Positions 1 through 42,459 of a DNA stretch of 42,459 nucleotides are shown here, one piece after another (the stretch's first letter is position 1; every line of letters starts with the position of its first letter). The DNA comes from an uncultured Clostridia bacterium (lineage in GTDB: Bacteria; Bacillota; Clostridia; Christensenellales; Aristaeellaceae), in NCBI GenBank assembly GCA_946411525.1, contig CAMKEI010000016.1, positions 1-42,459 on the forward strand. Reading direction: 5' to 3'. Below the pieces are notes generated by a model. It saw only the letters and a list, made by a program, of their open reading frames with translations. It was not told where the DNA came from and ran no database searches. The position numbers and the translations under genes are program-made.

Positions 1-106
1 CGAAGGAAATCTTGGAATCAGCTTCCTGGTTGACTTTGTCGATGTAGATCACATCGCCCTGGGATACACGGTATTGTCTGCCGCCCGCTGCAATAATGGC
101 ATACAT
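1..106 (-). CDS. rplU: Ribosomal protein L21, 5' part only (runs off the window)
   Basis: The first 35 codons read MYAIIAAGGRQYRVSQGDV and continue in the typical L21 N-terminal beta-barrel pattern, so this is the start of large-subunit protein bL21, which binds 23S rRNA. The rest lies beyond base 1. The start is fixed by a strong AGGAGGTG site at 111-118 just upstream of ATG at 106. A promoter and a nested hairpin matching an L21 leader precede it, so the gene probably begins the usual rplU-(ysxB)-rpmA operon. The identity is clear from the N-terminus despite truncation. Confidence 0.93.
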   Translation of the reverse strand, partial: MYAIIAAGGRQYRVSQGDVIYIDKVNQEADSKISF

Positions 107-132
107 GGGACAGCACCTCCTGATTACAATCT

Positions 133-185
133 CGCCGGGATTCTGAGGTTGCGCGGAGCGCATTTGGACAGACCTCTCCCGAGCG
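133..185 (-). promoter_or_regulatory. Candidate L21 ribosomal-protein leader RNA
   Basis: On the minus strand three nested helices can be drawn. CGC(u)CGGGA at 185-177 pairs with UCCCG-GCG at 140-133, GAGGU at 176-172 pairs with ACCUC at 149-145, and GCGC at 161-158 pairs with GCGC at 154-151. The element lies between a promoter and the rplU ribosome site, where Firmicutes carry the L21 leader that binds L21 (or a partner) for autoregulation. The pairing is directly visible. Assignment to the L21 leader family is by position and was not tested with a covariance model. Confidence 0.65.
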
Positions 186-196
186 GCTACCTGAAT

Positions 197-226
197 AAGA
201 TATCACTGATCTTCACAGCGTGTCAA
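197..226 (-). promoter_or_regulatory. Promoter of rplU
   Basis: A perfect -35 TTGACA (226-221) is followed after 18 bases by TATCTT (202-197). The -35 begins 4 bases after the stop codon of the upstream gene, so rplU has its own promoter although it is on the same strand. Transcription would begin near 190, at the base of the leader hairpin. Confidence 0.7.
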
Positions 227-229
227 GCC

Positions 230-2650
230 TTATTTTTTAAACTTGATTCCTTCCAGTTCAAATGTCCCGACCTGTTCGGAGAACCCGAACGCTAGCGCCT
301 CCACGGAAGCCCTGCCTTTGGGGTCTGTTTTCACGACCCGGTTGATCTGCTTTCCCATGAAAGCCATTACGGCTGTCTGTCCGCCGTCCATATTGACCGC
401 GACTGTACATCCCTGCTCTTTCATGATCTGCGCCAGATTTTTCATCATTACGCCGGTCGACCTCTTCAGCTTGTCGGATTTTCCGACCCTGCCCTCGCAC
501 AGAACCACAACATAATGACCCGGTTCTGCGACGCCGATCGCCAGTCTCGGATTGTTCGATCTGTTGGCTGTCGCGATATATTCGGTGAGCTCGCCGTTCC
601 GGACCAGACAGGGACCGAAAGTGAACACTTCCGCCGCTCCGTCATTCAGGTACGACTCCGCGGTTTTGTCTTTGGAAGGATAGCTTTCGGCATGCCCGTC
701 GTAATACAGCGCCAGCGTTTCATAGTTCGGCATCTTTACTTCTTTGATCTGGGGATCGTCATAGAGGACCGCGCCGTTCCGGATCTCGACTCCGACATGG
801 CAGCTTTTATCCTCCTTTGCCCTTCCCGCCCTGTAAGTGTAATAGTCCGTGCTGGTGGCAAATACAATCTTCTGATCGGCCGCGATGTCTTTGATAAATC
901 GTGGATCCTTCCGCGGGTTTTCCGGGTTTGAATTGACGGTACGGGGCAGTTCCCCCGCTTCAGTGTTGCACCAGATGTTCGCGGTAAAGACGTACAGTTC
1001 CTGATCCGGATCCTTCTTCTGCTCTTTTTCGAACGTTTCGTAAGTCCTTTCGATCACGACCCTCAGGGTGGAACTGACGTAGATGTAGTGTCCTTCTTCC
1101 TCATCTGCGAAGATGTACTCACCCTCATCCAGGAATCCCTGTTCATTCAGCTTCACATCCGCCCAGTCCGGCGGGGTTACGACCGCGAATTCTCCCTGTC
1201 TTTCTGTCTGCGCTTCCGCAGCCTGTCCGTCGCCCTGTCCGGGTTCCGTTTCAGGCGTCAGTTCTATTTCTTCTGTCTCTTCTGTTACTTCTGTTTCTTC
1301 CCATTCTTCCGCCGTTTCGGCCAGGTCTGTTTCGCCGGAGTCCTCCGGTTCCTGTTCTTCCGCCGGTGCTGTCACCGGTTCCTCGGCAGCTTCCGGCGCT
1401 CCTGCAGCTGGTTCAGTCTCCGCGAAGGTTTCAATATGTTCAAGGAAGTCCTGATGGGTTTCGTCCGGTCCCACCCGGGAGTCATACAGGCCGAAAACGT
1501 TGTTTGGATAACGCTTTACGCCATATTCATCCACAGAGAACACGACCCGCTTGCCCCCGTACTTATGCCCTTTTCCGGCCTGCGTCACATGCTTCGCGAA
1601 AGCTTCTTCCGAAACCTCGTTCGCAGTCCTGCCGCCCATGGAAGCAAGCGGAAGGTCCCAGTTGAACGCGGTAGATTCCGCTCTCAGCCCGTACAGGTGA
1701 AGATACAGTTTCTTGACTTCCCATGTGCCGTACTGCGCGACTGACTCCGGTCCGGACACTTCATCTGCGGCTCTGTCAAAACATTTCATGGCGGCGTCCA
1801 CGAGCATCTTGTGCTGCGGATGGCCGTATTCTCCTTCCTGGTCCTGGGTCACCACAACTTCCGGCTTGTATTTCCGGTACATTTCCGTCACCCAGTCCAG
1901 CACCTTCTCCTGACCGCCCATGTCCTTGTATGCCCGTTCGATTTTGGGCGGATTGCTGTATTTGTCGGCAAAAGGCCCGAATTCAGGATACACCCGGACT
2001 CCCATTGTCCACAGGCCGTTCAGCGCCTCGCTCCGGCGGGTTGTGTTGGAGGAAGTCAGGTAGGCAACTATGATATTTTTTCTCTGTTCTGCGGCATACC
2101 AGGTAATCGCGCTCCCCAGAAAAAGCACGTCGTCGTCCGGATGTGTCGCAAGGAACAGAATATCCGTTTTTCCGGACGGTTCCTTCCATTGCTGCACCCA
2201 GTCCGGTATCTCGCCTTCCCCGAAAGCGTAAATCTCATTGAAACCCATGACGTTCTTCTTATCCATTGTTGATATAATCCGGATCTTTTTCAGCCCGTCC
2301 AGCCGGAAGAACGCGTGATGAAACCGGGGATTCCCTCCCTCGGCCACAGTGACCCAGTCGTCGCCGTTTGCTTTCTGGATCACATAGGAGTCCGGCATCT
2401 TCTGGAAGCACAGATACAGTCCGTAGACCGGCTTGTCGGAAGAAATGATGATCCACGGATCCTTTGTGCTGCTGCTCTCCCAGAACGAAGTATACTTCCC
2501 GTCCGTGATACAGCTGATCTTGCCGGGTTTGTCAACGGTTTTTATCTTCAGGCTGTCCGTCAGGTCTTCCGCTTCCCCTGCCAGTGCCGGCACGGCGGCA
2601 AGCACCAGCAGCACCAGCAGAACCGTCAGCAGGATCTTGAACTTGTTCAT
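230..2650 (-). CDS. Secreted three-domain protein: discoidin-like, PIG-L/LmbE deacetylase, phosphodiester glycosidase
   Basis: 806 residues. Residues 1-24 form a signal peptide (MNKFKILLTVLLVLLVLAAV then ALA). Residues about 30-145 look like a discoidin/F5-8-type carbohydrate-binding fold (ITDGKYTSFWES ... FNEIYAFGEG). Residues about 160-400 are a PIG-L/LmbE zinc deacetylase with ATHPDDD (168-174) and GHPQHK (276-281). An acidic Glu/Pro/Thr linker (410-485) leads to a C-terminal phosphodiester glycosidase domain of the NAGPA family (about 500-806; FTFGPCLVRNGEL, NMDGGQTAVMAFMG). It probably acts outside the cell on N-acetyl sugar conjugates; the substrate is unknown. The start was chosen at 2650 because it yields a clean signal peptide, lies just after the deoB stop and has AAAGGA upstream; an in-frame ATG at 2659 is the alternative. 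The C-terminal domain resembles the protein at 25656-26609. Confidence 0.85.
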   Translation of the reverse strand: MNKFKILLTVLLVLLVLAAVPALAGEAEDLTDSLKIKTVDKPGKISCITDGKYTSFWESSSTKDPWIIISSDKPVYGLYLCFQKMPDSYVIQKANGDDWVTVAEGGNPRFHHAFFRLDGLKKIRIISTMDKKNVMGFNEIYAFGEGEIPDWVQQWKEPSGKTDILFLATHPDDDVLFLGSAITWYAAEQRKNIIVAYLTSSNTTRRSEALNGLWTMGVRVYPEFGPFADKYSNPPKIERAYKDMGGQEKVLDWVTEMYRKYKPEVVVTQDQEGEYGHPQHKMLVDAAMKCFDRAADEVSGPESVAQYGTWEVKKLYLHLYGLRAESTAFNWDLPLASMGGRTANEVSEEAFAKHVTQAGKGHKYGGKRVVFSVDEYGVKRYPNNVFGLYDSRVGPDETHQDFLEHIETFAETEPAAGAPEAAEEPVTAPAEEQEPEDSGETDLAETAEEWEETEVTEETEEIELTPETEPGQGDGQAAEAQTERQGEFAVVTPPDWADVKLNEQGFLDEGEYIFADEEEGHYIYVSSTLRVVIERTYETFEKEQKKDPDQELYVFTANIWCNTEAGELPRTVNSNPENPRKDPRFIKDIAADQKIVFATSTDYYTYRAGRAKEDKSCHVGVEIRNGAVLYDDPQIKEVKMPNYETLALYYDGHAESYPSKDKTAESYLNDGAAEVFTFGPCLVRNGELTEYIATANRSNNPRLAIGVAEPGHYVVVLCEGRVGKSDKLKRSTGVMMKNLAQIMKEQGCTVAVNMDGGQTAVMAFMGKQINRVVKTDPKGRASVEALAFGFSEQVGTFELEGIKFKK

Positions 2651-2673
2651 GCGTCTCATATCCTTTATCAGCG

Positions 2674-3843
2674 TTATTCCGCCCGGAGCGCATCCGCAAA
2701 GGATTCCGCTCCGAAACGTTCCGGCAGTCCCAGCCATTCGGCGCATGTCGCGCCGATATCCGCGAAGGTTTTCCGGGTGCCGAGGTCTGCCTCATGCTTC
2801 ATGCCGGGTGTCCAGGCCAGGATCGGAACATACTCCCGGCTGTGGTCCGTGGACTGAATGAAGCATGGATCGCAGCCATGATCCGCTGTGATGATCATCA
2901 GATCACCGGGCTTAAGCAGCGACAGCATTTCCTCAAGGCGCCTGTCGAAGGATTCCAGCGCAAATGCGAAACCTTCCGGATCGTTCCTGTGTCCGTACTG
3001 CGAATCAGTATCCACAAGGTTGGTAAAGCACAGCCCATCAAAATCCATGTTCATAAAGCGGATCAGCGCGTCCAGGCAGGCCGGATTCCCCGCCGCGTGA
3101 TCGCTCTGTGTCAGTCCGCGGTGCGCGAAAATATCCTCGATCTTGCCGACGCCGATACTTTCCAGGCCAGCTTCCTGCACCGCATCAGGCAGCGTTCTTC
3201 CGCAGGGCGGCAGGGAAAAGTCGCGGCGGTGCCCGGAGCGGATGAAGTGTCCGGGTGTTCCGAAAAATGGCCTTGCGATCACCCGGCCCACTCCCAGCTC
3301 TCCCTGCAGCATTTCCCGGGCCGTACGGCAGAATCCGTACAGCGTTTCCGGCGAAAAGATATCCTCATGGCAGGCGATCTGGAACACGCTGTCTGCACTG
3401 GTGTACACAATCGGCGTATGGTTTTTCATGTGTTCCTCGCCGAGTTCTTCCAGGATCACCGTTCCGGAAGCCGGCTTGTTCCCGATGCACCTGTGGCCGA
3501 TTGCTTTTTCATACGCTTCGATAAAGGAAGCCGGAAAACCGTCCGGGAATGTGGGAAAGGGGGTCCGGACCTGCACGCCGGCAATCTCCCAGTGCCCGGA
3601 AGTCGTATCCTTCCCTTTGCTCTTCTCCATAGCCCGGCCGTATGCGCCGCAGACCGGGCCGTCCCACTGATATCCGGTACCCGGGATCTGCCCAAGGCCC
3701 AGGGAGGCCATATTCGGCAGTTTCGGATTGCACTTTGCGATGACGTGTCCCAATGTGTTCGTGCCCACGTCTCCGTATTCAGCTGCGTCCGGCGCTTCTC
3801 CGGCGCCGACGGCGTCCAGCACGGTCAGAAAAACTCTGCTCAT
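2674..3843 (-). CDS. deoB: Phosphopentomutase
   Basis: 389 residues, the usual DeoB length. It interconverts (deoxy)ribose-1-phosphate and (deoxy)ribose-5-phosphate in nucleoside salvage in the cytosol and belongs to the alkaline phosphatase superfamily with two Mn ions. The N-terminal MSRVFLTVLDAVGAGEAPDA carries the first metal Asp. Further signatures are YTSADSVFQIACHE, NLVDTDSQYGHRNDPEGF and IITADHGCDPCFIQSTDHSR. The start at 3843 has AGGAGG seven bases upstream and overlaps the rimI stop (ATGA), implying translational coupling. Its place at the end of the galK-tsaE-tsaB-rimI run is not an obvious pathway link. Confidence 0.95.
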   Translation of the reverse strand: MSRVFLTVLDAVGAGEAPDAAEYGDVGTNTLGHVIAKCNPKLPNMASLGLGQIPGTGYQWDGPVCGAYGRAMEKSKGKDTTSGHWEIAGVQVRTPFPTFPDGFPASFIEAYEKAIGHRCIGNKPASGTVILEELGEEHMKNHTPIVYTSADSVFQIACHEDIFSPETLYGFCRTAREMLQGELGVGRVIARPFFGTPGHFIRSGHRRDFSLPPCGRTLPDAVQEAGLESIGVGKIEDIFAHRGLTQSDHAAGNPACLDALIRFMNMDFDGLCFTNLVDTDSQYGHRNDPEGFAFALESFDRRLEEMLSLLKPGDLMIITADHGCDPCFIQSTDHSREYVPILAWTPGMKHEADLGTRKTFADIGATCAEWLGLPERFGAESFADALRAE

Positions 3844-4346
3844 GTTTCCTCCTCCTTTTCGATCCATGGCTCTTCGCTGTAATCGGGATCCGCCTCCGGC
3901 AGATGTTCACACACCATCAGGAAAGCGTCCTCGTTATTGTCTTCATAATAGCGTTTCCGCCTGCCGACGGAAACAAATCCCAGGCTTCTGTACAGATTCT
4001 GCGCCCGCAGGTTGCTGACCCGCACTTCCAGCGTGGCATAGCATGCGCCGAGATTGGACAGAATCTGCAGCAGTTCCGCGGTCAGCTTTTTGCCGATCCC
4101 GCGGCCCCGCGCTTCCTCCTTCACGGCAATATTGGTGATATGGCTCTCATCCAGGATCACCCATGCGCCGGCGTAGCCGAGGATCTGTCCGTCCTCTTCC
4201 GCCACCAGATACCGGGCAACCGCGTTTCGGGTCAGCTCCTGCCGGAAACTCTCGCGGCTCCAGGGCCGGGCGAATGTCTCCTGTTCAATGGCCGCTACGG
4301 CGTCCACATCCCTCAGCCGCATGAAGCGGATCACCGGCTCATTCAT
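3840..4346 (-). CDS. rimI: Ribosomal protein alanine N-acetyltransferase (GNAT)
   Basis: 168 residues with a complete GNAT fold. The acetyl-CoA loop reads EEARGRGIGKKL after the beta strand HITNIAVK, and the family's LEVRVSNLRAQNLYRSLGF plus RKRYYEDNNEDAFLM follow near the C-terminus. RimI acetylates the N-terminal alanine of ribosomal protein S18 and often accompanies the t6A genes. Here it overlaps tsaB by 8 bases upstream and deoB by 4 bases downstream, so all are likely translated from one mRNA. Assignment as RimI rather than another GNAT rests on these motifs and the tsaB/tsaE neighbours. Confidence 0.9.
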   Translation of the reverse strand: MNEPVIRFMRLRDVDAVAAIEQETFARPWSRESFRQELTRNAVARYLVAEEDGQILGYAGAWVILDESHITNIAVKEEARGRGIGKKLTAELLQILSNLGACYATLEVRVSNLRAQNLYRSLGFVSVGRRKRYYEDNNEDAFLMVCEHLPEADPDYSEEPWIEKEEET

Positions 4347-5031
4347 GCCCCATGGCCTCCAGCAGCTTTTTGTTCTTCTGTGCGTTCGGCGGCCGTAGAT
4401 AAGTCGCCTGAAGTCCGAGGTAATCGGTTTTTTCCCCTTTGTTCAGCGCGATCCATCCCGCCGCGGAAGGCCGCAGATAGCTGCGGAAAGGGGGCGCAAA
4501 CACAGCCTTTTCCCCCAGGCTGGCACTGATTGCCCTGCGGTGAACCGGAACTCCATCCCCTACAAACAGAAAACGGTTATCCAGCGTTTCCGCCTGTTCC
4601 AGATAATCCTCGAGCTTCATCGGCGCATCACCGGTCAGCCGCTCTCCGTTCCGGAAAACCGCTCCGTAGACCTGGCCTGCCCGGGCGTCCTGAATTGGGC
4701 AGACCGCACCGTCATAGCATCCAGCCGACTCGGCCAGCGCTTCCAGCGCGTCCACCGGAATACAGGGAATTCCGGCTCCGTGAGCCAGCCCTTTGGCTGT
4801 TGCCACGCCGATACGAACGCCGGTAAAGCTTCCGGGGCCCGTCACCGCAGCTATGGCGTCCAGATCCTTCAGTTCCGTCCCTGCCGCGCTCAACGCCGCC
4901 TCGATCATAGGCATCAGGCTTGCCGAATGGGTATTTCTGTTCTGCGCGGTATATTCGCTGTATACCTTCTCTTCATCCATGACCGCCGTGCCGCATACCG
5001 GGCCGGAAGTGTCGATCACCAGTATCTTCAT
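4339..5031 (-). CDS. tsaB: tRNA t6A37 threonylcarbamoyl transferase complex subunit TsaB
   Basis: 230 residues of the ASKHA-fold TsaB family. The N-terminus MKILVIDTSGPVCGTAVMD and the signature TGPGSFTGVRIGVATAKGLA are diagnostic. TsaB is a non-catalytic partner of TsaD and TsaE in making N6-threonylcarbamoyladenosine at tRNA position 37. The start has GAGGCGG six bases before ATG. It lies 12 bases after tsaE and overlaps rimI. The catalytic subunit gene tsaD is not in this window. Confidence 0.94.
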   Translation of the reverse strand: MKILVIDTSGPVCGTAVMDEEKVYSEYTAQNRNTHSASLMPMIEAALSAAGTELKDLDAIAAVTGPGSFTGVRIGVATAKGLAHGAGIPCIPVDALEALAESAGCYDGAVCPIQDARAGQVYGAVFRNGERLTGDAPMKLEDYLEQAETLDNRFLFVGDGVPVHRRAISASLGEKAVFAPPFRSYLRPSAAGWIALNKGEKTDYLGLQATYLRPPNAQKNKKLLEAMGHE

Positions 5032-5043
5032 CTGTCTGCCGCC

Positions 5044-5484
5044 TCAATCCAGGGATATTTCACGGAATCTTCCGCGCGTTTCCTCTGTAATCCGCCGGGT
5101 GTTTTCTCCGGTGGCTTCGATACAGATCCGCAGGCAGTCCTCCGGGACGGCGTCCGGGCATCTGCCCGGCCATTCCACCAGCGCGATGCCGTCTCCGCCC
5201 AGATACTCATCCATGCCCAGCTCATACAGTTCTTCGGCGCTCTCCAGCCTGTACCAGTCAAAGTGGTACAGCGGCACAGACCCGCTCTCATAAACATTCA
5301 GAATTGTAAAGCTCGGGCTGGTGACCGTCTCCTGTACCCCGAGCCCCTTGGCCACGCCCCGGGCCAGTTCGCTTTTTCCGGCACCCAACTCACCTTCCAG
5401 CAGGATCACGTCTCCCGCCCTCAGCTGTTCAGCCAGCCGTTTCCCCAGTGCCTGTGTCTCAGAAGCGCTGTGTGTCACAATCAT
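5044..5484 (-). CDS. tsaE: tRNA t6A37 synthesis ATPase TsaE
   Basis: 146 residues with the Walker A motif GELGAGKS at 31-38, the TsaE-specific TVTSPSFTILNVYE and YHFDWYRLES, and VEWPGR before the C-terminus. TsaE hydrolyses ATP to reset the TsaB-TsaD complex. The open frame extends further upstream, but the start at 5484 makes the family-typical N-terminus (MIVTHSASETQALGKRLAEQ) and overlaps the galK stop as ATGA. Confidence 0.94.
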   Translation of the reverse strand: MIVTHSASETQALGKRLAEQLRAGDVILLEGELGAGKSELARGVAKGLGVQETVTSPSFTILNVYESGSVPLYHFDWYRLESAEELYELGMDEYLGGDGIALVEWPGRCPDAVPEDCLRICIEATGENTRRITEETRGRFREISLD

Positions 5485-6764
5485 AATTCTACTCTCGCCG
5501 CACCAACCGGCCGAATATTCAGCACCTTGCAGGCACCTTCCCCGAACGCGCGTTCCATGACTTCCACAAACGCTGCGATCTTTTCCGCTGGTACAAAATT
5601 CAGTGTTGTTCCCGCAAAACCGCCGCCATGGATCCGCCACGCGCCGGTCCCCCTGAGCTGTTCCTCCGCGAGGCACAAAGCCAGGCTGAGGCTCTGGTCA
5701 CGGTTATCCGCAAACACATTCTGCAGGTACATATAGCTTGATCTTCCGCTGTCGATAATCAGCTGCAGGAAGTCTCCGATCCTGTCTTCCTTCAGGGCCG
5801 CCACCTGCTGCGGCACCCGTTCGTCCTCCCGGATGAAATGGAATGCCCGCAGAATCGCCCGGTCGCTGACCTTTGCGCGGAGCTCATCCGCTTTTTCCGC
5901 CAGCTGTTCCGCTGTCAGCCCGCGCAGTACCGATTGCCCGAAGCATTCCGCCACACTCTTCATCTCCGCGGGTATCGCCGCGTACTGATCCGTCAGGTTT
6001 GCGTGAGATCCTCCCGTTGCCACAACCACCAGCGCGTAGCCTTTCCGGGCAAAGTCATAGGAGATTGCCTCCACCTCCGGATGATCCGTATTCCGGAAAT
6101 CGACCGTCACAAGGCCGCCGGCTGCGCTGGCCATCTGATCCAGCAGCCCGGAGGGTTTCCCGAACCACAGGTTTTCCGCCTGCTTGCTGATCTGCGCCCG
6201 CAGCACATATGGCATGTCGAAACGGTTATACAGGCTGTCCAGCACCCCGGTGAGCATGACCTCCAGCGCCGCGGAACTGCTCAGTCCGCTGCCGCCGGCT
6301 ACTGTGGAAGTCACCGCTGCGTCGAACCCGCCGATTCTGTATCCCGCCTTTTTCATGCCGGCCGTCACGCCGCGGATGAGCGCCGCGGTAGTCCCTTTTT
6401 CCTCCGGCTTCACAGACAGATCGGACAGATCGATCTCAACAGGAGCATATCCCTCGCTGTGAAAGCATACTTTCAGATCTTCCCGGGGACTGACTGCGCA
6501 CAGCGCATCCAGGTTAACGGCTGCTGCCAGCACACGGCCGTGATTGTGATCTGTATGATTTCCGCCGATCTCCGTCCTGCCGGGTGCGCTGATCAGCTGT
6601 ACGTCCTCCCTGTCCCCGAACAGTTCCGCGTGCCGGCGGATCAAAGCGGCGTAACGTTCCCGCTGATGATTCAGCAGGACTTCATCATTCCCGTACAGAT
6701 ACCGGAGCCTGGCGCTTGCCTGCTCCGTCTCCAGTTTCCGGATTTTTCCCTCAGCATAACCCAT
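5481..6764 (-). CDS. galK: Galactokinase (GHMP kinase)
   Basis: 427 residues, somewhat longer than E. coli GalK because of an N-terminal extension of about 50 residues. The galactokinase signature appears as APGRTEIGGNHTDHNHG (60-76), a variant of GRVNLIGEHTDY in which the Glu is Asn; I recall this form from clostridial homologues. The GHMP ATP-binding loop is GGSGLSSSAALE, and the C-terminal motif is WRIHGGGFAGTTLNFVP. It phosphorylates galactose at C1 for the Leloir pathway. AGGGGGA precedes the ATG. galT and galE are not nearby; the gene instead lies between a solute-binding lipoprotein and the t6A genes. Another GHMP sugar kinase cannot be excluded. Confidence 0.88.
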   Translation of the reverse strand: MGYAEGKIRKLETEQASARLRYLYGNDEVLLNHQRERYAALIRRHAELFGDREDVQLISAPGRTEIGGNHTDHNHGRVLAAAVNLDALCAVSPREDLKVCFHSEGYAPVEIDLSDLSVKPEEKGTTAALIRGVTAGMKKAGYRIGGFDAAVTSTVAGGSGLSSSAALEVMLTGVLDSLYNRFDMPYVLRAQISKQAENLWFGKPSGLLDQMASAAGGLVTVDFRNTDHPEVEAISYDFARKGYALVVVATGGSHANLTDQYAAIPAEMKSVAECFGQSVLRGLTAEQLAEKADELRAKVSDRAILRAFHFIREDERVPQQVAALKEDRIGDFLQLIIDSGRSSYMYLQNVFADNRDQSLSLALCLAEEQLRGTGAWRIHGGGFAGTTLNFVPAEKIAAFVEVMERAFGEGACKVLNIRPVGAARVEL

Positions 6765-6783
6765 TGCATTATCCCCCTGTCTG

Positions 6784-8280
6784 TTACCGGACGGCCGCCT
6801 GCCAGAGGCTGATCATCTCCTGCAGACCTTTCTTTTCCACCGTTCTGCAGAAGATGTCCCAGTTTTCATCCGTCAGTTCGATATCGCCCGTCACAAACCG
6901 CGCCATGGTTTTTTCAGCATACCGGGAAAGATCATTCTGGATCTCATCCACCCTTTTTTCCGATTCCGCGTTCAGCGTTACCGGCGGATAAGGGAGGATG
7001 CTGTACTGTTTCAGTCTGCTCATCGCTTCCACGGCATTCCGTGTATCCTCGTCCCTGTACTGCATCTGGAACGTCTCGTCTGTATACCCCGGTGCGGTCC
7101 CTCCCTCGCTGATGGTATGGGTTGGAAGGATCTTGTTTGCCACTGTTTCCAGGGTAGTGTTCCATTCCCACATGCCGTCGTCGGTCCGGATATAGTCTTC
7201 TCCTTCAACGCCGTAATATGCCAGCCTGTTTCCGTCTTCCGTATAAAGAGTGTTCACCCATGCGACCAGCCTTTCCGGCTGACCGCAGGCGGATGTGACG
7301 GCAAAAGTTCCCCGGACCAGGTCACCCGTCAGGTCGCGGTAAATCTGCTTTCCGTCATACTGCAGAGGATCCAGCAGGGAATACTGTTTCAGCGCAGCCT
7401 GCGGAACAACCGTCAGCGGCGTGGCGGTCATAATCATTCCGTACGGAATGGTTTTCTTTTCATCTGTGATCTGCCGCATGCTGTCCGTATAGGTAAACCC
7501 GTTCCGGTCGAGCAGTCCTTCCTCCCACAGCTGATGAAGCCAGGACAGGAACGCCCTGTTTTGGTCCGATGTCAGGGAGGATGTAACTGTTCCGTCCCTT
7601 TCCGTCACATAATAGTCGTTGTCCACGATACCGAACGCGTGCGCGAGGAACCGAAGCTCCCACATGCCGATAAATGATAGCGGAATCTCATCCTGCTGGT
7701 AGTTGCCGTTCGGATCTCCGGTTTTAAACGCACGGAGTACCGCTGTCAGTTCTTCCGCCGTGGTCGGTGTTTCCAGTTTCAGTTTGTTCAGCCAGTCAGT
7801 ATTGATCCACATGGCGTCATTGTTCTGGAGGGTATTGACTGCGGGCAGGCACGGAATGGCGCCGTCCTCCATTGTGATCGCTTTTTCCCATTCCGGATGT
7901 TCCTGAAGGAGTTTCCACAGATCCGGCGCATATGTTTCAAGGTAGGGTTTCAGATCGATGATACAGCCGTTCTGATACAGATCGCGTACTTCATCGGCTC
8001 CCATTTCCGCCTTGAACAGCACGTCCGGAAGGTCTTCACCGGTCAGTATTTCCTTTTTGCGTGCTGACCACTGGTCAGAATCGGTGTACTGGCGGAACTG
8101 AAACGAGATACCGGTTTTTTCCTGCATCCGTGCAAAAAAGAGATTTGTATCCCATACACGGTATGTTACTCCGCCGTCATAGCCTTCCATGATATAGTCC
8201 GGCGCCGTCTGCGTCGTGTCGGCGCAGGCTGTGGAAAAAAGCATCGCAAAGATCAGGATCCAGACTGCTCCTCTGCGCAT
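6784..8280 (-). CDS. Extracellular solute-binding lipoprotein (sugar ABC transporter type, family 1)
   Basis: 498 residues starting MRRGAVWILIFAMLFSTACA, a lipoprotein signal with the lipidated Cys at 19. The body has the family 1 binding-protein pattern (SARKKEILTGEDLPDVLFKAE, LYQNGCIIDLKPYL, LPAVNTLQNNDAMWINTDWLNKL, GDPNGNYQQDEIPLSF), as in LplA/YtcQ-like oligosaccharide-binding proteins. It would capture a sugar outside the membrane. No permease or ATPase gene is adjacent, so it is an orphan here. The start at 8280 was chosen for the lipobox and AGGAGGGG upstream. It follows the ftsZ terminator and precedes galK by 19 bases, which hints at a carbohydrate theme. Confidence 0.85.
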   Translation of the reverse strand: MRRGAVWILIFAMLFSTACADTTQTAPDYIMEGYDGGVTYRVWDTNLFFARMQEKTGISFQFRQYTDSDQWSARKKEILTGEDLPDVLFKAEMGADEVRDLYQNGCIIDLKPYLETYAPDLWKLLQEHPEWEKAITMEDGAIPCLPAVNTLQNNDAMWINTDWLNKLKLETPTTAEELTAVLRAFKTGDPNGNYQQDEIPLSFIGMWELRFLAHAFGIVDNDYYVTERDGTVTSSLTSDQNRAFLSWLHQLWEEGLLDRNGFTYTDSMRQITDEKKTIPYGMIMTATPLTVVPQAALKQYSLLDPLQYDGKQIYRDLTGDLVRGTFAVTSACGQPERLVAWVNTLYTEDGNRLAYYGVEGEDYIRTDDGMWEWNTTLETVANKILPTHTISEGGTAPGYTDETFQMQYRDEDTRNAVEAMSRLKQYSILPYPPVTLNAESEKRVDEIQNDLSRYAEKTMARFVTGDIELTDENWDIFCRTVEKKGLQEMISLWQAAVR

Positions 8281-8316
8281 GTTAGCCCCTCCTGAAATCA
8301 TATACATTGACATGAT

Positions 8317-8322
8317 ATTATA
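8317..8322 (-). promoter_or_regulatory. Probable -10 box for the lipoprotein-galK-tsaEB-rimI-deoB run
   Basis: A perfect TATAAT lies 36 bases before the lipoprotein start and just after the ftsZ terminator, so the downstream run is likely a separate transcript. The matching -35 position holds only a weak TGGTAA at 17 bases, so activator help or another start is possible. Confidence 0.5.
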
Positions 8323-8367
8323 TCCTACTCCCGGTTTTTTTACCAGCATTCTTTTCTCCTCGCACGC

Positions 8368-8402
8368 AAAGAAAAAGGACGGCGGTCTGACGACCGCCGT
8401 CC
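8368..8402 (-). terminator. Rho-independent terminator of ftsZ
   Basis: An 11-base-pair perfect stem (GGACGGCGGTC at 8377-8387 with its complement at 8392-8402) encloses a 4-base loop. On the minus strand TTTTTCTTT follows directly. It lies 12 bases after the ftsZ stop codon and closes the dcw transcript. Confidence 0.92.
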
Positions 8403-8414
8403 GGTTGAACCTGA

Positions 8415-9866
8415 TTACTTTTTCTTCCTCATAAATCCGGGAACCCCGTGTGTATCTGTTTCCATAGCGGGATTCTGCGGAACCGCATGGAATCCGCCTG
8501 TCTGCCCGGTTACCTGGCCGTTGCTGTTGAATACCGGCTGATAGTTCGCGGGCTGTGCGGCAAATGCGGGATTGGGCTGAGGCTGCCCGGCTCCCTGATT
8601 CATCGCGAATGGCTGAGTTGCCTGAATGGGCTGTTGCGGCGATGTCTGCTGGTAGCTGAATCCTGTCTGGAAGGAGCCTGTGTTGACCATGCCCGGCACA
8701 CCCATGCTCGGCCGGCTGCTGCTCATGAACGTGGGGACTTCTCCGGTGTTCCCTGTGGAGAAGGGACTTGCCGGCGTCGCTGCAGGCGTATCAAAGACGG
8801 AACGGTTTGCGGAAGCTTCAGACCTGGCAAAGTTGGTCCCGAAGGATCCGAACAGACGTTCATGCTCAATCTCACGCGGCTTGCGGGCAGGTTCCTTGGT
8901 CGGGAACGGTGTCTTTTCGAAGCCGGTGGCGATAACAGTGATGCGTACTTCGTCCTTCATCGTCTCGTCGATGCCGGCGCCGAAGATAATATTCGCGTCG
9001 GGATCCGCCGCTTCCATAATCAGGTTGGCTGCCTCGTTGATATCGACAATGGAAATGTCCTCGCCGCCTGTCACGTTGATCAGCACGGCGCGGGCGCCGT
9101 CAATATTCGTCTCAAGCAGCGGAGAGGAAATCGCGTTCTTGGCCGCTTCGACCAGCTTGTTCTCGCCGCTTCCGATGCCGATGCCCATGTGGGCCATTCC
9201 GCCGGATTCCATAACGGTCTTGACGTCCGCAAAGTCCAGGTTGATCATCGCGGGCACAGCAATCAGGTCGCTTATGCCCTGGATGCCCTGGCGGAGCACA
9301 TCGTCCGCGATGCGGAAAGCTTCAAGCATGGTCGTTCCCTTGTTGACTACCTGGAGCAGACGGTCATTGGGAATGACCACCAGCGTATCAACATGCTGCT
9401 TCAGCTCGGCAATGCCGGCTTCGGCGTTTTTCATCCGCTGTTTTCCCTCAAAATTGAAGGGCTTTGTCACCACAGCGATCGTCAGGGTGCCCAGGTCACG
9501 GGCAATCTCAGCAACGATCGGGGCAGCGCCGGTGCCGGTACCGCCGCCCATGCCGGCAGTGATAAACACCAGATCCGCGCCTTTCAGGGCGGAAGCGATT
9601 TCTTCCCGGCTCTCCTCTGCAGCACGGCGTCCCACCTCAGGGATCGCGCCGGCGCCGAGACCCTTGGTCAGCTTTTCGCCGATCTGGATCTTGACCTGTG
9701 CGTTGGTCTGATTCAGGGCCTGCCGGTCCGTGTTGACGGAGATGAATTCAACTCCCCGCAGACCGGCATCCACCATACGGTTCACGGCGTTGTTTCCGCC
9801 GCCGCCGCATCCGACTACCTTGATCGATGCGAAGGTGCTCTGTTCTTCATTCTGGAATTCGATCAT
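8415..9866 (-). CDS. ftsZ: Cell division GTPase FtsZ
   Basis: 483 residues. The tubulin-like GTPase core (about 1-325) has the nucleotide loop [13 protein letters not shown] and the signature GGGTGTG at 107-113, with [11 protein letters not shown] in the C-terminal half of the core. A linker rich in Gln, Pro, Asn and Thr (about 330-470) is longer than in Bacillus FtsZ, and the tail [11 protein letters not shown] is the conserved peptide for FtsA and other partners. FtsZ assembles the cytokinetic ring. The SD sequence GGGAGG lies inside the end of ftsA and only 4 bases separate the two genes, so they are coupled. A terminator follows. Confidence 0.98.
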
Positions 9867-9870
9867 GTTC

Positions 9871-11064
9871 TTAACCTCCCAACAGACTGCGGAAAAAGTC
9901 TTTGATTTTTCCTCCTGCGCCGGCTGCCGGCTGGCGCTGCTGCTCGATTGTATCGATGATCAGGTCCATCAGTCCGAGCGCGCTGGAGAAACAGTGGCTG
10001 TTCAGTTTGGTTGTACGGCGGGGTGTCTCCTGTACAGGGCGCCCGAGCCGGCCTGCGAGATATTCCTTGCCGCCGCGGTTGAAGCTCAGTCCGCCGCCGG
10101 TCAGGAAAACGTTGGACCAGCTGCCCAGTCCGCCGAAATCGTCGTCTACCGCCTCTTTGATCCTGGCGCAGATGTCATCCAGTTCCTTGCACAGAACCGG
10201 CTTGACCTGGTCTCTGGTGAAAGCGGTGCCTTTCTGTCCGTCTGTGCCGGGAACTTCATAGGTTTCTCCCGAGGTCTCGATTCCGTATACGAACTTGCGT
10301 TTGATATCTTCGGCGGCGTCCAGCGAAATGTCCAGTTCCTCGGCAAGCGCGACCGACAGGTCTCCGCCGCCGACGTCCAGTACCTTGTGGTAAATAATCG
10401 CGTCTCCTTCCACGCCGATAATCTCTGTGTTCAGATAGCCCATGTCGATCAGGACGGATGTATGGTCGCGTTCCTGTTCGCTCAGATACAGCATGGCTTC
10501 ACCGGCGGAAGTCGAATAGAATCCTGTAACCACAATGCCGAGATCGGCCATCCTGTTTGTCACGTCGTCAATAAAGAACCTGTTGCCCACGGCGAAGCTG
10601 ATGAAAGCGGTCATTTCGCGTCCCTTCATGCCGACGGGCTCAAGCGTCTTCTTCCCGCTGTCCACCATAAACCAGGCGGGGCTGGAATGCACGACGACGC
10701 CGGGCACGTTGGCCAGGTTTTCCGCGGCCATGCTGAAAGCTGTCTTGACATCTGACGCGGTAACCCGCGGATCCGTTCCCTTCAGCGGAACCGTTACCTT
10801 TGTGGCATATACATGGGTAAAGGCGCCGGGAACACCGACGTTGATTTCCTTGATTTTGCTGCCGGACTGCTCTTCTGCGTCCGCAATGGAACGGCGGATT
10901 GCTTCGTCCAGCATGCCGGGATTGTTCCAGCCTTCTTCGAGATAACCGTCATATTTTGTTACGCCGGCCGCCGTAATATCACAGCGCTGACTGCCGCTGT
11001 TCTCAGCAACGAGCGTAACAATCTTGCTCGTACCGAAATCAATGGCTGCAACCGTTGTCTTCAT
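9871..11064 (-). CDS. ftsA: Cell division protein FtsA (actin-like)
   Basis: 397 residues of the ASKHA actin fold. Seen are the first phosphate loop [16 protein letters not shown], the second [18 protein letters not shown], the adenosine motif [11 protein letters not shown], and a C-terminal amphipathic helix ending [13 protein letters not shown], which in FtsA anchors FtsZ to the membrane. The middle holds [17 protein letters not shown], typical of the family. It lies 4 bases upstream of ftsZ and has its own strong promoter in the 215-base gap after ftsQ. Sequence drift from Bacillus FtsA is noticeable, but order and motifs leave little doubt. Confidence 0.93.
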
Positions 11065-11144
11065 AGGTTTCTCATGCCCCCCGTTTTCCGGATCCCGTTG
11101 ACAGATCGCGGTCAGTTACTACAAAATAATATACACCTTCAAGG

Positions 11145-11173
11145 ATTATACCCTCTTCAGGCCGTTATTGCAA
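11145..11173 (-). promoter_or_regulatory. Promoter of ftsA-ftsZ
   Basis: TTGCAA (11173-11168), a 17-base spacer and a perfect TATAAT (11150-11145) lie 80 bases before ftsA in an otherwise AT-rich 215-base gap. This would let ftsAZ be expressed independently of the upstream mur genes. Confidence 0.7.
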
Positions 11174-11264
11174 TAGTTTTGCAATTATTTATTACGATTT
11201 TCTGCGTTTTTGTAACAATTTTATCAGACCGGTTGCCGTCGGACTTCCGCATGGATAAACAGAA

Positions 11265-11290
11265 TTCACGGAGAATGATTCACGGTGAAT
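11265..11290. repeat. Short direct repeat at the ftsQ stop codon
   Basis: TTCACGGAGAAT (11265-11276) and TTCACGGTGAAT (11279-11290) differ at one base and are offset by 14. The second copy is itself nearly palindromic and overlaps the ftsQ stop. It may be chance or a small operator; nothing else supports a function. Confidence 0.3.
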
Positions 11291-12302
11291 AGATCGGGAC
11301 TTCGGGATTTGTTACATTGATGGTGCCGCCGGTCTGTCCGAGCCGGATCAGTTCCTCCTGAACCAGCAGCAGGCTCCGGAGTTTGGCGTGAATGTTGGTC
11401 CGGTCTCCCAGCGCCGCCGTGTATCCGCCGCGGGTAGCCAGCAGGATGGAATTGGTATCGCTGACATCCGCTTCCTTGATCTGGTTGATGCAGCCGAGAA
11501 CTTTCATTTCCAGAAAGAGCTCCGTAAAAATGCTCTTCTGCGTTTCATTGCCAAGATTGATATACTGGCCGACCAGGGTGTTGGAACGCACTTCCAGCCC
11601 TTTGATTTCCACCAGATTCTGGGGCTGTTCGGACGGGTTTTCGGATTCGTACAGCACCATGCGGTTCTTGTCCATCACGTACATGATGCCGCAGTAGGTC
11701 AGCCAGCAGCAGGGTTCCCTTTCCCGTATGGACAGGATAACGGTGGATGGCATTTCACGGGCCAGATACCTGAATTGCAGCCGGTAGTCGGAGGTGATCC
11801 TTTCCTCCACAGTCTTCTCGTTCAGGGAAAGGATACTGTCTCCGCGGTGAATGCCGCTTGCCCTGATGACTTCTTCCGCCGGGATCGATTCGTTTCCGGT
11901 CACAATGATCTGTTTAACGCTGAATACGGCGAAACGAAGTACAAGCAGTAGTGCCGTCAGGACCAGAACGACACCGGCAATTACCCGGACCGTACTCGGC
12001 CTCGCCTGCTTTCTGCTTGTCTTTGCCTGTCCGTTTTCTGTATTGATTTTTCCGGAATCGGATATGCTCTGATATCCTGTTCCGGGAGAATTCCAGAAGT
12101 CGCCGATATGTTCAGTCACATTTTCCGAACGGCTTTCTCTCAGCTCAGGTGCATCCTCAGGTTCGTCGAAAGGGTTGTCGTTCAACGGTGCCGGACCGAA
12201 CCAGGTATTCCGCTGCCAGTCACGGACGCCGTCATTGTTCCCGGCTTGCCGTGACCGCTCGCCCGCAGTTCTGGGCCGGTAGTTGTCCTGCGGTCCCTGC
12301 AC
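11280..12302 (-). CDS. ftsQ: Cell division protein FtsQ/DivIB
   Basis: 340 residues: a cytoplasmic, charged and disordered N-terminus (1-100), one membrane span at about 104-128 (VRVIAGVVLVLTALLLVLRF), then a POTRA domain (VKQIIVTGNESIPAEEVIRASGIHRGDSILSLN) and the FtsQ/DivIB beta domain with REREPCCWLTY. The protein links FtsL/DivIC to the septal machinery outside the membrane. The start is GTG at 12302, with AAGGGGGAA about 9 bases upstream. The last position before ftsA agrees with the usual dcw order. Confidence 0.9.
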   Translation of the reverse strand: MQGPQDNYRPRTAGERSRQAGNNDGVRDWQRNTWFGPAPLNDNPFDEPEDAPELRESRSENVTEHIGDFWNSPGTGYQSISDSGKINTENGQAKTSRKQARPSTVRVIAGVVLVLTALLLVLRFAVFSVKQIIVTGNESIPAEEVIRASGIHRGDSILSLNEKTVEERITSDYRLQFRYLAREMPSTVILSIREREPCCWLTYCGIMYVMDKNRMVLYESENPSEQPQNLVEIKGLEVRSNTLVGQYINLGNETQKSIFTELFLEMKVLGCINQIKEADVSDTNSILLATRGGYTAALGDRTNIHAKLRSLLLVQEELIRLGQTGGTINVTNPEVPIYSP

Positions 12303-12379
12303 TGGCTTTTCCCCCTTCTGCGACAGTTTGTTGCGGTCCGGATACTGAACTGCACGTACAAATCAGACCAAAGTCTGTT

Positions 12380-13738
12380 TTATAGTTCTTTTACGATTTG
12401 TTTGAAGACGCGGCCGCGTTCTTCATAATCCTTAAACATGTCAAAGCTCGCGCATGCCGGGCTCAGCAATACGCACCAGCCTTTCCCGGCAATCCCGCGG
12501 GCGGTCTCCACCGCCTCGCGCAGGGAACCGGCGTCCGTCAGATTGGTAAAACCGACCCTTTCCAGATCCCGGCGGATCAGTCCTGCCGTTTCGCCGATCA
12601 GTACGGCGTGACGGATCATCGGGCTGTTGATGATTTCACGGCACAGCGGATCAAAGGATGTATGCTTGTCATATCCGCCGAGGATGATCACGGTCGGCTG
12701 GCTCATCGTCTGTACCGCCTTGATGGTTGAATCCACGTTGGTCCCCTTGCTGTCGTTGATATACTCCACACCATCCAGTTCACGGACCGATTCTATGCGG
12801 TGCTCCACGCCGCGGAAGGTTTTCAGGCTGTGCCTGATCACCGGCGCCGGAACATTCATCGCGGCGGCGACGCAAACGGCGCCCAGTGCATTCTCCAGAT
12901 TGTGGGGGCCTGGAATATAGACTTCCTCTGTCCCGCACACCTTCTTCTCATTTCCGTTCATCCGCAGAATGATCTGCCCGTCCCTGACAAACGCGCCTTC
13001 CCTGACTTCCTTCTTCCGGCTGAAGAAAAGCACATGGCTTTTCACCTGTCTGCTCAGTCCGTCAAGTCCGGGATCATCCGCGTTGAACACAGCGTAATCT
13101 GAGGCCGTCTGGTTCCGGAACATCCGCATTTTCAGAGCTGTATATGCCTCCATCGTACCGTGCCGGTTCAGATGGTCTTCGGTAATATTCGTCAGCAGCG
13201 CCACATGCGGATGGAAGGTATCCGCTGTTTCCATCTGGAACGAAGACACTTCGCATACGATCACGTCTTCCTTCCGGCTGATCAGAGATGCAAGGGAGAA
13301 AGGATATCCGATATTGCCTACCACATGGGTTATTTTACCGCTGTTGGAGAATATTTCACCCAGCAGGGAAACTGTCGTCGTTTTGCCGTTTGTGCCGGTT
13401 ACGGAGACCAGCGTTCCCCTGGAAAGCTGGGCTGCAAGTTCCAGTTCACCGATCACGTAAATGCCCATTTCCTTTGCCTTTACGACAAAGGGGACGGTGT
13501 CCGGAATGCCGGGAGAGATGACCAGGCAGTCCTTCCCCTCCAGCAGTTCCATGGCGCCGCAGCCGAAGCGGCGTTCCAGTTGCAGCCCTTCCAGGGGTTT
13601 CAGCTGCTGACCGAGCTCCTCCTCGGTTTTTGAGTCGTTGACTGTCACTTCCGCTCCGGAAGCACGCAGCAGCTGTGCCGCCGCTACGCCGCTCCGTGCC
13701 ATGCCTACAACCAGGACCTTTTTCTTCTCAAAATCCAT
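12380..13738 (-). CDS. murD: UDP-N-acetylmuramoyl-L-alanine--D-glutamate ligase
   Basis: 452 residues with the N-terminal Rossmann motif VLVVGMARSGVAAAQLL, the ATP loop GTNGKTT at 115-121, VCEVSSFQME, TNITEDHLNRHGTMEAY with the usual Lys a few residues later, and the C-terminal INDSKGTN and LLSPACASFDMFKDYEERG. It adds D-glutamate to the muramoyl peptide precursor in the cytosol. It lies 12 bases after mraY. The downstream ftsW and murG found here in many Firmicutes are absent; ftsQ follows after 77 bases. Confidence 0.97.
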   Translation of the reverse strand: MDFEKKKVLVVGMARSGVAAAQLLRASGAEVTVNDSKTEEELGQQLKPLEGLQLERRFGCGAMELLEGKDCLVISPGIPDTVPFVVKAKEMGIYVIGELELAAQLSRGTLVSVTGTNGKTTTVSLLGEIFSNSGKITHVVGNIGYPFSLASLISRKEDVIVCEVSSFQMETADTFHPHVALLTNITEDHLNRHGTMEAYTALKMRMFRNQTASDYAVFNADDPGLDGLSRQVKSHVLFFSRKKEVREGAFVRDGQIILRMNGNEKKVCGTEEVYIPGPHNLENALGAVCVAAAMNVPAPVIRHSLKTFRGVEHRIESVRELDGVEYINDSKGTNVDSTIKAVQTMSQPTVIILGGYDKHTSFDPLCREIINSPMIRHAVLIGETAGLIRRDLERVGFTNLTDAGSLREAVETARGIAGKGWCVLLSPACASFDMFKDYEERGRVFKQIVKEL

Positions 13739-13750
13739 ATGTTATGCTCC

Positions 13751-14770
13751 TCAGAATGACGCGCAGACGCTGATCACGGCGATCAGGCACAGCAGCATCG
13801 TGATCCCCGCATACATGCTGACAATCTGTGTCTCTGTATACCCTTTCTTCTCAAAGTGATGGTGGATCGGGCTCATCAGGAAAATACGCTTTCCGTGGGT
13901 AAGCTTATAGTAATACCGCTGCATGATGACGCTCACACTGCTCATAATCGGCGTGAAAAAAATGAGAAGGAGCAGCATGGGCTGCCGCAGCAGCAGTGCG
14001 ATGGCTGCGGTCGCCCCTCCCAGCAGCATGCTGCCGGTATCGCCCATAAACGTCTTTGCCGGATACCGGTTAAACCGGAGGAATCCGATGCAGGCGCCCG
14101 CCATGCTCATGGCAAAAACTCCGGCGGTCGCCGCGCCGCCGGCAGCGTTCTTTCCGGTCAGTGCGGACGTAACTGTGATAATCATGCAAATCACTGCCCA
14201 GGCAGAGGAACTGATCGCAGTAACCGTACCGAGCAAGCCGTCCAGGCCGTCCTGAAGATTGCTGCTGTTAACGATAAAAATCACCAGCAGCGTCATCACG
14301 GGAATATAGAAAAAACCCAGATCCCATTCCGATCCGGTGAAAGGGATCCGGATGGCGCTTCCGATCCGCGGAGAAAAATAGCAGTATAAACTGAAACCCA
14401 GTGAAACAATTACCTGGCCGGCAATTTTCTGCCACGGGCTCAGTCCGTCATGACGTTTTTTGACTGCTTTGATATAATCGTCCGCAAAGCCTACTGCCAT
14501 GCTGAGAAAGGAAACTGCCAGCAGCGGAAGGATGTAGTCCCAGATACCGTCCCATTCCGCGGGATGACAGATCAGGCTTCCAAGCAGGATGCCTGCAGCC
14601 ATCATCAGCCCGCCCATAACCGGCGTACCCTGCTTCTGCTGATGGCTTGGTCCAAGCTCGTAAATTGTCTGTCCGAAATGCAGTTTTTTCAGGTACCGGA
14701 TCAGCCGCGGGCCGGTCAGGAGAGCTGCTGCCAGCGCAATCAGAGCGGCGCCGATCATCCTGTAATACAT
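13751..14770 (-). CDS. mraY: Phospho-N-acetylmuramoyl-pentapeptide transferase
   Basis: 339 residues with about ten membrane spans. The catalytic FADDYIKAV lies at 95-103, NSSNLQDGLDGLLG replaces the more common NLTDGLDGL, and MSPIHHHFEKKGYTE near the C-terminus is the MraY-specific histidine motif. It transfers phospho-MurNAc-pentapeptide to undecaprenyl phosphate to make lipid I. It lies 12 bases after murE; murF, normally between them, is missing. Confidence 0.97.
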   Translation of the reverse strand: MYYRMIGAALIALAAALLTGPRLIRYLKKLHFGQTIYELGPSHQQKQGTPVMGGLMMAAGILLGSLICHPAEWDGIWDYILPLLAVSFLSMAVGFADDYIKAVKKRHDGLSPWQKIAGQVIVSLGFSLYCYFSPRIGSAIRIPFTGSEWDLGFFYIPVMTLLVIFIVNSSNLQDGLDGLLGTVTAISSSAWAVICMIITVTSALTGKNAAGGAATAGVFAMSMAGACIGFLRFNRYPAKTFMGDTGSMLLGGATAAIALLLRQPMLLLLIFFTPIMSSVSVIMQRYYYKLTHGKRIFLMSPIHHHFEKKGYTETQIVSMYAGITMLLCLIAVISVCASF

Positions 14771-14782
14771 ACCGTCACTCCC

Positions 14783-16249
14783 TTATTCCTGTTCTTTTCT
14801 CATTTCCAGCAACAGGTCGCTGACAATAACCTTTTCATCAAAGGGACGTTTGATTCCCATGATCTCCTGATAGGTCTCATGGCCTTTTCCGGCAAGCACG
14901 ATCACGTCTCCGTCCTCTGCCATCCGCAGTGCGCGGCTGATCGCTTCCCGACGGTTCTCAATCACCTCGTACGGTTTGCCGGTTGGTTTGATCCCCTTCT
15001 CAATCGCGGCAAGAATGACCATCGGATTCTCTGTCCGCGGATTGTCAGATGTCAGAATGCAGTAGTCTGCAAGCCGGCCGCCGATCTCGCCCATCATGGG
15101 ACGCTTTCCTTTGTCACGGTCACCACCGCACCCGAACAGGGCGATAACCCGGTTCCGGGTGAACTGGCGCACTGTCTTCAGGATGTTTTCCAGTGCGTCC
15201 GGAGAATGGCTGTAGTCCAGGATGACCTTGTACGGCGTTCCGGTCTGCAGTACCTCGATACGTCCGGGAACTCTGGTGACCGCTTCCAGCCCGGCCTTGA
15301 TCATATCCGGGGCAATTCCCATAATCAGCGCGCAGCTTGTTGCCGCCAGCGCATTGTAAACGTTGAACATACCGGTCATCCGCATCTGGATCGCAATCTG
15401 GTTCATCCCATGCAGCTGTACGTTGAATCGTGCGCCTTCCTCCGTAATTTCGATGTCCCGCGCAAAAACGTCGGCATCCACGCAGATCCCGTAAGTGATA
15501 TGGGGACAGCTGATGCCGTCCTTCAGTTTTTTGGAAGTTTCGTCGTCCGCGTTCAGCGCAGCGTTTCTGACCATACCGCTGGTAAAAAACAGCTTCTTGG
15601 TCTCAAAATACCGCTCCATGGTATAGAAATAATCCAGATGGTCCTGGCTCAGGTTGGTATAGCAGCCCACTTCAAAATTCATACCGTCCAGGCGGTTCAT
15701 ATCGATGGCGTGCGCGGAAACCTCCATGCAAACCACCTTCACACCCTCATCGGCCATCATGCGGAGCATTTTCTGAAGGTCGATGGGATCCGGCGTGGTC
15801 AGTTTGCTGTCCAGATGCTGTTCTTCCACCACCGTGCCTGTGGAACCGATGATCCCGCATTTCAGGCCGGCCTTCTCGCAGATACTCTGAAGCAGATAGG
15901 TGGTCGTGGTTTTTCCCTTGGTTCCGGTTATCCCGATCATACGCATCTGCCGGGAGGGATGGCCGTAAAACGCATCGGCAATCCGGGCCATGGCCGCGCG
16001 ACCGTTGTTTACCCGGACCTGCGGGATATTCATCTGAACAAAATGCTCCACGATCAATGCCACACAACCGTTTTCCACGGCTTCCCAGGCATAGTCATGC
16101 GCGTCAAACCGGGCGCCGACGATACAGAAAAACAGCCCCGCGTCGGCCTTCTCCCGGCTGGAGGATACCAGTTCCCGGATTTCCGTGTTCATATCTCCGC
16201 GGGTTTCCTCCACATAGGGGAGTTCCGTCAGCAGTTCCCACAATTTCAT
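14783..16249 (-). CDS. murE: UDP-MurNAc-L-Ala-D-Glu--meso-diaminopimelate ligase
   Basis: 488 residues. The Mur ligase ATP loop is GTKGKTT (109-115), the lysine usually carbamylated lies in RYFETKKLFF (218 or 219), and CMEVSAHAIDMNR is present. The sidechain-recognition motif is DNPR at 402-405, which in this family marks meso-diaminopimelate rather than lysine as substrate, so the cell wall is probably DAP-type. The open frame begins 17 codons earlier, but ATG at 16249 gives the family N-terminus (MKLWELLTEL) and has GAGGTGG eight bases upstream. Confidence 0.96.
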   Translation of the reverse strand: MKLWELLTELPYVEETRGDMNTEIRELVSSSREKADAGLFFCIVGARFDAHDYAWEAVENGCVALIVEHFVQMNIPQVRVNNGRAAMARIADAFYGHPSRQMRMIGITGTKGKTTTTYLLQSICEKAGLKCGIIGSTGTVVEEQHLDSKLTTPDPIDLQKMLRMMADEGVKVVCMEVSAHAIDMNRLDGMNFEVGCYTNLSQDHLDYFYTMERYFETKKLFFTSGMVRNAALNADDETSKKLKDGISCPHITYGICVDADVFARDIEITEEGARFNVQLHGMNQIAIQMRMTGMFNVYNALAATSCALIMGIAPDMIKAGLEAVTRVPGRIEVLQTGTPYKVILDYSHSPDALENILKTVRQFTRNRVIALFGCGGDRDKGKRPMMGEIGGRLADYCILTSDNPRTENPMVILAAIEKGIKPTGKPYEVIENRREAISRALRMAEDGDVIVLAGKGHETYQEIMGIKRPFDEKVIVSDLLLEMRKEQE

Positions 16250-16353
16250 GCCTGTCCACCTCATCACTCTGGCTGGTTCAGCCTCATATAAGATTATCAC
16301 AAAAATGCTTCTTTTTCCACCCGATGGAAATACGAAATGGGAGACCGAGCATT

Positions 16354-16956
16354 TCAGTCTCCCGCATAGGAAGTCATTCTTCCCTCCAGATCCGCGTTCT
16401 CTGCGGCTTTTTCCGCCGTCGAAACCGTCAATTGCGCGTTGGCAGGTACTGTCAGCCGGATCGTTCTGGCGCCGTTGGATGAAATCAGGTTCAGTTTCAC
16501 CGCTTCCGTGCAGACGGCGGCGCTGCCTGCCGTCAGATCGATCTCAGCCTGAAGCCGTTCGTTTCTGGCTTCCAGATCCCGTATGGAGGAATTCAGCTTG
16601 CCGATCGTCCGCCCGCCTGTTCCGATGCCTGCCAGATCCGCCGCCAGCAGGATGGTCAGCAGGACGCCGATGATCACCAGCGCGGTAATCGCTGCATCCC
16701 ACCGGATCCCTTCGGAGGAGATCAGGCGTCTCCTGGGTTTTGCTTCTTCAATGACCGGAATCCGGTTGCTGGCTGCCATACCGCCGGTCCAGTCCTGTGT
16801 CTGATGAAACGATGGGAGTGAGGCGGAACAAGTCATTCTTGACCGATGAATATCCGCCTGCTGCTGACGGAACTCTGTTTTCCGAAACCGCCTTTCCTGC
16901 CAGTCGATCATACCGTCCTGCAGCCTGTTCCTGACCCTGGCAGTCATTTCAGTCAT
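16354..16956 (-). CDS. FtsL-like bitopic septum protein
   Basis: 200 residues: a basic N-terminal cytoplasmic region (1-85), one membrane span at about 88-110 (AAITALVIIGVLLTILLAAD), and a short extracellular coiled coil at about 117-142 (IGKLNSSIRDLEARNERLQAE). This topology, small size and place right after mraZ are those of FtsL, which recruits DivIC/FtsB and the septal synthase. Sequence similarity to known FtsL is low, as is usual for this family, so the call is by topology and context. AAGGAGGTGAG precedes the ATG. A septal PBP gene, expected next, is absent. Confidence 0.65.
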   Translation of the reverse strand: MTEMTARVRNRLQDGMIDWQERRFRKTEFRQQQADIHRSRMTCSASLPSFHQTQDWTGGMAASNRIPVIEEAKPRRRLISSEGIRWDAAITALVIIGVLLTILLAADLAGIGTGGRTIGKLNSSIRDLEARNERLQAEIDLTAGSAAVCTEAVKLNLISSNGARTIRLTVPANAQLTVSTAEKAAENADLEGRMTSYAGD

Positions 16957-16973
16957 CCGCGCTCACCTCCTTT

Positions 16974-17498
16974 TCATTCCTTTGGGACTTCCAGCCCCGC
17001 AATCATTTCCAGCAGCTGTGGAAGTTCATCCCTGAACTGATTCCAGATATCACCGCTGGCGGAAACGGCAGCTACGCGTACGTGGTCGTTTGCGCCGGTG
17101 ATTTCCATATCCCTTTCTTCGTGAAGAATCTTCTGTCGGATGTTGGCCGGCAGGAGCACTCTTCCCTGCCCATCGCAAGTCTGTTCGTCAAAACTCAATG
17201 CATAAAACTGTTCAAGATACCGGTTCAGTGCCGGATTCAGCTTGCCCAGTCTTTCATAGGTCTCATTCCGCTCTTCCCATTTTTCCGTCGGATAAATCGC
17301 AATGGACCGGAAATCGAAGGAAGGCGCAACGCAGAAGGTCTCTCCCAGCTTGTCCCGGAATCCCTGCGGGATGACCAGTCTTCCTTTGCTGTCCAGGCTG
17401 TGGTTGAACGATCCGATGAACCTTCTGGCTGCTTGTTTTTCTTTCTTTTCGGGGCTTGCGGCATTGATTGCGGATTGATCTTTTTTAGAGCCGTCCAC
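16974..17498 (-). CDS. mraZ: Transcriptional regulator MraZ with N-terminal extension
   Basis: 174 residues. Two SpoVT-AbrB-like MraZ repeats are clear: FIGSFNHSLDSKGRLVIPQGFR and, later, QTCDGQGRVLLPANIRQ (DxxGR-hydrophobic-P in both). MraZ is a ring-forming DNA-binding regulator of the dcw operon. Typical MraZ starts within the first repeat (MFIGEYxHxLD), but no start codon exists there; the frame goes on upstream through a Lys-rich stretch. GTG at 17498 with AGGGGG about 8 bases before it is the most likely start, adding roughly 25 residues; GTG at 17573 lacks a good site. The methyltransferase gene rsmH, which normally follows, is missing. Confidence 0.92.
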   Translation of the reverse strand: MDGSKKDQSAINAASPEKKEKQAARRFIGSFNHSLDSKGRLVIPQGFRDKLGETFCVAPSFDFRSIAIYPTEKWEERNETYERLGKLNPALNRYLEQFYALSFDEQTCDGQGRVLLPANIRQKILHEERDMEITGANDHVRVAAVSASGDIWNQFRDELPQLLEMIAGLEVPKE

Positions 17499-17563
17499 TA
17501 CACCGCCCCCTTTTCTACCACTTTTATGCTCAATTTTGGGATGAGATTCCCTTTTTCCCCACA

Positions 17564-17592
17564 AATTTAACACAAGATTGAATTCTCCGCAA
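17564..17592 (-). promoter_or_regulatory. Candidate promoter of mraZ
   Basis: TTGCGG (17592-17587), 17 bases, TAAATT (17569-17564). The region upstream to 17720 is very AT-rich and offers other possible -10 boxes, such as TATAAT near 17640. GTGGGG (17562-17557) and AAAAGTGG (17525-17518) follow and could be MraZ-binding boxes, since GTGG-containing repeats are known MraZ targets. The 292 bases between the neighbouring genes hold this, the terminator at 17727-17760 and no small gene that I can see. Confidence 0.45.
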
Positions 17593-17726
17593 GCCCTGTT
17601 TTCAAATGGTTTGCAGGCTGATATTGTTTATGATTTAATTATTATATAATATTATTGTAATATATTTGTAATAATTAAGTCTTTGATTGTGGTATGCTTT
17701 TCCCCCTGTCTCAATATTTTGTATGC

Positions 17727-17760
17727 AAAAACAGGCAGGCACGATAAGTGTGCCTGCCTG
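17727..17760 (-). terminator. Rho-independent terminator of the metallophosphoesterase transcript
   Basis: A perfect 11-base-pair stem (CAGGCAGGCAC with its complement, 17732-17742 and 17750-17760) has a 7-base loop and is followed on the minus strand by TTTTTG. On the plus strand no T-run follows, so it is one-directional. It separates the gene at 17791-18489 from mraZ. Confidence 0.92.
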
Positions 17761-17790
17761 CGTGTTAAAATATGTCAAAAAATTAATATT

Positions 17791-18489
17791 TTATCCGAAA
17801 ATTCTTTTCGGGCTGAACCCGATACTGTCACAGGAAACCAGATAATACCGAATACCGTGATGCTCCCCGGTAAACCCGTTCTGGATTCCGTTCCCGTGCA
17901 GATGTCCGTAAACCGCGGTATGTACCCCGTACGCTTCCAGCAGTTCAGTGAAAACCGTGTCTGTCTCTCCGGCCAGCAACGGCGGATAGTGGGTCATGAC
18001 AATCAACGGCCTGCCTCCTGCCTTTGACGATGCGTCTTCCAGCGCAAGGCGAAGGCGCTCCGCCTCCCGTCTGCAGATCTTCGCATCCTGCTCGCTCAGC
18101 GGCGTTTCCCTTGTCGGGATCATCCATCCCCTGGTCGCGCAGACCACCGCGTCTCCAAGATCCGCTGCGTTGTGCTGCAGGGCGGTCATTCCATCCGGCA
18201 GGGCAGCCCGCACCTGGCTGATGGAATTCCACCAGTAATCATGGTTCCCCTTGCACAGGATCTTCCTGCCCGGAAGGCAGCCGATCTCTTCAAGATCTTC
18301 GCGGGCGTCCTGAAGCTGCATCGCCCAGCTGATATCTCCGGGTATCAGCACTGTATCCTCTTCGTCCACCAGTTTCTGCCAGTTTTCCCGGATGCGCAAA
18401 AAATGCCTGTCCCACTGGGGGCCGAACACGTCCATGGGTTTATTGTCTCCCCCGGACAGGTGCAGGTCTCCGATGGCAAACAGGCTCAT
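17791..18489 (-). CDS. Calcineurin-like metallophosphoesterase
   Basis: 232 residues with all five metal-binding motifs: AIGDLHLSG, LIPGDISWAM, CKGNHDYWWNS, VMTHYPPL and VYGHLHGNG. The substrate of this family (often annotated as predicted phosphohydrolase) is not known. It has AAAGGAG before the ATG, lies 35 bases after the zinc-ribbon gene, and a strong terminator follows, so the two probably form one transcript started at the promoter near 19120. Confidence 0.9.
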   Translation of the reverse strand: MSLFAIGDLHLSGGDNKPMDVFGPQWDRHFLRIRENWQKLVDEEDTVLIPGDISWAMQLQDAREDLEEIGCLPGRKILCKGNHDYWWNSISQVRAALPDGMTALQHNAADLGDAVVCATRGWMIPTRETPLSEQDAKICRREAERLRLALEDASSKAGGRPLIVMTHYPPLLAGETDTVFTELLEAYGVHTAVYGHLHGNGIQNGFTGEHHGIRYYLVSCDSIGFSPKRIFG

Positions 18490-18524
18490 ATAATCTCCTT
18501 TATAATCGGATGGAAGGGATCCGG

Positions 18525-18941
18525 TCAGATTTCCTCGTCCTCCTCGTCGTCCTCCGCGTCCCTTTCCTCATCTTCCCGAACGTCTTCAAGGCTCATCTCA
18601 TGATCGATCTCCTCGAATTCATCGGTTTCTTCCTCTTCCACTTCAGGTATGATTTCATCCATACCGCTCACGTCATCCATATCGCCAATAGTGGCTGTAT
18701 CGACGTTTTCCGTCTCCGTATCGGGTTCGTTTTCTTCCGTGCTGTTACTTTTGTTCATCTCTCTGAGGCAGAACAGGCAGATGTCCTTCCCGGGCAGCGC
18801 GGGTTCCTCATTGCAGATACTGCACAGTTCGATCTCTTCTGAGCGGGATTCCCCTTTCATTTCCTGAAGGCATACCTTGCAGTACTTTTCATCTTCCCGG
18901 ATGTAATTCAGGTCGCAGCGGGGACATTTGACCAGATTCAT
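18525..18941 (-). CDS. Small protein with two zinc knuckles and an acidic tail, function unknown
   Basis: 138 residues. Two four-Cys sets are seen: C6xxC9 with C21xxC24 and C40xxC43 with C55xxC58, both likely to bind zinc. From about residue 68 the chain is almost entirely Asp, Glu and small residues (ending EDDEEDEEI), so probably disordered and highly charged. I recognise no named family. Such an arrangement suits protein-protein or ribosome/RNA polymerase contacts, but that is speculation. The ribosome site AAAGGAGG is strong. A promoter and about 175 bases of leader precede it. Confidence 0.8.
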   Translation of the reverse strand: MNLVKCPRCDLNYIREDEKYCKVCLQEMKGESRSEEIELCSICNEEPALPGKDICLFCLREMNKSNSTEENEPDTETENVDTATIGDMDDVSGMDEIIPEVEEEETDEFEEIDHEMSLEDVREDEERDAEDDEEDEEI

Positions 18942-19055
18942 TGGCTTTTCCTCCTTTATTTGGGAGTCATTCCCACTCTATGGTTATTCTGTGACACAAA
19001 CGGGGCATTTTTGAACACTCGCATGTGAAATAAGGGGGATTTCAGCCCCTCTCCT

Positions 19056-19110
19056 TCCACTTTTGTGGAGTTCTCCTCCACTTTTCCGCCGAAAGCGTCC
19101 CACAATCCAC
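19056..19110 (-). repeat. GTGG-centred repeats, possible MraZ-type operator
   Basis: Read on the minus strand: GTGG at 19110-19107 and 19103-19100, then AAAAGTGGA at 19085-19077 and again at 19064-19056, the last two offset by 21 bases. Between the latter lies the inverted repeat TGGAG-GAGAA-CTCCA (19080-19066). They sit just downstream of a TATAAT. Similar GTGG-rich repeats are bound by MraZ in Firmicutes, and one AAAAGTGG also precedes mraZ here (17525-17518). The repeats are directly seen; the regulator is inferred. Confidence 0.45.
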
Positions 19111-19118
19111 GGACATGG

Positions 19119-19147
19119 ATTATACTCCCGAAGGTTTCCATATGCAA
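19119..19147 (-). promoter_or_regulatory. Promoter of the zinc-ribbon/metallophosphoesterase unit
   Basis: TTGCAT (19147-19142), 17 bases, perfect TATAAT (19124-19119), in the 242-base gap after engB. The leader that follows (to 18942) holds the GTGG repeats, a small GGGG...CCCC hairpin near 19025-19050 and TGGGA-ATGAC-TCCCA just before the ribosome site. Confidence 0.65.
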
Positions 19148-19183
19148 TAGGAAAAAACTGTATTTTGGGAAAAAAGGAAAAAT

Positions 19184-19777
19184 TTATGCGTCTGCCGGGT
19201 GGAGAATCCCGTCAATCAGATTCAGCAGTTCTTCCCTGCCGGTACCGTCCTCTCCGCTGAAACAAATGATCTCCCAGGGCTGTACGCTCAGCGCCCGGCA
19301 GATTGGCGCCAGATATTTGCTTCTGGCGCCGCGGCTGATTTTATCGGCTTTGGTGGCAATCACGGAAAAAGGGATCTCCATCTCCCGCAGAAACCGGTTC
19401 ATCTGTCTGTCGTCCTCCGTAGGTTCATGGCGGATGTCCACCAGGCAGAGAACATGCCGCAGTTCATCCGCCTTGGTAAAATAATCCTGCATCATCCTGC
19501 CCCAGCGCTGCTTCTCCCGCTTGTCCACTTTGGCGAATCCGTACCCGGGTAAATCGACCAGATGAAACTCCCCGTTCAGCAGGAACACGTTCAGCAGCCG
19601 CGTTTTGCCGGGTGTTGAACTGGTGCGTGCCAGTTTGTTCCGCCGGCACAGCCTGTTTATCAGGGTGCTTTTTCCTACGTTGCTCTTGCCCGCCACTGCG
19701 ATCTGGGGCAGGCCCTTACCTTCAAACAGCCCGTAATCCGCCATGGATGTGACAAATTCCGCCGTATTGATTTCCAT
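19184..19777 (-). CDS. engB: Ribosome biogenesis GTPase EngB/YsxC
   Basis: 197 residues with the TrmE-Era-EngA-EngB GTPase set: G1 GKSNVGKS (30-37), the switch region SSTPGKTRLLN, G3 VDLPGYGFA and G4 TKADK. The family helps assemble the large ribosomal subunit. It starts 29 bases after lon with AAGGAGGGG upstream; lon-engB order is common in Firmicutes. Confidence 0.96.
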   Translation of the reverse strand: MEINTAEFVTSMADYGLFEGKGLPQIAVAGKSNVGKSTLINRLCRRNKLARTSSTPGKTRLLNVFLLNGEFHLVDLPGYGFAKVDKREKQRWGRMMQDYFTKADELRHVLCLVDIRHEPTEDDRQMNRFLREMEIPFSVIATKADKISRGARSKYLAPICRALSVQPWEIICFSGEDGTGREELLNLIDGILHPADA

Positions 19778-19806
19778 CGTTGCCTGCCCCTCCTTCCGCT
19801 TCCTGA

Positions 19807-22113
19807 TTATATGATCGCTGTTTTCAGTACTTCTTTAATGTCTTTAACCTTTACAACCCTGAACTGCTCCAGCACATGGTCAGGGATCTTCTCCAGGTCC
19901 TTCTGGTTTTCCTCCGGAATAATCAGCGTCCGGATCCCTGCCCGGTAAGCTGCCAGGGTCTTCTCCTTCAGTCCGCCGATGGGCAGTACCCGCCCCCGCA
20001 GCGTCACTTCACCGGTCATAGCCACGTCCTGCCGCACGGGTTTTCCGGTCAGAGCGCTGACCAGCGCCGTCGTCATGGTCACACCCGCCGAGGGGCCATC
20101 CTTAGGCACAGCGCCTTCCGGCACATGGATATGGATATCGATACCCTGGTAAAAATCCTTCTGCAGGCCCAGTTCTTCGCTGTGCGCGCGGACCCAGCTG
20201 AACGCCGCTTCCGCGGATTCCTTCATAACATCCCCAAGCTGGCCGGTCAGCTTCAGGCCTCCCTTGCCGATCATTGTGGTGCATTCCACTTCCAGCAGTT
20301 CGCCGCCGACAGTGGTGTATGCCAATCCGTTTACGACGCCGACCCTTGGTTCTTTCTCCGGCGGCTCCCGCAGATAGCGCGGCGCGCCGAGCATTTCCCG
20401 CAGTCCTTTCCGGGTTATGGTCATCGAGCGCTTCCCCTGGTCCAGCATTCTCACCGCCGCCTTGCGGCAGAGTTTTGCGGCCGTCCGTTCAAGCGTACGG
20501 ACTCCTGCCTCCCGGGTATAATCCTCGATCATTCGCTTCAGGACTTCATCGCCGGCTTTCAGGGCGTTCGCTTTCATACCGTGCTCCCTGATCTGCTTGG
20601 GCAGCAGATGGCGCTTAAGGATCTGCAGTTTCTCCTCCTCCGTATAGCTGGGCACCTCGATCAATTCCATCCGGTCCAGCAGCGGGGCGGGGATCGTCTC
20701 CATATTGTTGGCGGTGGTGATGAACATCACCTTGCTCAGGTCGAACGGCAGTTCCAGGTAATGGTCACGGAAAGCGTGATTCTGTTCGGAGTCCAGCACT
20801 TCCAGCATGGCGGAAGCCGGATCTCCTCTGAAATCACCGCTCATCTTGTCAATCTCGTCAAAAAGGAATACGGGGTTGCAGGTCCCCGCCTGCTTAATAC
20901 CGGCAATGATCCGACCGGGAATGGAACCGATATATGTCCGTCGGTGACCGCGGATCTCAGCTTCATCCCGGACGCCGCCGAGGCTGACCTGCACGAACCT
21001 CCGGCCCACCGCTTCGGCGATTGCCTTGACAATGCTGGTCTTGCCCACGCCGGGCGGTCCTACAAAGCAGAGGATCGGGCCCTTCATGTCCTTCTTCAGC
21101 TGCAGCACCGCCAGATATTCGATAATCCGTTCCTTGACGTCTTCCAGGCCGTAATGGTCCCGGTTCAGGATCTCCCTGGCCCGGTTCAGATCCAGATTGT
21201 CTTCCGTTTCCTTTCCCCAGGGAAGGTCCAGGATCCATTCCACATAGGTCTGGCTCACAGAACTTTCCGGACTGCCCGGCGCCATGCGCGCCAGTCGGTC
21301 CAGTTCCTTTTCACATTTGCTCCGCGCTTCCTCGTTCAGCGGTGTTTCGGCCAGCCGCTTGCGCAGATCGGCAGTTTCCGTCTCGTCTCCGTCGCCGAGT
21401 TCGGTCTGGATCGCCTTGATCTGCTCCCGCAGATAATAGTCCTTCTGGTTCTTTTCCACCTGTTTCCTGATCCTGGCCTGGATCTGTTTCTCAGTATCCG
21501 CCATATCAGTTTCCCGCATCAGGATCGCACAAACCTTCTCCAGCCTTGCAACCGGATTCAGTTCGTTCAGGATTTCCTGGCGGTCTTCCCGCTTGGTCAG
21601 TACATTGGCTGCCAGCAGATCCGCCGCCTCTCCCGGTTTCTCAATCGCGTGAATCGATTCCACAGTGTCCTGGCTGACCCGCTGGGAAGCCCGGGCGTAT
21701 TCCTCAAACAGATCCTGCGCAGTGCGCAGGAGCGCCTTGGCTTCCGCCGAACGGACCGCCTTGTCCTCGCAGACTTTGATCACTGCCTTCATGCAGTCGT
21801 CATTGCCGGTCATTTCCTGGATGATACCGCGGGCCGCTCCTTCCACAAGCACACGGATATTTTCCCCGGGCAGATTCATCACCTGTCTGATCTCTGCGAC
21901 GGTTCCGACCTTGCACAGGTCCTTCCAGCCGGGATCTTCCGTATCGTCGTTCTTCTGGCTGATCAGAAAAACTTTCTGTTGGTCCATCATACCCTGCTCA
22001 AGGGCTGCCAGGGACTTTTTTCTGCCTACGTCAAAATGCAGGACCATGTTCGGAAAGAGCATCAGTCCCCTTAAAGGCAGTACAGGCAATTCGATTGTCT
22101 GGTTTTTTTTCAT
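19807..22113 (-). CDS. lon: ATP-dependent protease La (Lon)
   Basis: 768 residues, normal length. An N-terminal substrate-binding LAN domain ([21 protein letters not shown]), a helical linker, an AAA+ module with GPPGVGKTS and FLFDEIDKM, and the C-terminal protease with Ser675 in [10 protein letters not shown] and Lys718 in GGLKEK. It degrades misfolded and some regulatory proteins in the cytosol. It lies 16 bases after clpX with GAGG before the ATG. No CIRCE or CtsR-like site was seen, so it is probably read through from the tig promoter. Confidence 0.98.
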
Positions 22114-22129
22114 GATATCCTCTTATTGA

Positions 22130-23428
22130 TTACGATGCGTCCGTTTCGTCCGTCTTTTTCTTTTCCGTTCTTCTGGAAGTCCGTTTGCCGACTCCGGAGA
22201 TCAGTGTAGGCTTTCCGCCATTCACAGCCTCCTTTGTGATAATACATTCATTGACGTCCGGCATGCCCGGCAGCTCAAACATAGTATCCAGCATCGCGTC
22301 CTCTATGATGGCACGCAGGCCCCGGGCGCCGCACTTGCGTTCAATCGCCTGGCAGGCAATGGAACGGATGGCATCCTCCTCGAAAGTCAGACGGATACCG
22401 TCCATATCCAGCAGTGCTTCATACTGTTTGCAAAGCGCATTCTTCGGTTCTGTAAGAATACGGATCAGCGCGTCCTCATCCAGGCCTTCCAGTGTCACCA
22501 CGATAGGCAGGCGGCCGACAAATTCCGGAATCAGGCCGTATTTGGTCAGATCCTCCGGCCGAACATCCTTCAGCGCGTCTGTTCGGGAAGGGTCGCGCTG
22601 GCTCTGGATTTCCGCTCCGAATCCCAGCGTTTTCTTTCCGATCCGGTTCTCGATAATCGGAACCAGACCGTCGAAAGCGCCGCCGCAGATAAACAGGATA
22701 TTGGTCGTATCGATCCTGACCATTTCCTGATGCGGATGTTTCCTTCCGCCCTGGGGCGGAACCGCTGCTTCCGTTCCTTCCAGAATCTTCAGCAGCGCCT
22801 GCTGGACGCCTTCACCGCTGACGTCCCGGGTGATGGACATATTCTCACCCTTTCGGGCGATTTTATCGATTTCATCAATGTATACAATGCCCCGCTGGGC
22901 CTTTTCAATATCCCAGTCCGCCGCCTGGATCAGTCTCAGCAGAATCGTCTCAACGTCGTCGCCTACATAGCCGGCTTCAGTCACACTGGTAGCGTCGGCT
23001 ATGGCGAAAGGAACTTCCAGGATTTTTGCGAGCGTCTGGGCCAGATAGGTCTTGCCGCTTCCGGTCGGCCCAAGAAGCAGTATGTTGCTCTTCTGAAGCT
23101 CCACATCGTTCCGCTTTGTTTTCCGGTTGATACGCTTGTAATGGTTGTAGACCGCCACACTCAGTGCGCGCTTGGCCCGCTCCTGGCCGATAACATATTC
23201 ATCCAGAGTTTTTTTCATCTCGGCGGGTGAAGGAAGTTTCACCGGACCGATCTGCTCCTGCGCTTCATCTCCGGTCAGGAATTCCTCATCGTTCAGGATT
23301 TCATTGCAAAGAGCAATGCACTCGTTGCAGATATAAACGTTCGGCCCGGCCACCAGCCGGTTGACCATACGCTGTTCCTTCCCGCAGAAGGAACACCGCG
23401 GCGTCTGTCTGCCGTAATTGTTTGCCAT
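22130..23428 (-). CDS. clpX: ClpX unfoldase
   Basis: 432 residues. An N-terminal zinc-binding domain (C12xxC15, C34xxC37), then AAA+ with Walker A GPTGSGKT (120-127), Walker [14 protein letters not shown], and the ClpP-contact IGF-type loop region near [11 protein letters not shown]. The C-terminal tail is unusually charged ([16 protein letters not shown]). ClpX feeds tagged proteins into ClpP; its gene starts 9 bases after the clpP stop, so the two are co-expressed. Confidence 0.98.
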
Positions 23429-23437
23429 GGCATACCC

Positions 23438-24034
23438 TCACTTCTTCTGCTTGTCCCGCGGCTGATAGATCTCGTCGATGATATGATACTCCAGCGCTTC
23501 CCCGGCGCTCATGAAATAGTCCCTTTCCACGTCCGCCTGAATTTTCTTCAGGGGCTGACCGGTCATTTCCGCCATCATGGCAGTCATCTTTTTCTTGGTC
23601 TTCATCAGCCATTCCGCACGGATCGCCACGTCGGTCGCCTGTCCCTGGGCGCCGCCCAGCGGCTGATGAATCATAACCTCTGCGTTGGGCAGTGCGAGCC
23701 GTTTACCCTTTTCACCGGCCATCAGCAAAAACGCGCCCATGCTCGCTGCCATACCGACGCAGACGGTGCGGACCTGTGGTCTGATGTACTTCATCGTGTC
23801 GTAAATCGCCATGCCTGCTGTCACGGATCCGCCGGGACTGTTGATATACAGGCTGATGTCGCTGTCCGGGTCTTCCATCTCCAGGAACAGCAGCTGCGCG
23901 ACGACCAGATTGGCCGTGTCATCCGTTATCTCCCCGCCGAGGAATACGATCCGGTCCTTCAGCAGCCTGGAATAGATATCGTAGGAGCGTTCTCCCCTGT
24001 TCGTCTGTTCAATGACCATCGGGATAAGCGGCAT
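23438..24034 (-). CDS. clpP: ClpP protease subunit
   Basis: 198 residues. The catalytic triad is visible: Ser98 in [11 protein letters not shown], His123 in [10 protein letters not shown], Asp172 in VERDYFMSA. Fourteen subunits form the chamber that cuts proteins delivered by ClpX. AAAGGAGG precedes the ATG. A GC-rich palindrome lies between it and tig. Confidence 0.98.
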
Positions 24035-24059
24035 ATCGGTTCCTCCTTTGACTGAAACG

Positions 24060-24079
24060 GGCGGCCCGGCCGGGCCGCC
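24060..24079 (-). other. GC-only 20-base palindrome between tig and clpP
   Basis: Bases 24060-24079 form a perfect palindrome made only of G and C, able to fold as an 8-base-pair stem with a GGCC loop. The minus-strand continuation is CGTTTCAG, a poor T-run, so it may be a leaky terminator, an RNA processing or stability site, or nothing. It fills most of the 57-base gap. Confidence 0.45.
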
Positions 24080-24091
24080 GTACAGTGAACA

Positions 24092-25549
24092 TTATTCAGC
24101 GTTTGTTTTCCTGGCCGTCTCTTTGGCGGCAGGCTTTTTTTCGGGTTTTTCTTCTGCGGGAGTTTCCTCGCTCTCAGCCTTCTTGGCGGACTTCTTCGCG
24201 GCAGGTTTCTTTGCGGCGGGCTTCTTCTCCGTCTTCTTTTCTTCCGGTTCTTCAGCCTTCTTCTCCGAGATCTTTGCGTCTTTCTTCAGCAGATCCAGCA
24301 CCAGGCGGATTGCAGCGTTATCCTTCAGATACCCTTTCTGCTCATCTGTCAGGCTCTTTTTGAAGGTCTCGACCTCCTGGCCCATCTGTTCGGCCTGGTC
24401 GGCAATCGCCTTCTCGATGTCCGCTTCCGTGGGCTCAATCTTCTCGGCCTTGCGGATCGCCTCGATGACCAGCTCGATCCGGACCCGCTTCTCAGCTTCG
24501 GGTTTATACATCTGCTTCAGACCGTCCATCGTCTGGCCGGTATACTTCAGATAATCCTCCATCCGCAGACCCTGATAGCTCATCCGCATCGCCATTTCAC
24601 GGACCATGTAGTCTGCCTGATCTTCAATCATGGCTTCGGGAATATCGATCTTCGCATTCTCCGCGGCTTTTTCGACCAGCGCGTTCTCAACGGACGCATC
24701 ATTGTTCCTGTTGATGCGGTCGGTCAGTTCCTTGACGATGCTGGCTTTATAGTCATTGAAGGTGTCGAACTCACTGATATCCGCTGCGAAATCGTCGTCC
24801 AGTTCCGGTACTTCAGTCTTCTGGATGCCGTTAACCTTTACATGGAACACAGCGTCCTTGCCCTTGAGTTCTTCCGCGTGATACTCATCCGGGAACCTGA
24901 CCTGAAGGTCCTTCTCCTCGCCGATCTGCATGCCGACCATCTGTTCCTCGAAACCGGGGATAAACTGATGGCTGCCGATCGTCAGGGTCTGCCCCTGTGC
25001 AGTGCCGCCGGCAAATGCAACGCCGTCCACAGAACCGGCGTAATCCAGGTTTACCGTGTCTCCCTCTTCAATGGGACGGTCGTCCACGTCAATGGTGCGG
25101 CTGGCCTTTTTCCGGTCTTCCTCGATGCGGGCGTCCACCATCTCGTCCGTCAGCTTCTGAATGTCGGTTTCGACTGCCAGTCCCTTATATTCGCCCAGTT
25201 CAACGTCAGGACGGACAAACACTTCCAGATGGAATTTCAGGTCCTTGCCGGCGCCGATTTCATCCAGGTCAATCTGAGGCTGATCTACGGGCTTGAGATC
25301 GTATTTTTCAACAGCCGCGCGATACACATCCGGGAAAACGATCTCAAAAGCGTCATCATAAAAAATGCTCTCGCCGTACAGCGTCTCGATCATCCTTCTC
25401 GGAGCCTTACCCTTCCGGAAACCCGGCACGTTAATCCGCTTGCGCAGCTTAAGGAACGCCTCCTGCATTGCTTCGTCAAACTGTTCCGCGGGGACGGTAA
25501 ATGTCAGCTTTGCTTTGTTTCCGGACAGCTTCTCGTAGGTGTGGCTCAT
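24092..25549 (-). CDS. tig: Trigger factor with long Lys/Ala/Glu tail
   Basis: 485 residues versus about 430 in typical trigger factor. N-terminal ribosome-binding domain (FRKGKAPRRMIETLYG near 45-60 is the ribosome signature region), FKBP-type prolyl isomerase domain at about 155-240 (EEGDTVNLDYAGSVDG, FIPGFEEQMVGM), then the helical chaperone domain. From about residue 422 a low-complexity tail of some 60 residues follows, with repeated KKPAAKK and EEK blocks. It chaperones nascent chains at the ribosome exit. It has its own promoter and heads the tig-clpP-clpX-lon-engB series. Confidence 0.96.
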   Translation of the reverse strand: MSHTYEKLSGNKAKLTFTVPAEQFDEAMQEAFLKLRKRINVPGFRKGKAPRRMIETLYGESIFYDDAFEIVFPDVYRAAVEKYDLKPVDQPQIDLDEIGAGKDLKFHLEVFVRPDVELGEYKGLAVETDIQKLTDEMVDARIEEDRKKASRTIDVDDRPIEEGDTVNLDYAGSVDGVAFAGGTAQGQTLTIGSHQFIPGFEEQMVGMQIGEEKDLQVRFPDEYHAEELKGKDAVFHVKVNGIQKTEVPELDDDFAADISEFDTFNDYKASIVKELTDRINRNNDASVENALVEKAAENAKIDIPEAMIEDQADYMVREMAMRMSYQGLRMEDYLKYTGQTMDGLKQMYKPEAEKRVRIELVIEAIRKAEKIEPTEADIEKAIADQAEQMGQEVETFKKSLTDEQKGYLKDNAAIRLVLDLLKKDAKISEKKAEEPEEKKTEKKPAAKKPAAKKSAKKAESEETPAEEKPEKKPAAKETARKTNAE

Positions 25550-25586
25550 GAATATCTTTCCTCCTGAATCATTTCAGCATAAAACA

Positions 25587-25607
25587 GCGGTGCGTATAAT
25601 ACACCGC
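25587..25607 (-). promoter_or_regulatory. Inverted repeat in the tig leader
   Basis: GCGGTG (25587-25592) and CACCGC (25602-25607) flank 9 bases, just after the -10 box, at the probable transcription start. The layout recalls a heat-shock operator such as CIRCE, but the sequence is unrelated to it. It could be an operator or a small 5' hairpin. Confidence 0.4.
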
Positions 25608-25612
25608 ATGGC

Positions 25613-25641
25613 ATTCTAACATAAGTTCCCTTGCATTGCAA
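25613..25641 (-). promoter_or_regulatory. Promoter of tig-clpP-clpX-lon-engB
   Basis: TTGCAA (25641-25636), 17 bases, TAGAAT (25618-25613), lying 64 bases before the tig ATG and 15 bases after the preceding gene. No other clear promoter occurs within the series down to engB. Confidence 0.7.
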
Positions 25642-25655
25642 CAGTTTTAAAGGGC

Positions 25656-26609
25656 TCACCAGGGATCCTTCTCTGCCGGCAGCAGTTCGGAAGTGCCGAC
25701 TGCCAGAATATCGCTGGTCCTCCTGGAGGACAGGGGCTTTTTCCGGTCTTTCAGCCTGCACAGCTGGTGTCCCATAAAGACGATACAGGCAGTCTCTCCG
25801 CCGTCCAGGTTGAACCCCAGGGTGCACCCTTTGTCCATCAGCTTCTCGGCAAGGAACCGGATCCCGTCGCCCTTGCTCCGCTTGATCCGTCCTTCCAGCA
25901 TCATAAACCAGTAATGGCCCTTCTCCACCATGCCCACCGCCGTCCGCTGAGCGTGGCTGGTCCCGTATTTGCTCAGCGCCTGCTCGTTCAGTTCTCCGTC
26001 CCGGATCAGAATCGGGCCAAAGGCCAGCACGTCTGTTGCGCCTGCCTCCAGGTATTCTTCCGCCGTGAGCTCGTCGCTTCCGTAAACCTTCATATCGCCG
26101 TCCGGCCAGATCGCAAGGCAGTCAAGATTCGGAAAGTCCTTGGCTCCCTGTTTTTTGGTCCTGTCCGACAGGATTTTCCCGTCCCGGATGATGATACCGG
26201 GTCTGCTCTTCTTCTGCTGCAGCCTCAGCTGGGCAAAGTCGCTGGAAACAGCGAGCACCGAACCGTACTTCCGGGCAATCTTGTAGGGATACTCCATATT
26301 GGCGGCTTTTTTCCAGTTTTCCGGATCGTTGGCAACCATCCGGGGACCCGGGCTTCCCTCCGCGCAGAACACCTCAGCCTCATACCAGACTCTGGCAGGC
26401 TTTTTCTGTTCCCTGCGGTAGATCTCTACCCGAAGCGTTTCGCTGGCGTACCGCCAGACGCCGTTCTCCACGTCTTCAAAAACAAACTCTCCGGAATCCA
26501 GAAAACCGGCATCGTTCAATGCCGGAAATGTTCCATCTTCAGCCATGGCGCCTGCTGTCCCCCACAGGAGCAGCAGCGCCAGCAGCAATGCTATCCTATT
26601 TCTGATCAT
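25656..26609 (-). CDS. Secreted phosphodiester glycosidase (NAGPA family)
   Basis: 317 residues with a signal peptide (MIRNRIALLLALLLLWGTAG ending AMA) and one phosphodiester glycosidase domain: VLAVSSDFAQL, GIIIRDGKIL, LAFGPILIRDGELNEQ, RTAVGMVEKGHYWFMMLEGR and FNLDGGETACIVFMG. The family hydrolyses sugar-phosphodiester bonds, as in uncovering mannose-6-phosphate in animals; bacterial substrates are mostly unknown, with wall polymers or glycans plausible. It follows purC by 5 bases with AGGA inside the purC end, so it is on the purC transcript. The domain is a clear paralogue of residues 500-806 of the protein at 230-2650. Confidence 0.88.
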   Translation of the reverse strand: MIRNRIALLLALLLLWGTAGAMAEDGTFPALNDAGFLDSGEFVFEDVENGVWRYASETLRVEIYRREQKKPARVWYEAEVFCAEGSPGPRMVANDPENWKKAANMEYPYKIARKYGSVLAVSSDFAQLRLQQKKSRPGIIIRDGKILSDRTKKQGAKDFPNLDCLAIWPDGDMKVYGSDELTAEEYLEAGATDVLAFGPILIRDGELNEQALSKYGTSHAQRTAVGMVEKGHYWFMMLEGRIKRSKGDGIRFLAEKLMDKGCTLGFNLDGGETACIVFMGHQLCRLKDRKKPLSSRRTSDILAVGTSELLPAEKDPW

Positions 26610-26614
26610 ATTCT

Positions 26615-27331
26615 TTATCCTACGCCCATCATCCGGTGAAGCACTTCCTGATAAGCTTCCGCGACATTGTCCATGTCTCTCCTGAACCGGTCGATATCCA
26701 GCGGCTCATGCGTGCCGGCGTCCCAGAAACGGGCTGTATCCGGCGTAATTTCATCCGCGACCAGAATCTGTCCGTGAAAGCGTCCGAACTCCAGTTTGAA
26801 ATCAATCAGTTCTATATTGATATCCTTCAGGTAAGCCGTCAGGATGTCGTTCACCTTCAGGCTGACCCGGCTGATCTCCGCCATCTCTTCCGGTGTCGCC
26901 AGTTTCATGGCGTAAATATGGCTGTTGTTGACCAGCGGATCTGCGTCCAGACCGGTATTCCGCAGTTCAAACTCAACCACCGGCGGTTCCAGCCTGGTGC
27001 CTACAGGGATGCCTGTCCGTTCTGCCAGCTGGCCTGCTGAACGGTTACGGACCTTAACGGAAAGCGGAATCATCTCGCAGCGTTTGATCAGGCAGTGCCG
27101 CGCGTCGATCCGTTCCAGATAATGGTTCTCGATGCCGTTTTCTTTCAGCAGCTGGAAAAGGTGCTCGCACACCGAATTGTTGACTTCGCCTTTGCCGAGG
27201 ATCCGTCCCCGTTTCAGGCCGTGAAACGCCATGGCCTCGTCCTTGAAATAGACGATTGCCTTGTCCGGGTCATCCGTTGCGTAGATCTTCTTGCCTTTCC
27301 CTTCCCGCAGGATCGTCCCGATCTCCGGCAT
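26615..27331 (-). CDS. purC: SAICAR synthetase (phosphoribosylaminoimidazole-succinocarboxamide synthase)
   Basis: 238 residues, the normal length. Motifs: REGKGKKIYATDD near the N-terminus, IPLSVKVRNRSAGQLAERTG, EFELRNTGLDADPLVN, and the substrate-binding LIDFKLEFGRFHGQILVADEITPD. It joins aspartate to CAIR in purine synthesis. The start at 27331 has GGAGGG seven bases upstream; the frame's extra upstream codons lie in the promoter. It stands apart from other pur genes in this window and faces a divergent unit across a shared regulatory region. Confidence 0.97.
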   Translation of the reverse strand: MPEIGTILREGKGKKIYATDDPDKAIVYFKDEAMAFHGLKRGRILGKGEVNNSVCEHLFQLLKENGIENHYLERIDARHCLIKRCEMIPLSVKVRNRSAGQLAERTGIPVGTRLEPPVVEFELRNTGLDADPLVNNSHIYAMKLATPEEMAEISRVSLKVNDILTAYLKDINIELIDFKLEFGRFHGQILVADEITPDTARFWDAGTHEPLDIDRFRRDMDNVAEAYQEVLHRMMGVG

Positions 27332-27366
27332 TCCGAATCCCTCCGTAATCATGAATATACAGGGAT

Positions 27367-27395
27367 ATTTTATCATTCGGGCTTGTTTTTCTCAA
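27367..27395 (-). promoter_or_regulatory. Promoter of purC
   Basis: TTGAGA (27395-27390), 17 bases, TAAAAT (27372-27367): five of six matches in each hexamer. Transcription would start near 27360, about 30 bases before the purC ATG. Confidence 0.75.
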
Positions 27396-27412
27396 GACGG
27401 ACAAATTGAGAA

Positions 27413-27474
27413 GTCCGCATCCCAGATCGTACAGGTTGCGGACGTTTAATGCCTTTACATCCAAAACGTTCGCA
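27413..27474. promoter_or_regulatory. PurBox-like operator between purC and the divergent ParB/BMP gene
   Basis: TGCGGACGTTT (27437-27447) and AAACGTTCGCA (27464-27474) are an inverted repeat matching at 10 of 11 positions with a 16-base spacer. In Bacillus, PurR binds paired inverted PurBoxes (AWWWCCGAACWWT) 16-17 bases apart; the second box here reads AAATGCGAACGTT on the minus strand, close to that. A third half-site, GTCCGCA at 27413-27419, forms a perfect 7-base inverted repeat with 27437-27443, 17 bases away. The operator sits between the two -35 boxes. Confidence 0.6.
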
Positions 27475-27477
27475 TTT

Positions 27478-27506
27478 TTGCCATTTGCCCCGAAAGATGC
27501 TAAAAT
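27478..27506 (+). promoter_or_regulatory. Promoter of the ParB/BMP-metallophosphoesterase unit
   Basis: TTGCCA (27478-27483), 17 bases, TAAAAT (27501-27506). The -35 begins 4 bases from the last PurBox-like site, so a bound repressor would cover it. The transcript would carry a leader of about 95 bases. Confidence 0.7.
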
Positions 27507-27606
27507 GAACCCGGTCCCTTTGGATCCCGGATTCATATTCAGCTGCAGTGTTTCCGCATACTGAATGATGGATTGTGAATTATGAATCAGAAATGAAGTG
27601 ATTTCT

Positions 27607-29532
27607 ATGGATCATTACAGCAAAGCCCGCCGGGAAGGGCTGCGTGTTTATCAGGCGGCCATCCAGGCCAATACCGACCCTTATCTTCCCGTGCTGGAGG
27701 AAAAGGTCCCCGGCCTTTCCTCCCTCAGCCGGCTCTCTCTCGGTATCATGCCCGTTCCGCTGGACCGGGTGGTCGGTTCCGTTTCCCGCGGCCGCAGTTA
27801 TGCGTTCGCGGAAGGGTTTCTGCCGATCCTGGAAGGCGGCAGCGAGTTTGCCTCCAAATGGGAGCGCCTTTGCGAGAGCGTGGAACAGTCCGGCGTGAAC
27901 CAGCCGATTACCGTACTGGAATACCTGGGGAATTATTATGTTATTGAGGGAAACAAACGGACTTCCGTCATGAAATACCTGGATGCCCGGGATATCGAAG
28001 CAGACGTCACCCGGGTTTATCCGCCCAAAAGCAACGACCCGAAGATCGTATCCTATTACGAGTACTGTGATTTTACCAAGGAAACCGGCCTGTATTCCCT
28101 TTTTTTCTCCCGTCCCGGCTCCTATCAGAAACTGCTTTCCCTGCCCGGCGTCCGCGCCGGAGACAAATGGACCGGCGATGAAATCCTGTCTCTGCGGAAA
28201 CTGTATCATTATTTTACCGAAAACTATCTGACCCTGATGAAAGGGAAACCGTCGCAGCCCTGCGGCGACGCGTTCCTGATCTATTTGACCGCCTTCGGCT
28301 ATCTGGACGTCAGGGACGATGATATGGCGAAGACAGCCGAACGCATCCGGTTGATGTCAAAGGAGTTCGAACTGCGGGACGGCCGTGTGAATCTGGTGAT
28401 GGAGCAGGTGGAACCTGTTGTTCCGGTGCCGCTGATCTCCGCCCTGTTCCGCCCGTCAAAAATCAAAGCCGCCTTCCTCTTCAACCGTTCCATTGAGGAT
28501 TCCGCCTGGAACTACTGGCATAATCTCGGCCGGCTGGAAGCGGAGGAAAAGCTGGGCGACAAGCTGGAAACCACCACCTGTATCGTCCCCTCCCGCGCCG
28601 ACTGCGAGGAAGTAATCGGCAAGCTGATCAAAGATGGCTATACCGCCATCTTCGCGACGTCGCCGGTAATGCTTAACAGCACCGTCGAACCTGCTCTCAA
28701 ACATCCGGATGTCCGGTTCCTCTGCTGTTCCCAGCTGTCCAATTATACCAACATCCGGACATACTACATCCGTTTCTACGAGGCGAAATTCCTGCTCGGT
28801 ATTGCCGCCGGCATCCTTTCTGACAACGGTAAGATCGGCTACATCGCGGACTACCCGATTTACGGCGCGCCGGCAGCGGCAAATGCCTTCGCGCTAGGCG
28901 CACGTATGGTCAATCCTCAGGCCAGGATCTACCTGAACTGGTTCTCCGCTTCCTGGTTCAATGCGGAAACGCCGTTCGAGGATCCGGAGATCCGCGTTAT
29001 CTGTAACCGGGATATTACCGCCCCGAACCGGGAAGCCCGTGATTACGGCCTTTATGTGCGCAACAATGGGGAAATTATCAACATGGCCACGCTGATTCCG
29101 CGCTGGGGTCTGTTCTACCGGATGATGCTGGAACGGATTCTGAACGGCACGTTCAGTCAGTCTGGAAGCAGGGATAACGTAACCAATTATTGGTGGGGTC
29201 TCGGTTCCAGCATCCTGGACGTCGCTTTTTCCTCCCGTTTCGATCCGTATGCAGCCCGGACAGTCAATCACTTCCGGGAGCAGATCCGGGACGGTTCCTT
29301 CTCTCCCTTCGAAGGTGAACTGCGGGATCAGGAAGGCGTCCTTCGCTGTGACGCGGACCGTCTGCTTACCCCGGCTGAAATTCTCTGTATGGATTACCTG
29401 GCTGATAACATTGTCGGCACCCTGCCCGGCACGGAGGAACTGATTGAATCCGCCCGCCCGCTGGTCCGTCTTCAGGGAATCCACGGTGAACTGAAACCTC
29501 AGCTTTCAGCCTTCAGCTGGAACAGAAAGTGA
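27607..29532 (+). CDS. Cytoplasmic fusion of a ParB-like domain and a BMP (nucleoside-binding-like) domain
   Basis: 641 residues with no signal peptide or lipobox. Residues about 60-135 look like a ParB/Srx-type fold: VNQPITVLEYLGNYYVIEGNKRTSVMKYL, where EGNKRTS (114-120) sits at the position of the ParB GERR-type box. A helical stretch follows (140-265). Residues about 285-570 resemble the BMP/PnrA/Med family, normally secreted nucleoside-binding proteins: AAFLFNRSIEDSAWNYWHNL, a Rossmann-like repeat, and FYEAKFLLGIAAGILSDNGK with IGYIADYPIYG. The C-terminus (570-641) is unrecognised. The start at 27607 was preferred over GTG 27598, though neither has a strong ribosome site. It shares a PurBox-like operator with purC and is followed 10 bases later by a metallophosphoesterase. 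A role in intracellular purine sensing is inference. Confidence 0.8.
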   Translation: MDHYSKARREGLRVYQAAIQANTDPYLPVLEEKVPGLSSLSRLSLGIMPVPLDRVVGSVSRGRSYAFAEGFLPILEGGSEFASKWERLCESVEQSGVNQPITVLEYLGNYYVIEGNKRTSVMKYLDARDIEADVTRVYPPKSNDPKIVSYYEYCDFTKETGLYSLFFSRPGSYQKLLSLPGVRAGDKWTGDEILSLRKLYHYFTENYLTLMKGKPSQPCGDAFLIYLTAFGYLDVRDDDMAKTAERIRLMSKEFELRDGRVNLVMEQVEPVVPVPLISALFRPSKIKAAFLFNRSIEDSAWNYWHNLGRLEAEEKLGDKLETTTCIVPSRADCEEVIGKLIKDGYTAIFATSPVMLNSTVEPALKHPDVRFLCCSQLSNYTNIRTYYIRFYEAKFLLGIAAGILSDNGKIGYIADYPIYGAPAAANAFALGARMVNPQARIYLNWFSASWFNAETPFEDPEIRVICNRDITAPNREARDYGLYVRNNGEIINMATLIPRWGLFYRMMLERILNGTFSQSGSRDNVTNYWWGLGSSILDVAFSSRFDPYAARTVNHFREQIRDGSFSPFEGELRDQEGVLRCDADRLLTPAEILCMDYLADNIVGTLPGTEELIESARPLVRLQGIHGELKPQLSAFSWNRK

Positions 29533-29542
29533 GCGTGCGGTA

Positions 29543-30208
29543 ATGAGGATTCTGGCAATTGCGGACGAACCCTCCGAAAGGCTCTGGGGGGATCTTTGCC
29601 GGGAGGCGCTGCGCGGAGTGGATCTGATCCTGTCCGCCGGAGATCTGCCGGCAAAATACCTGTCCTTCCTGACCTGCTTTACAAACGCTCCGATAGTCTA
29701 TGTCCACGGCAATCACGATGACCGCTACGAAAAGGAACCGCCGGAGGGCTGCCTGTGCGCGGACGGCAGGGTCGTCCTCGTCAAAGGCGTCCGCATCCTC
29801 GGCCTGGGCGGATCCATCCGTTACCGTCCGGACGGTGTGAATATGTATACTGAAAAGGAAATGGCTTCCCGCGTCGCTTCCCTCCGCCGCATGCTTCGCG
29901 CCACCGGCGGCTTCGATATTCTGCTGACGCATACCCCGATCCGCAGCTTTGGAGATCAGGACGATTATGCGCACCGGGGGTTTGAGTGCTTCGGTCCGCT
30001 GTTGGACACCTGGCGTCCGGCCGTCATGGTACACGGCCATGTCCATCAGGCCTATACCGGTTCCCATTTTGTCCGTGAAAGAAACTGGCACGGCATTCCT
30101 GTCATCAACGCCAGCACCGCCTGGGAGTTCGATCTACCGGAAACGCCTGACCGGAAAGAACCCAGCCGGAAAGGGTGTCGTCTCCTGGAGAAAAACAGTC
30201 GTTTCTGA
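29543..30208 (+). CDS. Metallophosphoesterase with altered motif I
   Basis: 221 residues. Motifs II-V of calcineurin-like phosphoesterases are present: LSAGDLPAKYL, VYVHGNHDDRY, LLTHTPIRS, VMVHGHVHQAY. Motif I, usually DxH, reads IADEPSE, so the His ligand is missing and an acidic residue lies near it. I recall clostridial relatives with a similar DEE/DEP start, so this is probably a genuine subfamily with a modified metal site. It follows the ParB/BMP gene by 10 bases and ends at a bidirectional terminator. The substrate is unknown. Confidence 0.87.
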   Translation: MRILAIADEPSERLWGDLCREALRGVDLILSAGDLPAKYLSFLTCFTNAPIVYVHGNHDDRYEKEPPEGCLCADGRVVLVKGVRILGLGGSIRYRPDGVNMYTEKEMASRVASLRRMLRATGGFDILLTHTPIRSFGDQDDYAHRGFECFGPLLDTWRPAVMVHGHVHQAYTGSHFVRERNWHGIPVINASTAWEFDLPETPDRKEPSRKGCRLLEKNSRF

Positions 30209-30214
30209 GCGCAT

Positions 30215-30247
30215 AAAAAACGTGATCCGTCTGGATCACGTTTTTTT
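30215..30247. terminator. Bidirectional terminator between convergent genes
   Basis: CGTGATCC (30221-30228), loop GTCT, GGATCACG (30233-30240), with six A on one side and seven T on the other, so it works on both strands. It ends the plus-strand unit, and its T-run touches the stop codon (30249-30247) of the minus-strand gene that follows. Confidence 0.93.
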
Positions 30248-31029
30248 CAGTCTATCCATTCCTTTTCTGCGGGATGCTCCTGTTCCTGTTCATCCAGCAT
30301 CAGAGCCCGGTGCCGTTCATCAATCACAGGCGGCTCGGCAAACTCAAGCCTGCCTTCCGGAATGTGCAGCCGGACGGGCTTCTTATCCATAATCGCCCTG
30401 ACATAATCCGTGATATTCTGCAGCCGGTCTTCAGTTTCGACACCGTACAGCGGCCAGTCGGCTCCGCGGTGATTGTCAGATCCGGCTGTCATCATCAGGC
30501 CGTTTTCCAGGCCGTAGCGCCAGGCACGGGCATCGTCCATCTGCTCGTTTCCTGCGTTTGCAACCTCAATTCCGTCGCAGAAATGCAAGCCCAGCCTGAT
30601 CCTGTCCATATAACCCCGCATGCGGAATGGATGCGCCTGAATCACACAGCCGCCGGCTTTATGCACTTCCTCCAGCTGCTGTCGCCGGTTCCAGTGTTCC
30701 ATCTCCGGATGTGCCTTCATGTATTCCTTTGTCAGGCCGTAAATCAGATACTCGTCAAAATGAATATTCTGTTCCAGTCCGAAAAAGACGTCCAGCCCGA
30801 TCCGGTCGCCTTCTTCCTTCGCATCCTCATAGCCCCGCCAGAACAAGTCAATCCGCTCTTCCCAGGGCAGTTCACGGTCAACTGCCGTGTTGCCGCCGAA
30901 AAAATGGTCTGTGATGATGATGCCGGTATATCCGGCTTCCTTATATACCCGGGCCTGTTCCCTGCCTGTCGCCCTGCCGCAGGCGCTCGCCTGGCAGGTG
31001 TGCATATGGGTCTCATACAAAAACGGCAT
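30247..31029 (-). CDS. PHP-domain metal-dependent phosphoesterase
   Basis: 260 residues. PHP metal motifs: YETHMHTCQASACG at the N-terminus, IIITDHFFGG, GLEQNIH, CVIQAHPFRMRGYMDR and MTAGSDNHRG. The fold hydrolyses phosphoesters using three metals; members act on histidinol phosphate, nucleic acids or small nucleotides, and I cannot tell which here. AAGGAGG precedes the ATG and a strong promoter lies just upstream, so it is its own transcript. Confidence 0.87.
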   Translation of the reverse strand: MPFLYETHMHTCQASACGRATGREQARVYKEAGYTGIIITDHFFGGNTAVDRELPWEERIDLFWRGYEDAKEEGDRIGLDVFFGLEQNIHFDEYLIYGLTKEYMKAHPEMEHWNRRQQLEEVHKAGGCVIQAHPFRMRGYMDRIRLGLHFCDGIEVANAGNEQMDDARAWRYGLENGLMMTAGSDNHRGADWPLYGVETEDRLQNITDYVRAIMDKKPVRLHIPEGRLEFAEPPVIDERHRALMLDEQEQEHPAEKEWID

Positions 31030-31058
31030 GGTGTCCTCCTTGCAGTCACATCCATGCC

Positions 31059-31087
31059 ATTATATTTTGTTATGCCTGTTTTGTCAT
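31059..31087 (-). promoter_or_regulatory. Promoter of the PHP gene at 30247-31029
   Basis: ATGACA (31087-31082), 17 bases, perfect TATAAT (31064-31059), only 30 bases before the start codon, inside the 98-base gap after the VWA gene. Confidence 0.72.
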
Positions 31088-31127
31088 CGTCTTTTATCTG
31101 TTTCTGATGATTTTTTTCATGCTTCGC

Positions 31128-32957
31128 TTACTGGGCCCTCTCCAGCAGTGTAAGCAGATACACGAATTCTTCCTTGTACGCGTCCCCGGTAACGCTTTCG
31201 CATCCGCGGACCAGTTCCAGCGCCTGTTCCCAGGTCGCGCTTCCCTTCCACTCGCTCTCCCGCAGAATCATCCCTGCTTCCGTCACCGCCGCAGCGAACC
31301 GCAGGTTCTCGCTGAGCTCCTCGCGGACCGCAGCCGCCTTCACAGGATACTCATACAGTTCGCTTTCGGTGCCTTCGGGTTTTTTTGCCCGGATGGAAAC
31401 CGTAAGCCAGTCCGCATCTTCCGTTTTCTCCGAAGTCTGCAGGTTCTGATAACGGCTTTCTGCTTCGCCGAATTCAAAATCCGAATCTGCCGGAACGATC
31501 TCATACAGAGCCGTCATCCGGTGCCCGCTGCCGATCTCTCCGCCGTCTTTCTCATCATCGGCAAAATCCTCGGCAGCCATCAACCGGTCTTCATAGCCGA
31601 TCAGCCGGTAACCTTTTACCATTGCCGGGTTGAAATCCACCTGGATCTTCACGTCCTTCGCGACCGTGATAAAGGTGCCGCCGGCTTCTTCCACCAGTGC
31701 CTTCCGGGCTTCATGGATCGTATCGAGATATCGGCAGTTGCCGTCGCCGTAGTCTGCCAGGGCTTCCATCTTGTTATCCTTGTAATTGCCCATCCCGACA
31801 CCCAGACAGGTCAGGCTGATCCCTGCCTTCTTCTTTTCAGTTACCAGTCTTGCCAGATCTCCTTCGCCGGTAACGCCCACATTCAGATCCCCGTCCGTGG
31901 CCAGCAGGATCCTGTTCACGCCTTCCTCGCGGTAATACTTCGCTGCGATCTCATAGGCTCTGCTGATACCCGCGGAACCGTTGGTGGCGCCGTGGGCTTC
32001 CAGTTCTGAGATTGCTTCCATGATCCGGGTCTTGTCCGCAGCGGGAATACCTTCAATAATCACCCGGTCCTGGCTGGCATAAGCCACGATGGACACGGTG
32101 TCATCCGGCTCCAGTTCGTCAAGCAGAAGCATGAATGCCCGTTTCACCAGATCCAGCCGTTCACTGCCGAACATGCTGCCGGAAGTGTCGATCAGGAATA
32201 CAAGGTTGTGCCCCGGCCGGTCGTCTTTCTTGATTTCCTCCGCCTGAAGACCGATCAGCAGCAGTTTCGTTTTTTCGTTCCAGGGACAGGGCCCGATTTC
32301 CGTTGTTACGCCGAAAGGTTCCCCGTCCTTTGGCCGGGCATAGCTGTAGTGAAAGTAGTTCAGCATTTCCTCAATCCGGACGCTGTCCGGGGCCACCCGT
32401 TCCCCGTTCAGCACCTTGCGCCGGAGCATGGCGTAGGAGGAGGTATCCGCGTCCGCCGCAAAAGTCGATAAAGGCGAGGTCAGCACGCTCAGAAAGCGGT
32501 TGCTCTCAAAAGTGGCATATTCCTCCGTGTTCCATTCAATCTGTCCGGACCATCCCCCGTTGGAAACCGGCATGCCGGTTGACAGCGGCGCGCCGTAAGC
32601 TGCTTTGGCTGCTGGTGCCTCCGCCGCCTCATATACGTCATAGGTCCGCTGGCTCATCATGTCGTCAGCTGTATCCATGGTCGTCTCCAGCACCTTCATA
32701 GTGACGCTGTCTGCCATACCAGTCTGCAGCAGGTCATGATCCCGCTGGAAAGCCTTCAGGGCTTCTTCGGTCTCTTCATCAAATATGCCTGTGGGTTCCC
32801 GGTTCAGGTAAGCCAGTTCCTTCAGCCTCGTCTGAATCCAGGCGATCTTCTCCCCGCTGTCTCCTGTCTGCCAGATTCTGTTCTCTTCTCCCATGGCCGA
32901 CGCTGTGATACTCAGCACCATCAGCATCGCCAGAATAATCGCCGTGACCTTTCTCAT
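31128..32957 (-). CDS. Secreted VWA-domain protein with peptidoglycan-binding domain (YfbK-like)
   Basis: 609 residues. Signal peptide at 1-22 (ending ASAMG), a peptidoglycan-binding type 1 domain at about 28-92 (GDSGEKIAWIQTRLKELAYL, GIFDEETEEALKAFQRDHDL), an alanine-rich linker, then the YfbK-type arrangement: a VWA N-terminal extension (FLSVLTSPLSTFAADADTSSY), the VWA domain with a complete metal site DTSGSM at 257-262 and later ATDGDLNVG, and a C-terminal DUF3520-like domain. It probably binds the wall and a protein or glycan ligand. AGGAGAGG precedes the ATG. No clear promoter was found in the 130-base gap before it, and no hairpin terminator after it. Confidence 0.9.
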   Translation of the reverse strand: MRKVTAIILAMLMVLSITASAMGEENRIWQTGDSGEKIAWIQTRLKELAYLNREPTGIFDEETEEALKAFQRDHDLLQTGMADSVTMKVLETTMDTADDMMSQRTYDVYEAAEAPAAKAAYGAPLSTGMPVSNGGWSGQIEWNTEEYATFESNRFLSVLTSPLSTFAADADTSSYAMLRRKVLNGERVAPDSVRIEEMLNYFHYSYARPKDGEPFGVTTEIGPCPWNEKTKLLLIGLQAEEIKKDDRPGHNLVFLIDTSGSMFGSERLDLVKRAFMLLLDELEPDDTVSIVAYASQDRVIIEGIPAADKTRIMEAISELEAHGATNGSAGISRAYEIAAKYYREEGVNRILLATDGDLNVGVTGEGDLARLVTEKKKAGISLTCLGVGMGNYKDNKMEALADYGDGNCRYLDTIHEARKALVEEAGGTFITVAKDVKIQVDFNPAMVKGYRLIGYEDRLMAAEDFADDEKDGGEIGSGHRMTALYEIVPADSDFEFGEAESRYQNLQTSEKTEDADWLTVSIRAKKPEGTESELYEYPVKAAAVREELSENLRFAAAVTEAGMILRESEWKGSATWEQALELVRGCESVTGDAYKEEFVYLLTLLERAQ

Positions 32958-33020
32958 GATCTTTCCTCTCCTTTCAGAACGCCGGTTTCCCCGGTCTCAT
33001 TCTGTCAGACGCTGTTCAGG

Positions 33021-33048
33021 AAAAAAAGTTCCCGGTCGTCCAGAAACT
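33021..33048 (-). terminator. Terminator of the sensor/PP2C/STAS-kinase/PHP operon
   Basis: On the minus strand AGTTTCTGG pairs with CCGGGAACT (two to three G-U pairs) around the loop ACGA, followed by a seven-T run. It lies 39 bases after the last gene of the operon and 64 bases before the VWA gene. Confidence 0.8.
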
Positions 33049-33087
33049 TTTTCGTAACAGGCTGATCATCGTGATGATCCCCGCATA

Positions 33088-33966
33088 TCATTTTGCAGCC
33101 GCGCATTTGTCCCCGGCTTCCTCCAGAAAGCGCAGCATTCCGTCGGGAATGGTCTGAGCCTGATCCAATGCCGTGTCGCCCAGTGTAACAAGCTTGTTCT
33201 TCCCGTGATAATCACTGCCGGCTGTAACAAGCAAATTGTGTTTTTCCGCGATTTTCAGCGCTTCGGCCCGCAGTTTGGGCGTGTAACCCGAATAGAAAAC
33301 CTCCAGTCCCCGCAAGCCATACCCGATCAGGCGGCGGATGCGCTGCTCCAGCTCGTCGCCGATAATCAGTTCGTCGCCGCTGCCAAAGGCGGGATGAGCA
33401 AGCACAGGAATTCCTCCGCCTCCGAGAATGCCGCTGACCGCTTCATCCGGGCGCACGTATTCATCATGAAATCTGATCTGATTGATATATCTGTTGATTG
33501 CTTCATCTTTGGATGAAGCGTATCCGTATTGTACCATCAGGTTCCCGATGTGCGGTTTTCCCGGATTGCACAGGCTCAGCAGGCGCTGGATTTCATGCTC
33601 CGGAAAAACAAATCCGAACGTGGTGCGAAGGAAATCAAGCCGGGCTATGACCTTTTCCATGCGATACCGGTGTCCGCTTGTCACAATCTGCCGGACGGAC
33701 GGACTGTCCGGATCAAATCCGTAACCGAGAATATGATACTTTCCTTCCTCATCCCGGCAGGAAAATTCAATACCGGACAGAAGCAGCGGGTCATCTGCGT
33801 GAAGCACCTTCCGGATTCTTACACAGCCTTCCGCAGTATCGTGATCCGTCAGCGCGAACAGTTCAATTCCGGCATTCCTGACCTGCTCCAGCAGCTCTTC
33901 CGGCGTGTCTGTTCCGTCCGATACCGTGGAATGCATGTGCAGATCTATTTTTCTTATATTATTCAT
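33088..33966 (-). CDS. PHP-domain phosphoesterase (TrpH/RNase AM-like)
   Basis: 292 residues. IDLHMHSTVSDGTDTPEELL, LTDHDTAEG, LLLSGIEFSC, GGIPVLAHPAFG, FYSGYTPK and VTAGSDYHGKN follow the order of the TrpH/YciV family, whose studied members release 5'-nucleotides from short oligonucleotides or nucleoside bisphosphates. It is the last gene of the sensor operon: its ATG comes one base after the STAS-kinase stop, so it is tightly coupled. Whether it makes or removes a small phosphorylated signal for that system is an open inference. Confidence 0.88.
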   Translation of the reverse strand: MNNIRKIDLHMHSTVSDGTDTPEELLEQVRNAGIELFALTDHDTAEGCVRIRKVLHADDPLLLSGIEFSCRDEEGKYHILGYGFDPDSPSVRQIVTSGHRYRMEKVIARLDFLRTTFGFVFPEHEIQRLLSLCNPGKPHIGNLMVQYGYASSKDEAINRYINQIRFHDEYVRPDEAVSGILGGGGIPVLAHPAFGSGDELIIGDELEQRIRRLIGYGLRGLEVFYSGYTPKLRAEALKIAEKHNLLVTAGSDYHGKNKLVTLGDTALDQAQTIPDGMLRFLEEAGDKCAAAK

Positions 33967-33967
33967 G

Positions 33968-35146
33968 TCAGAACACCAGCGTATCAGTCTTGTTCAGCAG
34001 CTCCGTCAGATTCGTGCGGCAGGTGTCGATCATCTTTCTTCCGTCTTCCCGGTTCAGCCCGTCCCGCCGGATTTCGCGCCGCATCAGCCTGGTCAGGCCG
34101 ATAATCTTTGCTTTGGCCTCCACTTCATCAACCCTGTCCTGATCCTCAGTGTCCAGGTACAGCTCGAGACTCCTGCGCCAGATGATCCCGCCGGTCTCGT
34201 CCGGGATCCCCAGGAATCTCTCCTGAATTCCGCGTTTGACAAGTCCGAAACCCTCATAGGCGTTGTACATGCTTGCAAGCTCAAAAATCGGATGACCGTG
34301 GCAGAGCGTGTCCATGTCGATCAGCAGGCTTTCACCGTTCTGCTGCATGATGTTTTTTACATGATAATCACCGTGTATCAGATGCATATCTTCCGGCACA
34401 GCGCTGATCAGGCCGTGCAGCCTGGTAAACTGCTCCGTCGGAAGATAATCCTTCAGGAACTCCGTCCAGTTCAGTGCGGTCGCTTTCATGTCCGGCAGGA
34501 TCTCCGAGCGGATCTCCTTGGAATGGATGATTTTAAGCAGCCGGATACTCATCTCCGCTATTTCTTCCGGTGTTTTTTCTCCTTTGACCAGGAGCTTGGC
34601 AAAACTGGTGGCGTTCAGGAGCTCAAACACTGAACCGTAGCCGCCTCCGTCTATGCGTACCACATCATATGGAATGGCGGTCGGTACACCGGCAACAAAC
34701 GCCAGCCGCGCCAGCTCCCGTTCCCGATGAATCTCCGGCAGCGAGTCCGGGTTCAGGTACACCTTGACGATGGTGTCCGGATTGATCCGGTAGACATTGC
34801 CGTTGGCTCCCGCTCCGATCACCTCACAGCCTTCCACGGAAATCACCCGGTATGCTTTCCGTACTTCCATCATATCGGTAAATCCAGTCATCTCAAGAAT
34901 GTTGTACAGATCGGGATGAACGTTGGTCAGCACCGTATCGTTCACTTCCTGCTTCAGCCTGAGAATCACCCGTAGCCCCGCGCTGGTGGAATACTCCAGC
35001 CGATCGCAGTCCAGCTCGACCGACTCACAGGCATGTTCCCTGCGCAGCGTTTGAATCTTTTCTTCAGTGTCTGCCGCGTTGAATGAGTCAATCTTTCCGA
35101 TCAGTGTGATGATCAGTTTGCCGTTTTCTTCCCTGCCCTGAATCAT
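33968..35146 (-). CDS. STAS domain fused to an APH-fold phosphotransferase
   Basis: 392 residues. Residues 1-100 are a STAS (anti-sigma antagonist) domain with GKIDSFNAAD and the switch region EYSTSAGLRVIL (51-62), holding Ser53, Thr54 and Ser55 as candidate phosphosites. From about 105 an aminoglycoside-phosphotransferase-like kinase follows: glycine loop GAGANGNVYR (111-120), Lys128 in IVKVY, catalytic loop HGDYHVKN (258-265) and metal motif IDMDT (276-280). Kinase and substrate may thus be in one chain. It lies one base after the PP2C gene, which would be the opposing phosphatase. No GHKL anti-sigma kinase or sigma factor is in the operon. The target is unknown. Confidence 0.87.
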   Translation of the reverse strand: MIQGREENGKLIITLIGKIDSFNAADTEEKIQTLRREHACESVELDCDRLEYSTSAGLRVILRLKQEVNDTVLTNVHPDLYNILEMTGFTDMMEVRKAYRVISVEGCEVIGAGANGNVYRINPDTIVKVYLNPDSLPEIHRERELARLAFVAGVPTAIPYDVVRIDGGGYGSVFELLNATSFAKLLVKGEKTPEEIAEMSIRLLKIIHSKEIRSEILPDMKATALNWTEFLKDYLPTEQFTRLHGLISAVPEDMHLIHGDYHVKNIMQQNGESLLIDMDTLCHGHPIFELASMYNAYEGFGLVKRGIQERFLGIPDETGGIIWRRSLELYLDTEDQDRVDEVEAKAKIIGLTRLMRREIRRDGLNREDGRKMIDTCRTNLTELLNKTDTLVF

Positions 35147-35147
35147 T

Positions 35148-37016
35148 TTATTTCTTCTCCTTCTGGCTCCGGTTGCCGTAATATTTCAGGCACAGCATGG
35201 TAATATCGTCAAACTGCGGTGTATTGTCCGCAAAAAGGTCCACTGCCTCGTGCATGTTGCGGATCAGTTCCTCCGGTCCGGCGTCGGCGTTCCGGTTCAG
35301 CGTATTGATCAGCCGTTCTTCTCCGAACATTTCTCCGTCTGCGCTGGTCGCCTCAGGTACGCCGTCTGTATAGACGAACACGCAGTCACCGGGATGAAGC
35401 TCAAACTCACGAACCTGATATGCTGCTTTTTTGTTTACGCCGATGAACATGCCGTGCTTATACTTGAGCAGTTCAAAATCCCCGCCCGCGTACCGGACTC
35501 CCGGATTTTCATGCCCCGCGTTGCAGGCCAAGCCTTTCCCTGTGGAAATCTCCAGCACGGCCAGCCATACCGTGACAAACATCATGGAAGAATTCCGCTC
35601 GCAGAGCTGCAGGTTCACGCGTTCCAGGGCTGTTGCCGGATCGCAGCCTGTCATCAGCTGGTTCTTGATCAGCGTTTTTGACACCATCATGAACAGCGCG
35701 GCGGGAATGCCTTTGCCGGAAACGTCCGCAATCACCAGCGCCAGATGATCGCTGTCTATCAGGAAAAAATCATAGAAATCGCCGCCGACCTCCTTTGCCG
35801 GCGTCATGGAGGCATACAGTTCAAACTCGGTCCGGTCCGGGAAAGGCGGGAAATTCATCGGTAGTGTATTGATCTGTATATCCGCTGCCAGTTTGAGCTC
35901 TTTGTCCAGGCGGTCCAGTTCCGAGATCATGGACACCACGCCCCGCATTTCATCGCCCGCTTCTTTCTCGTCCAGAACGGCGCGAAGAAAATCAAACTGA
36001 TTCTCTGAGGTTGTCTGGATTCGGCAGCGCGTTGTGATCTGAACTCTTTCCTCCGGATGTTCCTTGTTATGCTTTTCCGCCGCCTCATCCACCAGGGAGG
36101 AAAGATACTGGAGCGCGGAACGGCTGCTTTCCCTGGAGAACATCAGGAATTTTTGTTCTTCTGTCCGGATCACGTCGCCGTCCTGATGCAGTGTGTCCCG
36201 CAGGATATCGAAACAGGCCGGAAGATTCCCGTTTGTTTCCAGAATCAGTGCGCTGCGGGCTTCGTTTTTTCCTGCCAGGGAAAGATCGAACAGAAAAGCC
36301 AGGAAATCCCTGTTGTAAAATCCGGATTCCTCATCCAGAAAACGGGCTTCATCGGCCATGGTAAAATTCAGCATCACCGCGCCGATGGCGAAGCCGAGGA
36401 CGTCTGTCTGGCAAGGGAAGAAGTACTGTACGGATAGTCCCAGCGCCACAGGCACAAGTACCGGCACAGCCTGTATAAAACTTACTTTCGACGCCCTTCG
36501 GTTGTAATACCGCACTCTGATGATCGACATCAGGAAACAGGCCGCCTCAATCGCGACAAAAACATAATAGAGCGGTTTGAATTCATACTGGTTTTCTTCC
36601 GTACAGGTGAAAACAATTCCGGTGAACAGATTGACGATCAGGAGCACTGTGAACACGCCGAAGGGCAGATTGTAAAGCACGTTCATCAGGGACCACCGTT
36701 TTTTATTCCCGTAAGTCTTTTTTTCAGAGTAAGCAGCCCACAGCAGAACGACCAGGAACGTGACCCAGTCCCATAGGGTCATGGCGGCTATTGCCAGGGT
36801 ATGGCACCAGGGTGCCGGCTGTTTGATCATGGCATGACAGATAAAGCTCAGCACGCAGATTACCGTCAGGGACAGCCTGAACAGGAAGAAAATCCGCAGA
36901 GCATCGCTTTTCCGTCTGTGAAGACGATCTGCGAGGAGTGCCAGAAGAATCATCACCAGAAGAGCAGCGGCATCTGCGTAGCAGGATGCGGCGGCTGCCT
37001 TGTCAATAGCGATCAT
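35148..37016 (-). CDS. Membrane PP2C-type phosphatase: 7TM, degenerate GGDEF-like and SpoIIE/RsbU domain
   Basis: 622 residues. About seven membrane spans lie between 12 and 222. Residues about 227-345 begin DEESGFYNRDFLAFL, like the DxLTGLxNRR entry of GGDEF domains, but no GGDEF active-site motif is seen, so this module is probably inactive. A short helix (ELDRLDKELKLAADIQINTLP) leads to a PP2C/SpoIIE domain at 395-620 with EVGGDFYDFF (409-418), ADVSGKGIPAALFM (430-443), CNAGHENP, YTDGVPEA and QFDDITMLCLKY, so all metal Asp residues appear intact. It likely dephosphorylates the neighbouring STAS domain. Its ATG overlaps the sensor stop by 4 bases. Confidence 0.9.
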   Translation of the reverse strand: MIAIDKAAAASCYADAAALLVMILLALLADRLHRRKSDALRIFFLFRLSLTVICVLSFICHAMIKQPAPWCHTLAIAAMTLWDWVTFLVVLLWAAYSEKKTYGNKKRWSLMNVLYNLPFGVFTVLLIVNLFTGIVFTCTEENQYEFKPLYYVFVAIEAACFLMSIIRVRYYNRRASKVSFIQAVPVLVPVALGLSVQYFFPCQTDVLGFAIGAVMLNFTMADEARFLDEESGFYNRDFLAFLFDLSLAGKNEARSALILETNGNLPACFDILRDTLHQDGDVIRTEEQKFLMFSRESSRSALQYLSSLVDEAAEKHNKEHPEERVQITTRCRIQTTSENQFDFLRAVLDEKEAGDEMRGVVSMISELDRLDKELKLAADIQINTLPMNFPPFPDRTEFELYASMTPAKEVGGDFYDFFLIDSDHLALVIADVSGKGIPAALFMMVSKTLIKNQLMTGCDPATALERVNLQLCERNSSMMFVTVWLAVLEISTGKGLACNAGHENPGVRYAGGDFELLKYKHGMFIGVNKKAAYQVREFELHPGDCVFVYTDGVPEATSADGEMFGEERLINTLNRNADAGPEELIRNMHEAVDLFADNTPQFDDITMLCLKYYGNRSQKEKK

Positions 37017-40000
37017 AATGCCTCCTCACTCAGCGGTCGGTCTGTCAGATAGAGATGAATGCACACGAGGATCATGGCATAGAAGAATGAAGTGGAGGAA
37101 ATGTCCGGCGCGAAGATCTCCCCGATCAACCGAGCGGTGATCAGGACAGCGCTGATAGCCACCAGGCGTTTCCTGACTTTGAACATTTTGATCAGTGAAA
37201 GCAGAAGATAAACCAGCATAAGAATAAATCCCGCGTGAATGTACCTTCCCGAACGGAAGATGTTCCCGTCAGTGATCGAAAAAAACCAGCCTGTTCTAAG
37301 ATTGATCATCGTCGCAGCGAAATACAGGATGCAGGGAATCCCGTACAGTATCTTGTTTCTACGTACACGGGCTTTGTCCGGGTTGGTGCAGTAATCAAGA
37401 TATACCAGCAGCAGGCAAGGGAAAAAGACAAGCATGATATAGTACACTGTATTCCCTGCGATCATGAGTCCCCGGATAAGCGGACCCGTAATATACTCCA
37501 GAACATATGACAGCAGCGCCCCGGCAGCCAGAGCAATGTTTGATACAATCAGTTCGAAAAACAGCCTGTCTTCCAGCCGGTTATGCTTCCGGTGCGGGGA
37601 AGTGTAAACCAGGACGCCTCCCATCAGAATCAGCGACGCCAGGATCATGATAGAGGTACCTATCGTTCCGGCAGACATTTCCCTTCCCTTGACAATTCGG
37701 AAGGATAAGGTTTGCTCGGTATGATCCATGGGATCCTGAACCGTCATGATGAACTGATAGGCGCCGATAATCAGATTCGTATAATCCACCGGACCCAGCT
37801 TGCTGCGGCTGACAGTAGTATCTGTCAGATCGAAACCGTCCAGCCGGTAGGAAATCCGAGGATCGGCCAGGGAGTAATTGAACACATGGGGATAAAAAGT
37901 CAGCTTGTGCGCATTCCCCGGCAGGATGAACTCGCCTGTCTCGTCCGGATAATACCGTTTGCTGTCGGCGTCGATATACGGAAGTGCGACTTTGAATTCG
38001 CTGTAGTTTTTGAAAGGCTTCTCAATGTTGACTTTGACCGTTCCGTTGACGCCCGCTATATACAGGTCGCCTTCATCGGTCAACTCGCTGAAGGAATTGG
38101 ACGTTGCAACATAGGGCAGGCCGGCCGAATGCCCGTAGTATGTCGAATCAATATGGCCGTTTGCGATCATCTCATCGGCGCTGACCACATACACGCCGTT
38201 GCTGGAAAGCACCCAGATTTCGCCCTTGCTGTTTTCATACAGGTCATAGTTGTTGGAATATGGAAAGTGTTCGATTGTCGTAACATGATAGTCAGGCGTC
38301 ATATACGCCAGGGAATTGCCGGTTGCGATCCAGTAGATATCCCGGTAGCGGCTGCGTTTGATGCGCAGAATGATCTCCGATTTCAGTCCATCCTCCAGAC
38401 CGATGTGCTTCAGCCCGTCCTGCCCGATGACATAGATTCCGCCGCCGTCGGATCCCAGAAGCATCTCATGGTTGAATCCTTCCGTCACGGTCAGGATTGA
38501 AGTGACAATCAGTCCGTCTTTCGCGCCGTAGCGTGCTGTAATCCGGTCGTCCCGGATCACGCTTGCGCCGTCAGGCTGAGCCGCCAGGATCGTTCCGTCC
38601 GCGCACTCGCAGACCGTGCGGGCCTGTGTGGAAATCAGCCCGTCAGCTTTTGTAAATGCCGTCAGTTCTCCCCTGTCATATCGAAGCAGTCCAAGCCCGG
38701 TCCATGTTGAGATCCAGAGCCGTCCGCTGCTGTCCCGGATAATCGAACGGATACGCACGCCGTCCAGATATTCTAGCAGGTCTGTGGTATCCAGACTGAC
38801 GCCGGAAACCGTCTCGGCCCTGGTCAGGGGGATGCTGTCCAGCTCTTCCCCGTTCTCGGTAACGACCAGCCCCGATTCAGTCCCGATGAAAAGCTGTCTT
38901 CCGTACATGCACGTGGAGTTGACAACCTCTTTGTCCAGTCCGTTGCGCTCATACATATCAAGGAATCGGTTGGGGACAATCTTCATGACGCACTGCCGCG
39001 TAGACGTAAACCACAGATTGCCTTCATGATCTGTCATTACATCGCCGACCAGTTTGTTCATCGGAATGTTTCTCAGCGGATGGAAGCCCTCACTGTCCAC
39101 CTTCCCTATACCGTTCCCTGCACAGATCCATATGTCCCCTTTGACATACTCAAAGCGGTTCACACTGGACAGCGGGGAAATGTCTCTGACCTGCAGGGAA
39201 GCGAAATTCTTTTCCAGGCTGCCGTTATAAATCCGGGACTCTTCCGTCCCCAGGAAAAGATTGCCCGGTTTCCGTGTGTCCGGCAGGATGGCAATGACGC
39301 CCTTGATCCGGCACTCCTCATGGCTCAGGAAGGTGATCACTTTGCCATCTTTCATGGTAAACAGATCTCCGCTCTGGGAAACGCCGTAAATCAGGCCGTC
39401 CGCTCCGAGACGGATATCCAGGATGGTTTCCGCTGAAACCCGCTCGTCCTTTACCACGGAAAAATGCAGTTCCCTGTCTATGGTAAAGATACCTGCCACG
39501 CTTGCGATATAGATGACGCCTTCAGGATCTTCTGCAATGGCCCGGATGCTGGCGGATACTGGCTGGTCACCCGGATCGAGCCTTTGGATGATTCCTTCTG
39601 ACATAAGATACATGCCGGAATCGTTGGTGCCGATCCACAGTCTGTCCCTGCTGTCAACATACAGGCACCGCGTATTCAGAATCCCGTTTTCTATTTCAAT
39701 TCGCTCAAAGTTGTTTCCGTCATATCGGATCAGTCCGGCATAGCTGCCGATCCAGATAAAGCCGTCGCTGGTCTGCGCGATTGTGTTCGCCTCGGAAGTC
39801 GGCAGCCCGTTCTCGTTATCATACAGAACGGCAGAAAAGCCTTCTGTTTTGCGGATCGGATCAACCGCAAGTTTCGTATTCCGGTTCCCTGAAACGTTCA
39901 GGGACAGGGACGCTTCTTCAGCTGATCCGGTGCTGATCTGTCCGGCGGGAAAAAGAACCGCAAGAAGCATGCAGCACAGCAGGCAGCATACGGTACGCCT

Positions 40001-40024
40001 GTTTCGGATCAAAGACATCGCCAT
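37013..40024 (-). CDS. Surface sensor: two beta-propellers, Y_Y_Y domain and 7TM, no kinase
   Basis: 1003 residues. An N-terminal signal/anchor (about 8-37) precedes many two-component-regulator propeller repeats (TSDGFIWIGSYAGLIRYDG, DSRDRLWIGTNDSGMYLM, DSSGRLWISTWTGLGLLRYD), covering roughly 50-680, then a Y_Y_Y domain (about 690-775; YSLADPRISYRLDGFD). This is the extracellular part of Bacteroides-type hybrid two-component sensors, but after one span it leads into about seven more spans and stops (YLTDRPLSEEAL) with no histidine kinase or regulator. The next gene, overlapping by ATGA, encodes the phosphatase with a similar 7TM module. The start was chosen at 40024 for GGAGGAG upstream; the frame runs 23 codons further. 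The ligand is unknown, possibly a glycan. Confidence 0.9.
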   Translation of the reverse strand: MAMSLIRNRRTVCCLLCCMLLAVLFPAGQISTGSAEEASLSLNVSGNRNTKLAVDPIRKTEGFSAVLYDNENGLPTSEANTIAQTSDGFIWIGSYAGLIRYDGNNFERIEIENGILNTRCLYVDSRDRLWIGTNDSGMYLMSEGIIQRLDPGDQPVSASIRAIAEDPEGVIYIASVAGIFTIDRELHFSVVKDERVSAETILDIRLGADGLIYGVSQSGDLFTMKDGKVITFLSHEECRIKGVIAILPDTRKPGNLFLGTEESRIYNGSLEKNFASLQVRDISPLSSVNRFEYVKGDIWICAGNGIGKVDSEGFHPLRNIPMNKLVGDVMTDHEGNLWFTSTRQCVMKIVPNRFLDMYERNGLDKEVVNSTCMYGRQLFIGTESGLVVTENGEELDSIPLTRAETVSGVSLDTTDLLEYLDGVRIRSIIRDSSGRLWISTWTGLGLLRYDRGELTAFTKADGLISTQARTVCECADGTILAAQPDGASVIRDDRITARYGAKDGLIVTSILTVTEGFNHEMLLGSDGGGIYVIGQDGLKHIGLEDGLKSEIILRIKRSRYRDIYWIATGNSLAYMTPDYHVTTIEHFPYSNNYDLYENSKGEIWVLSSNGVYVVSADEMIANGHIDSTYYGHSAGLPYVATSNSFSELTDEGDLYIAGVNGTVKVNIEKPFKNYSEFKVALPYIDADSKRYYPDETGEFILPGNAHKLTFYPHVFNYSLADPRISYRLDGFDLTDTTVSRSKLGPVDYTNLIIGAYQFIMTVQDPMDHTEQTLSFRIVKGREMSAGTIGTSIMILASLILMGGVLVYTSPHRKHNRLEDRLFFELIVSNIALAAGALLSYVLEYITGPLIRGLMIAGNTVYYIMLVFFPCLLLVYLDYCTNPDKARVRRNKILYGIPCILYFAATMINLRTGWFFSITDGNIFRSGRYIHAGFILMLVYLLLSLIKMFKVRKRLVAISAVLITARLIGEIFAPDISSTSFFYAMILVCIHLYLTDRPLSEEAL

Positions 40025-40098
40025 GAAGTCAACTCCTCCGGTTTTCTGTTGCAGGTGAAGTGTGCGGCCGTTCCGAAAGCCTTTTTGTTTCATTCAGG

Positions 40099-40147
40099 AT
40101 TATAAAAAACCATATTAAAATATATTACTTTTTGTCTTCGACTTCAA
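40099..40147 (-). promoter_or_regulatory. Promoter region of the sensor operon
   Basis: TTGAAG (40147-40142), 17 bases, TATATT (40124-40119). A further TATAAT (40104-40099) lacks a good -35. The 194-base gap between hisK and the sensor gene is otherwise without obvious features; no convincing terminator of the his genes was seen in it. Confidence 0.5.
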
Positions 40148-40218
40148 GTATTTTTCCGGAAGGCAATGCCGCCCCTTATTGTTCGGTTTTCAGCAGATGA
40201 TCTTGTTTCTTCAGGCAG

Positions 40219-40971
40219 TCAGCGCCTGTCAGCACAGCACACTTCGTCCTGATAATCCGTAAACCGGTATGCGATGGTTTCCTTCTGGTGGCTGTCGCTT
40301 GAAAGAATCAGCTTCCCCCCCCGTGCACGGATATAGTCCCGTATTTCTTTGCTCGGATACGGCTCGGTCCGGTATCCCCGGGACATCGCGCCGGTATTGA
40401 TTTCAAAAGGTTTTCCGGTTTTCAGAAGAATATTGGCGGCGCTTTGCCATGCTTTCACGTAACGGGGATGGTGTACGTCAAAAGCCGGTTCCTGCTCGAT
40501 GAATTTGGTTATCAGGTCAAAATGGCCGATAATGTCGCACTTTGTCACTTCTGCGACTTTTGCTTCCGTTGCATAGAATTCCTCAACAAACGCGTACCAG
40601 TCGCCGCCGAAATACTTTTCCACGCCTTCCCGCTGCTTCTCAGCGGTCCAGTCAACCGAAACGTGATGGCCGTCCGGCATTGTCAGCAGGTGCACCGATC
40701 CGATCACGTAATCGTACGGTCCGAAATCATCCGAAATGAAATCCCTTTCCAGGCCGCACAGCACTTTAATCTGCCCTGCGTACTTCTCCTTTAGCCGGGC
40801 GATCTCTGCCCGGTATTCCGCGCTGGCTTCCGCTGTCATCCCGCAGGGATCCAGATGGCTGTGATCTGAAATCCCGACCGCGTCCAGACCCCGGCGGATC
40901 GCTTCCTGTACCATTTCCTCCGGCGTGTTCTTTCCGTCGGAAAAAACGGTGTGCATGTGCAGATCTATCAT
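40219..40971 (-). CDS. hisK: PHP-type histidinol-phosphatase
   Basis: 250 residues. PHP motifs: [66 protein letters not shown] and LILSSDSHQ. These fit the HisK/HisJ branch that removes phosphate from histidinol phosphate, the penultimate step of histidine synthesis. The call is supported by hisF and hisIE directly upstream; its ATG overlaps the hisIE stop by one base. The symbol hisK versus hisJ is a matter of usage. Confidence 0.88.
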   Translation of the reverse strand: MIDLHMHTVFSDGKNTPEEMVQEAIRRGLDAVGISDHSHLDPCGMTAEASAEYRAEIARLKEKYAGQIKVLCGLERDFISDDFGPYDYVIGSVHLLTMPDGHHVSVDWTAEKQREGVEKYFGGDWYAFVEEFYATEAKVAEVTKCDIIGHFDLITKFIEQEPAFDVHHPRYVKAWQSAANILLKTGKPFEINTGAMSRGYRTEPYPSKEIRDYIRARGGKLILSSDSHQKETIAYRFTDYQDEVCCADRR

Positions 40972-41618
40972 CAGACCATTTTCTCCTGCTTAACCTTCTT
41001 ATCAATCACATGGCGGGATGCAAGTTCCTGATGGATATCATCCAGTGAGATCCCCGCCTCAATCATCAGGACCATCACATGATAGGCCAGATCCGCGATT
41101 TCATAGATCGTGTTTTTCTTGTCCTTATCCTTGGCGGCGATGATGACCTCCGTCGTTTCCTCGCCCACTTTCTTCAGGATTTTGTCCAGTCCCTTCTCGA
41201 ACAGATAGGTGGTATAGGAGCCTTCCTTCTTTTCCGTCTTTCTGCCAGCAATCAGATCCATCAGCCCTTCATAGGTGAACTCATGCAGCTCGTCACTCTC
41301 CCAGATCACATCGTTGAAGCAGCTCTCCGTACCGGTATGGCATGCCGGCCCGTCCTTTTCCACCTTTACCACCAGCGCGTCCCGGTCACAGTCTGCCGTG
41401 ATGGAGACAATATGCTGATAGTTCCCGCTGGTCTCCCCCTTCAGCCACAGTTCCTGCCGGCTCCGGCTCCAGAAGCAGGTCAGTCCCTTCTCCATGGAAA
41501 TCTGCAGGCTTTCCCTGTTCATATATGCCAGCGTCAGGACCTTTCCGTTCTCCGCGTCCACTACAATAGCCGGAATCAAGCCTTCTTCATCAAACTTCAG
41601 GTCTTCAATGTTGAGCAT
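40971..41618 (-). CDS. hisI: Bifunctional phosphoribosyl-AMP cyclohydrolase / phosphoribosyl-ATP pyrophosphatase
   Basis: 215 residues. The HisI half (1-115) has [19 protein letters not shown] and the zinc-binding DCDRDALV and [12 protein letters not shown]; the HisE half (about 120-210) has [23 protein letters not shown] and [13 protein letters not shown]. Steps two and three of histidine synthesis are thus in one chain (HisIE). The start at 41618 has AGGGGGA upstream; the longer open frame starts inside the intergenic region. Confidence 0.96.
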
Positions 41619-41639
41619 AACTTTTCCCCCTGATAATAA

Positions 41640-41682
41640 TGAATTATGAATTGTTGAGCAGTTGTCCAAACCTTTGGTTTGG
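41640..41682. other. Intergenic hairpin and AT-rich motif between hisF and hisIE
   Basis: CCAAACC (41666-41672), TTT, GGTTTGG (41676-41682) is a perfect 7-base-pair stem, but no T-run follows on either strand. Next to it TGAATTATGAAT (41640-41651) also occurs at 27576-27587 in front of the ParB/BMP gene. The 128-base gap inside a his operon is unusual and may hold a small inserted repeat or a processing site. Confidence 0.4.
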
Positions 41683-41746
41683 GTAACATCTGCCATGCAA
41701 CAGCCGTCAGAATCCTGTAGGGATTTTGGTAACGGCGATCGCAGAA

Positions 41747-42459
41747 CTATATCCTCGCCGGAATCCCGTTCCGTTTCATCTCTTCTTTAAGATCCTTAAT
41801 CGCCACTTCGCCGAAGTGGAAGATCGAAGCTGCGAGACCTGCGTCAATACCGGGCAGCGCTTTGAACAGCGTAATAAAGTCCCGGATGCACCCGGCTCCG
41901 CCGGATGCGATCACCGGTACCCGTACAGCTTCACAGACCCGTTCCAGCAGTTCCAGGTCAAATCCCTGCTTGACCCCGTCGGTATCCATGGAATTGACGA
42001 CTACTTCGCCTGCGCCGTTCCCGACGCAACGCCTGATCCATTCGATCGCCTCCATACCGGTATCCTCGCGGCCGCCCTTGGCGAAAATCCGGAATACGCC
42101 GTCCACCCGTTTCACATCAACGCTCAGCACAACGCACTGATCGCCGTAGAGCTTCGCGGCCTTGCCTACCAGCGACGGATCCCGGATGGCACCCGAGTTG
42201 ACCGATACCTTGTCCGCACCGCATTTCAGCACCCTGTCAAAGTCGTCCGTGGTATTGATGCCGCCGCCCACGGTCAGCGGAATAAAAACCGTCCGCGCTG
42301 TTTCCGTCAGGATATCCGTAAACAGCGCACGGCCTTCTGCGGAGGCGGTAATATCGTAGAACACCAGCTCGTCCGCCCCGTAGGCACTGTAATATCTGGC
42401 CAGTTCCACCGGGGAAGCCACGTCGCCGAGTTTCTGGAAATTGACCCCCTTGACCACCC
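41747..42459 (-). CDS. hisF: Imidazole glycerol phosphate synthase cyclase subunit, 5' end missing
   Basis: 237 residues from [20 protein letters not shown] to the stop; the first 10-15 residues (normally MLxKRIIPCLDVKDGR) lie outside the window. The half-barrel motifs are clear: [57 protein letters not shown] and [13 protein letters not shown]. With HisH it forms IGP and AICAR from PRFAR. It is followed by hisIE after 128 bases. The AICAR by-product links this pathway to purine synthesis. Confidence 0.97.

Follow-up and report, generated by a model that had tools for sequence, protein, structure and literature searches.

The window analyzed here, a stretch of 42,459 nucleotides from an uncultured bacterium with relatives among the Clostridia of gut and rumen, contains a four-gene operon inserted between hisK and the conserved terminator of the his locus. 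The operon encodes a propeller sensor, a PP2C phosphatase with a 7TM domain (7TM-PP2C), a STAS domain fused to an APH-fold kinase (STAS-APH), and a PHP phosphoesterase. We consider it probable that these genes form a laterally acquired partner-switching module whose output is an enzyme rather than a sigma factor, made up of a split sensor phosphatase, a STAS switch, a GHKL reset, and a PHP enzyme acting on the product or on a linked metabolite. In it, the sensor-linked phosphatase would turn a small-molecule kinase on and off. Control of sigma factors is the best-known role of partner switches, and here the switched STAS domain would be part of an APH-fold kinase. What is new is that STAS-APH is accompanied by one of two unrelated hydrolases, PHP or a SpoT/Mesh1-type HD_4 protein, which occur together only once in the 42 rows of our tally. 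Since known relatives of both act on phosphorylated nucleotides, the companion enzymes hint at an undescribed nucleotide signal, and with STAS-APH they offer a straightforward and inexpensive way to test for a new regulated metabolite or messenger. The surprise of an earlier, sequence-only reading of this DNA was that no kinase accompanies the phosphatase. That surprise is removed, and two apparently interchangeable nucleotide-type hydrolases take its place.

Four-gene operon at the his locus

The ORF list of the window places the four genes on the minus strand in the order sensor, PP2C, STAS-APH, PHP (Table 1). The sequence-only reading had given the same genes and domain contents, with a 4-nt overlap between sensor and PP2C and 1-nt gaps between PP2C and STAS-APH and between STAS-APH and PHP, and ORF positions and Pfam bear it out (E values: Reg_prop, 5.7e-22; SpoIIE, 1.5e-49; STAS, 3.4e-12; APH, 1.2e-16; PHP, 1.6e-10). 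Hydropathy is consistent with about seven TM segments in the C terminus of the sensor and likewise in the N terminus of the phosphatase. The sensor frame is open from 40093, and the preferred start is the ATG at 40024, which lies behind GGAGG and yields a protein of 1003 aa; sensors of relatives are 1001 to 1028 aa long. The promoter once thought to bound the operon is no better than chance. The site at 40147 matches at 9 of 12 positions, and because the scanned stretch holds 6 such sites versus 7.0 in shuffles, it carries little weight. No RNA family was found in the window at gathering thresholds. An anti-phage defense system was considered and rejected, since PADLOC models gave no match to the four operon proteins.

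Table 1. Positions of the operon, its insertion borders, and its flanking genes in the window
Feature	Position	Strand	Remarks
VWA/YfbK-like gene	31128..32957	-	Downstream flank
Intrinsic terminator	33010..33055 (about)	-	Ancestral his terminator, now 3' of PHP; fold z -3.35
Inserted cassette, approximate extent	33056..40240	-	Borders read by eye
PHP phosphoesterase	33088..33966	-	Best NCBIfam score is 3',5'-nucleoside bisphosphate phosphatase, under cut-off
STAS-APH	33968..35146	-	STAS with conserved Ser (STSAGL) fused to APH-fold kinase (HGDYHVKN, LIDMD)
7TM-PP2C	35148..37016	-	7TM, divergent middle region, SpoIIE/PP2C phosphatase; GGD, DVSGKG, TDG, and DD motifs conserved
Sensor	37013..40024	-	N-terminal anchor, Reg_prop propeller, C-terminal 7TM; without output domain
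Promoter-like site TTGAAG-17-TATATT	40119..40147	-	Weak candidate
hisK (HisJ-family PHP)	40219..40971	-	Upstream flank, outside the system; last codons differ at the junction

Nine of 13 same-genus loci (L158 to L165 and L168) have the VWA gene immediately after hisK. Two other ORFs separate the two genes in L166, hisK is followed by other genes in L167 and L170, and hisK is missing from the ORF table of L169. The his terminator hairpin lies between hisK and the VWA gene in six of the seven junctions compared by eye, the exception being L160, where it is not in the part compared. The direct hisK-VWA arrangement and the hairpin between the two genes therefore place the entry point of the cassette between hisK and the his terminator. 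The sequence-only reading had also bounded the operon with a terminator; this hairpin is real, but it is the ancestral his terminator and not the operon's own. Among 10 other same-genus genomes in a survey of 200 genomes of the family, none contains a STAS-APH of the window's clade (clade A, defined below) and none contains a PHP match at E 1e-20. Two of the 10 carry a STAS-APH match of 38 to 41% that was placed in the outgroup, and each of the 10 has one distant (30 to 33%) relative of the sensor. Foreign base composition was considered and rejected, since the GC content of the insert (0.525 to 0.541) and its GC3 (0.580 to 0.684, lowest in PHP) overlap or lie near those of its neighbors. Mobile-element borders were likewise rejected, because no direct or inverted repeats of 8 to 14 nt were found between 40151-40300 and 32991-33130. 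A leader-like stretch with a CCGG hairpin (32955-33015; fold z -2.5, with 3 of 200 shuffles equally good) lies between the his terminator and the VWA gene and is shared, by eye, with same-genus loci.

Outside the window, the four-gene order recurs in L011, L100, and L099, the last with a broken PP2C frame. It is thus rare, and its recurrence in three loci indicates that the set is more than chance. The co-occurrence that the sequence-only reading had proposed to search for is real to this extent, and the two halves are often apart. In the stretches fetched, only three of the nine other sensor loci have sensor-PP2C linked to STAS-APH(-PHP), which argues against an obligate four-gene unit. The halves lie on different contigs (C8 and C127) in G157, and the stretches from G100, G082, G104, and G055 contain sensor-PP2C but no STAS-APH.

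A probable split sensor phosphatase

A full-length sensor was found in 8 others of the 200 family genomes, and 7TM-PP2C is the next gene in seven of these eight (with a broken PP2C frame in G188). In G179, the sensor and 7TM-PP2C each lie at contig ends. The 4-nt overlap between the two genes is kept in L011, L099, L122, L123, and L124. The 7TM domains of the sensor and the phosphatase are homologous to each other (hhalign probability of 98.4%, E 6e-15, 140 columns), and in L126, L128, and L129 the propeller is fused straight to SpoIIE as a single chain. The adjacency, the homologous 7TM domains, and the single-chain fusions argue that sensor and PP2C act as a unit. The simplest reading is that they constitute one split receptor phosphatase held together by the homologous 7TM domains, and the relatives would then show a propeller receptor phosphatase in both split and single-chain forms. 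The sequence-only reading had the sensor gating the phosphatase through the membrane; these data uphold the pairing of the two.

The SpoIIE-type PP2C domain of the window scores 169 bits in Pfam with its metal-binding motifs intact, and the motif columns GGD, DVSGKG, TDG, and DD are invariant in 10 sequences. A degenerate GGDEF domain in the middle region of PP2C was considered and set aside as weak, with Pfam E values of 0.019 (L121) and 0.027 (L122) and no match in the window or L011. The extracellular propeller is shared with Reg_prop hybrid two-component sensors. The window sensor differs from these in having no histidine kinase, and propellers of relatives are fused to SpoIIE or HD_5 instead. 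In a Pfam search at E 0.001, only Reg_prop, and neither a kinase nor a receiver domain, was found on the propeller protein. The fusions of the same propeller type to an HD_5 (HD-GYP-like) output are at L125:5817-9941 and L127:2570-5656.

The STAS-APH kinase and its companion hydrolases

The STAS residue S55, which we take to correspond to Ser58 of SpoIIAA, is invariant in 20 sequences. The STAS serine motif was found by pattern search in 36 of 38 clade-A tree rows and the APH motif HGDxxxxN in all 38. The earlier idea that this protein is the switch is plausible, and STAS-APH may be both switch and output. The TIGR02172 kinase model scores 73.8 bits against STAS-APH, under its cut-off of 228.2, and the best solved-kinase match of the APH profile is hygromycin kinase (70 positions, E 5e-6), a match that does not settle the substrate. 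Matches are rare across the phylum, where 4 of 397 other genomes have one at E 1e-40.

A quick tree of 61 STAS-APH proteins (SH-aLRT support only, 24 of 58 inner branches open) separates clade A, with 38 rows including the window, from an outgroup of 23. Neighborhoods were tallied in 65 rows, that is, all 20 loci of the first set and 46 of 62 family matches, less one duplicate. The 42 clade-A rows are the 38 tree rows, with the window among them, and L024, L112, L116, and L135, whose APH frame contains no STAS and which were assigned to clade A without phylogeny. A neighbor is a gene on the same strand within 6 kb, or 3 kb for the PHP and HD_4 tally, and some contigs end near the gene. Domain assignments outside Pfam used profiles for which a few of these same loci served as the source. 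Of the 42 clade-A rows, 26 have PP2C nearby, 22 have GHKL of the non-MATE type, and 27 have GHKL of any type; for the 23 outgroup rows the corresponding counts are 3, 4, and 4. For tree rows without the window, the counts are 23/37 versus 3/23 for PP2C and 25/37 versus 4/23 for GHKL, with Fisher p values of about 2e-4 each that serve as a guide only, since the rows are related.

PHP is near 18 of the 42 clade-A rows (window included) versus none of the 23 outgroup rows. HD_4, the SpoT/Rel/Mesh1 hydrolase domain, was the commonest family among 119 further same-strand neighbor ORFs of clade A (10 of 119), and in a profile search it lies near 16 of 42 clade-A rows versus 0 of 23. In 14 of these 16 it touches, overlaps, is fused to, or lies at most 25 nt from the STAS-APH frame, the exceptions being L024 and L108. 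The two hydrolases are together near a single clade-A row (L135), and neither is near 9 of the 42. Their avoidance gives a Fisher p value of 2.6e-4 over the 42 rows, with only four state changes on the tree, on which an independent-pairs test has no power. Fusions of HD_4 also occur, with STAS in L022 and with APH in L135, L210, and L211; of these, L210 and L211 lie outside the 42 rows.

The best-scoring model for the window PHP is NF041577 (3',5'-nucleoside bisphosphate phosphatase), at 111.4 bits under a cut-off of 400, and the protein aligns over most of its length with the solved metal-dependent phosphoesterase 3e0f (E 5e-34). HD_4 matches RelA/SpoT models far under their cut-offs and also matches solved Mesh1-like and alarmone hydrolases. 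Both companions are thus kin in sequence to known enzymes, the PHP nucleoside-bisphosphate phosphatases and the small alarmone hydrolases and Mesh1, at scores under the equivalog cut-offs. PHP matches occur in 116 of the 200 family genomes, most at 28 to 43% identity. Among the 14 other genomes with PHP at 52% identity or more, the gene is beside STAS-APH or APH in eight and beside an APH fragment in one (G087); in the other five (G055, G082, G104, G009, and G098) the fetched stretch shows neither STAS-APH nor APH. Of the 37 HD_4 matches in the 200 genomes, 14 are fused to APH or lie next to or near it; among the remaining 23, 18 were inspected, and none of these is with APH.

Because relatives of PHP and HD_4 have phosphorylated nucleotides as known substrates, the STAS-APH kinase may act on a phosphorylated nucleotide. 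A bolder version, in which STAS-APH, controlled by the partner switch, makes a second messenger (a nucleotide phosphorylated at the 2' or 3' position) that PHP or HD_4 destroys, is in our judgment rather unlikely. If true, it would be nucleotide signaling built on a phosphotransferase fold and not on a cyclase or an RSH synthetase. Of the proposal in the sequence-only reading that PHP would handle a downstream phosphorylated product, what is borne out is the association of a PHP subgroup with STAS-APH in many loci. In searches of open-access literature we found no description of STAS-APH, of STAS-APH-GHKL with a PHP or HD_4 partner, or of Reg_prop-PP2C, and none of a Mesh1/alarmone hydrolase or PHP phosphatase tied to a STAS-controlled APH kinase.

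Several HD_4 proteins differ in architecture. HD_4-APH single chains without STAS are at L210:2003-3499, L211:3046-4470, and L135:5804-7252; a PP2C gene begins 18 nt after HD_4-APH in L211, and a PHP gene lies downstream in L135. HD_4 proteins of 519 to 529 aa, whose other half falls outside the profiles built, are at L209:2933-4516, L205:2069-3628, L206:2492-4051, and L207:419-2008.

GHKL partners and the proposed switch

The window operon itself has no GHKL gene, and the sequence-only reading had taken this kinase to be absent and the operon to be self-contained. The absence proves to be local. In L011, the closest four-gene relative with complete frames, the sensor is immediately preceded by genes for a 136-aa GHKL protein and a 102-aa STAS protein, and the order in L119 is GHKL-STAS-sensor-PP2C. 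Upstream of the sensor there is also a STAS gene in L084, a 79-aa STAS piece in L099, and a MATE-GHKL gene in L100, while no GHKL or STAS is shown there in L120, L122, L123, or L124. STAS-APH carries a C-terminal GHKL domain in 9 of the 42 clade-A rows (HATPase_c_2 confirmed by Pfam in all 7 tested). Absence of GHKL from the system was rejected on the strength of these neighbors and fusions. The window genome (85% complete) has 2 SpoIIE, 3 STAS, and 10 HATPase_c_2 matches, 8 of the 10 over the cut-off. Seven of the 10 were identified as one PP2C-GHKL protein, five MATE-GHKL proteins, and one ordinary histidine kinase; the other three are weaker. The first of these, a 5TM-PP2C-GHKL protein on contig C15 with intact motifs, argues against a self-contained operon, as do the GHKL partners in relatives.

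Because the lack of GHKL is only local and the sensor belongs with the phosphatase, the best reading is a partner switch that has an enzyme as its output. We infer that an outside signal would pass from the propeller through the 7TM pair and turn on the PP2C domain, which would dephosphorylate the conserved STAS serine of STAS-APH. Rephosphorylation of this serine by a GHKL kinase would reset the switch. In relatives this kinase would be the GHKL protein of an adjacent gene or the GHKL domain of a STAS-APH fusion; in the window genome it would have to come in trans, with the C15 protein as the best candidate. The state of the STAS domain would control the activity of the APH-fold kinase, and PHP would strip phosphate from the kinase product or from a linked metabolite.

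A scheme without GHKL, in which the APH domain phosphorylates its own STAS domain and PP2C reverses this, would suit an operon that lacks GHKL, encodes STAS and APH in one chain, and keeps its APH motifs, and some members are weakly similar to protein-kinase-like models (CotS, SrkA, and Bud32). However, 22 of 42 clade-A rows, among them L011 with the same four genes, have a GHKL of the non-MATE type next to STAS-APH or fused with it, and an intact GHKL is present in the window's own genome; we give the scheme only a slim chance. Another reading makes PHP a metabolic bystander engaged in pAp or RNA turnover and has the kinase act on an envelope or other metabolite. The wide distribution of PHP relatives, the five close PHP genes without APH, and the envelope genes near STAS-APH (DUF218, M15 peptidase, YkuD, VanY, and MATE) speak for it, whereas the restriction of nearby PHP to clade A and its rare company with HD_4 do not; on balance we think it unlikely.

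The remaining alternative is an ordinary sigma-factor partner switch, with the STAS part as an anti-anti-sigma factor and with APH and PHP as accessories. PP2C, STAS, and GHKL are indeed the RsbU/RsbV/RsbW set, and a free STAS gene precedes the sensor in L011 and L119. Yet no sigma family appears in the 25 commonest of 126 families from the 119 neighbor ORFs, and HGDxxxxN is conserved in every clade-A tree row; we consider this alternative quite improbable. The RsbU-RsbV-RsbW and SpoIIE-SpoIIAA-SpoIIAB systems (reviewed in PMC8256260) comprise a SpoIIE-type PP2C, a STAS protein with a phosphorylatable serine, and a GHKL counter-kinase, all of which they share with the window system if the GHKL of its relatives is counted. 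The window differs in having no local GHKL, no sigma factor seen nearby, and a STAS domain that carries a kinase domain. The switch that we favor would work like SiaABCD of Pseudomonas aeruginosa (PMC7647112, PMC8457831), a partner switch in which the diguanylate cyclase SiaD is controlled by a PP2C phosphatase together with a kinase and a protein resembling anti-sigma antagonists. In contrast to SiaABCD, the window system joins STAS and an APH-fold kinase in one chain, has a phosphatase separate from its propeller-7TM sensor, and comes with hydrolase genes. The SiaA model NF038263 gives 51 bits against a cut-off of 700, and the score of the SpoIIE model is also under its cut-off.

MATE-GHKL fusions are near 11 of 42 clade-A rows versus 0 of 23 outgroup rows, and they are possibly transporters gated by STAS binding. 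They are less likely as the absent kinase, since the nucleotide motifs of the five own-genome fusions look degenerate by eye. These five, each a MATE transporter with a GHKL-like domain at its C terminus, are at L031:7370-9127, L032:1409-3178, L033:6625-8394, L034:869-2641, and L037:6381-8339. The same genome has free STAS genes at L043:8864-9835 (C15) and L044:5309-6162 (C30); beside them are genes for proteins of 178 to 200 aa that look GHKL-like by eye and matched no Pfam family. In L016, a gene for a GH3-family enzyme (3670-5352) lies within a cluster of STAS-APH, MATE-GHKL, and PP2C genes.
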